A stretch of 64,000 nt of DNA from Streptantibioticus cattleyicolor NRRL 8057 = DSM 46488 (lineage in GTDB: Bacteria; Actinomycetota; Actinomycetes; Streptomycetales; Streptomycetaceae): assembly GCF_000240165.1 (NCBI RefSeq), contig NC_017586.1, positions 1,240,001 to 1,304,000 of the forward strand, written 5' to 3'. Numbering within the stretch: position 1 is the first letter of the stretch; each line of letters opens with the position of its first letter. This document shows positions 1 through 64,000 of this stretch, one piece after another. The notes beneath the pieces were generated by a model, which saw nothing but the letters and a program-made list of their open reading frames with translations, searched no databases and was not told where the DNA came from. A program made the position numbers and the translations under genes.

Positions 1-2
1 AG

Positions 3-2111
3 CCCGACAAGCGCCACCGCGCCGAATTCTGCGAGAACGGCGCGAAGGCCGTCGCCGAAGAGGCCACCCTGCGCCGCGTCACCCCCGCCTTCTTCGCCCG
101 CCACCCGGTCTCCGACCTCGCCCGGCGCAGCGGCTACTGGCTCGGCCAGCAGGGCCGGCTCACCCAGCCCATGTACCTGCCCGAGGGCGCCGACCACTAC
201 CAGCCGGTGCCCTGGGAACGGGCCTTCGAGATCATCGCCGACGAACTCACCGCCCTGGCCTCACCCGACCAGGCGGTCTTCTACACCTCCGGCCGCACCA
301 GCAACGAAGCCGCCTTCCTCTACCAGCTCTTCGCCCGCGAGTTCGGCACCAACAACCTGCCGGACTGCTCCAACATGTGCCACGAGTCCTCCGGCTCCGC
401 GCTCACCGAGACACTCGGCGTCGGCAAGGGCAGCGTGCTCCTCGACGACCTCCACCAGGCCGACCTGATCATCGTCGCCGGCCAGAACCCCGGCACCAAC
501 CACCCCCGCATGCTCTCCGCCCTGGAGAAGGCGAAGGCCGCCGGCGCCCGCGTCGTCAGCGTCAACCCGCTGCCCGAAGCCGGACTCGAACGGTTCAAGA
601 ACCCGCAGACCCCACGCGGCCTGGCCGCCGGCGGCACCCCGCTGACCGACCTCTTCCTCCAGATCCGCATCGGCGGCGACCAGGCGCTCTTCCGCGCCCT
701 CAACCGCCTGCTGCTGGAGACCGACGGCGCCCTCGACACCGCGTTCATCGCCGAACACACCCACGGCTTCGAGGAGTTCGCCAAGACCGCCCGGGACACC
801 GACTGGGACGAGGTGCTCCACGCCACCGGCCTCGACCGCCCCGCCATCGACCGGCTGCTGGCCATGGTCCTCGGCGCCCGCCGGATCGTGGTCTGCTGGG
901 CGATGGGGCTCACCCAGCACAAGCACGCCGTCCCCACCATCCGCGAAGTCGTCAACTTCCTGCTGCTGCGCGGCAACGTCGGCCGCCCCGGCGCCGGCGT
1001 CTGCCCGGTCCGCGGCCACAGCAACGTCCAGGGCGACCGCACCATGGGCATCTTCGAACGCCCCGCCCCCGCCTTCCTCGACGCCCTGGAGCAGGAATTC
1101 GGCTTCGCCCCGCCCCGCCACCACGGCTACGACGTGGTACGGGCCATCCGCGCGCTGCGGGACGGCGAGGCCAAGGTCTTCTTCGCCATGGGCGGCAACT
1201 TCGTGGCCGCCTCCCCGGACACCGAGGTCACCGAGGCCGCCATGCGCCGCGCCCGGCTCACCGTCCACGTCTCCACCAAGCTCAACCGCTCCCACGTCGT
1301 CACCGGCGCCCGCGCGCTGATCCTGCCCACCCTCGGCCGCACCGAACGCGACCGGCAGGCCTCCGGCGAGCAGTTCGTCACCGTCGAGGACTCCATGGGC
1401 ATGGTGCACGCCTCCCGCGGCACCCTGGAGCCCGCCGGCCCCCACCTGCTCTCCGAACCCGCCATCGTCTGCCGGCTGGCCCGCGCCGTCCTCGGCCCGC
1501 ACAGCGTCGTCCCCTGGGCCGAGTTCGAGGCCGACTACGACCGGGTACGCGACCGCATCGCCCGCGTCGTCCCCGGCTTCGAGGACTTCAACACCAAGGT
1601 GCGCCGCCCCGGCGGCTTCACCCTGCCGCACGCCCCGCGCGACTCCCGCACCTTCCCGACCGCCACCGGCAAGGCCAACTTCACCGCCGCCCCGGTCGAA
1701 TACCCGCGGGTGCCCGAGGGCCGCCTGCTGCTCCAGACGCTGCGCTCGCACGACCAGTACAACACCACCGTCTACGGACTCGACGACCGCTACCGCGGCA
1801 TCAAGGGCGGACGCCGGGTCGTCCTCGTCCACCCCGCCGACGCCGCCGACGCCGGGCTCGCCGACGGCGACTACGCCGACCTGGTCGGCGAGTGGACGGA
1901 CGGCGTCGAACGGCGCGCCCCCGGGTTCCGCGTGGTCCACTACCCCACCCCCCGCGGCTGCGCCGCCGCCTACTACCCGGAGACCAACGTCCTGGTGCCG
2001 CTCGACCACACCGCGGAGACCAGCAACACCCCGGCCTCCAAGTCCGTGGTGATCCGGCTGGAGCCGGTACGTGATCGAGAACACCCGCAGGGGACGGCCG
2101 TCGTCGGTTGA
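3..2111 (+). CDS. FdhF/YdeP-type molybdopterin oxidoreductase, 5' end outside window
   Basis: The reading frame is already open at base 3, so the true start lies to the left; about 702 codons are visible. The protein resembles the catalytic subunit of formate dehydrogenase-like enzymes that bind bis-MGD molybdenum cofactor. Family-typical stretches are visible: a cofactor-binding segment with IIVAGQNPGTNHPRML, a second nucleotide-contact region with GLTQHKHAVPTIREVVN and NVGRPGAGVCPVRGHSNVQG, and a C-terminal molydopterin-binding domain (LLQTLRSHDQYNTTVYG). By length and motif style it fits the FdhF/YdeP group, whose substrate is usually unknown. The N-terminal iron-sulfur region is not in view, so metal centres cannot be judged. 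The thioesterase gene follows after 81 bases. Confidence 0.88.
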   Translation, partial: PDKRHRAEFCENGAKAVAEEATLRRVTPAFFARHPVSDLARRSGYWLGQQGRLTQPMYLPEGADHYQPVPWERAFEIIADELTALASPDQAVFYTSGRTSNEAAFLYQLFAREFGTNNLPDCSNMCHESSGSALTETLGVGKGSVLLDDLHQADLIIVAGQNPGTNHPRMLSALEKAKAAGARVVSVNPLPEAGLERFKNPQTPRGLAAGGTPLTDLFLQIRIGGDQALFRALNRLLLETDGALDTAFIAEHTHGFEEFAKTARDTDWDEVLHATGLDRPAIDRLLAMVLGARRIVVCWAMGLTQHKHAVPTIREVVNFLLLRGNVGRPGAGVCPVRGHSNVQGDRTMGIFERPAPAFLDALEQEFGFAPPRHHGYDVVRAIRALRDGEAKVFFAMGGNFVAASPDTEVTEAAMRRARLTVHVSTKLNRSHVVTGARALILPTLGRTERDRQASGEQFVTVEDSMGMVHASRGTLEPAGPHLLSEPAIVCRLARAVLGPHSVVPWAEFEADYDRVRDRIARVVPGFEDFNTKVRRPGGFTLPHAPRDSRTFPTATGKANFTAAPVEYPRVPEGRLLLQTLRSHDQYNTTVYGLDDRYRGIKGGRRVVLVHPADAADAGLADGDYADLVGEWTDGVERRAPGFRVVHYPTPRGCAAAYYPETNVLVPLDHTAETSNTPASKSVVIRLEPVRDREHPQGTAVVG

Positions 2112-2192
2112 ACACCTGATAGGACGGTGGCAGTTCCGGCCGGGCGTCCGGAACCGACCCGCGACGACCGAGGACGATCGGAGCCGACCGAG

Positions 2193-2666
2193 ATGGGCGA
2201 GCAGACCTCCACCCAGTTCCCACCGGAGATCATCGAGCAGTACGCCGGCCAGGGCATCGACCTGACCGCGCTGTTCTCCGCGGGCCATCTGGGCACCCGG
2301 ATGGGCATCCAGATCACCCACGCCGCCCCCGAGCGCGTCGTCGGCACCATGCCGGTGGAGGGCAACACCCAGCCGTACGGGCTGCTGCACGGCGGCGCCT
2401 CCGCGGTGCTCGCCGAGACGCTCGGCTCGGTCGGCGCGATGCTCCACGCCGGCCCGCACAAGATCGCGGTCGGCGTCGACCTCAACGCCACCCACCACCG
2501 CGGCATCCGGGCCGGCCTCGTCACCGGCGTCGCCACCCCCGTCCACCGCGGCCGGTCCAGCGCCACCTACGAGGTCGTCATCACCGACGAGCAGGACCGC
2601 CGCGTCTGTTCCGCGCGACTGACCTGCATGCTGCGCCCGGTGACGCCGAACGCCCAGGGAGCGTGA
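2193..2666 (+). CDS. PaaI-family hotdog-fold thioesterase
   Basis: A 157-residue hotdog-fold protein of the PaaI/DUF4442 type, which hydrolyses acyl-CoA thioesters. The core signature is the pair LLHGGASAVLAETLGSVGA (helix that carries the catalytic acidic residue) and GIRAGLVTGVATPVHRGRSS (the strand region). I chose the ATG at 2193 because GGAG lies about nine bases upstream and the residues that would precede it (proline/arginine-rich) do not look like this family. It follows the oxidoreductase on the same strand and ends at a strong hairpin. Substrate is not predictable from sequence. Confidence 0.85.
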   Translation: MGEQTSTQFPPEIIEQYAGQGIDLTALFSAGHLGTRMGIQITHAAPERVVGTMPVEGNTQPYGLLHGGASAVLAETLGSVGAMLHAGPHKIAVGVDLNATHHRGIRAGLVTGVATPVHRGRSSATYEVVITDEQDRRVCSARLTCMLRPVTPNAQGA

Positions 2667-2671
2667 GACGG

Positions 2672-2709
2672 CACCGGCCGCCGCGCGCCGTCGCGCGCGG
2701 CGGCCGGTG
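2672..2709. terminator. Perfect 17-bp hairpin between convergent genes
   Basis: Arms 2672-2688 and 2693-2709 are perfectly complementary over 17 G+C-rich bases around a 4-base CGTC loop. It sits between the stop of the thioesterase (2666) and the stop of the convergent ANTAR regulator (2735). Streptomycete terminators often lack a U tract, so a bidirectional terminator is the natural reading. Confidence 0.8.
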
Positions 2710-2734
2710 TCCGGCGGTCCCGCGATCCGGCGGG

Positions 2735-3394
2735 CTACTCCTTGCCGACCTCTTCGATGACGGCCTGCGCGACCTGGCGCATGGACATCCGGCGGTCCAT
2801 GGAGGTCTTCTGGATCCAGCGGAACGCGGCCGGCTCGGTGAGTCCGTACTTGGTCTGGAGCACGCTCTTGGCCCGGTCGACGAGCTTGCGGGTCTCCAGC
2901 CGCACCGACAGGTCGGCGATCTCCATCTCCAGCGCGCGCAGCTCGGTGAAGCGGGAGACGGCCATCTCGATGGCGGGCACGAGGTCGCTCTTGTTGAACG
3001 GCTTGACCAGATAGGCCATCGCCCCGGCGTCCCGGGCCCGTTCGACCAGCTCGCGCTGGGAGAACGCGGTGAGCATCAGCACCGGGGCGATCCGCTCCTG
3101 GGCGATCCGCTCGGCGGCCGAGATGCCGTCCAGCACCGGCATCTTCACATCCAGGATGACCAGGTGGGGGCGGTGCTCCTCGGCGAGTTCGACGGCCCGC
3201 AGACCGTCCCCGGCCTCGCCGACGACCTCGTACCCCTCCTCCTCCAGCATCTCCTTGAGATCGAGGCGGATCAGCGCCTCGTCCTCGGCGATCACCACGC
3301 GGGTGGTCTGCGGCGGCACGTGCGAAGTGCCGGATTCGCCAGCGTCGTCGGCGGCGTGGGCGGTGATCTCGTCGGGGGCGTCAGCGGCGCTCAC
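2735..3394 (-). CDS. pdtaR: ANTAR-domain response regulator (PdtaR-like)
   Basis: A 219-residue regulator with a receiver domain followed by an RNA-binding ANTAR domain, the architecture of mycobacterial PdtaR (Rv1626). ANTAR proteins act as antiterminators on tandem-hairpin RNAs. Acidic pocket residues are at E37/D38, the phospho-acceptor is D82 in ILDVKMP, and the conserved lysine is K131 in YLVKPF. ANTAR occupies about residues 160-215, with KSVLQTKYGLTEPAAF and WIQKTSMDRRMSMRQVA. I chose GTG at 3394 because AGGAG precedes it by four bases; the frame stays open for 28 more codons upstream without family-like sequence. No partner kinase is adjacent, which is normal since PdtaS is usually encoded elsewhere. 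Confidence 0.9.
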   Translation of the reverse strand: MSAADAPDEITAHAADDAGESGTSHVPPQTTRVVIAEDEALIRLDLKEMLEEEGYEVVGEAGDGLRAVELAEEHRPHLVILDVKMPVLDGISAAERIAQERIAPVLMLTAFSQRELVERARDAGAMAYLVKPFNKSDLVPAIEMAVSRFTELRALEMEIADLSVRLETRKLVDRAKSVLQTKYGLTEPAAFRWIQKTSMDRRMSMRQVAQAVIEEVGKE

Positions 3395-3485
3395 TGGGCT
3401 CCTCGTTTCAAGGGCGGGGGGTGCCCAAGAAAGCCTACCCAGGTGTGCCGGAGCTCGGTGAACCGGTACACTGCTCACGCAGCGC

Positions 3486-3568
3486 GCCGGGTTGGTGGAA
3501 TGGTAGACACGATCGTCTCAAAAGCGATTGCCCGAGAGGGCGTGCGGGTTCGAGTCCCGCACCCGGCA
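3486..3568 (+). tRNA. tRNA-Leu (anticodon CAA)
   Basis: The acceptor stem GCCGGGT (3486-3492) pairs with ACCCGGC (3561-3567), followed by discriminator A. The anticodon stem ATCGT/GCGAT encloses loop CTCAAAA, giving anticodon CAA, which reads UUG. The long variable arm (GCCCGAGAGGGC region) and the T loop GGTTCGAGTCC support a class II leucine tRNA. The gene does not encode the full CCA end (CC then G). It lies 91 bases upstream of and divergent from the ANTAR regulator start. Confidence 0.93.
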
Positions 3569-3645
3569 CCGGTTCGACCACTCGTTCGGGTGGTATTCGC
3601 CAGTTTGGCCTAGGCACCATCGTCACCGAGTGTGACGATGTGTGC

Positions 3646-4434
3646 ATGCAACATCACGACCTCGCGATCCGCCAGAAGGCCGTCGCCCTCTTGCGTTCCG
3701 GTGTCGGCAACGCGGAGGTCGGGCGGCGTCTCGGGGTGCCGTCCGGCACCATCGGCTACTGGCACCACCTCGACCGGGCCGCACGGGACGCCCTCCCGGG
3801 CCGCCCGAGCACCCGTTGCCCCCGGTGCCACGGGCGGGATCTGGACGCGGTGGCCTACTCCTACCTGCTCGGCCTCTATCTGGGTGACGGTCACATCGTG
3901 CAGTACTCCCAGCATCGGGCGCCCAGCCTGATGATCACGTGCTGTGAAGGATGGCCGGGGCTGATGGACTTGGCGGAGGAGGCACTACGCGCCGTCTTCC
4001 CCGACAACAGGACCTGCCGGGTACGCCGCACCGGCTGCCGCAACGTGAAGGTCTACTCGACGCATCTGTGGTGCCTCTTCCCCCAGCACGGTCCCGGCAG
4101 GAAGCACGAACGTGAGATCACGCTGGAGCGGTGGCAACAGGACATCGTCGACTCCCACCCTTGGGAGTTCATCCGCGGCCTCGTCCACTCCGACGGGTGC
4201 CGGGTCACCAACTGGACGGTCCGGGACGTCGGCGGTGAGCGCAGACGTTATGAATACCCGCGGTACCTGTTCACCAACAAGTCCACCGACATCCTGCGGC
4301 TGTACGCCGACACCCTCGACAAGGTCGGTGTCGAATGGAAGGTCACGCGGCGGGGCGGCCGACCGTACAACATATCCGTCGCCCGCCGCTCCTCCGTCGC
4401 TCTCATGGACCGCCACATCGGCCCCAAGCACTGA
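3646..4434 (+). CDS. Helix-turn-helix protein with two LAGLIDADG-like motifs
   Basis: A 262-residue protein. Residues 8-40 look like a helix-turn-helix (AVALLRSGVGNAEVGRRLG), residues 58-61 are CPRC, and two motifs of LAGLIDADG homing-endonuclease type follow: YLLGLYLGDGH at 73-83 (acidic D81) and EFIRGLVHSDG at 174-184 (acidic D183). Spacing of about 100 residues between them fits a monomeric two-motif enzyme. Homologues are, from memory, scattered in Streptomyces genomes and usually called transcriptional regulators. ATG 3646 is preferred; GTG 3640 is in frame, and neither has a clear ribosome-binding site. It begins 77 bases after tRNA-Leu and ends six bases from the convergent pyk stop. 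No intron or intein host is visible. Confidence 0.7.
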   Translation: MQHHDLAIRQKAVALLRSGVGNAEVGRRLGVPSGTIGYWHHLDRAARDALPGRPSTRCPRCHGRDLDAVAYSYLLGLYLGDGHIVQYSQHRAPSLMITCCEGWPGLMDLAEEALRAVFPDNRTCRVRRTGCRNVKVYSTHLWCLFPQHGPGRKHEREITLERWQQDIVDSHPWEFIRGLVHSDGCRVTNWTVRDVGGERRRYEYPRYLFTNKSTDILRLYADTLDKVGVEWKVTRRGGRPYNISVARRSSVALMDRHIGPKH

Positions 4435-4440
4435 GCGGGG

Positions 4441-5883
4441 TCAGCGGGACGGGTGGGGGGAGTCGTCCTCGCCGATGTGGTGGACGCGGACCATGTTGGT
4501 GGTGCCGGGCATGCCGGGCGGGGAGCCGGCGGTGATGACGACGGTGTCACCGCGCTGGCAGCGGCCGATGCGCAGCAGTTGCTCGTCGACCTGCTCGACC
4601 ATCTCGTCGGTGGTCTGCACCATCGGCCCCAGGAAGGTCTCCACGCCCCAGCTGAGGCACAGTTGGGAGCGGGTGGCCGGTTCCGGGGTGAAGGCGAGGA
4701 CGGGGATGGGCGAGCGGTAGCGGGACAGCCGGCGGGCGGTGTCGCCGCTCTGGGTGAAGGCGACGAGGAAGTCGGCGCCGAGGAAGTCGCCCATCTCGGC
4801 GGCGGCCCGGGCCACCGCGCCGCCCTGGGTCCGCGGCTTGGTGCGCTCGCTGAGCGGCGGCAGCCCGGCGGCGAGCATGTCCTCCTCCGCGGCGGCCACG
4901 ATCCGGCTCATCGTCTTCACCGTCTCGATGGGGTACTTGCCGACGCTGGTCTCGCCGGAGAGCATCACCGCGTCGGCGCCGTCCATCACGGCGTTGGCCA
5001 CGTCGGACGCCTCGGCGCGGGTGGGGCGGGAGGCGTCGATCATCGAGTCGAGCATCTGGGTGGCGACGATGGCCGGCTTGGCGTTGCGGCGGGCGAGGTC
5101 GACCGCCCGCTTCTGCACCATCGGCACGTCCTCCAGCGGCATCTCCACCCCGAGGTCGCCGCGGGCGACCATGATGCCGTCGAAGGCGTCGACGATCTCC
5201 TCCAGGCGCTCGACGGCCTGCGGCTTCTCGATCTTGGCGATGACCGGGAGCCGGCGCCTCTCCTCGTCCATGATCCGGTGGACGTCCTCGATGTCGCGGC
5301 CGGCGCGGACGAAGGAGAGCGCGATGATGTCGGCGCCGGTGCGCAGGGCCCAGCGCAGGTCTTCGACGTCCTTGTCGGACAGGGCGGGGACGCTCACCGC
5401 GACACCCGGCAGGTTGAGCCCCTTGTGGTCGGAGACGAGGCCGCCCTCGATGACCAGGGTGTGCACCCGGGAGCCCTCGACCCCGGTGACCTCCAGGGTG
5501 ACGCGGCCGTCGTCCACCAGGATCCGTTCGCCGCGGCTGACGTCACCGGCGAGGCCGCGGTAGGTGGTGCCGCACATGTGGCGGTCGCCGGGTACCTCGT
5601 CCGTGGTAATGGTGAACTGGTCGCCGCGTTCAAGGAGTACGGGTCCTTCGGCGAAGGTGGCGAGCCGGATCTTCGGGCCTTGAAGGTCGGCGAGGACCCC
5701 GACGCTGCGGCCGGACTCGTCCGACGCCTTGCGCACGCGTCGGTAACGGTCCTCATGCTCCGCGTAGCTGCCGTGGCTCAGGTTGAACCGTGCCACGTCC
5801 ATACCAGCGTCGACCAGCGCTTTGATCTGGTCGTAGGAATCGGTGGCAGGGCCCAGGGTGCAGACGATCTTCGCTCGGCGCAT
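4441..5883 (-). CDS. pyk: Pyruvate kinase
   Basis: A 480-residue enzyme of normal length that converts phosphoenolpyruvate and ADP to pyruvate and ATP, the last step of glycolysis. The N-terminus MRRAKIVCTLGPAT and ARFNLSHG are diagnostic, as are the catalytic/metal region VIAKIEKPQAVERL, MVARGDLGVEMP and VATQMLDSMI. The C-terminal allosteric domain (about 350-475) is complete. Transcribed alone; its upstream region carries two palindromes (5899-5914 and 5930-5947). Streptomycetes often have two pyruvate kinases; position beside the pdtaR-like gene matches the copy called pyk2 in S. coelicolor, as far as I recall. Confidence 0.97.
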   Translation of the reverse strand: MRRAKIVCTLGPATDSYDQIKALVDAGMDVARFNLSHGSYAEHEDRYRRVRKASDESGRSVGVLADLQGPKIRLATFAEGPVLLERGDQFTITTDEVPGDRHMCGTTYRGLAGDVSRGERILVDDGRVTLEVTGVEGSRVHTLVIEGGLVSDHKGLNLPGVAVSVPALSDKDVEDLRWALRTGADIIALSFVRAGRDIEDVHRIMDEERRRLPVIAKIEKPQAVERLEEIVDAFDGIMVARGDLGVEMPLEDVPMVQKRAVDLARRNAKPAIVATQMLDSMIDASRPTRAEASDVANAVMDGADAVMLSGETSVGKYPIETVKTMSRIVAAAEEDMLAAGLPPLSERTKPRTQGGAVARAAAEMGDFLGADFLVAFTQSGDTARRLSRYRSPIPVLAFTPEPATRSQLCLSWGVETFLGPMVQTTDEMVEQVDEQLLRIGRCQRGDTVVITAGSPPGMPGTTNMVRVHHIGEDDSPHPSR

Positions 5884-5898
5884 GGGTCGAGCCTACGA

Positions 5899-5947
5899 CC
5901 TACCCGTTGGTAGGGAGCCGGAACATGGAGAAGGGCGAACGCCCTTC
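5899..5947 (-). promoter_or_regulatory. Two consecutive palindromes upstream of pyk
   Basis: CCTACC-CGTT-GGTAGG occupies 5899-5914 and GAAGGGCG-AA-CGCCCTTC occupies 5930-5947, both perfect, 16 and 47 bases upstream of the pyk start. Each could be a dimeric regulator's operator or, in the transcript, a leader hairpin. I cannot name a regulator for either. Confidence 0.45.
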
Positions 5948-6040
5948 TGGTTAAAGGTTGTTGACGTGCGGAAGAAGCGGAGGAATCGGTCGGCGTGGCG
6001 TTCGGGTTTCCGCGTTGACGGGTCGGCCGGCCACCGGGGG

Positions 6041-6736
6041 TCAGCCCCGTAGGTCCGGCGGGGTCATGGTGAAGCGCGCGGTCACCTGGGCGCGTACGGT
6101 CTGCCGTTGCGGTTCCAGGTCGAGGACGACCGGTCCCTCGCCGCCGCCGGGGGCCGCCGTGGACATCGCGCCGAACGCCCGCGGCACGGGGACGGCGCCG
6201 AAGTCGGTTCCCTCGTCGGCGAGTTCGAGGAGGGCGAGGAGTTCGCCGCCGAGCGCCTGGGCGTACTCGCGGGCGCGCCGTACCGCGTCCGTCACGGCGG
6301 CCACCCGGGCGGTGCGGTGGGCGGGTGAGTCGGGGCGCAGGCTCCACCAAGGGCCGGCGAGGGTGGTGTGGTCGAGGTCGGCGAGGCGGCCGGCGAGTTC
6401 GCCGAGGACGGTGAAGTCGTCGAGGTCGGCGGTGAGCCGTACGCGGCCGTGGTGGGCGCGGACGCGTTCGCCCCGTCCCTTGCCCGGTTCGGGGGTGACC
6501 ACCAGGGTGCCGGTCTCCAGCCGGGTCACCGCCTGGCCGTACCCCCGGATCAGTTCGAGCGCGGTGGTGTTGCGCCGGGTGAGGTCGGCGAGGACGGTGT
6601 GCCGGTCGGTGCCGCGGGCGGTGATGGTGACGTCGAGGCGGGCGAGTTCGGGTTCGGCCTCCAGGTGGGCTTCGCCGCGTACGGCGAGGTGCGGGGTGCC
6701 TTCGGTGCCCCGGCCGGTGGGCCACGGTGTCGTCAT
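6041..6736 (-). CDS. SIMPL (DUF541) domain protein
   Basis: A 231-residue protein whose core (about 18-220) fits the SIMPL/DUF541 family: LAVRGEAHLEAEPELARLDV at the start, a central TRNTTALELIRGYG helix region and a C-terminal VRAQVTARFTM strand. Family members are of poorly defined function; some are periplasmic or outer-membrane, but no signal peptide is visible here, so a cytoplasmic location is likely. It is a single gene, divergent from the metallophosphatase with 214 bases between the two starts. Confidence 0.8.
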   Translation of the reverse strand: MTTPWPTGRGTEGTPHLAVRGEAHLEAEPELARLDVTITARGTDRHTVLADLTRRNTTALELIRGYGQAVTRLETGTLVVTPEPGKGRGERVRAHHGRVRLTADLDDFTVLGELAGRLADLDHTTLAGPWWSLRPDSPAHRTARVAAVTDAVRRAREYAQALGGELLALLELADEGTDFGAVPVPRAFGAMSTAAPGGGEGPVVLDLEPQRQTVRAQVTARFTMTPPDLRG

Positions 6737-6874
6737 CCGCCCAGTGTGGCACCGGGGCGTGGCCCGTTTCCGCGCGTCGGGTGTCCGTACGGTCCCGGGC
6801 CCTTACCCGCCGCATTACCTGATCGCAACCTCGCAGGGGTGTCGCGTACACGCCGACTGCGCCAGAATCTACGC

Positions 6875-6894
6875 GCGTTAACCGCGTTGACCGC
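6875..6894 (+). promoter_or_regulatory. Tandem GCGTTRACC repeats upstream of the phosphatase
   Basis: GCGTTAACC and GCGTTGACC stand head to tail, followed by GC, about 57-76 bases before the phosphatase start. The unit resembles PhoP direct-repeat cores (GTTCACC) but the period is 9 rather than 11 bases. It is reported as a possible operator only. Confidence 0.25.
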
Positions 6895-6950
6895 ACATGG
6901 AGATCGGTGACGCCTCGTCAGCCGACAGGCGCGCACTTGGGGAGCAGTGG

Positions 6951-8786
6951 ATGTCGATCGACCGCAGGACCTTTCTGAACCGCTCGGCGGCGACCGGCGC
7001 GGTCGTCGCGCTCGGCGGGGCGGCCGGCGCGGTGGGCCCGGCCGGGACCGCGCAGGCGGAGCCGGGGACGCCCGCCGGGGCCGCGCACCGCCACCCGCGC
7101 CGCGCCTCCTTCCGTGTCCTGGGCACCACCGACGTGCACGGCCACGTCTTCAACTGGGACTACTTCACCGACAAGGAGTACGACGACGCCGCCCACAACG
7201 ACGTCGGCCTGGCCAAGATCGCCACGCTGGTCGAGCAGGCCCGCGCCGAGAAGGGGCGCCACCGCACCCTGCTGATCGACGCCGGCGACATCATCCAGGG
7301 CACCCAGCTGTCGTACTACTACGCCCGGGTCGACCCGATCACCGGCGGCAACGGCAAGCGCCCGCCGAAGCACCCGATGGCGCTGGCCATGAACCACATG
7401 CGGTACGACGCGGCGGCGCTGGGCAACCACGAGTTCAACTACGGCATACCGGTGCTGCGCGCTTTCCAGGAGCAGTGCGACTTCCCGCTGCTGGCGGCGA
7501 ACGCGCTCGACGCCACCACGCTCAAGCCGGCCTTCCCGCCGTACGTGGTCAAGCGGATCAAGGTGCCGGGCGGCCCGGACGTGAAGGTGGGCATCCTCGG
7601 GCTGACCAACCCGGGCATCGCCATCTGGGACAAGAACAACGTGCAGGGGAAGCTGACCTTCCCGGGCCTGGTGGAGCAGGCCAAGGTGTACGTGCCCAAG
7701 CTGCGCGCGCTCGGCTGCGACGTGGTGGTCTGCACCGACCACTCGGGGCTGGACGGCGGCACCTCCTACGGTGACGCGCTGCCGTACCCGGAGAACGCCT
7801 CCTCGCTGGTGGCCGAGCAGGTGCCGGGGATCGACGCGATCCTGGTGGGCCACACCCACAAGGAGGTCGCCTCGCGCACCGTGGTGAACGCCGAAACCGG
7901 CAAGCCGGTGGTGCTCTCCGAGCCGCTGATGTGGGGCATGCGGCTGAGCGTCTTCGACTTCGAGCTGGAACTGCGGCACGGCCGCTGGCAGGTCCTCTCG
8001 GTCACCGCCGAGGTGCGCAACGCCAACACCGTTGCGGAGGACCCGCACGTGGCCCGCCTGGTGCGCAAGGAGCACCAGGCGGTGGTGGCCTACGTCAACC
8101 AGGTCATCGGCACCTGCAAGGAGGCGATGTCGGCGGCCGAGGCGCCGTACCGGGACACCCCGGTCATCGACTTCATCAACACCGTGCAGGCGGCGACCGT
8201 CAAGGCGGCGCTGGCCGGCACCGCGTACCGCGACCTGCCGGTGCTCTCCCAGGCGGCGTGCTTCTCGCGGACCGCCGCCATCCCGGCCGGCCAGGTCTCG
8301 CTGCGGGACGTGGCCGGGCTGTACGTGTACGAGAACACCCTGGACGCGCGGGTGCTGACCGGGGCGCAGCTCAAGGACTATCTGGAGTGGTCGGCCCGGT
8401 ACTACGTGCAGACCCCGGCCGGCACCCCGGTCGACCTGACGAAGATCACCAACGCGGACAACACCCCGGACTACAACTACGACGTGGTGTCCGGGCTCGG
8501 CTACGACATCGACATCGCCAAGCCGGCCGGGTCGCGGATCACCAATCTGACGTTCCAGGGCAAGCCGCTGGACCCGGCCGCCTCGTTCGTGCTGGCGGTC
8601 AACAACTACCGGGCCAACGGCGGCGGCAACTTCCCGCACGTGGCCGCGGCGCGTTCCATCTGGTCGTCGTCCGAGGAGATCCGGAACACGATCATCGCCT
8701 GGGTGAAGGAGAACAAGGTGATCGACCCGGCCGCCTTCGCCTCGGTGGACTGGCGGCTCACCCGCGACGGAGTGCCGGTGCTGTGA
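6951..8786 (+). CDS. Exported UshA/CpdB-type metallophosphatase (5'-nucleotidase family)
   Basis: A 611-residue enzyme with a twin-arginine signal (MSIDRRTFLNRSAATGA, hydrophobic core, cleavage near AQA). The metallophosphoesterase domain shows TDVHGHVFNW, LLIDAGDIIQG, GNHEFNYG and the metal-binding histidines of VGHTHKEV; the C-terminal 5'-nucleotidase domain starts near residue 380 and contains VLAVNNYRANGGGNF. It should release phosphate from nucleotides or 2',3'-cyclic nucleotides outside the cell. ATG 6951 has GGGGAG eight bases upstream; the in-frame ATG at 6897 would bury the Tat signal. Its last 29 bases overlap the convergent monooxygenase gene. Confidence 0.92.
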   Translation: MSIDRRTFLNRSAATGAVVALGGAAGAVGPAGTAQAEPGTPAGAAHRHPRRASFRVLGTTDVHGHVFNWDYFTDKEYDDAAHNDVGLAKIATLVEQARAEKGRHRTLLIDAGDIIQGTQLSYYYARVDPITGGNGKRPPKHPMALAMNHMRYDAAALGNHEFNYGIPVLRAFQEQCDFPLLAANALDATTLKPAFPPYVVKRIKVPGGPDVKVGILGLTNPGIAIWDKNNVQGKLTFPGLVEQAKVYVPKLRALGCDVVVCTDHSGLDGGTSYGDALPYPENASSLVAEQVPGIDAILVGHTHKEVASRTVVNAETGKPVVLSEPLMWGMRLSVFDFELELRHGRWQVLSVTAEVRNANTVAEDPHVARLVRKEHQAVVAYVNQVIGTCKEAMSAAEAPYRDTPVIDFINTVQAATVKAALAGTAYRDLPVLSQAACFSRTAAIPAGQVSLRDVAGLYVYENTLDARVLTGAQLKDYLEWSARYYVQTPAGTPVDLTKITNADNTPDYNYDVVSGLGYDIDIAKPAGSRITNLTFQGKPLDPAASFVLAVNNYRANGGGNFPHVAAARSIWSSSEEIRNTIIAWVKENKVIDPAAFASVDWRLTRDGVPVL

Positions 8787-10290
8787 ACCGGCCGCTGCCG
8801 CCCGGCCGCGGGGTGGCCGGGCGGCGGTCGTCGGCGCCGTCGAGACCGAAGGTGGTGAAGGCGGTGCGCCGGGGCAGCGGGTAGACCTCCTTGCCCAGCA
8901 GGGAGTTGAGGATCACGGCCGAGCGCCAGGCGCCGAGGCCGAGGTCGGGGGTGCCGACGCCGTGGGTGTGGCGTTCGGCGTTCTGCACGTGGACGGCGCC
9001 GCGTACCGCGGGGTCGAGGACGAGCCGGTGGTGGGCGTCGACCCGGGGGCGTCCGGCGGAGTCCCGGCGCAGATACGGGTCGAGGGGGGCCAGCAGGGCG
9101 TCGAGGGGGCGTTCCCGGTAGCCGGTGGCGAGGACGACGGCGTCGGTGACGAGCCGGGACTGGGTGCCCTGGCGCAGGTGGTCGAGGTGGAGTTCGACCC
9201 GGTTGGCGCCGAGCCGTCCGGCCGTGCGCACGGTGACGCCGGGGGTGAGGGTGACGTCGGGCCAGCGGACGCCGTCCTGGTCACCGCTGATTGTCAGTGC
9301 CCGCTGGTACAACTCGTGGTGGATGGCGTCGATCGTCTCGTGGTCGATGCCCTTGTACAGCTGCCACTGGCGCGGCAGCAGGTCGTCACGGGCGGGTTCC
9401 GGGAGGCGGTGGAAGTAGCGGGTGTAGTCGGGGGTGAACTGTTCGAGGCCGAGCTTGCCGTATTCCATCGGCGCGAACGATTCGGTGCGGGCGATCCAGG
9501 TGAGCCCCTCGCGGCCGGGCGGGCGGCGGCGGAGCAGGTCGAGGAAGACCTCGGCGCCCGACTGTCCGGCGCCGACGACGGTGATGTGTCCGGCGGCGGT
9601 GAGCTGATCGCGGTGGGTGAGGTAGTCGGCGGAGTGGAGGACGGGTACGCCGTCGGCCTCGACGAGCGGTCGCAGATGGCGGGGTACGTAGGGGGCGGTG
9701 CCGATGCCGATGACGAGGTTGCGGGCGTGGGTGCGGCCGAGCGCCTCGGCCTGGCCGTCCTCGTCGAGCTGGGTGAAGTCGGCCTCGAACAGGCCGCGTT
9801 CCTGGTCCCAGCGGATGGCGTCGATCTGGTGGCCGAAGTGGCAGTTGGGCAGTGAGCCGGCCACCCAGCGGCAGTAGGCGTCGTACTCGGTGCGCTGGAT
9901 GTGGAAGCGTTCGGCCAGGTAGAAGGGGAAGAGCCGGTCGCGGCTCTTGAGGTAGGACAGGAACGACCAGGGGCTCGCCGGTTCCACCAGGGTGACCAGG
10001 TCGGCGAGGAAGGGGACCTGGATGGTGGCGCCTTCGATGAGGAGTCCGGGGTGCCAGTGGAAGCCGGGCCGCTGGTCGTAGAAGGCGGTGGTGAAGGCGG
10101 GGACGCCGTCGGCGAGGGCGGCCAGCGAGAGGTTGAACGGCCCGACGCCGACGCCGAGCAGGTCGAGCGGGCGGGCCGGGGTGCCGGACTGCGGGGCGTG
10201 GCCGGTGCCGGTGTCGAGGCCGGTAGCGGGGTCGGTGGCGGGCCGGGAGCCGGCGTGCTGCCGGTCGGCGGGGGCGCTGCCGGTGCTCAT
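8758..10290 (-). CDS. Lysine/diamine N-hydroxylating flavin monooxygenase (DesB/IucD-like)
   Basis: A 510-residue class B N-hydroxylating monooxygenase that uses FAD, NADPH and O2 to hydroxylate the side-chain amine of lysine, ornithine or a diamine. Residues 1-40 are a low-complexity extension. The FAD motif GVGVGPFN is at 46-53, the NADPH motif VVGAGQSGAEVF lies near 255 and the ATGY motif (VVLATGYRERP) near the C-terminus. ATG 10290 overlaps the decarboxylase stop as ATGA, so the two are translationally coupled. Together they resemble desA-desB of desferrioxamine synthesis, but no acyltransferase (DesC) or NIS synthetase (DesD) follows. The 3' end overlaps the convergent phosphatase gene. 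Confidence 0.9.
   Translation of the reverse strand: MSTGSAPADRQHAGSRPATDPATGLDTGTGHAPQSGTPARPLDLLGVGVGPFNLSLAALADGVPAFTTAFYDQRPGFHWHPGLLIEGATIQVPFLADLVTLVEPASPWSFLSYLKSRDRLFPFYLAERFHIQRTEYDAYCRWVAGSLPNCHFGHQIDAIRWDQERGLFEADFTQLDEDGQAEALGRTHARNLVIGIGTAPYVPRHLRPLVEADGVPVLHSADYLTHRDQLTAAGHITVVGAGQSGAEVFLDLLRRRPPGREGLTWIARTESFAPMEYGKLGLEQFTPDYTRYFHRLPEPARDDLLPRQWQLYKGIDHETIDAIHHELYQRALTISGDQDGVRWPDVTLTPGVTVRTAGRLGANRVELHLDHLRQGTQSRLVTDAVVLATGYRERPLDALLAPLDPYLRRDSAGRPRVDAHHRLVLDPAVRGAVHVQNAERHTHGVGTPDLGLGAWRSAVILNSLLGKEVYPLPRRTAFTTFGLDGADDRRPATPRPGGSGRFTAPALRRG
8798..8824. terminator. 10-bp hairpin after the metallophosphatase
   Basis: Perfect arms CCGCCCGGCC (8798-8807) and GGCCGGGCGG (8815-8824) with a 7-base loop, starting 11 bases after the phosphatase stop. 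It falls inside the 3' coding end of the convergent monooxygenase gene, a compact shared arrangement. Confidence 0.6.
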
Positions 10291-11717
10291 CGGGGGGTGG
10301 TTCCTTCCGGGATGGCGGCGGTGACGACGTCGAGCAGCGAGGCGAGACGGTCGGTGGGGGTGTCCGGGTTGAGCAGGGTGGCCTTGAGCCACAGGCGTCC
10401 GCCGGCGCGGGCACGGCCGAGCACGGCGCTGCCGGAGGTGATCAGGGCCCGGCGGATCGCGGCGACCTGGTCGTCGGTGGCGGGTTCGGGGCGGAAGAGG
10501 ACGGTGCTGATGACGGGGCGGCCGTAGAGGGTGAACCTCGGGTGGCCCTCGATCAGGTCGGCGAAGCGCCGGGCCTGGTCGCAGACGTTGTCGACGAGGG
10601 CGCCGAGGCCGTCGCGGCCGAGGGCGCGCAGGGTGACGACGATCTTGAGGATGTCGGGGCGGCGGCTGGTGTGCAGCGAGCGGCCGAGCAGGTCGGGCAG
10701 GCCGGCCTCGGTGTCGTCGGTGGCGTTGAGGTAGTCGGTGTGGTGGCCGAGGGGGCGCAGCGCGGTGCTGTCGGGGACGGCGAGTAGTCCGGCGGCGATC
10801 GGCTGCCAGCCGAGTTTGTGCAGGTCGAGGCTGACGGACGCGGCGGACTGGAGGCCGTCGAGGAGGGCGTGGCGGTGGCGGCTGAAGAGCAGCGGACCGC
10901 CGTAGGCGGCGTCGACGTGGAGGTCGGCGCCGTGGGCGGTGGTGACCCGGGCGATGTCGGGCAGCGGGTCGATGGCGCCGGAGTCGGTGGTGCCGGCGGT
11001 GGCGGTGACGAGGACGGGGCCGTGGAGTCCGGCGAGCGCGGCGTCGAGGCGTCCGGGGTCCATGGTGCCGTCGGGGGTGGGCACGGTGACGGGTTCGGGG
11101 AGGCCGAGCAGCCAGGTGGCGCGGTGGACGCTGTGGTGGGCGTTGGCGCCGCAGACCACCTGGACGCCGGGGCCGCCGGCCGCGCGGGCGCGTTCCCGGG
11201 CGAGGAGCAGGGCGAGTTGGTTGGATTCGGTGCCGCCGCTGGTGACCAGGGCGTCGGGGGCGGGCAGGTCGGGGTAGACCACGGCGGCGAGGGCGGCGGT
11301 GGCCTCGGCCTCCAGGGCGGAGGCGGCGGGGGCCTGGTCCCAGGAGTCCATGGAGGGGTTGAGCACGGTGGCGGCGAGGTCGGCGGCGACCGCGACGGCC
11401 AGCGGCGGACAGTGCAGATGGGCGGCGCAGAAGGGCTCGGCGGGGTCGGCGGCGCCGTGGGCGACCGCCTGGACCAGGGTGGTGAGCGCTTCGGCGGCTC
11501 CGGTGCCGGTGTCCGGCAGTACGGGGGTGACGGCGGCCCGCAGCCGTACCGCCACCGGGCCGGGGCCGCCGGCCGGCAGCGGCCCGCCGCGCGCGGCGGC
11601 TCCGGCCACGAGCGCGTCCAGCACTCGGTCGAGCAACGGCCGCAGCGCTCCGGGCCCGGCGGGGCCCCCTGCGAGTGCGACCGCGCCGTCGGAGGCGCGG
11701 TCGTCCGGCGTCGGCAT
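10287..11717 (-). CDS. PLP-dependent group II decarboxylase (DesA / diaminobutyrate decarboxylase-like)
   Basis: A 476-residue pyridoxal-phosphate decarboxylase of the glutamate/DABA/lysine decarboxylase family. Visible marks are NPSMDSWDQAPAAS near residue 120, TSGGTESNQLALL, the PLP-contacting DLHVDAAYGG and the Schiff-base lysine in SLDLHKLGWQP. The SMDSWDQ element is typical of L-2,4-diaminobutyrate decarboxylases and siderophore DesA enzymes. ATG 11717 has AGGAGG eleven bases upstream. It is first in a two-gene unit with the monooxygenase, so the likely product is an N-hydroxylated diamine such as N-hydroxycadaverine, -putrescine or -diaminopropane. The 167-base upstream region lacks the TTAGGTTAGG-type iron box expected for a DmdR-controlled siderophore gene. 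Confidence 0.88.
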   Translation of the reverse strand: MPTPDDRASDGAVALAGGPAGPGALRPLLDRVLDALVAGAAARGGPLPAGGPGPVAVRLRAAVTPVLPDTGTGAAEALTTLVQAVAHGAADPAEPFCAAHLHCPPLAVAVAADLAATVLNPSMDSWDQAPAASALEAEATAALAAVVYPDLPAPDALVTSGGTESNQLALLLARERARAAGGPGVQVVCGANAHHSVHRATWLLGLPEPVTVPTPDGTMDPGRLDAALAGLHGPVLVTATAGTTDSGAIDPLPDIARVTTAHGADLHVDAAYGGPLLFSRHRHALLDGLQSAASVSLDLHKLGWQPIAAGLLAVPDSTALRPLGHHTDYLNATDDTEAGLPDLLGRSLHTSRRPDILKIVVTLRALGRDGLGALVDNVCDQARRFADLIEGHPRFTLYGRPVISTVLFRPEPATDDQVAAIRRALITSGSAVLGRARAGGRLWLKATLLNPDTPTDRLASLLDVVTAAIPEGTTPR

Positions 11718-11884
11718 GGTGCGTGCCCCTCCTGCGTTCGGTTGCGCGGGTCCGCGCTCCGCAGTCTTCCGGGCGCGGCGGGCGTTCACCCGGAGAGCAC
11801 AACGACCGCGACCCGAAAGTGGTACGGAGGTGGGCCGTGGGCGTGACGTGGGGTGGGGTTGCGTCGTTAGCAGTGGGGGTGTGT

Positions 11885-12778
11885 TCAGGGCGTCCGGCCG
11901 GACGGGCCGATGGTCGGCGGGTGGTCCGGGTCGGGGACGCGGCGGCTCCACCCGCCGGGGACGGTGGCGTGCTGCTGCTCGCGGAAACGGATGGGGGCGA
12001 GGCCGACGCGACGGGTGAACAGGCGGCTGAAGTAGGCGGGGTCGGCGTAGCCGACGCGGCGGGCGACGGCGGCGACCGGCAGATCGGTGGCGGCGAGAAG
12101 TTCCTTGGCGCGGCCGAGGCGGATGGCCAGGAGGTAGTCCTTGGGGCTGCATCCGGCGCCCCGTCGGACGGCGGCGCGCAGTTCGGCCAGGGTCATGCCG
12201 TGCCGGGCCGCGTGGGCGGCGACCGGCAGCGGGAGGAAGGCGTCGCGGGCGAGCGCGTCGAGCACCGGGTCGCCGTCGCACCCGGTGTCGGCGCGGGCGC
12301 GGCGCAGCGCGACCAGGAGTTCGTGGACGGCGGCGGAGGTCTCCACCTCCAGCAACGGGTTGCCGAGGCGGGCGGCGCGGGCGATCCGCGCGATCATGTC
12401 CCGGGCCCCCGCGGTCTCCCGCAACGGCACGACGGGACGCTCCGGCTCGATGTACCCCAACTCCGTGTAGGCCGCGGTGGCCGGGCCGGTGAAGTCGACG
12501 AACCCCTCGTCCCAACCGCCTTCCGGCGCCGGGGCGTAGCTGTGGCGCACGCCGGGGACGAGCCACAGCAACGCCGGTGCGGTCACCGTCTGCACGGGGC
12601 CGCCGCCGGCCCGGAACCATCCGCGGCCGGCGGTGATGACCACCGCGACGTGGTGGTCGACCACGCGCGGGCCGACGGCCGGCAGCGCCCCGTGCTGCAA
12701 TCCGACGCCGAGGCAGACCAGACCGAGGCGGTGGTGTGCGGGCCCCGGGCGGAAGTAACGCATCCACGTGTGATACAT
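11885..12778 (-). CDS. AraC-family transcriptional regulator
   Basis: A 297-residue regulator with an N-terminal cupin-like ligand domain (about 10-160; VVDHHVAVVITAGRGWFRAG) and a C-terminal double helix-turn-helix ending in the AraC signature (VAAVARRVGYADPAYFSRLF, then VGLAPIRFRE). It lies upstream of the decarboxylase-monooxygenase pair on the same strand and probably controls it; AlcR/YbtA-type AraC regulators sense siderophores, but nothing here proves that ligand. ATG 12778 and ATG 12763 are both possible and neither has a good ribosome-binding site. A C17 tract begins 46 bases upstream. Confidence 0.85.
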   Translation of the reverse strand: MYHTWMRYFRPGPAHHRLGLVCLGVGLQHGALPAVGPRVVDHHVAVVITAGRGWFRAGGGPVQTVTAPALLWLVPGVRHSYAPAPEGGWDEGFVDFTGPATAAYTELGYIEPERPVVPLRETAGARDMIARIARAARLGNPLLEVETSAAVHELLVALRRARADTGCDGDPVLDALARDAFLPLPVAAHAARHGMTLAELRAAVRRGAGCSPKDYLLAIRLGRAKELLAATDLPVAAVARRVGYADPAYFSRLFTRRVGLAPIRFREQQHATVPGGWSRRVPDPDHPPTIGPSGRTP

Positions 12779-12823
12779 CACGCCCGATCTTGTCGCGCCC
12801 CACGCCATCCCGCCAGAGGGGCT

Positions 12824-12840
12824 CCCCCCCCCCCCCCCCC
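12824..12840. repeat. C17 homopolymer tract
   Basis: Seventeen consecutive C residues, by far the longest homopolymer in the window, starting 46 bases upstream of the AraC start. Such a tract can slip in replication; it could also be a place where assembly length is unreliable. Confidence 0.9.
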
Positions 12841-13048
12841 ACGGCCCCGCTCGCGCTCGCGGCCAACCATCACTCCCCGGCCGGCACCCGCGACCCGCCC
12901 ACCCACGCCGTGGTGGCCGGTTCGCCCGGTTCGGGGTTCCGGGGTGGCCCCCGTTCGCCCCTGCCCGGTGGGTGGTTGGGGTGGGTTTTGGTTTGGTTCG
13001 GCACCGAGTGGCTTCGCCTACTGCCGGTACGGGGTCGGTGGCGCGCCG

Positions 13049-13324
13049 GGGGTGACTCCTCGCCCCAGGTTTCGCTCCAAGGTTGCGCCCGCCCCGCTGG
13101 GTCGCTGCGGGGACACCCCCGACACACCCCCTTGCGCCGTCGTGCGGGTGCCTCTCTTCGCGGGGGAGGGTGAGATAGGAGGTTGGGGTCACCCCGATCT
13201 CCTTCTCACCCACCCCGTGCCGCAGCGCGGAACACAACAGAACGGGGGCGTGCAGGGGTGTCCCCGCAGCGACCCAACAGCCGGAGCCAAGCCTTGGCGG
13301 ATACGCGGAGCGAGGAGTCACCCC
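13049..13324. repeat. 276-bp imperfect inverted repeat element
   Basis: Arms 13049-13119 and 13255-13324 are inverted copies. The outer 15 bases (GGGGTGACTCCTCGC) and the inner 22 bases (13098-13119 against 13255-13276) match exactly, while the 34-base middle has diverged. The 135-base centre holds a further inverted pair, GGGTGAGA (13168-13175) and TCTCACCC (13204-13211). It could fold as a long cruciform or RNA. No transposase or target duplication is visible. Confidence 0.8.
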
Positions 13325-13433
13325 GGAGGGCCCCCGGAAACCCAGGAAGACAGTGCGCACCCCGCACTGTACGAACACAGCCACGGGTGGGCGGGGGGAA
13401 ACATCCGTGACGCCAGCCACGACGAAAGGGGAA

Positions 13434-13503
13434 CGGGCGCACCCCGAGGATGTCGGGGCGGGGGGGGAACGCCCTGTGCGGGGGGTCGGGCGCACCCCGA
13501 GGA
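13434..13503. repeat. 17-bp direct repeat pair
   Basis: The sequence CGGGCGCACCCCGAGGA occurs exactly at 13434-13450 and again at 13487-13503, 53 bases apart. The second copy runs up to the GH101 stop codon (13505-13507). The intervening DNA is G-rich. Confidence 0.75.
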
Positions 13504-13504
13504 A

Positions 13505-16500
13505 TCAATGGCTGGCCGCCAGCGCGAGCGTGACCGTGTCGAGGGTGAACTCCGCCACCTCGTCCCCGCCCGTCTTGCTCAGCCCCACCCACGTCTCCCC
13601 CTCCACCGGGGCGGTGAACTCGTAGGTGAGGGTGGTGGGCCCGGTGGCCACCGGGAGGGGGAGGGTGGCCAGGACGGTGGGGGCGGCGGCGCCGGGGACG
13701 TCGACGGCGGTGATCCAGGCGTACTGGCCGGCGCGTTCGTTCTCGTACCGCAGGGAGACCCGGTAGCGGCGCCCGGGACGGAACCGCGCGGTGTGCGGCA
13801 CGGTGCGGTACACAACGCCGGTGCTCTCGCCGCGGGACTTCAGCGACTGCGTGCCGTCGACGACGTCGTCGATCGCCTTGCCGTTCCAGCCGCGCTGGGT
13901 GTAGGGGAAGTGGCGTTGGGCGATGTGGGTGCGTGGGTCGTTGGCGCCGCCGGCGGGGCCTTTGACGAAGGGGCCCCAGCCCTGCGGGACGTGTTCGAAG
14001 TCCTCGTGGAGGAGGACGTGTTCGGGCAGTGGCGGGGCGGGCGCCGTGGGGACGACCCGTACGTTGTCGAAGCGGACGCGGGCGGTGCCGGCGTCGGCGG
14101 TGAGCGCGAGGGTGACCGGACCGCCGCCGGACGGCACCCGGAAGCGGGTGAACATGCGCTGGAAGCGGGTGCCGTGTTTGCGGTCGGCGGCGATGTAGTT
14201 CCCGGCGGTGGAGGTGTCGGTCCAGTTGACGGCGGTGACGCCGTCGGCGGTGCCTATCTCCAGGGCGGCCCGGCGCCGTTCCCCGGGCCGTTCGCCGACC
14301 TCCACCTGGACGGAGGCCACGTAGTCGCCGGGGGTGAGCCGGGCGAGCCGCTGCCGGACGCGGGCCGGGCCGCCGGGGCCGATGACGAGTTCGGGGTCGC
14401 CGAGTTCGTCGCGTACCACGCGGGCCGGGCCGGTGACCTGCCAGCCGCGCAGGGAGCCGGAGTTGAAGCCGGGGTCGTGCACCGGGGTGCCCTCGCCCCA
14501 GCGCGGGTCGCTCAGCGGCGGGGCGGGCCGCCGGTAGACGGCGTAGGGCACCCCGGCGTCGGCGGTGAGGGTGACTGCGCCGTCGCGCACCGGGACCTCG
14601 GCGACGTGCCGCCGGCCGGTGTCGGTGAGCCGGTACAGGTGGACGGTGCGGGCGCCGGCCCAGCCGCGGGGCAGCCGCCAGCCGGTGGTGCCGCCGGCCG
14701 GGTTGTAGTGGTAGAGCCTGGCCGGGTCGGTCGCTGCGCGGGGTTCCCAGGGCAGCAGGTAGGTGCCGCCGTCGTAGACGGTGCGGCCGTCGGTGGTGAT
14801 GACGCGGCGGCCGGTGGTGTCGCAGACCGAGGTGGCGGTGGGTCCGAAGAAGGTGATCTCGTGGTCGGACCAGGTCTTGACGGGGTAGGCCTGGAGGTAT
14901 TTGGCGGGCAGGTTGTCGGTCCACAGCAGGCGGTGGAAGGCGTGCCAGTCGGTCTTGCCCTGCCAGCCTTCGAAGGTGCCGAGCTTGGCCGTGCCGAGCA
15001 GGGGGAACTTGTCGGCGAAGACGTCCTTCTGGTGGTTGCGCAGGAAGCGGATGAGGGTGGAGTTGACGCCGCGTGAGGTGTCGGGGCCGTAGTCGGTCTC
15101 GTTGGCCCAGTGCGACCAGAGGGAGGAGCGTTCCAGTCCGTGTCCCCATTCGCTGGCCACCTTCCAGCCCTGGGCGCGCAGATGGCGTTGGAGGCCGTCG
15201 GAGGTCCAGCCGCTCTCCCGGAAGACGTCGAGGTAGACGGTGTCGAGGGCGGGGTGGGTCTCCTCGCGCAGCCGTCGGAAGCGGCGCACGATGTCGTGGG
15301 AGGCCAGGTCGCGGCGGGAGTTGATGCGGTAGCTCTGGTCGAGCCAGTCCCACTGGGGGTCGTCCTTGTCGACCAGGGTCTCGGAGAAGGCGTGGGCGAC
15401 CGGGTAGGACTCGGTGGCGTTGACGTGTACGGCGAAGTCGCTGTTCCAGGTGGTGCCGGCGGCGAGCAGGGCGTTGAGGCCGGCCAGGCCGCCGGCGCGT
15501 TCGTTGTAGTTGCCGGCGTAGTCGGGGTGGGCGGAGTCGTGGCCTTCCGACTGGTACCCCTTGAGCAGGGTGAACTGGCGTAGTCCGTCGGTGGCCAGGG
15601 CGATGCGTTTGACGTTGTCGAGGGTGGCGGCGAACGGGTTGGTGGCCTGGCTGGCGAAGTTGAACGGGATGTGCGGGACGACGCGCAGGTGCTGGTCGTC
15701 GGCGCCGAGCGGGTCGACCATGATGTCGCGCAGGGCGATGGCGGCGTCCTGCCAGTCGATGCGGCCGTCGCCGTTGCGGTCGCGGGTGAGGACGACGGTG
15801 ACGTAGGGCAGCGGTTCGGTGTCGTCAGGGGCGGCGCCGGCGCCGCGGTGGGTCCACTGGCCGCAGGAGATGCCGACCCGGGTATGTCCGTCGCCGTCGC
15901 GTACCGCCTGGCGCCAGAAGCGGCCGTTCTCCCAGGCGGCGGCCGGGTTGGCGGTGACGTCGTCCCATACGGTGTTGGCCTCGACCGCGGCGGCGAGGGT
16001 GTCGTGGGCGGCCACCGCGTAGGCGCAGCCGACGGGGGCGGGGTCGGCCGGGGTGGCGTCGGTGACGGTGACGGTGGTGTCGCCGTTCTTCGCCTTGTCG
16101 AGCTGGAGCCGTGCGGTGAGCACGGTGGCGCCGGGCTGGTCGCCGCGGACGCTCAGCCATGCCTGGCCGGGCAGTTGGAGGGTGCCGACGAGGTGGCCGG
16201 GGGCTTCGTGGACGGCGGTGACGCGGAAGGTGACGCGCATGCCGTCCACGGTGATCCCGGCCTCGATACGGGTGCCGCCGTCGAGGGTGAGGGTGTAGTC
16301 GACGCGGTCGGTGCCCGGGGTGGCGGTGACCCGCGGGGTGTGGGTGACGCCGTCGACCAGGAGTGTGGTGACCGGGGCGGGGTGGCCGTGGAGTACGGCT
16401 CCGGTGGCGCGGTCGGTGAACGAGACGACGCGGGGGAAGGCGGTGTCGACGGTGACGTCGAGCGCGGCCGAGCGCAGCACCGCCAGGCCCGGGGTGGTCC

Positions 16501-16615
16501 TGGGGGTGGCGGCGTGTCCGGTGGCCGGGGTGAGCGCGGTCCCCAGGCCGGCGAGTGCCGTGGTGGCCAGCAGGGTGCGGCGGCTGGGTCCGGGGGCGGT
16601 GGCGGGGGTGGTCAT
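13505..16615 (-). CDS. Exported GH101 endo-alpha-N-acetylgalactosaminidase
   Basis: A 1036-residue secreted enzyme that should release Gal-beta-1,3-GalNAc from Ser/Thr of mucin-type O-glycoproteins. The N-terminus is Tat-like (SRRTLLATTALAGLG, cleavage near GHAA). A beta-sandwich is followed by the catalytic barrel: DRNGDGRIDWQDA near 280-292 (metal-binding, canonical in GH101), YLDVFRESGW with nucleophile about D464, and VASEWG with acid/base about E490. A small beta domain and two carbohydrate-binding-like jelly rolls (from about 700 and 890) complete it. ATG 16615 follows AAGGAG. A Streptomyces enzyme of this activity is known, so the family call is firm; the substrate in soil is unclear. 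Confidence 0.9.
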   Translation of the reverse strand: MTTPATAPGPSRRTLLATTALAGLGTALTPATGHAATPRTTPGLAVLRSAALDVTVDTAFPRVVSFTDRATGAVLHGHPAPVTTLLVDGVTHTPRVTATPGTDRVDYTLTLDGGTRIEAGITVDGMRVTFRVTAVHEAPGHLVGTLQLPGQAWLSVRGDQPGATVLTARLQLDKAKNGDTTVTVTDATPADPAPVGCAYAVAAHDTLAAAVEANTVWDDVTANPAAAWENGRFWRQAVRDGDGHTRVGISCGQWTHRGAGAAPDDTEPLPYVTVVLTRDRNGDGRIDWQDAAIALRDIMVDPLGADDQHLRVVPHIPFNFASQATNPFAATLDNVKRIALATDGLRQFTLLKGYQSEGHDSAHPDYAGNYNERAGGLAGLNALLAAGTTWNSDFAVHVNATESYPVAHAFSETLVDKDDPQWDWLDQSYRINSRRDLASHDIVRRFRRLREETHPALDTVYLDVFRESGWTSDGLQRHLRAQGWKVASEWGHGLERSSLWSHWANETDYGPDTSRGVNSTLIRFLRNHQKDVFADKFPLLGTAKLGTFEGWQGKTDWHAFHRLLWTDNLPAKYLQAYPVKTWSDHEITFFGPTATSVCDTTGRRVITTDGRTVYDGGTYLLPWEPRAATDPARLYHYNPAGGTTGWRLPRGWAGARTVHLYRLTDTGRRHVAEVPVRDGAVTLTADAGVPYAVYRRPAPPLSDPRWGEGTPVHDPGFNSGSLRGWQVTGPARVVRDELGDPELVIGPGGPARVRQRLARLTPGDYVASVQVEVGERPGERRRAALEIGTADGVTAVNWTDTSTAGNYIAADRKHGTRFQRMFTRFRVPSGGGPVTLALTADAGTARVRFDNVRVVPTAPAPPLPEHVLLHEDFEHVPQGWGPFVKGPAGGANDPRTHIAQRHFPYTQRGWNGKAIDDVVDGTQSLKSRGESTGVVYRTVPHTARFRPGRRYRVSLRYENERAGQYAWITAVDVPGAAAPTVLATLPLPVATGPTTLTYEFTAPVEGETWVGLSKTGGDEVAEFTLDTVTLALAASH

Positions 16616-16704
16616 CGCGCTCCTTCGGCGAGGGTGACCCGACCCGCACAGGGTGGAACGCGGTGGGCGGCGGGGCCATGGACAAAGCGCGCGCGGCGGT
16701 TGGA

Positions 16705-17154
16705 CTAACGCTCCCCCGGCGTCGTTCCCCGGATGCCGCGCACCGCGGTGATCCGGCGCAGCCGCAGCGTCAGCGCGGCGGCGGTCAGCAGCGATCCGGC
16801 GCCGAGCAGCCAGATCGTCCACGTCCGTCCGCCGAGGTCGCGGTCGGCGACGTGGTAGGCGAAGTGGACGGTGTTGGCGACCAGGAAGGCGGCGAGCACG
16901 GTGGTGGCGGCGTCGGAGCACACGGTGGTCAGCAGCAGCGCCAGCCCGAGGCCGATGGAGAAGGCGCCGCTGTCGTGCAGGAAGTGGCCGTCGGGCGGGA
17001 AGCCGGCCCAGGCGGAGAAGGCGTGCGGCCAGCCGAGCTGCCATACCCCGGAGGCGGCCATGGCGGCGCCGGCGAGGGCGGCGACGACGGTGACGCAGGC
17101 GTCGGCCAGGTGGCCGGAGGTGCGCTTCGGTGCTGCGGTGGCCGGTGGTTCCAT
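16705..17154 (-). CDS. Four-helix membrane protein (DoxX-like)
   Basis: A 149-residue protein with four predicted membrane segments (about 17-37, 60-80, 82-103, 112-132). The motif HFLHDSGAFSIGLG followed by FLVANTVHFAYHVAD matches a widespread family of small actinobacterial membrane proteins resembling DoxX; function unknown. It is 89 bases upstream of the GH101 gene on the same strand and may be cotranscribed, though no functional link is evident. Confidence 0.7.
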   Translation of the reverse strand: MEPPATAAPKRTSGHLADACVTVVAALAGAAMAASGVWQLGWPHAFSAWAGFPPDGHFLHDSGAFSIGLGLALLLTTVCSDAATTVLAAFLVANTVHFAYHVADRDLGGRTWTIWLLGAGSLLTAAALTLRLRRITAVRGIRGTTPGER

Positions 17155-17329
17155 CGCGGTGCGCCTGCCTTTCGCTGGGGTGCGTCTGCGTTGCGTTCCA
17201 CGGTGCCCGGTGGTCCGGGGCGCCGCGACCGGTTTGGTGCGGACGACGCACGAACGGGGCGGGTGACCGGGGCCGTGCGGCCGACTACCCTCGGCGGGAG
17301 GGGCGAGGCGCGGCCGGTGGGAGGTGCCC

Positions 17330-18256
17330 GTGAGCCGTCATGCCGGACCGGGGCCCGGTTCCGCGCCGGTCGCGCACGGGTTCCCGCATCTGGAGACCGT
17401 CCGGGCGGCGCTGACCGCGCTGTGGCGGCGGTTGTCGTACGACACGGTGAGCGCGTTCGCGGTGAGTGTGCGCCCGGAGGACGTGCGGTTCCCGCCGGGT
17501 GCGGACGTCCTGCTGGGGGCGCAGGCGGTGGCCCGGGCGATCGTGCGCCAGCTGCGGCTGCCGCAGGCCCGGGCGATCGTGGCGTTCCGGGAGATGGCGC
17601 AGGCCGGGGCGGTGGAGGCGGGGGCGGGGCCGGAGTACTTCGTGGAGCTCAACGCCCGTTTCAAGGAGGACCGGCGGGACATCGGGGCGTGCCTGGCGCA
17701 CGAGGTGGCCCATCTGTACCTGGGCCGCCTGGGGCTCTCCTTCCCCGGCACCCGGGACAACGAGGTCCTCACCGACACCACGGCGGCCTATCTGGGCGCG
17801 GGCTGGCCGCTGCTGGACGCCTACCGGGAGGACGACGACCGGGCGACGAAGCTGGGGTTCCTGACGCCGGAGGAGTTCGGTTACGTGCTGGCCAAGCGGG
17901 CGATGGCGTTCGGGGACGACGCCGGGGCGTGGCTGACCGGTGCGCAGGCCCGGGAGGCGTACCGGGCGGGGTGGGCGCGGGCCCGGGACGACTGGCGCCG
18001 GCCGCCGCTGGCCGGGGCCGGCTGGGCGAGCCGGCGCCGGTACGCGGCCGACCGGCGCTGGGCGGCGTTGCAGGTCGTCGCCGAGGACGGGCTGCCGCCG
18101 GTGCGGCTGGCCGGCGGTTACGCGTTCCACGCCGGCGAGCCGCTGCGCGTCTCGTTCCCGTGCCCCACGTGCTGGCAGCGGATCCGGGTGCCGGTCCGGG
18201 GCCGGCTGACCGCGCGGTGCGGGCTGTGCCGGAGCGAGTTGGAGTGTGACGCCTAG
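17330..18256 (+). CDS. HExxH putative metallopeptidase with C-terminal zinc ribbon
   Basis: A 308-residue protein I cannot assign to a named family. It contains a gluzincin-like motif, HEVAH at 124-128 (with E145 in NEVLTDTTAAYLG as plausible third ligand), and a C-terminal zinc ribbon with C278/C281 and C297/C300 (CPTC...CGLC). No signal peptide or membrane segment is visible, so it should be cytoplasmic. I prefer GTG 17330 because GGGAGG ends six bases upstream; GTG 17324 lies directly against the ribosome-binding site. It overlaps the convergent epoxide-hydrolase gene by four bases. Confidence 0.72.
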   Translation: MSRHAGPGPGSAPVAHGFPHLETVRAALTALWRRLSYDTVSAFAVSVRPEDVRFPPGADVLLGAQAVARAIVRQLRLPQARAIVAFREMAQAGAVEAGAGPEYFVELNARFKEDRRDIGACLAHEVAHLYLGRLGLSFPGTRDNEVLTDTTAAYLGAGWPLLDAYREDDDRATKLGFLTPEEFGYVLAKRAMAFGDDAGAWLTGAQAREAYRAGWARARDDWRRPPLAGAGWASRRRYAADRRWAALQVVAEDGLPPVRLAGGYAFHAGEPLRVSFPCPTCWQRIRVPVRGRLTARCGLCRSELECDA

Positions 18257-19218
18257 TCGGGCAGGCCGTCGAGGAATTCCAGGAGGGCGGCGTTGACCTC
18301 GGCGGGGCGTTCCTGCTGGGTCCAGTGGCCGCAGCCGGTCAGGACGTGGGGGGCGCCGAGGCCGGGGTGGAGGGTGGGGAGGGCGGGGATGAGCTGGTCG
18401 TTGCCGGGGAAGTGGACGACGAGGTCGCGGTCGCCGGTCAGGTAGAGGGCGGGGACGGTGACGCGGGCGCCGTCGAAGGCGGCGGTCAGCTCCCGGCTGC
18501 GGTCCAGGCAGCGGTACCAGTTGAGGCCGCCGGTGAAGCCGGCGTCGCGGTATTCGGCGACGAAGGTGTCGATGTCGTCCTCGGTGAGCCAGTCGGGCAG
18601 CCGCCCGGGGTCGGGGTAGTTGGCGAGGAAGCCCTGTTCGGGGTCGATCAGCGGCTGGGCGGGCTCGGCGTTGGCGGGGTTGTCGCCGGAGAGTCCGTAC
18701 AGGCAGCGGCGGAAGGTGGCGTGCGGGTCGCGGGCGAATTCGGCGTCGGCGCGGCCGGGGGTCTCGAAGTAGTTCCAGTAGAAGCGGCCGTCGAACATCT
18801 CGCGCATCGCCTTCAGCGGCGGCACCGGTCCGCGGGGGGTGGGCGGGACGCTCAGTCCGACGACGCCGCGTACCAGGTCGGGGCGCATCAGCGCGGTGTT
18901 CCAGGCGACCGGGGCGCCCCAGTCGTGGCCGACGACCACGGCGCGTTCCTCGCCGAGCGCGTGCACCAGGCCGACGACGTCGCCGACCAGGTGCGGCATG
19001 GTGTACGCCTCGACGGCCTCGGGGCGGTCGCTGCGGGCGTAGCCGCGCTGGTCGGGGGCGACGACGTGGTAGCCGGCGGCGGCCAGCGGGGCGAACTGGT
19101 GGCGCCAGGAGTACCAGCATTCGGGGAAGCCGTGGAGCAGGACGACCAGCGGCCCCTCCCCCTCCTCCGCGATGTGCAGCCGGACGCCGTCGACTTCGAC
19201 CGTACGATGCTCGACCAC
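18253..19218 (-). CDS. Epoxide-hydrolase-like alpha/beta hydrolase
   Basis: A 321-residue soluble alpha/beta hydrolase. Epoxide-hydrolase marks are HGFPECWYSWRHQ (oxyanion hole), VGHDWGAPVAW with nucleophilic Asp in place of Ser, LNWYR in the lid (tyrosine that activates the epoxide), YLTGDRD (acid) and GCGHWTQQERP (catalytic His). Length and motif order fit the EphA group. The substrate is unknown. It is convergent with the HExxH gene and 35 bases downstream of the next same-strand gene's far side; no operon partner is clear. Confidence 0.87.
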   Translation of the reverse strand: MVEHRTVEVDGVRLHIAEEGEGPLVVLLHGFPECWYSWRHQFAPLAAAGYHVVAPDQRGYARSDRPEAVEAYTMPHLVGDVVGLVHALGEERAVVVGHDWGAPVAWNTALMRPDLVRGVVGLSVPPTPRGPVPPLKAMREMFDGRFYWNYFETPGRADAEFARDPHATFRRCLYGLSGDNPANAEPAQPLIDPEQGFLANYPDPGRLPDWLTEDDIDTFVAEYRDAGFTGGLNWYRCLDRSRELTAAFDGARVTVPALYLTGDRDLVVHFPGNDQLIPALPTLHPGLGAPHVLTGCGHWTQQERPAEVNAALLEFLDGLPD

Positions 19219-19253
19219 TGAGCTTCCCTCCCGTAAGTGGCGGTGGCGTCAGC

Positions 19254-21038
19254 CTACGGGGTCACCGCGGGGGCGGTGGGGTCCGGCGGGTCGAGGAGGG
19301 CGAGGAGGCGGCCCAGGGTGTGCGGGTCGCCGTCGGTGACGGTGCCGTCGGGGGGTGATCCGGTGAGCAGGGCGGGGAGTTGGGCCCTGGTCAGGGTGAG
19401 GGTGAGGTCGGCGGGGTCGGGTGCGGTGTGCCGGGTGGCGGGTGAACCGCGGTGGGTGAGGGCGCCGTTGGACAACGTCAGCCGCCAGACGCGTTGTTCG
19501 TCGGTGAGGTGCCAGTCCATGGTGAGGGTGGCCGGCCAGGCGCGGGGGCCGTCGACGCGGACGGCGAGGGAGTCGACGAGCTGGTCGACGGTGAGGGCGG
19601 CGAGCAGGTCGTGGCTGTCGCCGGTGGCGGGCCCGGGGTGGGTGTCGCGCAGGTCGGCGGCGGCGGTCAGGTAGTGGTTGCGCCAGGTGGCGTCGGCGGC
19701 GGCGTGGCCGAGGCGTTCGTAGACGGTGGCGAGCGCCTCGCGGGCTTCGGCGTGGCCGGGGTCGGTGAGCACCGCGTGGTCGAGGAGGGTGGCGGCGAAC
19801 CGCAGGTCACCGGCTTCGGTGTACTCCTTGGCCTTGGCGACGGTGGCGTCCACCCCGCCGAGGCAGGCGGTGTAGCGCCGGGCGAGGCCGGCCGGCGGGT
19901 GCTGCCACAGCCGGGCCGGGTCGTCGTCGAAGGGGGGCTGGAGGTATCGGCGGAGCGCTTCGGGGCGGGCGGTCTCCAGGGCGGGCGGCAGTCGCAGTTC
20001 CTCGGCGATCTCGGCGGGGGTGTGTCCCCGGTTGAGCAGGCGCAGGGTCTGGTCGTGCAGGTAGGCGTGGAGGTCGCGTTCGACGGTCAGGTGGGCGGTG
20101 ACGTGTCGGGTGCCGCGGACGGGCCGGTGGTGGGAGGTGAGGAGCACCTCGGTGGTGTGGCCGTGGCGGGCCAGGGTCTCGGCGAGGTGCCGGGCCCGGG
20201 CGCGGGCGGCGCCGCCGTGGGTGGTGAGGGCGTCGTGCCCGGAGAGCAGCAGGGCGTGCCGGTGCGGCAGGTACAGGCTCAGTTCGGCCGGTGCGGTGGC
20301 GCCGGGGGCGAGGTGGAAGACGAGCCGGAGGCCGTCGACGGTCTCCTCCTGCCCGGTGCGGGTGATCCGCGCGGTGGGCGGGACGAGGGTGAGGGTGCCG
20401 GTGGAGACGGCGGGGCCGAGGCCGCAGCCGATCTGGCCGGCCGGTCCCTTGGGCAGCGCGGTGCCGTACCGGTGGCGGGCGTGGCGGGCGCGGGCGGGGC
20501 CGGCCTGGAGGTTCTCGCCGAGGGCGTGGTCGAGGAAGCCGTCCGGGGCGAGGACGGGTACGGGTTCGTGGCCGGGCGGCAGTACGCCGCGGGCGCCGCC
20601 GAAGTGGTCGGGGTGGCTGTGGGTGTAGACCACGCCGGTGACCGGGCGGTCGCCGCGGTGGGCGCGGTAGAGGGCGAGCGCGGCGGCGGCGGTCTCGGCG
20701 CTGAGCAGCGGGTCGGCGACGACGACGCCGCGGTCGCCCTCGATGAGCGTCATGGTGGACAGGTCGAGGCCGCGTACCTGGTAGACGCCGTCGGTGACCT
20801 GGTACAGGCCGTGCCGGGCGAGGTGCCGGCCGGCCCGCCACAGCGCGGGGTGGGCGGTGTCGGGGCGTTCGCCGGCCAGGAAGGCGTGGGCGTCGGCGTC
20901 CCAGACGACCCGGCCGTCGGCGTCGGTGATCCGGGCGGGTTCGAGGGCGCCGAGGAAACCGTGGTCGGCGTCGTCGAGGTCCCGGGTGTCGTCGTGGTGG
21001 GCGAGGGCACCGGCCGGGTCGCGCGCGAGGTGGGTCAT
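19254..21038 (-). CDS. Alkylsulfatase-like MBL-fold protein with altered metal ligands
   Basis: A 594-residue protein with the three-part layout of SdsA1/BDS1 alkylsulfatases: metallo-beta-lactamase domain (about 85-400), helical dimerisation domain (about 410-500) and SCP2-like C-terminal domain (about 500-590). The first metal motif is intact (THSHPDH, H140-H145), as is the SHH of LLTSHHRPVRG. By my alignment from memory the two glutamate ligands of SdsA1 (in TEAPAE and MAEN) become T248 in GATAPAE and G267 in LLLSGHD, so binuclear zinc binding is doubtful. ATG 21038 is chosen because earlier residues are not family-like. Alkyl sulfate hydrolysis is therefore only a family-based guess. Confidence 0.75.
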   Translation of the reverse strand: MTHLARDPAGALAHHDDTRDLDDADHGFLGALEPARITDADGRVVWDADAHAFLAGERPDTAHPALWRAGRHLARHGLYQVTDGVYQVRGLDLSTMTLIEGDRGVVVADPLLSAETAAAALALYRAHRGDRPVTGVVYTHSHPDHFGGARGVLPPGHEPVPVLAPDGFLDHALGENLQAGPARARHARHRYGTALPKGPAGQIGCGLGPAVSTGTLTLVPPTARITRTGQEETVDGLRLVFHLAPGATAPAELSLYLPHRHALLLSGHDALTTHGGAARARARHLAETLARHGHTTEVLLTSHHRPVRGTRHVTAHLTVERDLHAYLHDQTLRLLNRGHTPAEIAEELRLPPALETARPEALRRYLQPPFDDDPARLWQHPPAGLARRYTACLGGVDATVAKAKEYTEAGDLRFAATLLDHAVLTDPGHAEAREALATVYERLGHAAADATWRNHYLTAAADLRDTHPGPATGDSHDLLAALTVDQLVDSLAVRVDGPRAWPATLTMDWHLTDEQRVWRLTLSNGALTHRGSPATRHTAPDPADLTLTLTRAQLPALLTGSPPDGTVTDGDPHTLGRLLALLDPPDPTAPAVTP

Positions 21039-21103
21039 GGGGCCACGATGGCACCGGTCGGCGTGGTGCGCCCGTCCAGCGGGGTGGAGCGGGTGACGCG
21101 GCA

Positions 21104-21128
21104 CCCGGTGCGGTCGGGGAGCACCGGG
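21104..21128 (-). terminator. Hairpin downstream of gltD
   Basis: CCCGGTGC (21104-21111) pairs with GCACCGGG (21121-21128) around a 9-base loop, some 52 bases past the gltD stop. A weaker stem CCGTAC/GTACGG lies at 21143-21160. Either could end gltBD transcription. Confidence 0.4.
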
Positions 21129-21180
21129 CGCCGCTTTCGGTTCCGTACGCCGTTGTACGGCCCGTTCTCGGGGGTGGCCG

Positions 21181-27208
<6,028 letters not shown>

Positions 27209-27239
27209 CGGCTCTCCCGTCGTCGTTGGCATGTAGTGC

Positions 27240-27302
27240 CGTTCAGAAATGTCACGGCGCAACAGGGACGACGTTGGCCCTCTGCGATTGCGTGCAGGTT
27301 AC
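27240..27302 (-). promoter_or_regulatory. Possible GlnR-type half sites upstream of gltB
   Basis: On the gltB strand GTGAC-ATTTCT-GAACG (27255-27240) and GTAAC-CTGCAC-GCAAT (27302-27287) resemble the GlnR pattern gTnAC-n6-GaAAC. The two sites are 31 bases apart, whereas the classical a/b sites are 6 apart. The first lies 31 bases upstream of the start. The rest of the 303-base gap to the next gene holds only a small hairpin and no visible gene. Confidence 0.35.
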
Positions 27303-27483
27303 AGGATGCCTCGCATCCCGGAAAGCGGATACATGCTTCCACCATGTGGACACGAGCGGGGTGGCGACCCGGGCGGCGGGGCCGGTGTCGCGGGCGCGCG
27401 GAGCGGGCGACTCTGCCCGCGGCGCGGGGGTCTCATGCCCGCCCGGCCGACCGCCGAAACAAGCGATTCACACGAAACCGGGT

Positions 27484-27501
27484 ACCCCGCGCGGACGGGG
27501 T
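27484..27501 (-). terminator. Small hairpin downstream of the VIT gene
   Basis: ACCCCG and CGGGGT form a 6-bp stem 10 bases beyond the stop of the VIT-family gene. The stem is short and no U tract follows. Confidence 0.3.
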
Positions 27502-27511
27502 CACCCCCCGG

Positions 27512-28264
27512 TCAGCCGATCGCGTGGCCGAAGAGCGAGCCCAGCAGGAAGGTGATCCCGGCCGCGGCGGCCCCCAGCACCAGCTGGCGCAGCCCGCTGA
27601 ACCACCAGGAACGGGCGGTCACCCGGGCCACCACCGCGCCGCACAGGAAGAGCCCGAGCAGCGCCAGCACCAGCGCCGGCCACAGCCGGGAGGCGCCCAG
27701 CAGGTACGGCAGCACCGGCAGCAGCGCGCCGGCCGCGAACGAGCCGAACGAGGAGACCGCGGCGACCAGCGGCGACGGCAGGTCGGAGGGGTCGATGCCC
27801 AGCTCCTCGCGGGCGTGGATCTCCAGCGCCTGCTCCGGGTCGCGGGAGAGCTGGCGGGCCACCTCGTGGGCGAGTTCGGGGTCGACCCCGCGCGACTCGT
27901 ACAGCTTGGCCAGCTCAGCCAGCTCGTCGTGGGGGTTGCGGCGCAGCTCCAGCCGCTCCAGCTCCAGCTCGGCCTCGACCAGCTCACGCTGGGAGGCGAC
28001 CGAGGTGTACTCCCCCGCGGCCATCGAGAAGGCGCCCGCGGCGAGGCCGGCCAGGCCCGTGAGGACGATGGTGTGGCTGGAGAGCTGACCGCCGGCCACG
28101 CCGGTCATCAGGGCGAAGTTGGAGACCAGGCCGTCCATGGCGCCGAAGACCGCGGGGCGCAGCCAGCCGCCGTTGACGTCCCGGTGGGTGTGGTGCGGCA
28201 CGTGGTAGCCGGTGTCTTCGGCGCCGGCGCTCCCGGTGCCGCTGCTCTCGATGACGGTGGACAT
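27512..28264 (-). CDS. VIT1/CCC1-family iron/manganese transporter
   Basis: A 250-residue membrane protein of the vacuolar iron transporter family, which exports or sequesters Fe2+/Mn2+. The first helix pair holds WLRPAVFGAMDGLVSNFALM and AAGAFSMAAGEYTSVASQRE, the family signature. A charged cytoplasmic helical region (about 85-155, rich in Glu/Leu) follows, then three C-terminal helices ending LLGSLFGHAIG. Five membrane segments are expected. ATG 28264 is preferred over the upstream in-frame start at 28294; GGAGGGAG lies about 11 bases upstream. Single gene downstream of lgt, 149 bases away. Confidence 0.88.
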   Translation of the reverse strand: MSTVIESSGTGSAGAEDTGYHVPHHTHRDVNGGWLRPAVFGAMDGLVSNFALMTGVAGGQLSSHTIVLTGLAGLAAGAFSMAAGEYTSVASQRELVEAELELERLELRRNPHDELAELAKLYESRGVDPELAHEVARQLSRDPEQALEIHAREELGIDPSDLPSPLVAAVSSFGSFAAGALLPVLPYLLGASRLWPALVLALLGLFLCGAVVARVTARSWWFSGLRQLVLGAAAAGITFLLGSLFGHAIG

Positions 28265-28413
28265 CTGGCGTCGTACTCCCTCCGGACCGGGCACGGAACA
28301 CCCGGCCCCCTGTGCGACGCGTTGACGATACGCACGAACGGGCGAACCGTGCCAGCAAGGAAAGCCTGTCCAAAGGGGGTGCTCGGGGGTGCCGGAGCCG
28401 GAGGGCGGGGGGC

Positions 28414-29385
28414 TCAGCCCTGCTGTGCGGCGGAGGTGTCCTTACCGCCTTCGGCGCGCTCCTCGGCGGGGTCGTCGGGGAAGGACATCAGCGGCTTCGC
28501 GGGGCCGCCGCCGGGCCGGTCGGGGTCCTCGGACGGCGTGGCAGGCGTGGGGGGCGCCGTCGCAGCCGGTTCCACCACGGGCTCCCGGCCCGGGTGGCGG
28601 CGGGCGGAGATCACGAAGCCGGCCACCGCGGCGAGGAAGACCAGGATCGCCGTCCAGTCGTTGAGCCGCATGCCGAGGATCTGGTGGGCGTAGTCGATCC
28701 GCATGTGCTCGGTCCAGAAGCGGCCCACCGTGTAGGCGGCCACGTAGAGCGCGAAGGCCCGGCCGTGGCCCAGCTTGAAGCGCCGGTCGGCCCAGAGGAC
28801 CAGGAAGCCCACCGCGACGCACCACAGCGACTCGTACAGGAACGTCGGGTGGTAGGTGGCGATGTCCGGGGTGGCGGCGGGGCGGTGCGCGGGGTCGATC
28901 TCCAGCGCCCACGGCAGCTTGCTGGGCTTGCCGTACAGCTCCTGGTTGAACCAGTTGCCCCAGCGGCCGATCGCCTGGGCGAAGGCGACCCCGGGGGCGA
29001 CGGCGTCGGCGTAGGCGGGCAGCGGGATGCCGCGGCGGCGGCAGCCGATCCACGCGCCCAGCGCGCCCAGCGCCACCGCTCCCCAGATGCCGAGACCGCC
29101 GTCCCAGACCTTGAACGCGCCCACCCAGTCGCGGCCCGGCCCGAAGTACAGCTCGTAGTCGGTGATGACGTGGTAGAGCCGCCCGCCGACCAGCCCGAAG
29201 GGCACCGCCCACACGGCGATGTCGGCGACGGTGGTCTTCAGGCCGCCGCGCTCCGCCCAGCGCTTGCCGCCCAGCCACACGGCGACGAAGACACCGATGA
29301 TGATGCAGAAGGCGTACCCGCGCAGCGGGATCGGTCCGAGGTGGAGGACGCCCTTCGACGGGCTGGGAATGTATGCGAGGTCCAT
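28414..29385 (-). CDS. lgt: Prolipoprotein diacylglyceryl transferase
   Basis: A 323-residue membrane enzyme that transfers diacylglycerol from phosphatidylglycerol to the lipobox cysteine of prolipoproteins, the first step of lipoprotein maturation (the second, lspA, is at the right edge of this window). The family signature is GRWGNWFNQELYGKPSKLPW, with RGYAFCIIIG near the N-terminus. Seven membrane segments are expected. The C-terminal tail from about residue 260 is hydrophilic and Pro/Glu-rich, a usual actinobacterial extension. ATG 29385 is chosen; a DsbA-like gene ends 67 bases upstream. Confidence 0.95.
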   Translation of the reverse strand: MDLAYIPSPSKGVLHLGPIPLRGYAFCIIIGVFVAVWLGGKRWAERGGLKTTVADIAVWAVPFGLVGGRLYHVITDYELYFGPGRDWVGAFKVWDGGLGIWGAVALGALGAWIGCRRRGIPLPAYADAVAPGVAFAQAIGRWGNWFNQELYGKPSKLPWALEIDPAHRPAATPDIATYHPTFLYESLWCVAVGFLVLWADRRFKLGHGRAFALYVAAYTVGRFWTEHMRIDYAHQILGMRLNDWTAILVFLAAVAGFVISARRHPGREPVVEPAATAPPTPATPSEDPDRPGGGPAKPLMSFPDDPAEERAEGGKDTSAAQQG

Positions 29386-29452
29386 GGCGTCACCGACGCT
29401 ACCGTGCCGGGCGGGTGAAGGCGCAATCCCACCCGGCAAAGGACGCGTAACG

Positions 29453-30379
29453 TCACGGCCGGGGCCGGCCGCCGCCGGGCGTCCCGGAGCCGTGGGTGAC
29501 CGTCGCGGACACGGAGCGTCCCGGCCCGCCCGGGGCCGGCGCCGAGGAGCCGGAGGAGGCCCGGGAGGCCGGGGCGGAGGACGCCGGGGATCCGGAGGCC
29601 GGGGCCGGGGCCTTGCCGCGGTTGGCGTCGGCGACCATCTTCTTCAGCCCGTCCGGGGTGAGCGGGGTGTTGGGGCCGTAGATGCTCTTGCCGTTGAGCA
29701 GCACGGTCGGGGTGGAGTTGTACCCGGAGTTGTTGAAGTCGCTGTTGGACTTCTTGATCCAGCCGTCGTAGCGGCCGTCGCGTACGCAGGAGGTGAAGGC
29801 GGCGGTGCGCAGGCCGGGGACCTTGTCGGCGAGCTGGAGCAGGTAGTTGTTGTCGGCGAAGCGGTCGTCGCGCTCGTCGGGCTGGTTGTCGTAGAGGACG
29901 TCGTGGTAGGCGCGGAACTTGCCCTGGTCCTGGGCGCAGGCGGCGGCGTTGCCGGCCCGCAGGGAGCCGCTGCCGCGCAGGTTGGAGTCGATCAGGGTGA
30001 CCAGGTGGTACTGGCTCTGGAGCTGGCCGCCGTCCTGGAGGCCGTGCACGGTGTCGCGGAAGGTCTTCTCGAAGACGTCGCAGGCCGGGCAGCGGAAGTC
30101 CTCGTAGACCGTCAGGGTGGACGGCGCCCCTGAACGGCCGACGGGGACCGCCAGGTCGCTCTTGCCCAGGGCGCCGGAGGGGGCGCCCGCGGCGCCGCCC
30201 GCCCCGGAGCCGCCGGAGCCGGAGACCGCGATGCCGATGCCGGCCGCCGCCGCGAGCACCGCCACGATGCCGCCGGCCACCAGGGCCGTTCGCTTCCGTT
30301 TGGCCTTGATCTTCTCGCGCTCGCGCTCCGCCCGCAGCCGTTCGCGGGCGCTCTTACCGTCACGGTTGTTCTGGCTCAC
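29453..30379 (-). CDS. Membrane-anchored DsbA-like thioredoxin-fold protein (CPAC)
   Basis: A 308-residue protein with a highly charged cytoplasmic head (SARERLRAEREREKIKAKRK), one membrane helix (about 33-53) and an extracytoplasmic DsbA-type domain with the redox motif FRCPACDVFEK and the cis-proline loop NSTPTVLLNG. It probably forms or isomerises disulfides in exported proteins. A Ser/Pro/Ala-rich tail of about 50 residues follows the domain. GTG 30379 is the start. A paralogue with the same layout is at 58244-59050. It lies between the trp terminator and lgt. Confidence 0.87.
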   Translation of the reverse strand: MSQNNRDGKSARERLRAEREREKIKAKRKRTALVAGGIVAVLAAAAGIGIAVSGSGGSGAGGAAGAPSGALGKSDLAVPVGRSGAPSTLTVYEDFRCPACDVFEKTFRDTVHGLQDGGQLQSQYHLVTLIDSNLRGSGSLRAGNAAACAQDQGKFRAYHDVLYDNQPDERDDRFADNNYLLQLADKVPGLRTAAFTSCVRDGRYDGWIKKSNSDFNNSGYNSTPTVLLNGKSIYGPNTPLTPDGLKKMVADANRGKAPAPASGSPASSAPASRASSGSSAPAPGGPGRSVSATVTHGSGTPGGGRPRP

Positions 30380-30398
30380 GCCCTTGCCTAACGCGGTG

Positions 30399-30440
30399 CG
30401 GCGGGCCGGGGGTGCGCGAGTGCGCACCCCCGGCCCGCCG
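30399..30440 (-). terminator. Perfect 19-bp hairpin ending the trp operon
   Basis: Arms 30399-30417 and 30422-30440 are perfectly complementary over 19 bases around loop GAGT, 51 bases past the trpA stop and 20 bases before the next gene's start. It should insulate the DsbA-like/lgt genes from trpCMBA transcription. Confidence 0.82.
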
Positions 30441-30490
30441 ATTCCCTCGAACGGGTAACGCCGGCCCGTGCGGTTGCCGTGGCGGGCGGG

Positions 30491-31318
30491 TCAGCCGCGC
30501 TTGCGCACCCCGGCCGCCAGCTCGCCCGCGAGGTCCCGCAGGCCCGCCAGGCCCGTCTCGCGGTCCGCGGAGTCCAGCAGCCGCTTGACGAAGGCGGAGC
30601 CGACGATGACGCCGTCGGCGAAGGCGGCCACCTCGGCGGCCTGCTCGCCGTTGGAGACCCCCAGGCCCACGCAGACCGGCAGCCCCTGGCGGCCGGCGGG
30701 GGTGGCCCGGGTGCGCCGCACCAGGTCGGCGGCCTGGGCGCCCACCGACGCCCGGGTGCCGGTGACCCCCATCAGCGAGGCCGCGTAGACGAAGCCGCTG
30801 CCCGCCGCGGTGATCTCGGCGAGCCGCTCGTCCCGGCTGCTCGGGGCGACGACGAAGACGGTGGCCAGCCCGTGCCGCCCGGCGGCGGCCCGCCACTGCG
30901 CGGACTCCTCCACCGGCAGGTCGGGCAGGATGCAGCCGGCGCCCCCGGCGGCGGCCAGTTCCTCGGCGAACCGCTCGGCGCCGTGCCGGTCCACCGGGTT
31001 CCAGTACGTCATGCACAGCACCGGCGCGCCGGTGGCGGCGTGCACCCGGCGTACCGTCTCCAGTACGTCGGCGATCTTCACCCCGCCGCGCAGCGCGATG
31101 TCGTCGGCGGTCTGGATGACCGGCCCGTCGAGCACCGGGTCGCTGTGCGGCAGGCCGATCTCCACGATGTCGCAGCCGCCCTCGACCATGGCGATCGCGG
31201 CGTCCACGCCGCCTTCGACCGAGGGGAAGCCGGCCGGCAGGTAGCCGATGAGCGCGGCCCGGTCCTCCGCCTTGGCGGCGGCCAGCGTCTTCTCCAACAG
31301 CCCGAGGTTGCCGCTCAC
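30491..31318 (-). CDS. trpA: Tryptophan synthase alpha subunit
   Basis: A 275-residue TIM-barrel enzyme that cleaves indole-3-glycerol phosphate to indole and glyceraldehyde-3-phosphate. Catalytic Glu is in [12 protein letters not shown] and catalytic Asp in [20 protein letters not shown] and [13 protein letters not shown] form the phosphate-binding end. GTG 31318 overlaps the trpB stop as GTGA, so synthesis of the alpha and beta subunits is coupled. Confidence 0.96.
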
Positions 31319-32553
31319 TTGGCACCTTCCGAAGGGTAGAGCCCGAAGTAGCGGGCGGCGGTGTCCATGTCCTTGTCGCCCCGGCCGGAGAGGTTGACCA
31401 GCAGCAGGGCGTCGGGGCCGAGTTCCCGGCCGGCCTGGAGGGCGCCGGCGAGCGCGTGGGCGCTCTCGATGGCCGGGATGATGCCCTCGGTGCGCGACAG
31501 CAGCCGCAGCGCCTGCATCGCCTCGTCGTCGGTGACCGGGCGGTACTCGGCGCGCCCGGTGTCCTTCAGGTACGAGTGCTCCGGGCCGATGCCGGGGTAG
31601 TCCAGGCCGGCCGAGATCGAGTACGGCTCGGTGATCTGGCCGTCCTCGTCCTGGAGGACGTAGGAGCGCGAGCCGTGCAGGATGCCGGGGTCGCCGGCGG
31701 TGAGGGTGGCCGCGTGCTCGCCGGAGTCCACGCCGTGGCCGGCCGCCTCCAGGCCGATCAGCCGGACGCCCTCGTCGGGCAGGAAGGCGTGGAAGACCCC
31801 GATGGCGTTGGAGCCGCCGCCGACGCAGGCGAGGACGGCGTCCGGCAGCCGCCCGGCGCGCTCCAGCAGCTGGCGGCGGGCCTCGACGCCGATGACCCGG
31901 TGGAAGTCGCGGACCAGGGCCGGGAAGGGGTGCGGGCCGGCCGCGGTGCCGAACAGGTAGTGGGTGCGGTCGACGTTGGCCACCCAGTCGCGGAACGCCT
32001 CGTTGATGGCGTCCTTCAGGGTGCGGCTGCCGGACTTCACGGCGACCACCTCGGCGCCGAGCATGCGCATCCGGGCGACGTTGAGCGCCTGGCGCTCGGT
32101 GTCGACCTCGCCCATGTAGATGGTGCACTCCAGGCCGAACAGGGCGCAGGCGGTGGCGGTGGCCACGCCGTGCTGTCCGGCGCCGGTCTCGGCGATCACC
32201 CGGGTCTTGCCCATCCGCCGGGTGAGCAGGGCCTGGCCCAGCACGTTGTTGATCTTGTGGGAGCCGGTGTGGTTGAGGTCCTCGCGCTTGAGGAAGATCC
32301 GGGCGCCGCCGGCGTGCTCGGCGAAGCGCGCGGCCTCGGTCAGCGCGCTGGGGCGGCCGGCGTAGTTGACCAGCAGGTCGCCGAGTTCGGCGGCGAAGGC
32401 GGGGTCGGCCTTGGCCTTCTCGTACTCCGCGGCGACCTCGTCGACCGCGGCCACCAGGGCCTCGGGGATGAACTTGCCGCCGAAGCGGCCGAAGTACCCG
32501 GCGGCGCTGGGCACCTGGCCCGCCGTGTCCGGGATGAAGAAGTCGGTGGACAT
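31315..32553 (-). CDS. trpB: Tryptophan synthase beta subunit
   Basis: A 412-residue PLP enzyme that condenses indole with serine. The PLP lysine lies in [23 protein letters not shown] and the phosphate-binding VGGGSNAIG are canonical. ATG 32553 has AGGAG eight bases upstream. A 253-base gap with a stem-loop separates it from trpM, unlike the tight trpB-trpA junction, so trpBA expression may be set separately from trpC-trpM. Confidence 0.97.
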
Positions 32554-32723
32554 CCGGTTGCTCCTCGTCGGGCGCGGCTGCGCCCCGGTTGCGAAGGCGT
32601 ACGTGGGGCGCGCCCCGCGCACGCCGTACCGCGCCCCGGCGGCGCGGGGCGGTGGTACGGGCCTGGCGGGGGCGCGTACGGGGACGGGCGACGGCGGTAC
32701 CGGGTCCGGCGCGCGGCCGGGCA

Positions 32724-32759
32724 CCGGTGGCGGCCCGGGGCACGCCGCGGCGCCACCGG
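32724..32759 (-). promoter_or_regulatory. Stem-loop in the trpM-trpB gap
   Basis: A perfect 9-bp stem (32724-32732 with 32751-32759) closes an 18-base loop, midway in the 253-base gap between trpM and trpB. It could attenuate or process the operon transcript. A second G+C-rich fold is possible nearer trpB (32601-32650 region). Confidence 0.35.
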
Positions 32760-32806
32760 CGGAGCGGGGCGTCGCGGGGCCGGGCCGACGTGTGGCTGAC
32801 GATACG

Positions 32807-33013
32807 TCAGACCGCCGTCGGCCGACGCCATCGCCGGCCGTTCACCTGTCCCGGTTCGCAGCCGATGACGTACCGCACCCGGCGCCCCAGCACCCGGCGG
32901 GCGGGCGCGCGGCAGCCGCGCGGCTTGCAGCCGCGGGCGAGCCGGGCCAGCCGGGGGTCCCGGAGCGCGGCGCCCCGGTCGAGGGCGGTGGCGGGTGTCG
33001 GACGGGGGGACAT
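32807..33013 (-). CDS. trpM: TrpM-like small protein
   Basis: A 68-residue basic protein between trpC and trpB. Position and size match TrpM of S. coelicolor (63 residues), reported to modulate tryptophan production and differentiation. It contains [20 protein letters not shown] and [19 protein letters not shown], with three cysteines and many arginines; no known fold is apparent. ATG 33013 begins 11 bases after the trpC stop, so it is in the same transcript. Mechanism is unknown. Confidence 0.78.
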
Positions 33014-33024
33014 GCCGGCTCCGG

Positions 33025-33834
33025 TCAGTCCCGTCCGTGGCGCAGCGCGGGGTGGGCGCCGGCGGCGACCAGGTCGGCCACCGCGGTCTTCGGGTCGCGC
33101 CCGGTGACCAGGGACTCGCCGACGAGTACGGCGTCGGCGCCGTCGTTGGCGTAGGCGATCAGGTCGTGCGGGCCGCGGACGCCGGATTCGGCGACCTTGA
33201 CGACGTGGCCGGGGATCTCCGGGGCGAGGCGGGCGAAGGTGTCGCGGTCCACCCGCAGCGTGCGCAGGTCGCGGGCGTTGACCCCGACGACCTTGGCGCC
33301 GGCGGCCACCGCGCGCTCGACCTCGTCCTCGTCGTGCACCTCCACCAGCGGGGTGAGCCCGATGGACTCGGCCCGCTCGATCAGCGAGACCAGCGCCTCC
33401 TGGTCGAGGGCGGCGACGATGAGCAGCGCGAGGTCGGCGCCGTAGGCCCGGGCCTCCCACAGCTGGTAGGCGGTGACGATGAAGTCCTTGCGCAGCACCG
33501 GGGTGTCGACCCGGGCGCGGACCGCCTCCAGGTCGGCCAGGGAGCCACCGAACCGGCGCTCCTCGGTGAGCACGCTGATCACCGCGGCGCCGCCGGCCTC
33601 GTAGTCGGCGGCGAGCCCGGCCGGGTCGGCGATGGCGGCGAGCGCGCCCTTGGACGGGCTGGAGCGCTTGACCTCGCAGATCACCTTGACGCCGTCGCCG
33701 CGCAGCGCGGCCACGCCGTCCTTGGCCCGCGGTGCCTTGGCGGCTCGCTCCTTGAGCTCGTCGAGGGGGACGCGGGCCTGCCGCTGCGCGAGGTCCGCGC
33801 GGACACCCTCGATGATCTCGTCGAGCACACTCAC
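33025..33834 (-). CDS. trpC: Indole-3-glycerol phosphate synthase
   Basis: A 269-residue TIM-barrel enzyme of normal length that cyclises CdRP to indole-3-glycerol phosphate. Signatures are [15 protein letters not shown] (catalytic Lys), [13 protein letters not shown] and [15 protein letters not shown] 33834 begins the trpC-trpM-trpB-trpA cluster; GAAGGGGG precedes it by about nine bases. The 209-base upstream gap shows no leader peptide with tandem Trp codons. Confidence 0.96.
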
Positions 33835-34043
33835 CCGAGCGGCCCCCTTCCGGGCTGGTGGCGAGGTCCCCGGGGGGCCGCCACTGGTCTACGCGTTCCT
33901 GGCGAATTCCTGGCGAAAACCTGCTGCGGAACCGTGGGACCACGTTGAGCAGGTAGTGCGATGGTAGCCGCCACCCGCTATCGAATCGTCATCCGGTCGC
34001 CGCCGGTCCCACCACCTGGACGAAACCGGCTGCCTGGCGTACG

Positions 34044-34511
34044 TCACGGGGCCAGGCAGCGGCCCGCCGGGGTGTTGCGGACCACGGTGAAGGCGATCAC
34101 CACGACGGCCACGGCCGCCGTGGCCGCCCGCCGCGCCCCCGGGTGCCGCCGCGCCGCCGTACGGCCCGGACGCGCCCGTACCTCGCGGCACAGCCACCAC
34201 ACCCACAGTACGGCGGCGGCGCCGTATCCGAGGACCGCGAGGGCGTTGTCCCGCAGCGCGGCGGCGAGGTCGCCGTGGGCCACCGCGTGGGCGCTGCGCA
34301 GACCGCCGCAGGCCGGGCAGTACCAGCCGGTGGCGGCGCGGAACGGGCAGCCGGGGTAGTGGCCGGGGCGGCCGGGGTCCACCACGGCGACGTAGCCGAA
34401 GGCGGCGAGGACGGCGCCCAGCGCGGCGCCCGGCGGCGCGGCCCGGCGCCACCGTCCGGTGTCCGGACGGCGGGGTGCGGGCGAGGTGCCCGGCGCGGTG
34501 GGGCGGGCCAT
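34044..34511 (-). CDS. DUF2752 membrane protein
   Basis: A 155-residue membrane protein with the DUF2752 core GHYPGCPFRAATGWYCPACG followed by GLRSAHAVAHGDLAAAL. Three hydrophobic segments (about 27-45, 88-108, 130-148) are visible. The cysteines are typical of the family, whose role is unknown. It recurs beside trp genes in streptomycetes as far as I recall. It is 209 bases upstream of trpC. Confidence 0.85.
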   Translation of the reverse strand: MARPTAPGTSPAPRRPDTGRWRRAAPPGAALGAVLAAFGYVAVVDPGRPGHYPGCPFRAATGWYCPACGGLRSAHAVAHGDLAAALRDNALAVLGYGAAAVLWVWWLCREVRARPGRTAARRHPGARRAATAAVAVVVIAFTVVRNTPAGRCLAP

Positions 34512-34540
34512 GAGGCGATTGTGCGCCCGGGGAACGCGAA

Positions 34541-34579
34541 GGGCGCGGCACGCCGTGGTGTGGACGGTGTGCCGCGCCC
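34541..34579 (-). terminator. 11-bp hairpin between HGxxPAAW and DUF2752 genes
   Basis: GGGCGCGGCAC (34541-34551) pairs perfectly with GTGCCGCGCCC (34569-34579) across a 17-base loop. It lies 200 bases beyond the HGxxPAAW stop and 30 bases before the DUF2752 start, so it could separate the two units. Confidence 0.5.
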
Positions 34580-34618
34580 GTTCCGCGGCGCGTGCGGGGC
34601 CGGCGCCCCCGGGGGCCT

Positions 34619-34689
34619 GTCGTCGATCGCCGGCCGCCCGGAGGACGGTGCGAGGCGGAGCGCGACCGCACGGGCCGGCGGCCGACGAC
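34619..34689. repeat. 71-bp imperfect inverted repeat (MITE-remnant-like)
   Basis: The 17-base ends GTCGTCGATCGCCGGCC (34619-34635) and the inverse of 34673-34689 differ at two positions. The interior GCGAGGCGGAGCGCGAC resembles motifs common in streptomycete intergenic repeats. No gene is visible in the 267-base gap around it. Confidence 0.5.
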
Positions 34690-34778
34690 GCCGTGAGCGC
34701 GCTCCCCGTTCAGCTACGCCTGGGCGGTGCCCCCTCGGCCGCCGCGGGGCGGGCGGGGGTTCGACGGCGGGGCCCAGC

Positions 34779-35012
34779 TCAGCTGCTGCTCTTGGGCGCC
34801 ACCTGGAGGCCCGTGTGGCCCATCGGCTGCCCCATCCCCATCAGGCGCATGATGCCGCCGACGAGGGGGCCGAGGAGGGTGAGGGCCAGTCCGGCGAAGA
34901 AGCCGGCCGGCTGGGCCATCACCATGAAGATGCCGCCGACACAAAACCCGATGAACGAGATGATCACACCGGTCCAGGCGGCAGGGGTGTGTCCGTGGCT
35001 GTTGCCCGCCAT
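34779..35012 (-). CDS. HGxxPAAW-family small membrane protein
   Basis: A 77-residue protein with the family-defining N-terminal motif SHGHTPAAWTG and two membrane helices (about 15-33 and 38-58). The HGxxPAAW family is restricted to actinobacteria and has no known function. It is 123 bases downstream of the trp-region membrane protein on the same strand and is probably cotranscribed with it. Confidence 0.85.
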   Translation of the reverse strand: MAGNSHGHTPAAWTGVIISFIGFCVGGIFMVMAQPAGFFAGLALTLLGPLVGGIMRLMGMGQPMGHTGLQVAPKSSS

Positions 35013-35135
35013 GAAAGCTCCTTGGTCTTCTGCTCGGCGCCGCGAGGTGGCGCGATGACGCTGCGCCCATTGTCCCCCGTCCGGTCGGCGCCCCCGTACG
35101 CGGGGTGGCCGACCTCACGCGGGGCGCGGCGGTGG

Positions 35136-35786
35136 TCAGCGTTGGGTGGGGTCCTCGCCGCGGTCGAGGGCCTTCCACAGCTCGCCCGGGTGGTCGGGGT
35201 CGACAGGGGCGCGACGTGGACGGGGGGCGGGGCGGGCGCCGGCGCGTTCGTAGCGGGCGGACATCCCGGGCCACCGGGCGCCGCGGGCCACCGCGAGCAG
35301 GCCGGCGAGGAGCAGGAGCGCGCCGCCGAGGGCGGTGATCCACGGCCAGCCGGTGTGGGCGATGTGCTGGGCGGTGGTGGAGGTCAGGCCGCTGGCGCGG
35401 GCGGCGGCGTCGTTCACCGCCGAGGTGTCCGCCGCGCCGGCCACCGCCGCCGCGATCACGCCCGCGCCGCACAGCGCCAGCAGCACCGAGACGATCAGCC
35501 GTCCGACCCGGCGGACCGCGAAGACGGCCACCAGCGCGGCGAGGCCGACCAGGGCGAGGGCACCGGGCAGCCCGGTGACGGCCTTGCCGCCGGCGTGCAC
35601 CGGTACGGTGCCGCCGACCGCCGGGGCGAGCCCGGTGGCCCAGGTCTTGCCGACGGCGAGCAGCACCACCGCGGCACCGGCCGCGCCGAGCAGCAGCGCG
35701 GCGGCCAGCGAGGCGCGGGCCGGGCGCTTCGGCGGGGCCGGGTGGTCGGGACGGTCCGGCGGGGCGGCCACGGGTGTCTCGTTCAC
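35136..35786 (-). CDS. Trp-region conserved membrane protein (TIGR02234-like)
   Basis: A 216-residue protein with four hydrophobic segments (about 26-46, 74-92, 98-116, 146-165), a short cytoplasmic Pro-rich head and a basic C-terminal tail ending DPDHPGELWKALDRGEDPTQ. The tail and topology match the membrane protein that actinobacteria encode in trp operons (TIGR02234); function unknown. GTG 35786 is preceded by GGAG at a short spacing and by a GATAGT box seven bases upstream. Confidence 0.8.
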   Translation of the reverse strand: MNETPVAAPPDRPDHPAPPKRPARASLAAALLLGAAGAAVVLLAVGKTWATGLAPAVGGTVPVHAGGKAVTGLPGALALVGLAALVAVFAVRRVGRLIVSVLLALCGAGVIAAAVAGAADTSAVNDAAARASGLTSTTAQHIAHTGWPWITALGGALLLLAGLLAVARGARWPGMSARYERAGARPAPRPRRAPVDPDHPGELWKALDRGEDPTQR

Positions 35787-36312
35787 GTACTCCACTATCG
35801 CCTGCGCGCCGGTGGCTCCGGCATCCGGGGGCGCCCGGCGCGCGGGGCCACCGCTACCCGCCGTCCGGCCGGGCCATGCCTCACGGCACCCCACGGCGGG
35901 GTAAACGTTGGCTCGACGCGGAACCAAGGACGGGCAAAGCACCGGTAGAGAGTGCTGGACGCACCTTGTTGACGTGCGCCCGTCAGAATACGTTCTCCGA
36001 CGAAGCGCTTCCGGATATCGGACCGCGGCCCGGCCGACCGTACCACCGAGCACCGCCGCACCATCCGCACCGCATCGACGTGTGCCACCCCAGCGTCCCC
36101 GTGCACCGCAAGCGACCTCATCCCCGCGTACGCATCCCCCCGCACCGCCGGAATCGCACCGCCGGAACGCACCGCCGGAACGCACCGCCGGAAACGCACC
36201 GCACCACCCCGCACCCGCAGCACGGCCCCCTGCACGTCTCGCGCGAACAGGCCCTCCGAGCACCCTGACCGGGCGGCCTGCCCCCACATGACTCCCCACA
36301 GGAGGCAGTACC
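35787..36312. other. 526-bp divergent intergenic region
   Basis: The gap between the divergent trp-region membrane protein and the S53 protease carries a 13-bp tandem repeat (36141-36202) and must hold both promoters. The part from 35920 to 36080 is less G+C-rich than the flanks and includes TTGTTGACG near 35966. I see no convincing gene in it on either strand. Confidence 0.6.
36141..36202. repeat. 13-bp tandem repeat, about 4.6 copies
   Basis: The unit CGCACCGCCGGAA begins at 36141, 36155, 36168 and 36181, with a partial copy from 36195; the first and fourth copies carry one extra base. It lies 110-170 bases upstream of the S53 protease start, in its promoter or leader. Confidence 0.88.
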
Positions 36313-37551
36313 TTGCGCAGAACCTCGCCGAAGGCGCTCCGCCACGCCGGGCTCTCCGTGACCGCCGTCGCCGGCCTGGCGCTCTCCGCCCTCGCCGCCG
36401 CGCCCGCCGCCGACGCCCAGCAGACCGCGCCCGCCCCGCACGGCGTACGGACCGTCCACTCGTGCTCCACCCCCAAGCACGTCAACTGGGCGGCCTGCGA
36501 CGCGCTCAAGGTGACCGGCGGCACCGTCTCCGCCAAGGCGGTCGGCCGCCTCACCCCGTTGGCCGCGCCCTCCGGCTACGGCCCCGCCCAGCTCCAGGCG
36601 GCCTACAAGCTGCCGTCGGGCGGCGGCGCCGGGGCGACGGTGGCCATCGTCGACGCCTACGACAACCCCAACGCCGAGAAGGACCTGGCCGCCTACCGCT
36701 CGCAGTTCGGCCTGCCCGCGTGCACCAGCGCCAACGGCTGCTTCAAGAAGGTGGGCCAGACCGGCAGCACCACCTCGCTGCCCACCGCCGACGCCGGCTG
36801 GGCCGAGGAGGAGTCGCTCGACGTCGACATGGTCTCGGCGATCGCCCCGGGCGCCCACATCATCCTGGTCGAGGCCAACTCCTCCTCCATGGGCGACCTC
36901 GGCGCCTCCGTCAACGAGGCCGTCAAGCTGGGCGCCAAGTACGTCTCCAACAGCTACGGCGGCGGCGAGTCCTCCTCCGACTCGAGCTACGACTCCTCGT
37001 ACTTCAACCACCCGGGCGTGGCCATCACGGTCAGCTCCGGTGACTCCGGCTACGGCGTGGAGTACCCGGCGGCCTCCAAGTACGTCACCGCGGTCGGCGG
37101 CACCAGCCTGAAGACCGCCTCCAACTCCCGTGGCTGGAGCGAGTCGGCGTGGAGCGGCGCGGGATCCGGCTGCTCGAAGTACGACACCAAGCCGAGCTGG
37201 CAGAAGGACACCGGCTGCACCAAGCGCACGGTGGCCGACGTCTCCGCGGTGGCCGACCCGAGCACCGGCGTCGCGGTCTACGACACCTACGGCGGCGACC
37301 CGGGCTGGGAGGTCTTCGGCGGCACCAGCGTCTCCGCGCCGATCATCGCGGCGGTCTACGCGGACGCCGGCACCCCGTCCGCCGGCTCCACCCCGGCCTC
37401 GTTCCCGTACGCCCACACCTCGTCGCTGTTCGACGTGACCAGCGGCTCCAACGGCTCGTGCGGCGGGACGTACCTGTGCTCCGGAAAGACCGGCTACGAC
37501 GGCCCGACCGGCCTGGGCACCCCCAACGGCCTGACCGCCTTCAAGGGCTGA
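36313..37551 (+). CDS. Secreted S53 (sedolisin-like) serine protease
   Basis: A 412-residue exported protease. The signal peptide is MRRTSPKALRH plus a hydrophobic core ending near ADAQQ. Sedolisin marks are visible: catalytic Glu/Asp in WAEEESLDVDM (near 160-168), oxyanion Asp in SSGDSGYG, and Ser in FGGTSVSAPI near 337. The C-terminal region has GPTGLGTPNGLTAF, expected for the calcium-site area. The prosegment is only about 55 residues, far shorter than in kumamolisin-type enzymes. The start is TTG 36313, supported by AGGAGG eight bases upstream. It lies in the trp region on the opposite strand and is probably an insertion there. Confidence 0.88.
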   Translation: MRRTSPKALRHAGLSVTAVAGLALSALAAAPAADAQQTAPAPHGVRTVHSCSTPKHVNWAACDALKVTGGTVSAKAVGRLTPLAAPSGYGPAQLQAAYKLPSGGGAGATVAIVDAYDNPNAEKDLAAYRSQFGLPACTSANGCFKKVGQTGSTTSLPTADAGWAEEESLDVDMVSAIAPGAHIILVEANSSSMGDLGASVNEAVKLGAKYVSNSYGGGESSSDSSYDSSYFNHPGVAITVSSGDSGYGVEYPAASKYVTAVGGTSLKTASNSRGWSESAWSGAGSGCSKYDTKPSWQKDTGCTKRTVADVSAVADPSTGVAVYDTYGGDPGWEVFGGTSVSAPIIAAVYADAGTPSAGSTPASFPYAHTSSLFDVTSGSNGSCGGTYLCSGKTGYDGPTGLGTPNGLTAFKG

Positions 37552-37578
37552 CGGCCCCTCCGCTCCCCCGGCGATGAC

Positions 37579-37612
37579 GATCCGGGCCGCCCGACCGCGG
37601 GCGGCCCGGATC
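37579..37612. terminator. Perfect 15-bp hairpin between S53 protease and trpE
   Basis: Arms 37579-37593 and 37598-37612 match over 15 bases with loop ACCG, between the convergent stops at 37551 and 37625. A bidirectional terminator is likely. Confidence 0.8.
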
Positions 37613-37624
37613 CGTCGCGTGGCG

Positions 37625-39145
37625 TCAACCGCGCCGCGCGTGCAGGTGGTTGGCGGCGGCCACCGCGCGCAGCACCGCCGCCGCCTTGTTGCGGCACTCG
37701 GTGTCCTCGGCCACCGGGTCGGAGTCGGCCACCACTCCGGCGCCGGCCTGGACGTAGGCCACCTCGTCACGCAGGACCGCGGTGCGGATGGCGATCGCGG
37801 TGTCGGAGTCCCCGGCGAAGTCCAGGTAGCCGACGCAGCCGCCGTACAACCCGCGCCGGGTGGGCTCCAGTTCGTCGATGATCTGCATCGCCCGGGGCTT
37901 GGGGGCACCGGAGAGGGTGCCGGCCGGGAAGCAGGCGGTGAGCACGTCGAAGGCGGTCCGGCCGGGGCCGACGGTGCCGGTGACGGTGGAGACGATGTGC
38001 ATCACGTGGCTGTAGCGCTCGATCGACATGAAGTCGACCACCTCCACGCTGCCCGGCTCGCACACCCGGCCCAGGTCGTTGCGGGCCAGGTCGACCAGCA
38101 TAAGGTGCTCGGCCCGCTCCTTGGGGTCGGCCAGCAACTCCTCGGCGAGCGCCAGGTCCTGCTGCGGGGTGGCCCCGCGCGGCCGGGTGCCGGCGATCGG
38201 ATGCACCATCGCCCGGCCGTCCTCCACCGTGACCAGCGCCTCCGGCGAGGAACCCACCACGTCGAACCCGTCGAACCGCAACAGGTACATGTACGGGCTC
38301 GGGTTGGTGGCCCGCAGCACCCGGTAGACGTCGAGGGCGCCGGCCGGGCACGGCGTCTCGAACCGCTGCGAGGGGACCACCTGGAACGCCTCGCCGGCCC
38401 TGATGCGTTCCTTGACGTCCTCCACGGCCGCCTGGAAGTCGGGGCCGCCCCAGCGCGCGGTGAACTCCGGCAGCGCGGCGGCGGGCAGTTCGGCGGCGGA
38501 GCCGGGCAGCGGACGGGCCAGGTCGGCGGCCATCGCGTCCAGCCGGGCCACCGCGTCGGCGTACGCCTCGTCCACCCCGGTCGCCAGGTCGTTGTGGTTG
38601 ATCGCGTTGGCGATCAGCAGCACCGTGCCGTCCCAGTGGTCGAGCACCGCCAGGTCCGAGGTGAGCAGCATGGTCAGCTCGGGCAGCCCGAGGTCGTCCT
38701 TGGCGTGGTCGCCGATGCGTTCCAGGCGGCGTACCACGTCGTAGCCGAGGTAGCCGACCATGCCGCCGGTGAAGGGCGGCAGGGCGCCGCCGGAGTGCAG
38801 GTCGCGCGGGGTGTGCAGGGCCTCCACCGTGGCCCGCAGCACGCTGAGCGGATCGCCGGCGGCCGGCACGCCGACCGGTGGGGTGCCCAGCCAGTGCGCC
38901 CGCCCGTCGCGTTCGGTCAGCGTGGCCGAGCTGCGTACCCCGACGAAGGAGTAGCGGGACCAGGAACGGCCCTGCTCGGCGGATTCCAGCAGGAAGGTGC
39001 CCGGCCGTTCGCCGGCGAGCTTGCGGTACAGGCCGACCGGCGTGTCCCCGTCGGCGAGCAGCCGCCGGGTGACCGGGATGACCCGGCGGTCCCGGGCGAG
39101 CTCGCGGAAGGTCTCAAGGTCGGGGGTGACATGGCCCGTGGTCAT
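37625..39145 (-). CDS. trpE: Anthranilate synthase component I
   Basis: A 506-residue chorismate-utilising enzyme that makes anthranilate with a glutaminase partner (trpG, not in the window). Signatures are [18 protein letters not shown] (feedback-tryptophan region), [10 protein letters not shown]-like [29 protein letters not shown] and [21 protein letters not shown] 39145 has no ribosome-binding site; a TAGGCT box lies six bases upstream, so the message is probably leaderless. A MITE-like element begins directly beyond that box. Confidence 0.95.
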
Positions 39146-39151
39146 GGGGGC

Positions 39152-39157
39152 AGCCTA
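39152..39157 (-). promoter_or_regulatory. Predicted -10 box of a leaderless trpE promoter
   Basis: On the trpE strand TAGGCT is followed by six bases and the ATG. This fits the streptomycete -10 consensus TANNNT with transcription starting at or next to the A of ATG. The -35 region would fall inside the adjoining MITE-like element. Confidence 0.55.
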
Positions 39158-39358
39158 GGCCCTGTCGTCAAGACCTCGCCTGCCCCGCGGCGTCTGGCAC
39201 GCGCGCTCGCGGCGTTGTCGGTCGTCGGCGCAGCCCGCTGCGCTCTCCTCCCTCCGCCTTGCGATCACACGCCCCCAGAGCTTCGCCTGGGGGGACCCCC
39301 GTAGACCCCGCGGGGCACCGCCCTCCGGGCGGCCCGGCGATCTCTTGACGACAGGACC
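39158..39358. mobile_element. 201-bp MITE-like element between hisI and trpE
   Basis: The ends are near-perfect 16-base inverted repeats: GGCCCTGTCGTCAAGA at 39158-39173 and its inverse at 39343-39358, with one mismatch. The interior has no gene and includes a hairpin CCCCCAG/CTGGGGG (39272-39293) and sequence typical of streptomycete interspersed repeats. No clear target duplication is seen. It fills 201 of the 228 bases between hisI and trpE. Confidence 0.65.
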
Positions 39359-39373
39359 TTGCCACCCCACAAC

Positions 39374-39742
39374 TCACCGGGGGCCGGTCAGCGGGAGGCG
39401 GTCGGCGTCGAAGCAGGTGCGGTCGCCGGTGTGGCAGGCGGCGCCCACCTGGTCCACCTTGACCAGCAGCGTGTCCCCGTCGCAGTCGAGCGCGACCGAC
39501 TTGACGTGCTGGACGTGGCCGGAGGTGTCCCCCTTGACCCAGTACTCCTGGCGGCTGCGGCTCCAGTAGGTGCAGCGTCCGGTGGTCAGCGTGCGGTGCA
39601 GCGCCTCGTCGTCCATCCAGCCGAGCATGAGCACCTCACCGGTGTCGTACTGCTGGGCGATGGCCGGCACCAGGCCGTCGGGGTCGCGCTTGAGGCGGGC
39701 GGCGACGGCGGGGTCGAGGCGGGAGGAGGAAGACGCTGGCAT
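39374..39742 (-). CDS. hisI: Phosphoribosyl-AMP cyclohydrolase
   Basis: A 122-residue single-domain enzyme (no HisE fusion) for the third step of histidine synthesis. The core is [37 protein letters not shown] and the metal ligands of [17 protein letters not shown] with CHTGDRTCF. It stands apart from the main his operon, divergent from the TIGR03085 gene with 57 bases between starts. CACAAT lies six bases before ATG 39742. Confidence 0.95.
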
Positions 39743-39787
39743 ACCCCCATTGTGGCAGCCGTGCCCACCGGGGCCGGGGCCGCGGCG

Positions 39788-39793
39788 TACGCT
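39788..39793 (+). promoter_or_regulatory. Predicted -10 box, leaderless TIGR03085 gene
   Basis: TACGCT is followed by six bases and ATG 39800, with no ribosome-binding site between. The geometry fits a leaderless transcript. Confidence 0.5.
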
Positions 39794-39799
39794 GACGCC

Positions 39800-40432
39800 A
39801 TGTCCACTCATGCGCGCCGTGAACGACTGCTCCTGGCCGACCTGCTGGAAAGCGCCGGCCCCGACGCCCCCACCCTGTGCGAGGGCTGGACCACCCGTGA
39901 CCTCGCCGCGCACGTGGTGGTCCGGGAACGGCGGGGCGACGCGGCGGCCGGGATCGTCGTCCCGCAACTGGCCGCCCGCGGCGAGCGGATCCGCAAGGAG
40001 TACGCCGAGAAGCCCTACGGCGAGCTGATCCAGCTCATCCGCACCGGGCCGCCGAAGATGTCGCCGTTCGCCGTCAAGCAGATCGACGAGGTCTCCAACA
40101 GCGTGGAGTTCTTCGTGCACGCCGAGGACGTCCGGCGGGCGCAGCCCGACTGGAGCCCGCGCGAGGTCGACCCGGTCTTCGCCGAGGCGCTGTGGAAGCG
40201 GCTGGAGAAGGGGTCGCGGCTGCTTGGCCGCGGGGCCCCGGTGGGCCTGGTGCTGCGCCGGCCCAACGGCCAGACCGCGGTGGCCCGGCGCGGCACCCCG
40301 GTGGTCACCGTCACCGGCGAGCCGGCCGAGCTGACGCTCTTCGTCTTCGGCCGCCAGTCGGCCGCCCGCGTCTCGCTGGACGGGGAGAAGGAGGCCGTGG
40401 GCCGGCTGGAGACGGCCAAGCTCGGCATCTGA
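39800..40432 (+). CDS. TIGR03085 mycothiol-type metal-binding protein
   Basis: A 210-residue protein of the maleylpyruvate isomerase/DinB-like group specific to actinobacteria (TIGR03085). The four-helix N-terminal half holds [19 protein letters not shown] and [14 protein letters not shown] with the metal-binding histidines; the C-terminal half is a small alpha/beta domain ([15 protein letters not shown]). Members are thought to be mycothiol-dependent transferases or isomerases; the reaction here is unknown. It is embedded among his genes on the opposite strand and converges on hisF with 17 bases between stops. Confidence 0.82.
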
Positions 40433-40449
40433 CGGCGCGGCCCCGCGGT

Positions 40450-41220
40450 TCAGCGGACCGGGTGGCCGGCCTCCCGCAGGGTGCGCTTGACCTCGCCGAT
40501 CCGCAGGTCGCCGAAGTGGAAGACGGAGGCGGCGAGTACGGCGTCGGCGCCGGCCTCGATGGCCGGCGGGAAGTCGGCGAGCTTGCCGGCGCCGCCGCTG
40601 GCGATCACCGGTACGGCGACGTGTTCCCGTACCGCCTTGATCATCGCGGTGTCGTAGCCGTCCTTGGTGCCGTCCGCGTCCATCGAGTTGAGCAGGATCT
40701 CCCCGGCGCCCAGTTCGGCCGCGCGGTGCGCCCACTCCACCGCGTCGATGCCGGTGCCGCGCCGGCCGCCGTGGGTGGTCACCTCGAAGCCGGAGTCGGT
40801 CACCGTGCCGGGCGGGCAGCGCCGGGCGTCCACCGAGAGCACCAGCACCTGGCGGCCGAAGCGCTCGGCGATCTCCCGGATCAGCTCGGGGCGGGCGATG
40901 GCGGCGGTGTTGACGCCCACCTTGTCGGCGCCCGACCGCAGCAGCCGGTCCACGTCGCCCGCGCTGCGCACCCCGCCGCCGACGGTCAGCGGGATGAAGA
41001 CCTGCTCGGCGGTGCGGCGGACCACCTCGTAGGTGGTCTCCCGGTCCCCGGCGGAGGCGGTGATGTCGAGGAACGTCAGCTCGTCGGCGCCCTCGGCGTC
41101 GTACGCCTTGGCCAGCTCGACGGGGTCGCCGGCGTCCCGCAGGTTCTGGAAGTTGACCCCCTTGACCACGCGGCCGTCGGCCACGTCGAGGCAGGGGATG
41201 ACCCGGACGGCCAGGCTCAC
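40450..41220 (-). CDS. hisF: Imidazole glycerol phosphate synthase cyclase subunit
   Basis: A 256-residue TIM barrel that joins ammonia from HisH to PRFAR, giving IGP and AICAR. Catalytic Asp residues lie in [15 protein letters not shown] and [27 protein letters not shown]-like [15 protein letters not shown] is the phosphate site. GTG 41220 overlaps the ridA stop as GTGA. It is the last gene of the his operon. Confidence 0.96.
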
Positions 41221-41621
41221 GACGAATCTCCTCCGAAAGCTTCGAGCTCCACCTCGACCAGCACCCGCGAGTCGACGAAGCCGGAGACCACCACGAGGGT
41301 GGCGGCCGGCCGGGCGCCGTCGAAGATCTCCTTGTGCGCGCGGCCCACCGCGTCCACGTCACGGGAGTGGGTGAGGTACATACGGGTGCGCACCACGTGC
41401 TCCTTGCCCAGGCCGAACGGCTCCAGGGCGGCGAGCGCGTTGCGGAAGGCGACCACGCTCTGCTGGTACGGGTCGCCCTCGCCCTGCAGCACCCCCTTGA
41501 CCAGCGGCATGGTGCCGGCCACCAGGACCCGGTCGCCCACCGCCACCGCGCGGGCGAAGCCGATCGTCTCTTCCCATGGACTGTCGGTCTGGACGCGCCG
41601 CACGGCGGGGGTTTCGCTCAT
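41217..41621 (-). CDS. RidA/YjgF-family protein
   Basis: A 134-residue RidA-like protein between priA and hisF. RidA enzymes hydrolyse reactive enamine/imine intermediates. Family-typical stretches are [39 protein letters not shown] and the arginine region [18 protein letters not shown]. It overlaps both neighbours by four bases, so it is a firm member of the his operon; protecting PLP enzymes such as HisC is one possible reason. Confidence 0.9.
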
Positions 41622-42343
41622 CGGGACACTGCCTCCAACGCTTCTTCCAAGGTGAACGCCTTGGCGTAGAGGGCCTTGCCCACGATGGCGCCCTCCACAC
41701 CTTCGGGCACCAGCGCGGCCAGGGCCCGCAGGTCGTCGAGGCTGGAGACGCCGCCGGAGGCGACCACCGGCTTGTCCGTGGCGGCGCACACGTTGCGCAG
41801 CAGCTCCAGGTTGGGGCCCTGGAGGGTGCCGTCCTTGGCGATGTCGGTGACCACGTAGCGGGCGCACCCCTCGGAGTCGAGGCGGGCCAGCGTCTCGTAC
41901 AGGTCGCCGCCGTCCCGGGTCCAGCCCCGGCCGCGCAGCGTGGTGCCGCGGACGTCGAGGCCGACGGCGATCTTGTCGCCGTGCTCGGCGATGGCCTTGG
42001 CCACCCACTCGGGGGCCTCCAGGGCGGCGGTGCCCAGGTTGACCCGGGTGCACCCGGTGGCCAGGGCGGCGGCCAGCGAGGCGTCATCGCGGATGCCGCC
42101 GGAGAGCTCCACCTTGATGTCCATGGCGCGGGCCACCTCGGCGATCCGCTCCCGGTTGTCGCCGGTGCCGAAGGCGGCGTCGAGGTCGACCAGGTGGAGC
42201 CATTCGGCCCCGGCCCGCTGCCAGGCCAGGGCGGCCTCCAGCGGGTCGCCGTAGGACGTTTCGGTGCCGGACTCGCCGTGCACCAGGCGGACGGCCTGGC
42301 CGGCGCGGACGTCGACGGCGGGCAGGAGTTCGAGCGTGGACAT
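41618..42343 (-). CDS. priA: Bifunctional phosphoribosyl isomerase PriA (HisA/TrpF)
   Basis: A 241-residue TIM barrel that isomerises ProFAR in histidine synthesis and PRA in tryptophan synthesis. The sequence is nearly identical, from memory, to S. coelicolor Pri[20 protein letters not shown] with catalytic Asp, [19 protein letters not shown] and [19 protein letters not shown] with the second Asp. I chose ATG 42343 by that similarity; GTG 42355 is an alternative that overlaps the hisH stop. No trpF occurs in the window's trp genes, consistent with dual use. Confidence 0.93.
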
Positions 42344-42351
42344 CGCGGGGC

Positions 42352-42987
42352 TCACAGGGTCTCGATCCAGTTGGACAGCAGCTTGGCGCCGGCGTCACCG
42401 GACTTCTCGGGGTGGAACTGGGTCGCCCACAGCGGGCCGTTCTCCACCGCGGCCACGAAGCGGTCGCCGTGCGTGGCCCAGGTGACCTTGGGCGGCCGGA
42501 TGGCCTCGTTGCCGGTCTCCAGCTCCCACTCGCGCACCGCGTAGGAGTGGACGAAGTAGTAGTGCTCGCCGCGGTCGAGGCCGGCGAAGAGCCGGGAGTC
42601 CTCGGGGGCCTCGACGGTGTTCCACCCCATGTGCGGGACGACGGGGGCGCGCAGCGGGGCCACGGTGCCGGGCCACTCGTCGCAGCCGGCCGTCTCCACG
42701 CCGTGCTCGACGCCGCGGGAGAAGAGGATCTGCATGCCGACGCAGATGCCCAGCACCGGACGGCCGCCGGCCAGCCGGCGGCCGATGATCCAGTCCCCGC
42801 GGGCGGTGCGCAGCCCGGCCATGCAGGCGGCGAAGGCGCCCACGCCGGGCACGAGCAGCCCGTCGGCGGCCATCGCCCGGTCGTAGTCCGCGGTGATCTC
42901 CACCTCGGCGCCGGCCCGGGCCACCGCCCGCTCGGCGGAGCGTACGTTTCCGAAGCCGTAGTCGAAGACGACCACGCGCTTGCTCAT
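42352..42987 (-). CDS. hisH: Imidazole glycerol phosphate synthase glutaminase subunit
   Basis: A 211-residue class I glutaminase that supplies ammonia to HisF. The catalytic Cys lies in [15 protein letters not shown]; the His-Glu pair is in TQFHPEKSG. The N-terminus [17 protein letters not shown] is typical. ATG 42987 follows the small membrane protein stop by 11 bases. Confidence 0.95.
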
Positions 42988-42998
42988 GTCGGTCCCTT

Positions 42999-43151
42999 CT
43001 ACAGCCGCAGCAGACCGGCGGCGAGCGACATCACCGCGCCGATCCCCATCAGCACGATCACGCCCTTGGGCAGCTTCTGCTTCCAGAACGAGTAGACGCC
43101 TCCGGCGAGGAAGAGCCCGAGGAGGATGAAGAGGTACGCCGCCTTGTTCAC
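42999..43151 (-). CDS. 50-residue membrane protein in the his operon
   Basis: A 50-residue protein with two hydrophobic helices ([18 protein letters not shown] and [18 protein letters not shown]) joined by KQKLPKG. GTG 43151 is preceded by GGGTGGG. It lies between hisB and hisH with 85- and 11-base gaps, so it is probably part of the operon. A similar small protein is, from memory, common at this site in streptomycetes; function unknown. Confidence 0.68.
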
Positions 43152-43236
43152 AGCACCCACCCGTGAGCTTCTCCGCCCGCGCGGCGACAGCGCGCCTCGC
43201 CGGTCGTCCGCGGCCCGGCAGCCGCGCGTGCGCCGC

Positions 43237-43827
43237 TCACAGCGCACCCTTGGTGGAGGGGATCCCCGGCTGCCTGGGGTCGATCTCGGAGGCGTACCGC
43301 AGTGCGCGGGCGAGCGCCTTGAACTGGCACTCCACGATGTGGTGGGCGTTGCGTCCGTAGGGGACGTGGACGTGCAGCGCTATCTGCGCCTGGGCCACGA
43401 AGGACTCCAGGATGTGGCGGGTCATCGTGGTGTCGTAGGCGCCGATCACGGGCGCCATGCCCTCGGGTTCGGTGTGTACCAGGTAGGGGCGGCCGGAGAG
43501 GTCGACGGTGACCTGGGCCAGCGACTCGTCCAGCGGGACGGAGGCGTTGGCGAAGCGCACGATGCCGCGCTTGTCGCCGAGCGCCTGCTTGAAGGCGGCG
43601 CCGAGGGCGAGCGAGGTGTCCTCGATGGTGTGGTGGCTGTCGATGTGCAGGTCGCCGTCGGTCTTGACGGTCAGGTCGAACAGCCCGTGGCGGCCGAGCT
43701 GGTCGAGCATGTGGTCGTAGAAGCCGACCCCGGTCGAGATGTCGACGACCCCGGTGCCGTCGAGGTTGATCTCGACGACGACGGAGGTCTCCTTGGTGGT
43801 GCGTTCCACGCGGCCCACGCGGCTCAT
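43237..43827 (-). CDS. hisB: Imidazoleglycerol-phosphate dehydratase
   Basis: A 196-residue stand-alone dehydratase (no phosphatase fusion). The duplicated manganese-binding motifs are DGDLHIDSHHTIEDTSLALG and LHVHVPYGRNAHHIVE, with GFYDHMLDQLGRHG nearer the N-terminus. ATG 43827 begins five bases after the hisC stop. Confidence 0.96.
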   Translation of the reverse strand: MSRVGRVERTTKETSVVVEINLDGTGVVDISTGVGFYDHMLDQLGRHGLFDLTVKTDGDLHIDSHHTIEDTSLALGAAFKQALGDKRGIVRFANASVPLDESLAQVTVDLSGRPYLVHTEPEGMAPVIGAYDTTMTRHILESFVAQAQIALHVHVPYGRNAHHIVECQFKALARALRYASEIDPRQPGIPSTKGAL

Positions 43828-43832
43828 GGTGG

Positions 43833-44933
43833 CTAAAGCTCCTTCTTGATCGCGCGTACCGCGTCGAGGAACGCGTCGTTCTCCGCCGGGGTGCCCGCGG
43901 AGACCCGCAGCCAGCCAGGTACGCCGTTGTCGCGGACGAGTACGCCGTGGCCGAGGATGGTCTGCCAGGCGGCGTGGCTGTCCTCGAAGCGGCCGAACTG
44001 GACGAAGTTGGCGTCCGAGTCGGTGACCTCGTAGCCGGCCGACCGCAGCCCGGTGACGAGCCGGTCACGCTCGGCCTTGAGCTGCTCGACGTACTTCAAC
44101 AGCGTATCGGTGTGCTCCAGCGCGGCGAGCGCGGTGGCCTGGGTGACCGACGAGAGGTGGTAGGGCAGCCGCACCAGGCGCACGGCGTCGACCACGGCGG
44201 GGTCGGCGGCGAGGTAGCCCAGCCGCAGCCCGGCCGCGCCGAACGCCTTGGACATGGTGCGGGAGAGCACCAGGTTGGGGCGGCCGGCGAGGAGCGGCAG
44301 CAGCGAGGGGCGGTGCGAGAACTCGACGTACGCCTCGTCCACCACGAACAGCGACGGGCGGGCCGCCTGGGCGGCCTCGTAGAGCGACAGGACGGTGTCG
44401 GCGTCGACCGCGGTGCCGGTGGGGTTGTTCGGGGAGGTGACGAAGACCACGTGCGGGCGGTGTTCGGCGATGGCCGCCCGGGCCGCCTCGACGTCGACGG
44501 TGAAGTCCGCGTCGCGCGGCCCGGAGATCCAGGTGGTGCCGGTGCCGCGGGAGATCAGCGAATGCATCGAGTACGACGGCTCGAAGCCGAGGGCGGTGCG
44601 GCCGGGGCCGCCGAAGGCCTGGAGCAGCTGCTGGATGACCTCGTTGGAGCCGTTGGCCGCCCACACCTGGCCGACCTCCACCGGGTGGCCGGTGGTGCGG
44701 GTGAGGTAGGCGGCGAGCCGGGTGCGCAGCTCGACCGCCTCCCGGTCCGGGTAGCGGTTCAGGCCCCGGGCGGCCTCGCGGACCCGCTCGGCGATCCGCT
44801 CCACCAGCGGCTCGGGCAGCGGGTAGGGGTTCTCGTTGGTGTTGAGCTGCACCGGTACGTCGAGCTGGGGGGCGCCGTACGGGGACTTGCCGCGCAGTTC
44901 GTCCCGGATGGGCAGGTCGTCGATGCGGGTCAC
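43833..44933 (-). CDS. hisC: Histidinol-phosphate aminotransferase
   Basis: A 366-residue PLP aminotransferase. The PLP lysine is in [30 protein letters not shown] and [15 protein letters not shown] are family signatures, with C-terminal substrate-contact [16 protein letters not shown] 44933 overlaps the hisD stop as GTGA. Confidence 0.95.
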
Positions 44934-46249
44934 CCCTGCGGCACCTTCCACTCGAACCGGGCCTTGATCGCGGCGCCGTGGGCGGGCAGGTCCTCCGCCT
45001 CGGCGAGGGTCACCACGTGGTGGGCGACCTCGGCGAGGGCGTCGCGGGTGTAGTCCACGACGTGGATGCCGCGCAGGAAGGACTGGACGGAAAGGCCCGA
45101 GGAGTGGCAGGCGCAGCCGCCGGTGGGCAGCACGTGGTTGGAGCCGGCCGCGTAGTCGCCGAGGGATACGGGGGCGTAGGGGCCGACGAAGACCGCGCCG
45201 GCGTTGCGGACCCGGGCGGCGACCGCGGCGGCGTCGGCGGTCTGGATCTCCAGGTGCTCGGCGGCATAGGCGTCGACCACGGCGAGCCCCTGGTCGAGGG
45301 TGTCGACCAGCACCACGGCGGACTGCTTGCCGGTGAGCGCCTCGGTGATGCGCTCGGTGTGCTTGGTGGCGGCGACCTGGCGGTCGAGTTCGGCGGCGAC
45401 GGCGTCGGCCAGCGCCGGGGAGGTGGTGACCAGCACGGCGGCGGCCAGCGTGTCGTGCTCGGCCTGGCTGATCAGGTCGGCGGCGACGTGGACGGGGTCG
45501 GCGGTGTCGTCGGCGAGCACCGCGATCTCGGTGGGCCCGGCCTCGGCGTCGATGCCGATGCGCCCCTTGAGCAGGCGCTTGGCGGCGGCCACCCAGATGT
45601 TGCCGGGGCCGGTGACCAGGTTGACCGGGCGGCACTCCTCGGTGCCGTGCGCGAACATGGCGATGGCCTGGGCGCCGCCGGCCGCGTAGACCTCGTCGAC
45701 GCCGAGCAGGGCGCAGGCGGCCAGGATGGTGGGGTGCGGCAGGCCGTCGAAGTCGGCCTGCGGCGGGGAGGAGACGGCCAGCGAGCCGACGCCGGCCTCC
45801 TGCGCCGGCACCACGTTCATCACCACGGACGACGGGTAGACCGCGTTGCCACCGGGCACGTACAGGCCGACACGTTCGACCGGCACCCACCGTTCGGTGA
45901 CGGTGCCGCCGGGGACGACGCGGGTGGTGACGTCGGTGCGCCGCTGTTCACGGTGGACGAGCCGGGCGCGCCGGATGGATTCCTCCAGCGCGGCGCGGAC
46001 CGCCGGGTCGAGTCCGGCCAGGGCCCGGGTGAGGGCGTCGGCGGGCACCCGGACGCGGTCCAGGGTGACGCCGTCGAAGCGCCGCGCGTACTCGATCAGC
46101 GCCGCGGTGCCGCGATGCCGTACGTCGTCGCAGATGGGGCGCACCTTCTCCAGGGCGGCCTCGACGTCGAGCTCGGCACGGGGCAGCAGGTCGCGGTCGA
46201 TCCCGCCCTCGGGGAAGGCGGTGCCGCGCAGATCGATTCGGGAGATCAC
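44930..46249 (-). CDS. hisD: Histidinol dehydrogenase
   Basis: A 439-residue zinc enzyme that oxidises histidinol to histidine in two NAD-dependent steps. [46 protein letters not shown] and the zinc/base region [12 protein letters not shown] are all present. GTG 46249 has no ribosome-binding site and is preceded by TACACT seven bases away, so the operon is probably read as a leaderless message. Confidence 0.96.
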
Positions 46250-46256
46250 GGCCCCA

Positions 46257-46262
46257 AGTGTA
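46257..46262 (-). promoter_or_regulatory. Predicted -10 box of a leaderless his operon promoter
   Basis: On the hisD strand TACACT is followed by TGGGGCC and the GTG start. It matches TANNNT at the right distance for initiation at the start codon. The -35 region is weak. Confidence 0.58.
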
Positions 46263-46445
46263 GGCAGCCCTTCCGCGGCACGCGGGCAGCCTCCACGTGG
46301 TGAGACGTGGCGTGGGGCGCTCGTGGGACGGCCGGGACGCGCGGTGACCGCCGAGCGCCGCGCGCGCGACCGGGCGCGACTGTCGGAACCGGCCGCTAAC
46401 GTGCCGTACTGGTGATCACAGCGGGATCCGGGAGGGGGACGGGTG

Positions 46446-47999
46446 ATGACCGAGCCGCTGGAGGGGCTGACGCCGGCCGAGGCGAGGCTGTGGGACGCCT
46501 TCCGCCGGGGTGACCCGTGCGATCTGCGCACCGGCGACCCGGAGCTGGACGATCCGGCGGCGGACCTGGAGTGGGACGCGTCACGTACGGTGCGGGCCAT
46601 CGTGGTGGCCCGGCTGCTGCTGGACGGGCCGGGCCGGGAGCCGGGCCGGGTGGCCGCGCTGAAGCTGGCCGGGGCGCTGCTGACCGGGGTGCTCGACCTC
46701 TCCGGCGGCCAGGTCCGGCCGTACGTGGAGTTACGCGACTGCCGTTTCGACTGCCGGCTGCTGCTGCCGGAGGCCCACTTCAGCACGTTGCGGCTGCTGC
46801 GCTGCGCGGTGCCGCGGGTGGAGGCGGCGCGGCTGTCCACCGAGGGCGATCTGCACCTGCCGCGCTGCACGGTGCCCGGCGGCATCCGGCTCACCGACGC
46901 CCACATCGGCACCGACCTCCTCCTCAACCAGCTGGTGGTCGGCCAGGACCGGTCGGGGCAGGCGATCTCCGCGGACGGGCTCACGGTGGCGCAGGACATG
47001 GAGGCCGAACTGGTGGAGGCTGCCGGGGAGATCAGTCTGCGCAGCGCCCGGATCGGCGGCCGGCTCAGCCTGCGCGGCAGCACGCTGCGCAACCCGTACG
47101 GGCGGTACGCGCTCAACGCTGCCCGGGTCACCGTGGAGCACACGCTCTACCTCAGCTCCGGTTGGCTCAGCGGCCACCTCGACGGCGGCACCCCGCCGGT
47201 GGGGGTGCGCACCCGGCGGTTCTCCTGCGAGGGCGGGGTGCGGCTGGACGACGGGCGGTTCGGCAACGCGGTCATCGCCGACAAGGCCCGGTTCCACCTG
47301 GTGGGCGCGCAGACGCTGTCGCTGCGCCGGATCCAGACCCCGGAGCTGCGGCTGACCCTGGACGAGCCGCCGTCCGGCCGGATCTCGCTGGCCGGGGCGC
47401 GGGTGGGCAACCTGACCGACGCCCGCTCCAGCTGGCCCGGCGCCGGCGGCATCGACCTGGCCGGCTTCTCCTACGAGTCGCTGGCGCCGCAGGGGTCGTT
47501 CCCGCTGTCCCGCCGGATAGCCTGGCTCGCCGACGCGACGCCGGAGTACAACCCGGATCCGTACGAGACGCTGGCCCAGGCGCTGCGCGGCAGCGGGGAG
47601 GACTCCCAGGCCCGGGAGGTGCTGCTGGCCAAGCAGCGGCGGCGGCGCGAGACGCTGCCGCTGGCCGGGAAGGTCTGGGGGTGCCTGCAGGACGTCACGG
47701 TGGGGTACGGGTACCGGCCGGGGCGGGCCGCGTTGTGGATGGCGGTGCTGTGGGCGGTGGGCGCCCTGTACTTCGCCGGCCGGCCCGCCCCGCCGCCGGT
47801 GGACGAGCAGGCGTGGCCGCACTGGAACCCGGCGCTGCTCGCCCTCGATCTGCTGCTGCCCTTCGCCGACCTGGGGCAGAGCAACGCCTGGCGGCTGAGC
47901 GGGGCCGCGCAGTGGATCGCGGCGGGGATGAACCTGCTGGGGTGGATGCTGGCGACGACGGTGGCGGCGGGGGCGTCGCGGCTGCTGCGCCGGGGGTGA
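46446..47999 (+). CDS. Beta-helix membrane protein of unknown function
   Basis: A 517-residue protein. Residues about 50-330 are built from irregular repeated strands ([68 protein letters not shown]) that suggest a right-handed beta-helix like pentapeptide-repeat or bactofilin folds. Residues about 420-517 hold two to three membrane helices. I do not recognise a function; homologues in streptomycetes are often mislabelled oxidoreductase. ATG 46446 and GTG 46443 are both in frame behind GGGAGGGGG. It is divergent from hisD. Confidence 0.75.
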
Positions 48000-48036
48000 T
48001 CCGGGGAAACCGGTCTGGCCGGCCGGAAGGTGCGCA

Positions 48037-48042
48037 TAGGCT
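48037..48042 (+). promoter_or_regulatory. Predicted -10 box, leaderless LON-domain gene
   Basis: TAGGCT is followed by eight bases and GTG 48051; no ribosome-binding site lies between. The geometry fits leaderless transcription. Confidence 0.52.
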
Positions 48043-48050
48043 TGACCGCT

Positions 48051-48770
48051 GTGACCGTCTCCCTGCCGCTCTTCCCGCTCGGTGCCGTGCTCTTCCCCGG
48101 CCTGGTGCTGCCGCTCAACGTCTTCGAGGAGCGGTACCGGGCGCTCGTTCGCGATCTGCTGGCGCTGCCGGCCGACGGGCCGCGGCAGTTCGGGGTGGTG
48201 GCCATCCGGGACGGGCACGAGGTGGCGCCGAGCGGTCCGGGGACGGCGGACACCGGGCCGGCCGCCGGGTTCGGCCCCGATCTGGACCGGGCGCTGTACC
48301 CGGTGGGGTGCGTGGCGGACGTGGCCTCGGTGCAGGAGCAGTCCGGTGGCGGTTACGAGTTGGTGGCCACCGGCACCACGCGGTTCCGGGTGCTGTCGGT
48401 GGACGCCTCGGGGCCGTATCTGGTCGGTGAGGTGGAGATGCTGCCGGAGGAGCCGGGGACGGGCGCCGGGGCGCTGACGTCCGCGGTGGACCGGGCGTTC
48501 CGCGGCTACCAGAAGCTGCTGGCCGGGGCGCGGGAGCGGACGCTGGCGGCGCCGCAGGAACTGCCGGACCGGCCGTCGGTACTCTCCTACCTGGTGGCCG
48601 CCGCGATGGTGGTGGAGGTGCCGGTCAAGCAGCGGCTGCTGGAGTGCGCGGACACCGCGGCGCGGCTGGCGGAGGAGCTGGCGCTGCTGCGCCGGGAGAC
48701 CGCGCTGATCGGCAAGTTGCCGTCGTTGCCGGCGGTGGAGCTGACCCGGCAGCGCACCAACCGCAACTGA
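48051..48770 (+). CDS. LON substrate-binding domain protein
   Basis: A 239-residue protein consisting of the Lon N-terminal domain only, without ATPase or protease parts. SLPLFPLGAVLFPGLVLPLN and VFEERYRALVRDLL open the domain; a helical tail (about 150-225) closes it. Such stand-alone domains are widespread, possibly adaptors that recognise unfolded protein. GTG 48051 is chosen over GTG 48030 because the domain begins there and a -10 box precedes it. Confidence 0.86.
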   Translation: MTVSLPLFPLGAVLFPGLVLPLNVFEERYRALVRDLLALPADGPRQFGVVAIRDGHEVAPSGPGTADTGPAAGFGPDLDRALYPVGCVADVASVQEQSGGGYELVATGTTRFRVLSVDASGPYLVGEVEMLPEEPGTGAGALTSAVDRAFRGYQKLLAGARERTLAAPQELPDRPSVLSYLVAAAMVVEVPVKQRLLECADTAARLAEELALLRRETALIGKLPSLPAVELTRQRTNRN

Positions 48771-48793
48771 CGCAGCGTCAGAAAGTCTGGGGT

Positions 48794-49297
48794 ATGGCGA
48801 AGAGGACCAAGGGCAAGGGCGCCGGGGGTACGCCGGCCACGGCGGCGCTGGCCGCCGCCGGGGTGGAGTTCACCGTCCACGCCTATCCGCACGACCCGGC
48901 GTCGGCCTCGTACGGCGCGGAGGCCGCGGCGGCGCTCGGGGTGGCCCCGGAGCGGGTCTTCAAGACGCTGGTCGCCCAGGTCGACGAGGCGCTGACGGTC
49001 GCCGTGGTGCCGGTGGCCGGCTCGCTGGACCTCAAGGCGCTGGCCGCCGCGGTCTCCGGCAAGCGGGCCGTGCTGGCCGACCCCGTCGCCGCCGAGCGCA
49101 CCACCGGTTACGTACGCGGCGGGATCTCACCGCTGGGCCAGCGCAAGCGGCTGCCCACCGTGGTGGACGTCTCGGCGCTGGAGCACCCGACGGTCCACGT
49201 CTCGGCGGGACGGCGCGGCCTGGAGGTGGAGCTGGCCCCGGCCGCGTTGGTCGAGCTGACCTCGGCGGCCACGGCCGGCATCGCGGCGTACCGCTGA
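48794..49297 (+). CDS. ybaK: YbaK-type aminoacyl-tRNA deacylase
   Basis: A 167-residue protein of the YbaK family, which hydrolyses mischarged Cys-tRNA(Pro). The N-terminus is basic (MAKRTKGKGAGG); catalytic-region motifs are RVFKTLVAQVD (active Lys) and TTGYVRGGISPLGQRKRLPT. ATG 48794 begins 23 bases after the LON-domain gene and lacks a proper ribosome-binding site, so it may have its own leaderless start. Confidence 0.9.
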   Translation: MAKRTKGKGAGGTPATAALAAAGVEFTVHAYPHDPASASYGAEAAAALGVAPERVFKTLVAQVDEALTVAVVPVAGSLDLKALAAAVSGKRAVLADPVAAERTTGYVRGGISPLGQRKRLPTVVDVSALEHPTVHVSAGRRGLEVELAPAALVELTSAATAGIAAYR

Positions 49298-49313
49298 CGT
49301 CCCGGCCGCCCCG

Positions 49314-49943
49314 TCAGGACGCGGCGGGCGGGGTGCCCTGGCCGGGCGGGGTCTCCCCCGGCGCGCTCCAGCCGTCCCAGCGGGGCGCGGGCTCGGCCGG
49401 GCGCGGCGTGAGCAGCGAGGTGAGCAGCAGGTAGACGGCCATCGCCGCGACCGGCCAGGCCAGCAGCGAACCGGTGGCGCGCAGTTGCAGCGGGCCGGAG
49501 AAGACCTTGCCGGCTCCGACCGCCTTGGCGTGCCCGGCCACGTCGTGCGTCGGCCCGAGCCACACCCCGATCCGCCAGGCCACCAGCGCGGCGAGCAGCC
49601 CGCCCACGGCGAGCGCGACCGCCAGCGCGACGCCGCCGCCGCGCCGCCAGAAGTAGACCGCGACCGCGCTCAGCGCCCCGAAGCCCAGCGCCATCAGCGT
49701 GAACCAGCCGTCCGCGGCGACCGACTGCTCGCCCTCCGGGTCCTTGAGGTAGACCACCGAGCCGTCCGAGATCAGCGGCACGCGCGGCGCCAGCCAGAAC
49801 CACAGCAGGCCCAGCAGCACGCCGGAGACGGCCACCACGAGGGCGGCGACCAGCCCGTCGCGCAGATCGGCGCCGCGCGAGGGGGGCGCGCCGGTGTGCG
49901 GCTGCGGCGGGTGCTGGTCGTGCGGGGGCAGCGGTGCGGTCAC
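49314..49943 (-). CDS. Four-helix membrane protein, possibly DUF2567
   Basis: A 209-residue protein with a Pro/His-rich cytoplasmic head (about 1-28) and four hydrophobic segments (about 31-52, 83-101, 105-125, 157-176). The loop after the first helix contains PRVPLISDGSVVYLKDPEGE and QSVAADGWFTLMALGFGAL, resembling actinobacterial DUF2567 proteins; I hold that name loosely. Function unknown. GTG 49943 is preceded by AGGCGG. It converges on ybaK with 16 bases between stops. Confidence 0.68.
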   Translation of the reverse strand: MTAPLPPHDQHPPQPHTGAPPSRGADLRDGLVAALVVAVSGVLLGLLWFWLAPRVPLISDGSVVYLKDPEGEQSVAADGWFTLMALGFGALSAVAVYFWRRGGGVALAVALAVGGLLAALVAWRIGVWLGPTHDVAGHAKAVGAGKVFSGPLQLRATGSLLAWPVAAMAVYLLLTSLLTPRPAEPAPRWDGWSAPGETPPGQGTPPAAS

Positions 49944-49992
49944 CCGCCTATCGTGCCAGGTGTGCCCCGGCGGCCGGGGTCTGCCCCGGCCG

Positions 49993-50817
49993 TCAGCGGT
50001 ACGCGGCCCTGCGGTACGCCCAGGTGGCCACCGCCAGCGACAGCACGCCGACGCCCGCGCACACCCCGAGGTCACCGGTGACGGCGACCCAGTCGGGGGC
50101 GGCGCGGAAGGTGCGGGCGAACGCCTCCACCCCGTACGTCGACGGCAGCAGGTCCCGGGCCCAGCGGACCGGCTCCGGCAGGTGGCCGGCCGGCAGCACA
50201 CCGAGCAGCAGCGCCGCCGACATCCCCAACTGGCCCAGCAGCGTGGCCAGTTCCTGGCGCGGGGCGAGCAGCCCCAGGGCCGCGCCGAGCCCGGACAGGG
50301 CGGCCCCGGCCAGCGGCACCACCGCGGCCAGCACCCACAGGTGGGCCATCGGCAGGTGGAACAGCACGCAGCCGACGGCCGCGGTGACCAGCGTGCCGGG
50401 CACGGTGAACGAGGCGTACGCGGCGGCGGCGCCGAGCACCACGGAGGCGGCCGGCACCGGGAGCGTGGCGTAGTGGTCGAGACCGCCGGAGGCGCGCAGC
50501 CGGCCGAAGTACTGGGCGAGCAGGTTGAGGCCGACGAAGGCGACCACCAGCACGGCGGAGCCGGCCACCACGGCCTGGGCGGCGTCGGTGCCGCCGGCCA
50601 CCACGCCGCGCATCAGGATCATGATGCCGATGGACTGGAAGGTCGCCACGAACAGCAGCGGGATCCGCGAGACGCGGGCGCGGGAGAGCTGGGCGCGGTA
50701 GACCGCGGCGAGGGCGGGCAGCAGCCGGGTGCGCGGGGCGAGCGGGACGGGGCCGACGGCGCCGGGGGCGTCGGCCTCCGGCGCGGGCGCGGTCACCGGG
50801 ACGGAGTCGATGGTCAC
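49993..50817 (-). CDS. ABC-2 type transporter permease
   Basis: A 274-residue membrane protein with six hydrophobic segments after a 30-residue head, of the ABC-2 exporter type. The stretch LLGQLGMSAALLLGVLPAGH and LLPSTYGVEAFARTFRAAPD are typical of drug/antibiotic-resistance exporters. GTG 50817 overlaps the ATPase stop as GTGA, so the two subunits are coupled. Substrate unknown. Confidence 0.86.
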   Translation of the reverse strand: MTIDSVPVTAPAPEADAPGAVGPVPLAPRTRLLPALAAVYRAQLSRARVSRIPLLFVATFQSIGIMILMRGVVAGGTDAAQAVVAGSAVLVVAFVGLNLLAQYFGRLRASGGLDHYATLPVPAASVVLGAAAAYASFTVPGTLVTAAVGCVLFHLPMAHLWVLAAVVPLAGAALSGLGAALGLLAPRQELATLLGQLGMSAALLLGVLPAGHLPEPVRWARDLLPSTYGVEAFARTFRAAPDWVAVTGDLGVCAGVGVLSLAVATWAYRRAAYR

Positions 50818-51863
50818 GCCTTGACCAGTCCTTTCTCGCTGCCGCCGAGGGCCAGGTAGACGTCCTCCAGGCTGGGGGTGGCCAGCGTGAAGTCGTCCAG
50901 TGCGGCGAAGGCGGGGCCGGCGGTGACGGAGGCGACGACGGCCCGGGCGCGCTCCTGCGGCATGCGCAGCGTCCAGCGGCGCCCGGCGGTCTCGGCGCGT
51001 TCGCGCAGGGCCGCGATCTCCGGCAGCCCCAGCGGGGCCTCGTCGCGCCACACCAGGTCCAGCCGGACGTCGCCGGCCACGGTGGCCTTGAGTCCGGCGG
51101 GGGTGTCGCAGGCGATGACCCGGCCGCGGTCGAGCACGGCGACCCGGTCCAGGACGGTCTCGGCCTCGATGACGTTGTGGGTGACCAGCAGGACGGTGAC
51201 GCCCGCTTCGGCGCGGCGGCGGTCCACCGCGGCCCACACCGCGCGGCGGGCGACCGGGTCCATGCCGGTGGTGGGTTCGTCCAGCACCAGCATCGGGCGG
51301 TCGCCGACCAGGGCGGCGGCGAAGCAGGCGAGGCGCCGCTGGCCGCCGGAGAGCCGGGCGAGCGGGCGGTCGGCGAGCGGGGCGAGGCCCAGTTCGTCCA
51401 GGACCGCGTCGCGCTGGGCGCGGGCGGCGCGGACATCGAGGCCGCGCAGGCGTCCGGTGGTCTCGGCGGCCAGCGCGACGGTGAGTTCGTCGAGCGCGGT
51501 GGACTCCTGGCCGAGGTAGCCGATGAGCCGGGCGGCCCGCTCGGGGTGGGCCACCAGGTCGTGGCCGAGCAGGCGGATGGTGCCGTGGTCGGGGCGGAGC
51601 AGCCCGGTCAGCTGGCGGACCAGGGTGGACTTGCCGGCGCCGTTGGGGCCGAGCAGGCCGAAGATCTCGCCGCGCCGGATGTCGAGGTCGATGCCGTCGT
51701 TGGCCCGTACGGCGGTGGGCGCGGGGCCGCGTCCGCGCGCGCCGAACCGTCCGCCCGGCCGTCCCGCCGGATAGCTCTTGACCAGCCCACGGACGGTCCA
51801 CACCGCTCCGCGGGCCCCGGCGGCGGTGCGGGGGGCCGCCGCCCGTTCAGTGCCCGTACTCAC
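50814..51863 (-). CDS. ABC transporter ATP-binding protein
   Basis: A 349-residue ATPase of the DrrA type. Walker A is GLLGPNGAGKSTL, the signature is LSGGQRRLACFAAAL, Walker B is MLVLDEPTTGMDP, and the switch His is in VTHNVIEAE. A C-terminal domain (about 245-335) follows, as in drug exporters. A Gly/Arg-rich insert at about 35-48 interrupts the first strand region. Transcribed with the permease as an exporter. Confidence 0.93.
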   Translation of the reverse strand: MSTGTERAAAPRTAAGARGAVWTVRGLVKSYPAGRPGGRFGARGRGPAPTAVRANDGIDLDIRRGEIFGLLGPNGAGKSTLVRQLTGLLRPDHGTIRLLGHDLVAHPERAARLIGYLGQESTALDELTVALAAETTGRLRGLDVRAARAQRDAVLDELGLAPLADRPLARLSGGQRRLACFAAALVGDRPMLVLDEPTTGMDPVARRAVWAAVDRRRAEAGVTVLLVTHNVIEAETVLDRVAVLDRGRVIACDTPAGLKATVAGDVRLDLVWRDEAPLGLPEIAALRERAETAGRRWTLRMPQERARAVVASVTAGPAFAALDDFTLATPSLEDVYLALGGSEKGLVKA

Positions 51864-51928
51864 GACCCATGAGCGTACGCGCCGTGGCTGTGCCCGGTGG
51901 CGCGGGGCCCGGCCCGGGTGTGCCGGGG

Positions 51929-53173
51929 TCAGTCGCGCGGGTCGCGGGAGGGCTCGCGGGAGGAGGAGCCCTCGGAGACCGTCCGGGCGTCCACCTCGCG
52001 CCAGAAGCCCGCCCGGATGGCGTAGCGGTCGTGTTCGTCGATCTGGTCGTCCTTGTGGGCGAGCAGGCCGAAGCGGGCGGCGTAGCGCAGCAGCTCACCG
52101 TCGATGCGGTGCGGCACCCGGGGGTATTCGGCGGAGAGGGTCTGCAGGTCGGCGGGGTTGGTGAGGCGGTCGATCCAGCGGCGGGCGAAGACCTGGCCGA
52201 CCTCGAAGGGGTCGCCGCTGACCGTGGTGATGTCCTCCTCGCGGTCGGCCCAGCGCTGTTCGGCGGTGGTGAGCTGGGCCAGGGTGGGCAGCCCGGGGTC
52301 GGCGGCCTCGCCCGCGCCGCGGTCGATCCACCCCTTCTCGGACGACCAGCGCAAGGTGGCGGCGGGGGTTGGCTGGGGGGCGCCGGACGGCTGGGCGCGG
52401 CCGGCGCTGAGCCCGGCGAGGTCCTTGGGGGTGGGCACGCCCGGTTTGGCGGGGGCGGCCGGGGCGGGCGCCTGGCCGTTCTTGGCGGGCGCGGCGGTGG
52501 CGGCGGCCGGTTCGGCGGGCACCGGCTTGGCGGGGGCGCCGGGCATGGCCGACTCGGGCAGTGGGGCGGAGAGGATGGCCGCGATCTCCGGGCGCGGGCC
52601 GGGCGGCGGGCAGACCACGCCGACGTCCCGGGCCTTGACCGCGCGGGTGATCCATTCGCGGTCCAGGACGCGCCGTTCGTCGGCCTCGGCGACCAGGTCC
52701 TCCGACTGGTTGTAGTCGCCGTCGGCGGCCTGCACCGCCCACAGGTGGACGGCGACGCCGTGTTCCTTGGCGGACATCATGCCGGGCAGCAGGTCGCCGT
52801 CGCCGGTGACCAGGACCACGTCGGAGCAGGCGCGGTTGCGGGCGAGTTCGGAGAGTTCGGCGTGCATGGCGGCGTCCACGCCCTTTTGCGCCCAGCGTCC
52901 GTCGGTACGGGTGAGGGCGCCGAGGCGGACGGTGACCCGGGGCATGACACGCAGCCGGCGGTGCTCCGGCTGGGGGACGCGGTCGGGGGCGCCGTCGAAC
53001 CAGTAGATCCGCAGCAGCGGCCGGCCGGTCTCCCGTTCGGCGCGGTCCCGCAGGCCCTGGACGATCGCGGCGTGGTCCACCGTGATCCGGGAGCGGGCGG
53101 GTTCTCCGGCGAGCAGGCTCGCGGCGGCGCCGAGCAGATACCCGGCGTCCACGAGGACGACGCAGCGGTCCAC
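51929..53173 (-). CDS. NYN-domain (PIN-like) protein
   Basis: A 414-residue protein. Residues 1-170 are a NYN (LabA/DUF88) PIN-like nuclease fold with acidic residues in VLVDAGYLLGAAASLL, QKGVDAAMHAELSELA and DVVLVTGDGDLLPGM, which could bind Mg2+ and cut RNA. A Pro/Ala-rich linker (about 205-260) leads to a C-terminal domain (about 285-390) of no recognised fold. GTG 53173 follows GAGGGTGG. It is a common conserved actinobacterial gene; targets unknown. Confidence 0.85.
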   Translation of the reverse strand: MDRCVVLVDAGYLLGAAASLLAGEPARSRITVDHAAIVQGLRDRAERETGRPLLRIYWFDGAPDRVPQPEHRRLRVMPRVTVRLGALTRTDGRWAQKGVDAAMHAELSELARNRACSDVVLVTGDGDLLPGMMSAKEHGVAVHLWAVQAADGDYNQSEDLVAEADERRVLDREWITRAVKARDVGVVCPPPGPRPEIAAILSAPLPESAMPGAPAKPVPAEPAAATAAPAKNGQAPAPAAPAKPGVPTPKDLAGLSAGRAQPSGAPQPTPAATLRWSSEKGWIDRGAGEAADPGLPTLAQLTTAEQRWADREEDITTVSGDPFEVGQVFARRWIDRLTNPADLQTLSAEYPRVPHRIDGELLRYAARFGLLAHKDDQIDEHDRYAIRAGFWREVDARTVSEGSSSREPSRDPRD

Positions 53174-53457
53174 GTTCCACCCTCTTTCCCACGTCCGGTC
53201 GCCCCCGGCACGGTATTCCCTTGAGTCTGCCCGACCGGATCGAGGATATGAACGGGAACTCGATCATCGGCGTGGCGGATTCCGGGGAGAACCCGTGGCC
53301 GGCGTCCGTTACTTCAGGTGAACGCCCGAAATGCGACTTTAGTTCCGTCGTGCCACGCTGAGTTCGCTCCCCCGGCGCGCGCGGCACCCCCTCGCGGACC
53401 GGCCGCCGCGCCCTGCGGGGGCACCGCCCATCGTCCGAGATCCCAGGAGGAACGATC

Positions 53458-53634
53458 GTGGGCAAGCGAGGCAAGAACCAGAAGCAGGAACGGCGTCGGC
53501 CGGCGGCCCGCGGCACGGCGTCCGCCATGGAGTCCCCCACCGCCACCGCCGTACTGGAGTCGCGGGACGAGCCGGCGGCGGCCGGGGCCGAGCCGGTCTC
53601 CCGCAAGCGGCGGAAGAGCTTCGGCCACAACTGA
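53458..53634 (+). CDS. 58-residue basic protein
   Basis: A short gene with the best ribosome-binding site in the area: AGGAGG at 53446-53451, six bases before GTG 53458. The product starts MGKRGKNQKQERRRPAARGT and ends SRKRRKSFGHN, so both ends are strongly basic around an acidic, Ala-rich middle; it is probably disordered and could bind nucleic acid. It is followed by a hairpin at 53661. I do not recognise a family. It lies between the divergent NYN gene and the convergent dnaE. Confidence 0.7.
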   Translation: MGKRGKNQKQERRRPAARGTASAMESPTATAVLESRDEPAAAGAEPVSRKRRKSFGHN

Positions 53635-53660
53635 CGCCCCCGGCCGGGCCGGACGCGTTG

Positions 53661-53690
53661 CAGGGGCGCACCCGTGAGGGCGCGCCCCTG
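53661..53690. terminator. 9-bp hairpin between small basic gene and dnaE
   Basis: CAGGGGCGC (53661-53669) pairs with GCGCCCCTG (53682-53690) across 12 bases, between the stops at 53634 and 53730. It may terminate both convergent genes. Confidence 0.6.
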
Positions 53691-53729
53691 TCGTGTGCCG
53701 CGCGCGACGGCGCGTGCGGCCGGCGTGCG

Positions 53730-56700
53730 TCAGCTCGCCTGGGTGCCGCCCAGGCAGGCCGGGCCCAGCAGCGCCTTGAGGTCGCCGAAGAGCGCCGGGT
53801 CGGGGTCGACCCGGTGGCGGTCGAGGCGGAGCACGGTGGTCTTGCGGGCGCCCTGGAGCCGTACCCGTACCTCGGTGCCGCCGCGGTGGCTCTCCAGCAC
53901 CTCGCCGAGGCGGGCCACCAGCGGCGGGGTGACCTTCACGGTGGGGATGGAGATGGTGACCGGGGCGTTGGCGGACGCCTCGGACAGGTCGGGCACCTGG
54001 AGTTCCATGGCCACCAGCCGCGGCACGTCCTCGCGCTTGTCGAGGCGGCCCTTGACGAAGACCACCGCGTCCTCGATGAGCTGGGTGGAGACGAGCTGGT
54101 AGGCGGCGGGGAAGAACATGCAGTCGATGGAGCCGGCCAGGTCCTCGACGGTGGCGATGGCCCAGGCGTTGCCCTGCTTGGTCATCTTCCGTTGCAGGCC
54201 GGAGATGATGCCGCCGATGGTGACGATCGACCCGTCGGCGTAGTCACCGCCGGTGAGCGCCGAGATCGCCGCGTCGGCGCGGTCGCCCAGGACGTGCTCG
54301 ATGCCGAAGAGCGGGTGGTCGGAGACGTAGAGGCCGAGCATCTCGCGTTCCTGGGCGAGCAGGTAGGACTTCTCCCACTCCACGTCGGAGAAGGTGACGT
54401 CGAGCCCGAAGCCGGGTTCGTCCTTGCCGTCGTCGTCGCCCATGCCGCCGAACAGGTCGAACTGGCCCTCGGCCTCCTTGCGCTTGACCTGCACCACGTT
54501 GTCGATCATCGCCTCGTAGTGCTCGATGAGCCCCTTGCGGGTGTGGCCCATCTCGTCGAAGGCGCCGGCCTTGATCAGCGATTCGACGGTCCGCTTGTTG
54601 CAGACCACCGCCTCGACCTTGTCCAGGAAGTCGGGGAACGAGCTGTACTTCCCCTTCGACTTGCGGCACCGGATGATCGAATCAACCACGTTCTGGCCCA
54701 CGTTGCGCACCGCGGTCAGACCGAAGAGGATCACGTCGTCACCCTGGGCGGTGAAGTTCGCGTCCGACTCATTGACGTTGGGCGGCAGCACCTTGATGCC
54801 CATGCGGCGGCACTCGTTGAGGTAGACCGCCGACTTGTCCTTGTCGTCCCGGACCGAGGTGAGCAGCGCCGCCATGTATTCGGCCGGGTAGTTGGCCTTC
54901 AGGTAGGCGGTCCAGTACGACACCAGGCCGTAGGCGGCCGAGTGGGCCTTGTTGAACGCGTAGCCGGCGAACGGGACCAGCACGTCCCACAGGGCCTGGA
55001 TCGCCTCGTCGCTGTAGCCGTTCTTGCGCGCGCCGGCCTGGAAGATGGTGAAGTTCTTCGCCAGTTCCTCGGGCTTCTTCTTGCCCATCACGCGGCGGAG
55101 GATGTCGGCCTCGCCGAGCGAGTAGCCGGCGATGATCTGGGCGGCCTTCTGCACCTGCTCCTGGTAGACGATCAGGCCGTAGGTGACGTCCAGGACCTCC
55201 TTGAGGGGCTCCTCCAGCTCCCGGTGGATCGGCGTGATCTCCTGCTGGCCGTTCTTCCGCAGCGCGTAGTTGATGTGCGAGTTCATGCCCATCGGGCCGG
55301 GCCGGTAGAGCGCCGAGACCGCGGAGATGTCCTCGAAGTTGTCGGGCTTCATCATGCGCAGCAGCGAGCGCATGGGGCCGCCGTCGAACTGGAAGACGCC
55401 CAGGGTGTCACCGCGGGAGAGCAGTTCGAAGGTCGTGGGGTCGTCCAGCGGCAGGTCGAGCAGCTTGATGTCGGTGCCGCGGTTGGCCTTCACCAGCTTG
55501 ACCGCGTCATCCATGATCGTCAGGTTGCGCAGGCCCAGGAAGTCCATCTTCAGCAGGCCCAGCGATTCGCAGGTGGGGTAGTCCCACTGCGTGATGGTGA
55601 CGCCGTCGGAGGGGCGCACCCAGACCGGGACGTGGTCGGTGATGGTCTCGCTGGACATGATCACGCCGGCCGCGTGCACACCCATCTGCCGTACCAGGCC
55701 CTCGACGCCGCGCGCGGTGTCGATCACCTTCTTCACGTCCGGCTCGTTCTCGTACATCCCGCGGACCTCGGCGGCCTCGCTGTAGCGCGGGTGCTGCGGG
55801 TCGGTGATGCCGGAGAGCGGGATGCCCTTGCCGAGGACGTCGGCGGGCATGGCCTTGGTGATCCGGTCACCCATGGCGTACGGGTAACCCAGCACACGGG
55901 CGGAGTCCTTGATGGCGTTCTTCGCCTTGATGGTGCCGTAGGTGCCGATCATGGCCACCTTGTCGGCGCCGTACTTCTCGGTGACGTACCGGATCACCTC
56001 GCCGCGCCGGCGTTCGTCGAAGTCGATGTCGACGTCGGGCATGGAGACGCGCTCGGGGTTGAGGAACCGCTCGAAGATCAGGCCGTGGTCGATCGGGTCG
56101 AGGTCGGTGATGCCCATCGCGTAGGCGACGATCGAACCGGCCGCGGAGCCACGGCCGGGGCCCACCGCGATGCCGTTGTTCTTGGCCCACATGATGAAGT
56201 CGGCGACGACCAGGAAGTACCCCGGGAACCCCATCTGGATGATGATGTCCATCTCGTACTCGGCCTGCTTGCGCCGGTCCTCGGGGACCCCGCCGGGGTA
56301 GCGGCGGGCCATGCCGCGGTTGACCTCCTCCCGGAACCAGGTCACCTCGGTGTACCCGTCGGGGACGTCGAAGCGGGGCATCAGGTCGCGCTTGTCGAAC
56401 CACCCGGTGGTGTCCACCTGCTGGGCCACCAGCAGGGTGTTGGCGCACCCCTGCTGCCAGGCGTCGGAGGAGTCGACGGCGTACATCTCGTCGGTGGACT
56501 TCAGGTAGTAGCCGGTGCCGTCGAACTTGAAGCGGTCCGGGTCGGAGAGGTTCTTGCCGGTCTGGATGCACAGCAGGGCGTCGTGGGCGTCGGCCTCGTG
56601 CGCGTAGGTGTAGTGCGAGTCGTTGGTGACCAGCGGGGGGATGTCGAGCTTCTTGCCGATCTCCAGCAGCCCGTCGCGGACCCGGCGCTCGATCTCGATG

Positions 56701-57284
56701 CCGTGGTCCATCAGCTCCAGGAAGTAGTGGTCCTTGCCGAAGATCTCCTGGTATTCGGCGGCGGCCTTGAGCGCCTCGTCGAACTGGCCGAGCCGCAGCC
56801 GGGTCTGCACCTCGCCGGAGGGGCACCCGGTGGAGGCCATCAGCCCCTCCGACCACTGCGCGATGGTCTCCTTGTCCATCCGCGGCCACTTCTGCAGCCA
56901 CCCCTCGGCGTAGGCGTCCGAGGAGAGCCGGAACAGGTTGTGCAGCCCGGTCTTGTTCCGCGCCCAGATCGTCTTGTGGGTGTAACCGCCGGAACCGGAG
57001 ACGTCGTCGCGCTTCTGGTGCGGCTGACCCCAGGTGATCTTGCGCTTGTTGCGCCGCGACTCCGGCGCCACGTACGCCTCGATGCCGATGATCGGGGTGA
57101 CGCCGGCCTTGGTGGCCTGCTGGTAGAAGTCGTAGGCGCCGTGCAGGTTGCCGTGGTCGGTCATGGCGATGTGCGTCATGCCCATCTCCTGGCAGGCCGC
57201 GAACATGTCCTTCAGCCGCGCGGCACCGTCCAGCAGCGAGTACTGGGTGTGGACGTGCAGGTGGGTGAAGGGCGGCTTGCTCAC
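53730..57284 (-). CDS. dnaE: DNA polymerase III alpha subunit
   Basis: A 1184-residue replicative polymerase of the DnaE1 type. The N-terminal PHP domain has FTHLHVHTQYSLLDGA; the polymerase core has GPGRGSAAGSIVAYAMG, the catalytic aspartates in SMPDVDIDFDERRRGE, and the finger region YNK-like AFNKAHSAAYGLVSYWTAYL. The C-terminal OB domain (GGIISGLQRKMTKQGNAWA) binds single-stranded DNA. GTG 57284 is preceded by GAAAGG eight bases away; the frame is open 23 codons further upstream without homologous sequence. It is a single-gene unit. Confidence 0.97.
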   Translation of the reverse strand: MSKPPFTHLHVHTQYSLLDGAARLKDMFAACQEMGMTHIAMTDHGNLHGAYDFYQQATKAGVTPIIGIEAYVAPESRRNKRKITWGQPHQKRDDVSGSGGYTHKTIWARNKTGLHNLFRLSSDAYAEGWLQKWPRMDKETIAQWSEGLMASTGCPSGEVQTRLRLGQFDEALKAAAEYQEIFGKDHYFLELMDHGIEIERRVRDGLLEIGKKLDIPPLVTNDSHYTYAHEADAHDALLCIQTGKNLSDPDRFKFDGTGYYLKSTDEMYAVDSSDAWQQGCANTLLVAQQVDTTGWFDKRDLMPRFDVPDGYTEVTWFREEVNRGMARRYPGGVPEDRRKQAEYEMDIIIQMGFPGYFLVVADFIMWAKNNGIAVGPGRGSAAGSIVAYAMGITDLDPIDHGLIFERFLNPERVSMPDVDIDFDERRRGEVIRYVTEKYGADKVAMIGTYGTIKAKNAIKDSARVLGYPYAMGDRITKAMPADVLGKGIPLSGITDPQHPRYSEAAEVRGMYENEPDVKKVIDTARGVEGLVRQMGVHAAGVIMSSETITDHVPVWVRPSDGVTITQWDYPTCESLGLLKMDFLGLRNLTIMDDAVKLVKANRGTDIKLLDLPLDDPTTFELLSRGDTLGVFQFDGGPMRSLLRMMKPDNFEDISAVSALYRPGPMGMNSHINYALRKNGQQEITPIHRELEEPLKEVLDVTYGLIVYQEQVQKAAQIIAGYSLGEADILRRVMGKKKPEELAKNFTIFQAGARKNGYSDEAIQALWDVLVPFAGYAFNKAHSAAYGLVSYWTAYLKANYPAEYMAALLTSVRDDKDKSAVYLNECRRMGIKVLPPNVNESDANFTAQGDDVILFGLTAVRNVGQNVVDSIIRCRKSKGKYSSFPDFLDKVEAVVCNKRTVESLIKAGAFDEMGHTRKGLIEHYEAMIDNVVQVKRKEAEGQFDLFGGMGDDDGKDEPGFGLDVTFSDVEWEKSYLLAQEREMLGLYVSDHPLFGIEHVLGDRADAAISALTGGDYADGSIVTIGGIISGLQRKMTKQGNAWAIATVEDLAGSIDCMFFPAAYQLVSTQLIEDAVVFVKGRLDKREDVPRLVAMELQVPDLSEASANAPVTISIPTVKVTPPLVARLGEVLESHRGGTEVRVRLQGARKTTVLRLDRHRVDPDPALFGDLKALLGPACLGGTQAS

Positions 57285-57549
57285 CGGTGGGGCCTTTCGA
57301 AAGCGGAGCGGTCTGGGCACATCGGTCGGCCGGTCCGGCGGGCGGGACCGCACGGCACCGGATGGACCGACCCTACCCCCCGACCCCGGTTCCGCCCCTC
57401 CATTCTCCGGTACCCCACGGTCAACTCCGGCCGTCCCCTCCCGGGCCCGCCGCGATCACCCGCGTGATCGGGCGGGGCCGGGATCGCGGCGTGATCGTTG
57501 CCGGACCTTTAGGCGCCGCCTACGGCCCGCCGTGGCACACTCTTGGCCC

Positions 57550-58206
57550 ATGGAAGGGACCGCACAGCTGAGGACGGCGCGTGCCGCGCTGTTCGCCGGG
57601 CTGTGCGTGACGCTGTCGTCCACGTCACACGTCCTGCTCTCCCGGGTGCCGCTGCCGTTGACGATGGTGGCGCTGGTCTTCGCCGCCGTCTTCCTGACCG
57701 CCTACGCGCTGGCCGGACGGGAACGCGGGTTCTGGGCGATCTCCGGGCTGCTGGTGCCGCTGGAGCTGGCCGCGGACACCGTGTTCACCACCGGCCAGCA
57801 CGCCTGCTACGGCCCGGCCGGTGGTCCGGTGACCGGGCCGCTGCGCACCTTCGGCGCCGATCTGGTGTGTGACGGCGGCGCGGTCGGCACCCCGCTGACG
57901 GCGGCCGGGCCGGTGGTGGCCGACCCCGTGGTGCCCTGGCTGCTGCTGGCGGCGCACGCCGCGGTGGGGCTGGCCGCCTCGTGGTGGCTGCGGCGCGGTG
58001 AGGCCGCGGTGCAGCAGCTGTTGCGGGCCACCGCGGCGTTCGCGTTCCGTCCGCTGCTGCGGGTGGGCGCCGTGCTCGGGGCCCGGCTCCCGGTGGCGCC
58101 GCGGGTGCCCCGTCCGGCCGTCCGCGCCGCCGCCGCGCCACGGCCGCTCCTCCTCACGCACTCCGTGGTACGACGCGGGCCGCCCTGCCCGGCCGCGTCC
58201 GCGTAA
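57550..58206 (+). CDS. Membrane protein upstream of a DsbA-like gene
   Basis: A 218-residue protein with four or five hydrophobic segments (about 12-30, 37-57, 62-80, 118-138, 155-172) and an Arg/Pro-rich tail. The third loop carries two cysteines in HACYGPAGGP and DLVCDGGAVG, 22 residues apart, on the predicted outer face. No family is recognised. It is 37 bases upstream of the DsbA-like gene and likely cotranscribed; a role with that redox protein is possible but unproven. ATG 57550 lacks a ribosome-binding site. Confidence 0.72.
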   Translation: MEGTAQLRTARAALFAGLCVTLSSTSHVLLSRVPLPLTMVALVFAAVFLTAYALAGRERGFWAISGLLVPLELAADTVFTTGQHACYGPAGGPVTGPLRTFGADLVCDGGAVGTPLTAAGPVVADPVVPWLLLAAHAAVGLAASWWLRRGEAAVQQLLRATAAFAFRPLLRVGAVLGARLPVAPRVPRPAVRAAAAPRPLLLTHSVVRRGPPCPAASA

Positions 58207-58243
58207 CCGTACCCACCCCTTCGTGACGGAGAGCACATCAGCC

Positions 58244-59050
58244 ATGAGCAAGAAGAACACCTGGGAGAACAAGTCGTCCGCGCGTGAGCGCCTGAAAGTG
58301 GAGCGCGAGCGGCAGGCGAAGAAGGACAAGCTGCGCCGCCAGCTCTTCGCGGTCGGCGGCGTCGTCGTGGTGCTCGGCGCGGCGGCCGGCATCGCGGTGG
58401 CCGTGGCCAACTCCGGGGAGAAGGCCAAGCCGCTCGTCGTCCCCGCCAACGCGGCCGGGACCGACGGCACCACCGTCACCATCGGCGACAAGAAGGCCGC
58501 CCACACCCTCCACCTGTACGAGGACCCGCGCTGCCCGATCTGCGCCCAGTTCGAGCAGCAGGACGGCCCGGACGTGCTCAAGGCCGCGCAGGACGGCAAG
58601 TACAAGATCGAGTACACCTTCGGCACGTTCCTGGACAACAGCTTCGGCGGCTCCGGCTCCAAGCACGCGCTCTCCGCGCTGGGGGCGGCGCTCGACGTCA
58701 GCCCGGAGGCGTTCGTCAAGTACCACACCGCGCTGTACTCGGCGGCCAACCACCCCGAGGAGCAGCAGGACAAGTTCGCCGACAGCTCCTACCTGCTGAA
58801 GATCGCCGACCAGGTGCCCGAGCTGAAGGGCAACGCCGCCTTCACCAAGGCGGTCAAGGACGGCACGTACGACACCTGGGCCAAGAAGATGTCCGACTCG
58901 TTCAACAGCAGCGGCGTGCAGGGGACCCCCACCGCCAAGCTGGACGGCAAGGTCGTCGAGATCGCCGGGCAGAACTTCCCGCCGAGCGGGATCATCGGCT
59001 CCACGCAGCTGATGCAGACGATCGACAAGCAGCTCGGGACGAAGAAGTAA
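58244..59050 (+). CDS. Membrane-anchored DsbA-like thioredoxin-fold protein (CPIC)
   Basis: A 268-residue protein with a charged cytoplasmic head (SARERLKVERERQAKKDKLR), one membrane helix (about 34-53) and an extracytoplasmic DsbA-type domain with redox motif YEDPRCPICAQFEQQ and cis-proline loop QGTPTAKLDGK. It shares head sequence and layout with the protein at 29453-30379, so the two are paralogues. It should act on disulfides of exported proteins. ATG 58244 has GGAGAG about 11 bases upstream. Confidence 0.86.
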   Translation: MSKKNTWENKSSARERLKVERERQAKKDKLRRQLFAVGGVVVVLGAAAGIAVAVANSGEKAKPLVVPANAAGTDGTTVTIGDKKAAHTLHLYEDPRCPICAQFEQQDGPDVLKAAQDGKYKIEYTFGTFLDNSFGGSGSKHALSALGAALDVSPEAFVKYHTALYSAANHPEEQQDKFADSSYLLKIADQVPELKGNAAFTKAVKDGTYDTWAKKMSDSFNSSGVQGTPTAKLDGKVVEIAGQNFPPSGIIGSTQLMQTIDKQLGTKK

Positions 59051-59059
59051 CGTTCCGGT

Positions 59060-59089
59060 GCGGGTCCGGGCGCGGCCGTCCGGACCCGC
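59060..59089. terminator. 10-bp hairpin between convergent genes
   Basis: GCGGGTCCGG (59060-59069) pairs with CCGGACCCGC (59080-59089) around 10 bases, between the stops at 59050 and 59106. Confidence 0.65.
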
Positions 59090-59105
59090 GTCCGTCGCGG
59101 GTCGC

Positions 59106-59684
59106 TCAGATCTCCGTGAGGAAGGCGAGCGCGGTGGCCCAGGTGGCCTCGGCGGCCCGCTCGTCCCAGTCGGGCAGGCCGGGGTCGGTGTACAGGTGGC
59201 CGGCGCCCCGGTAGCGGTGGACCTCGACGTCGGCCCCGGCCCGCCGCATCCGCAGGTACCAGGCGTTCAGCCAGTCGTCCGGCTCGAACGGGTCCGGCTC
59301 GGCCACGTGCAGTTGCACCGGGATCGAGGTGGCGGCGTCGTCGGCGATGTCCGAGGTGCCGTGGAGCAGCAGCAGCCCGCGGGCGCGCTCGTCGCCGAGG
59401 GCGAGGTTCTGCGCGACGGAACCGCCGAGGGAGAAGCCGGCGTAGACCAGTCCGCGCTCGGAGTACGGCGCCGCGGCGGCCACCGCCCGGCGCAGCAGTT
59501 CGTCCCGCCCGATCTCGTCCTTGATCGCCATCCCCTCGACCGGGTCGTCGGCGGTGCGCCCGTCGTAGAGGTCGGGCACGTGCACCTCGTGGCCCGCGGC
59601 GCGCAGCCGGTCGGCGGCGGCGTGCACGGCGGGCCGCAGCCCGTACATGGAGTGGAGGAGCAGGATCGTGTGAGCGGCGGCCAC
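59106..59684 (-). CDS. Dienelactone-hydrolase-family protein with Ser nucleophile
   Basis: A 192-residue alpha/beta hydrolase of the dienelactone hydrolase family. The nucleophile elbow is AGFSLGGSVAQ, with Ser where classical dienelactone hydrolase has Cys; the acid is in AEPDPFEPDDW and the His in RGAGHLYTDP. It starts with TILLLHSMYGLRPAVHAAAD. The Ser variant points to esterase or another hydrolase activity. GTG 59684 is the start. Upstream region divergent with the MscS gene (134 bases). Confidence 0.85.
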   Translation of the reverse strand: MAAAHTILLLHSMYGLRPAVHAAADRLRAAGHEVHVPDLYDGRTADDPVEGMAIKDEIGRDELLRRAVAAAAPYSERGLVYAGFSLGGSVAQNLALGDERARGLLLLHGTSDIADDAATSIPVQLHVAEPDPFEPDDWLNAWYLRMRRAGADVEVHRYRGAGHLYTDPGLPDWDERAAEATWATALAFLTEI

Positions 59685-59818
59685 CGTTGTGAGCTTCCTA
59701 ACGGGTCGGGGGGTGAACGGACGCAGGGTCGCGTACGCGCGGCGAGCGCGGTTATACGAACCATCGTGCCAGGAACCACCCGGGGAACGGACATCGCCGC
59801 CGACGTTGGGACCATCGC

Positions 59819-60934
59819 ATGCCGACCGTGTTGCGTCCGCTGATCGTGACGGGAAGCGCCCTGCTCATCACCATCGCGGTGGGCTGGGTGACGGACCGGG
59901 TGCTGCGCCGGATCGACGCGCGCGACCCGGAGACCCCGTTGTGGTCGCTGCTGCGCCGCTGCCGACTGCCGTTGCAGGTGGCGCTGTGCACCGGGCTGCT
60001 GCTGGCCTCGTACGGCGCGGCCGAGGTGGGCCACGGCCACGAGACGGGCATCGGGCGGACGCTGTCGCTGGTGCTGATCGCCGCGCTGGCCTGGCTGCTG
60101 GTGCGGGTGGCGGCGGCGGTGGTGGAGACGAGCTACGCCCGGTACGCCTCCTCGTCGCACGACGCGGCCCGGGTGCGCCGGGTGCGTACCCAGGTGACGC
60201 TGATCCAGCGGGTGGTGTCGGCCGCGGTCGGGGTGGTCGCGGTGGCGCTGATGCTGATGCAGTTCCCGGCGATGAAGGGGGTGGGCACCTCGGTGCTGGC
60301 CTCGGCCGGGGTGATCGCGGCGGTGGCCGGGATCGCCGCGCAGTCCACGCTGGGCAACCTCTTCGCCGGGCTGCAGATCGCCTTCGGGGACATGGTGCGG
60401 ATCGGCGACACCGTGGTGGTCGAGGGCGAGTGGGGCACCGTGGAGGAGATCACCCTGACGTATCTGGTGGTCTCCACCTGGGACGAGCGGCGGATCACCA
60501 TGCCGGTCTCCTACTTCACCAGCCGACCGTTCCAGAACTGGTCGCGCGGCGGCTCGCAGCTGACCGGCACCGTCTTCTTCCACCTCGACCACGCCACCCC
60601 GGTGGCCGAACTGCGCGACCGGCTCGGGCTGTTGCTCAAGGAGTGCGACGCGTGGGACGGCCGCGCCTGGTCCCTGGTGGTCACCGACACCACGCCCACC
60701 ACGATCCAGGTACGGGCGCTGGCCACCGCCAAGGACTCCGACGACGTGTGGACGCTGCGCTGCACGATCCGCGAGACGCTGCTGGACTGGCTGCGCCGGG
60801 AGCACCCGTACGCGCTGCCGCGGGTCAACACCGCGCCGGCGCCGGGGCTTTCGGCCGCCCCGGCCCGCGTCCCCTCCCCCGGTCCGCACCCGGACGACGT
60901 GGGGCCGGGGCCGGGCAGTCCGGTGCGGCGCTGA
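59819..60934 (+). CDS. MscS-family mechanosensitive channel
   Basis: A 371-residue protein with four hydrophobic segments (about 7-25, 52-68, 81-100, 138-165), the last being the pore helix with VIAAVAGIAAQSTLGNLFAG and the beta domain FGDMVRIGDTVVVEGEWGTV, then a C-terminal alpha/beta vestibule region. It should release solutes on osmotic downshift. The last 40 residues are Pro-rich and variable. It ends four bases from the convergent antiporter gene. Confidence 0.92.
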   Translation: MPTVLRPLIVTGSALLITIAVGWVTDRVLRRIDARDPETPLWSLLRRCRLPLQVALCTGLLLASYGAAEVGHGHETGIGRTLSLVLIAALAWLLVRVAAAVVETSYARYASSSHDAARVRRVRTQVTLIQRVVSAAVGVVAVALMLMQFPAMKGVGTSVLASAGVIAAVAGIAAQSTLGNLFAGLQIAFGDMVRIGDTVVVEGEWGTVEEITLTYLVVSTWDERRITMPVSYFTSRPFQNWSRGGSQLTGTVFFHLDHATPVAELRDRLGLLLKECDAWDGRAWSLVVTDTTPTTIQVRALATAKDSDDVWTLRCTIRETLLDWLRREHPYALPRVNTAPAPGLSAAPARVPSPGPHPDDVGPGPGSPVRR

Positions 60935-60938
60935 GCGT

Positions 60939-62522
60939 TCAGTGCAGGCTGCGCACGTCCAGGTCGTGCAGGACCCGGTCGACGACCTCGGGGTCGGCGC
61001 CGGGTTCGCTGCGGGCGGCGAGGACCTCGTGGCGGGCGGCGGAGAGCAGTTCGCCCTGGATCCGCTGGATCTTGCGCAGCCGCTTGTGCCGGCGGCGTAC
61101 CGCGTCCCGCTTCTCCGCCTCGACCACGTCGGGGCTGATCCGGGCGCCGATGTCGTAGGCGCGGCGGGAGAGCGTCTCGCGCATCTCCTCGGGGAGCTCC
61201 TCGACCTCCTCGATCTCCTTGAGCCGGCGGCGGGCCGCCTTGGCCGCGCGGACCGCGAGCTTGCGCTCGAACTCCCGCTCCGCCGCGTCGTCCTTGCCCA
61301 CCCCGAGCCGGCGCACCAGCCACGGCAGGGTGAGCCCCTGGAGGACCAGGCTGACCAGCACCACGGCGAAGGCGATGAACAAGATGGCGTCCCGGCCCGG
61401 GAACGCGGCACCGCCGGCGGTCTTCAGCGGCACCGCGAGCGCCAGCGCCACCGAGGCCACCCCGCGCATCCCGGACCACCACATCACCACCGTCTCCCGC
61501 CAGGTGGCCGGGATCTCCTCGGCCACGTCGCGTTTGCGGTGCAGCCGTTGGGCGAGCCAGGCGGCCGGCAGCAGCCAGGCCAGCCGGACCCCGACGACGG
61601 CGGCGACCACCAGCGCGGCGCCGGTCAGCAGCCGGTCGGCGTGGGCGGCGGTGCCGAAGACGTTGTGCAGCTCCAGGCCGATCAGCCCGAAGGCGGCGCC
61701 GGTGACCATGGTGTCGACGATGCTCCAGAAGGTGTCGCCGGCCAGCCGCCCGGTGACATCGTCGGCGTCGCTCATGTGCTCGGAGAGGAAGAGCGCGGTG
61801 GTGAGCACCGCCAGCACCCCGGAGCCGCGCAGTTCCTCGGCGATGGCGTAGCTGGCGAACGGCACCAGCAGGGAGAGCCCGATCTGGAGGTTGACGTCGC
61901 CGAGGACGCCCATCATCTTGTGGGCGATCCAGCCGAGCACCAGGCCGACGACGATCGCGACCACGGCGGAGAGCACCAGTTCGCCGACGGCCGGGGGCCA
62001 GGAGAACGAGCCGGTGACCGCCGCCGCGATGGCCACGTGGTAGAGCACGATCGCGGTGACGTCGTTGAAGAGCCCCTCGCCCTCCAGGATCGACACCATG
62101 CGCCGGGGCAGCCCCAGCCGGCCGGCGACCGCGGTGGCCGCCACCGGGTCGGGCGGCGCCACCAGCGCGCCCAGCGCGAACGCCGCGGCCGGCGGCAGCC
62201 CCGGCACCGTGGCGTGGGCGACCGCGGCCACCACCAGCATGGTGACGAAGACCAGCGCCACCGCCAGCAGGAAGATCGGCCGCCGGTTGGCCGCGAACTG
62301 CCGCCAGGAGGTGCGCTGCACGGAGGCGTACAGCAGCGGCGGCAGCACCAGCGGCAGGATCAGCTCGGGGTTGATGGCGACGTTGGGCACGAACGGCAGC
62401 AGCGCCAGCGCCGCGCCGAAGAGCGTCATCAGCACCGGTGCCGGCAGGTTGAGCCGGTCGCCCACGGGCACCAGCACCACGACCCCGAGCAGCACGATGA
62501 AGAGCAGGGCGAGCTGGTCCAC
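60939..62522 (-). CDS. Na+/H+ antiporter (CPA1 family)
   Basis: A 527-residue antiporter with about twelve membrane segments and a charged C-terminal domain (from about 410). The ion-binding helices carry LGALVAPPDPVAATAV and EGEGLFNDVTAIVLYHVA, typical of CPA1. The tail is rich in Arg/Lys/Glu helices (ERKLAVRAAKAARRRLKEIE). GTG 62522 is the start. Function is pH/sodium homeostasis at the cell membrane. Confidence 0.93.
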   Translation of the reverse strand: MDQLALLFIVLLGVVVLVPVGDRLNLPAPVLMTLFGAALALLPFVPNVAINPELILPLVLPPLLYASVQRTSWRQFAANRRPIFLLAVALVFVTMLVVAAVAHATVPGLPPAAAFALGALVAPPDPVAATAVAGRLGLPRRMVSILEGEGLFNDVTAIVLYHVAIAAAVTGSFSWPPAVGELVLSAVVAIVVGLVLGWIAHKMMGVLGDVNLQIGLSLLVPFASYAIAEELRGSGVLAVLTTALFLSEHMSDADDVTGRLAGDTFWSIVDTMVTGAAFGLIGLELHNVFGTAAHADRLLTGAALVVAAVVGVRLAWLLPAAWLAQRLHRKRDVAEEIPATWRETVVMWWSGMRGVASVALALAVPLKTAGGAAFPGRDAILFIAFAVVLVSLVLQGLTLPWLVRRLGVGKDDAAEREFERKLAVRAAKAARRRLKEIEEVEELPEEMRETLSRRAYDIGARISPDVVEAEKRDAVRRRHKRLRKIQRIQGELLSAARHEVLAARSEPGADPEVVDRVLHDLDVRSLH

Positions 62523-62674
62523 GGGCGCACACGCTCCCAGGGTCGGGATCTTGCAGCGGCGCTTGACAGCCTGCCACGGCGGGTGCGGCGCAAACGTGAG
62601 GTGCGCCTCGCGGAGCGGCCGGTGGTGTCACCGACCGAGCCGGACCGCGGTGCGCCCGTGGTCCGGCGGAGGCG

Positions 62675-63616
62675 TCAGGCGCTCTCGGCGCGCACCGCGT
62701 CCAGCGCGTGCTGGAGGTCGTCCGGGTAGCGGCTGGTGAGCTCCACCCAGCGGCCGTCCGCGGGGTGTTCGAAGCCGAGCCGGACGGCGTGCAGCCACTG
62801 CCGGGTCAGCCGCAGCCGCTTGGCCAGCGTGGGGTCGGCGCCGTAGGTGAGGTCGCCGACGCACGGGTGGCGGTGGGCGGCCATGTGCACCCGGATCTGG
62901 TGGGTGCGGCCGGTCTCCAGCTTGATGTCGAGCAGGCTCGCCGCGCGGAACGCCTCCACCAGGTCGTAGTGGGTGACGCTGGGCTTGCCGTCGGCGGTGA
63001 CGGCCCACTTGTAGTCGTGGGTGGGGTGGCGGCCGATGGGGGCGTCGATGGTGCCGCTGAGCGGGTCGGGGTGGCCCTGGACCAGCGCGTGGTAGCGCTT
63101 GTCGACGGTGCGCTCGCGGAACTGCTGCTTGAGCACGCTGTAGGCCAGCTCCGACTTGGCGACCACCATCAGCCCGGAGGTGCCCACGTCCAGCCGGTGG
63201 ACGATGCCCTGGCGCTCGGCGGCGCCGGAGGTGGAGATCCGGTAGCCGGCCGCGGCCAGCCCGCCGATCACGGTGGGGCCGGTCCAGCCGGGGCTGGGGT
63301 GGGCGGCGACGCCGACCGGCTTGACGATCACCACCACGTCGTCGTCGTCGTGGACGATCTCCATGCCCTCGACGGGTTCGGCGACCACCCGGACCGGGGC
63401 CGCCGGGGCCGGCATCTCGACCTCCAGCCAGGCTCCGCCGCGCACCCGGTCGGACTTCCCGGCCGCGGCGCCGTCCACCCGCACCTTGCCGTCGGCGGCC
63501 AGCTCGGCCGCCTTGGTACGGGAGAAGCCGAACATCCGGGCGAGCGCGGCGTCGACGCGCTCGCCCTCCAGGCCTTCGGGGACGGGCAGGGTACGGGTCT
63601 CGGGAAGCGTGCTCAC
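62675..63616 (-). CDS. RluA-family pseudouridine synthase (RluD-like)
   Basis: A 313-residue enzyme with an S4 RNA-binding domain (about 10-70; [18 protein letters not shown]) and the pseudouridine synthase domain. The catalytic Asp is in [33 protein letters not shown] and [13 protein letters not shown] are family marks. The likely target is 23S rRNA (positions 1911/1915/1917 for RluD). It lies next to lspA, the usual arrangement. GTG 63616 is preceded by CATACT seven bases away. Confidence 0.93.
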
Positions 63617-63623
63617 CCGATCG

Positions 63624-63629
63624 AGTATG
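63624..63629 (-). promoter_or_regulatory. Possible -10 box, leaderless pseudouridine synthase gene
   Basis: CATACT is followed by seven bases and GTG 63616 without a ribosome-binding site. Because lspA ends only 56 bases upstream, this would be a second promoter inside a two-gene unit. Confidence 0.4.
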
Positions 63630-63672
63630 CCGGAACCGCGGACCCCCTCGTCCCGCGCGGTCGGCCGGGGGG

Positions 63673-64000
63673 TCAGTTGCGGTGGACGGTGCCGTCCGGG
63701 TCCAGGCCGCGGAAGGAGAGCCAGACGATCAGCACGCCGCCGCAGACGATGGCGGAGTCGGCCAGGTTGAAGACGGCGAAGTGGGCCGGGGCGATGAAGT
63801 CGACGACGCCGCCCTGGAAGACGCCGGGGGCCCGGAAGATCCGGTCGGTGAGGTTGCCGAGCGCCCCGCCGAGCAGCAGCCCGAGCGCGATCGCCCACGG
63901 CACGCTGTAGAGCTTGCGGGACAGACGGGCGATCACGCCGATCACCACCAGCGCGATCACCGTGAAGACCACGGTCATGCCCTCGCCGATGCCGAAGGCG
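63673..64000 (-). CDS. lspA: Signal peptidase II, N-terminus outside window
   Basis: The window edge cuts the gene; the frame is open to base 64000 and 108 C-terminal codons are visible. Signal peptidase II cleaves lipoprotein signal peptides after Lgt action. The catalytic Asp pair is present in [11 protein letters not shown] and [13 protein letters not shown]. The first visible residues, [13 protein letters not shown], match the family segment that follows the NTGAAF motif. The stop lies 56 bases before the pseudouridine synthase start, and the two are probably cotranscribed. Confidence 0.94.

Follow-up and report, generated by a model that had tools for sequence, protein, structure and literature searches.

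The known pathway closest to that of the genes considered here is the one for rhizobactin 1021, encoded on pSymA of S. meliloti (L301), where the genes for a diaminobutyrate transaminase (DAT), a PLP-dependent decarboxylase (D), a first IucA/IucC synthetase (NISa), a GNAT acyltransferase (GNAT), a flavin-dependent N-hydroxylase (M) and a second synthetase (NISc) are collinear in this order; the letters of rhbABCDEF are those that we take to belong to the individual genes of this region. The same enzymes are encoded contiguously and in the same order in Halobacterium (L302). According to excerpts of two further sources, dat-bdb-iucABDC of Haloferax volcanii is a contiguous operon read as one six-gene transcript, deletion of iucABDC leaves the organism without siderophore and schizokinen has been proposed as the product (PMC7407949), while a review describes schizokinen as an intermediate of rhizobactin 1021 made via 1,3-diaminopropane (PMC6562677). 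As for streptomycetes, published accounts call SCO5799-SCO5801 of S. coelicolor a putative siderophore locus (PMC3224560, PMC7324645, PMC6414726), bring up a "dispersed biosynthetic pathway" with regard to different genes (PMC3224560) and report a tentative LC-MS identification of schizokinen in two Streptomyces (PMC13136089). The open-access texts available in part yielded neither a decarboxylase/hydroxylase partner or a product for SCO5799-5801, nor a link between this locus and a decarboxylase/hydroxylase pair near pyruvate kinase.

Unlike the contiguous systems of S. meliloti, Halobacterium and Haloferax volcanii, the set found in Streptantibioticus cattleyicolor is split. Of the six genes, the 64,000-nucleotide stretch of DNA analysed here (the window) carries D and M (Table 1), which occupy places two and five of the rhizobactin 1021 order. 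As judged from the sequence comparisons presented below, D and M most likely constitute the RhbB/RhbE half of a split NIS pathway of the rhizobactin 1021/schizokinen type.

Table 1. Features of the D-M locus and its synteny anchors (positions in the window)
Feature	Position	Strand	Basis
D: PLP-dependent diamino-acid decarboxylase, RhbB-like	10287..11717	-	Pfam, tree, Lys motif
M: flavin-dependent diamine N-hydroxylase, RhbE-like	8758..10290	-	Pfam, tree
ATGA overlap, D stop / M start	10287..10290	-	ORF coordinates
Conserved element TACCACTTTCGGGTNNNGNTCGTTG, promoter region of D	11800..11824	-	upstream-region comparison
AraC-family regulator	11885..12778	-	Pfam, synteny in relatives
Convergent 2',3'-cyclic-nucleotide phosphodiesterase/nucleotidase; synteny anchor	6897..8786	+	domains, synteny
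Pyruvate kinase; synteny anchor	4441..5883	-	NCBIfam, synteny

The first-pass annotation of this DNA had described an overlapping PLP decarboxylase and N-hydroxylase preceded at 167 bases by an AraC gene, and both coordinates and domains bear this out: D (476 aa) matches Pyridoxal_deC with 133 bits, M (510 aa) matches Lys_Orn_oxgnase with 363 bits and the AraC protein (297 aa) matches AraC_binding and HTH_18. D is a predicted L-2,4-diaminobutyrate decarboxylase and M a predicted 1,3-diaminopropane N-hydroxylase, and the four bases shared by their genes suggest that the two are translationally coupled; the 3' end of M is in turn overlapped by 29 bases by the nucleotidase gene. The pairing is more than a chance arrangement, since M has orthologues that are ~65–79% identical among the best matches listed and dN/dS has a median of 0.24 over 483 pairs of M (0.07–0.93) and of 0.38 over 129 pairs of D (0.14–0.95), the pairs of either set not being independent of each other. 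As the first-pass annotation had also held, acyltransferase and NIS synthetase are missing locally, none being detected by a domain scan among the window neighbours scanned. An Rfam scan of 8600–13500 returned six matches, all of them to microRNA families below their gathering scores. Two further features were seen nearby. An inverted repeat at 13049–13324, between the AraC and GH101 genes, is large but imperfect, with one arm of 43 bases and another of 25, and its single strand folds much more stably than shuffled versions do (z -7.4). At 12824–12840, ~45 bases ahead of where AraC starts, the - strand has 17 consecutive G, which could be a site of slippage or an artefact of the assembly.

The remaining four genes lie 3.67 Mb away on the same chromosome (C2:4,916,725-4,923,699; L174), between hflX/protease and dinG-lexA, so that the six-gene set, divided between 8758–11717 of the window and 4.917–4.924 Mb of C2, is not one operon. 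DAT (L174:4725-6101) is a diaminobutyrate transaminase by model NF005393 (678.2 bits, cut-off 671) and is followed in order by NISa, GNAT (PF13523, 158 bits) and NISc, the two IucA/IucC synthetases scoring 213.8 and 238.7 bits with PF04183; tblastn found neither D nor M at this locus. Listed as DAT, D, NISa, GNAT, M and NISc, the identities amount to 57/41/38/36/39/42% with S. meliloti and 51/39/40/40/44/49% with Halobacterium. The locus thus displays the rhizobactin 1021 gene order minus exactly D and M, which supports the earlier suggestion that the pair may supply a precursor to a distant pathway and speaks against regarding D and M as true orphans. The open frame of NISa in this strain runs ~290 codons further upstream (L174:6334-7203) as degenerate Pro/Gly/Ala-rich repeats, probably because the start is misplaced or because the protein is extended specifically in this strain.

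Relatives possess the undivided form of this arrangement. In four genera (L219, L220, L221, L222) all six genes are intact and in the same order between hflX and dinG-lexA, with extra genes ahead of dinG in L219 and L221. The home-made codon scorer used to call genes at these loci overlooked some real ones (e.g., DAT in L219), and for this reason presence and absence at hflX-dinG were rechecked by tblastn. Among 41 dinG-lexA loci, a sample that leaves out g16 and g17, both having window-type M, 14 contain M (genera g2, g3, g4, g5, g10, g14 and g15), D being inside seven of these, and 27 are without both D and M; DAT is absent from five of the latter and NISa with GNAT from one (L241). Window-type M is present elsewhere (E <= 1e-180) in 24 of the 27 genomes without in-place D/M; the other three are G231, with a partial 69% match, and two g11 genomes in which a DAT-D-M trio is located elsewhere (L227, L229). 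Individual cases add to this picture: G119 (g14) has M in place plus a window-type match, DAT and D are missing as well from the six g14 loci, and in G343 (g9), which is without window-type M, an M gene adjoins GNAT-NISa (L225). Members of the family have thus dismantled the operon by no fewer than two routes, one separating D-M and the other, in g11, the DAT-D-M trio. With respect to the in-place genes, window M is 48–59% and NISc 62–70% identical and, between the two genus groups, D and M diverge more than NISa, NISc and DAT; because of this greater divergence a simple, recent relocation of in-place D/M is not favored, and either replacement of the in-place pair or an old relocation is the probable origin of the split. 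Elsewhere, in f18, L157, L160, L161 and L163 are complete DAT-D-NISa-M-NISc operons with a glutamine-synthetase-like gene, an unrecognised type of NIS cluster; in L157, L161 and L163 a PLP decarboxylase of another kind lies close by as well.

The distribution of window-type M was followed in the largest genus (g9, probably Streptomyces; n = 250). Window-type M is defined here by a best E <= 1e-180, a label that by itself gives no locus position, and the co-occurrence counts rest on M, placement at pyruvate kinase having been checked in the loci read individually; the genome counts were read by eye from tables and the large searches scored the top three candidates per genome. M and NISa occur together in 224 genomes, M only in five, NISa only in 16 and neither in five (Fisher p = 5e-4, a value that overstates the association since three of the five genomes having neither are drafts of 810–910 contigs). 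Counted as having NISa are 11 genomes with a weak score, in which one open frame extends over several alignments, as well as G124, taken as present on its weak score without a split-alignment check. In 12 of the 16 NISa-only genomes a different M matches with E values between 1e-137 and 1e-146, and its context was read in four (L164, L165, L166, L225); G211 and G231 have partial window-type matches, and in G219 and G342, drafts of 410 and 850 contigs, the best M is no better than 1e-98. Second window-type copies of M, not at pyruvate kinase, exist in G023 and G151 (L178, L179). Some g9 genomes have a second cluster of the order NIS-D-NIS-GNAT-M containing a different M, 46–47% identical (L171, L172).

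NISc is absent from ~131 of the 250 g9 genomes, 119 of which retain window-type M, and in the ten NISc-less loci that were read NISa and GNAT are at hflX-dinG in all ten and DAT in nine, once in two pieces. SCO5799-SCO5801 is presumably, by synteny, an hflX-dinG locus of this NISc-less kind, and the SCO numbers of the hflX, dinG, lexA and pyruvate kinase genes of S. coelicolor are likewise assumed. Loss of NISc with retention of M fits a reduced pathway in which D and M would serve synthesis of a different hydroxamate, for instance mono-citryl or homo-oligomeric, while in genomes that kept NISc they may serve the full pathway, and it weakens the case for schizokinen as the product in the genomes concerned. 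This possibility deserves consideration, but it appears unlikely as an account of the pair studied here, the genome of which retains NISc.

A second alternative is that D and M make a free N-hydroxydiamine for a use unrelated to siderophores, such as N–N bond chemistry, signalling or defence. In its favor are the five g9 genomes with M and no NISa (one of which, G135, retains NISc) and a D promoter that is not DmdR-like, yet the surroundings of the pair offer no candidate partner. The families called among 81 pyruvate kinase loci (80 named loci and the window, the stretches ending at contig ends and the genes being called with home-made means) are M (81), pyruvate kinase (78), SIMPL (74), D (72), pepN (64), chorismate mutase (54) and the AraC family of the window (50), the usual order being AraC-chorismate mutase-pepN-D-M-nucleotidase-SIMPL-pyruvate kinase. 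Neither these neighbours and the others of this locus, nor the window neighbours scanned, nor the 12 recurrent neighbour families read by eye include a partner suited to forming an N–N bond, and among them the N–N bond chemistry raised in the first-pass annotation finds no support. A non-siderophore role is quite improbable.

The same loci bear on the regulator. The pair had been placed "under" an AraC protein and an AraC gene does stand upstream of D in this strain, but the arrangement is not conserved: D was called in 71 further loci, and the AraC family directly precedes it in not one of them, its members usually sitting before chorismate mutase/pepN. Furthermore, in L084, L105 and L112 the AraC-chorismate mutase-pepN block has been turned around or lies at the opposite side of D-M, so that it moves as a unit of its own. 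By synteny, then, the AraC gene is probably a neighbour and not part of the D-M unit; AraC control as a conserved feature is not borne out, control in this one strain being still conceivable. Nor is the protein RhrA-like, a further difference from rhizobactin 1021, its score with the RhrA model being 20.8 bits against a cut-off of 500.

Promoter comparison is in line with the first-pass statement that the 167-base region has no iron box. With what we take to be the DmdR-type consensus, no iron box was seen upstream of D, where the best match is 10/19, nor at the DAT locus (9/19), as against 18/19 at the strain's own des operon; control of either locus by a regulator of another type is conceivable. 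A 26-base form of the element at 11800–11824 (three free positions) scores at least 21 in 27 of 66 upstream regions, the window included, a score that not one of 1320 letter shuffles reached, and at up to three mismatches the element has one site in the strain's own genome. A search for a motif common to the D-M and DAT promoters brought up some recurring CGTTG and GTAC letters, but as the D-M element has this single site no common motif is proposed, and the comparison gives no sign of co-regulation of the D-M and hflX-dinG loci. In the f18 cluster L154, unlike the DAT locus of this strain, an iron-box-like TTAGGTTAGGCTTCCCTGA is found upstream of the transaminase.

The relationship of the pair to desferrioxamine synthesis was examined in trees of 39 (D) and 42 (M) rows, with the S. 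meliloti enzyme (RhbB or RhbE) and its Halobacterium homologue among the rows of each. A branch with 100/100 support puts window D together with RhbB and the Halobacterium Bdb-type protein opposite the three Des rows and, likewise with 100/100 support, window M falls on the RhbE/IucD side opposite the three Des rows, the RhbE row being long-branched and of unsure exact position. The Des rows number only three; an unnamed cluster (L182) groups with them in both trees. Around the lysine that we assume to be catalytic D reads LDLHKLGWQP, as do most diaminopropane-type cluster rows, whereas the Des rows read VDFHKSFFQP. However, the solved diaminobutyrate-type decarboxylase 2qma is without the LGWQP signature and differs from D and the Des rows alike, so that the motif marks the clade and not the substrate. 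Among PDB entries D matches 2qma with 245 bits versus 194 bits for the desferrioxamine decarboxylase, while the matches of M (294, 292 and 289 bits) do not discriminate. The score with the NCBIfam RhbB model was rejected as proof of the substrate of D because the strain's own DesA outscores it (434.2 versus 297.5 bits), both being below the cut-off of 900.

The genome (8,095,515 bases in two contigs of 6,282,967 and 1,812,548) does contain a complete des operon, with decarboxylase, hydroxylase, acyltransferase and NIS synthetase, near 500–505 kb of contig C1 (1.81 Mb), its acyltransferase having been assigned by clustering with the GNAT of the hflX-dinG locus; acyltransferase and NIS synthetase genes, the desC/desD-like genes to be looked for according to the first-pass annotation, are thus present in this operon and at the hflX-dinG locus, and DesB and window M are the only two strong Lys_Orn_oxgnase proteins of the strain. 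The description of D and M as the first two enzymes of desferrioxamine-type synthesis holds at the level of the superfamilies, which desABCD shares for these steps, but not at that of the clades; desABCD is moreover contiguous, separately located on C1 and furnished with an iron box, while D-M have neither an adjacent desC/desD nor such a box. With its own full des set and D and M outside the Des rows, the genome does not correspond to the case in which the pair would be the sole DesA/DesB orthologues with desCD elsewhere. The notion that D and M duplicate the first two des steps and supply N-hydroxycadaverine to desferrioxamine synthesis, to which identities of 43% (M–DesB) and 39% (D–DesA) and the presence of the complete operon lend some appeal, is rejected by the trees and most improbable also in view of the missing iron box and of a distribution of M complementing that of in-place M at the NIS locus.

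In the preferred reading, that of a split rhizobactin 1021/schizokinen-type pathway, DAT of the hflX-dinG locus would make L-2,4-diaminobutyrate, which D would decarboxylate to 1,3-diaminopropane; M would then hydroxylate one amine of the latter, GNAT would acylate the hydroxylamine and the NIS synthetases would couple the acylated product to citrate. The most likely product of the D-M pair is N-hydroxy-1,3-diaminopropane destined for such a pathway. More speculatively, and at some distance from what can be considered probable, the dispersed set consisting of D-M and DAT-NISa-GNAT, with neither NISc nor a DmdR box, may across much of Streptomyces make an undescribed N-hydroxy-diaminopropane/citrate metabolite that would be near-universal in the genus and not iron-repressed through DmdR. 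D and M, at a second, fixed locus, represent candidates for the two missing steps of loci of the SCO5799-5801 type, which are widespread in Streptomyces and whose product thereby becomes directly testable. They also illustrate how a pathway broken up repeatedly among the members of a single bacterial family can be recovered incompletely by genome mining that relies on clusters.
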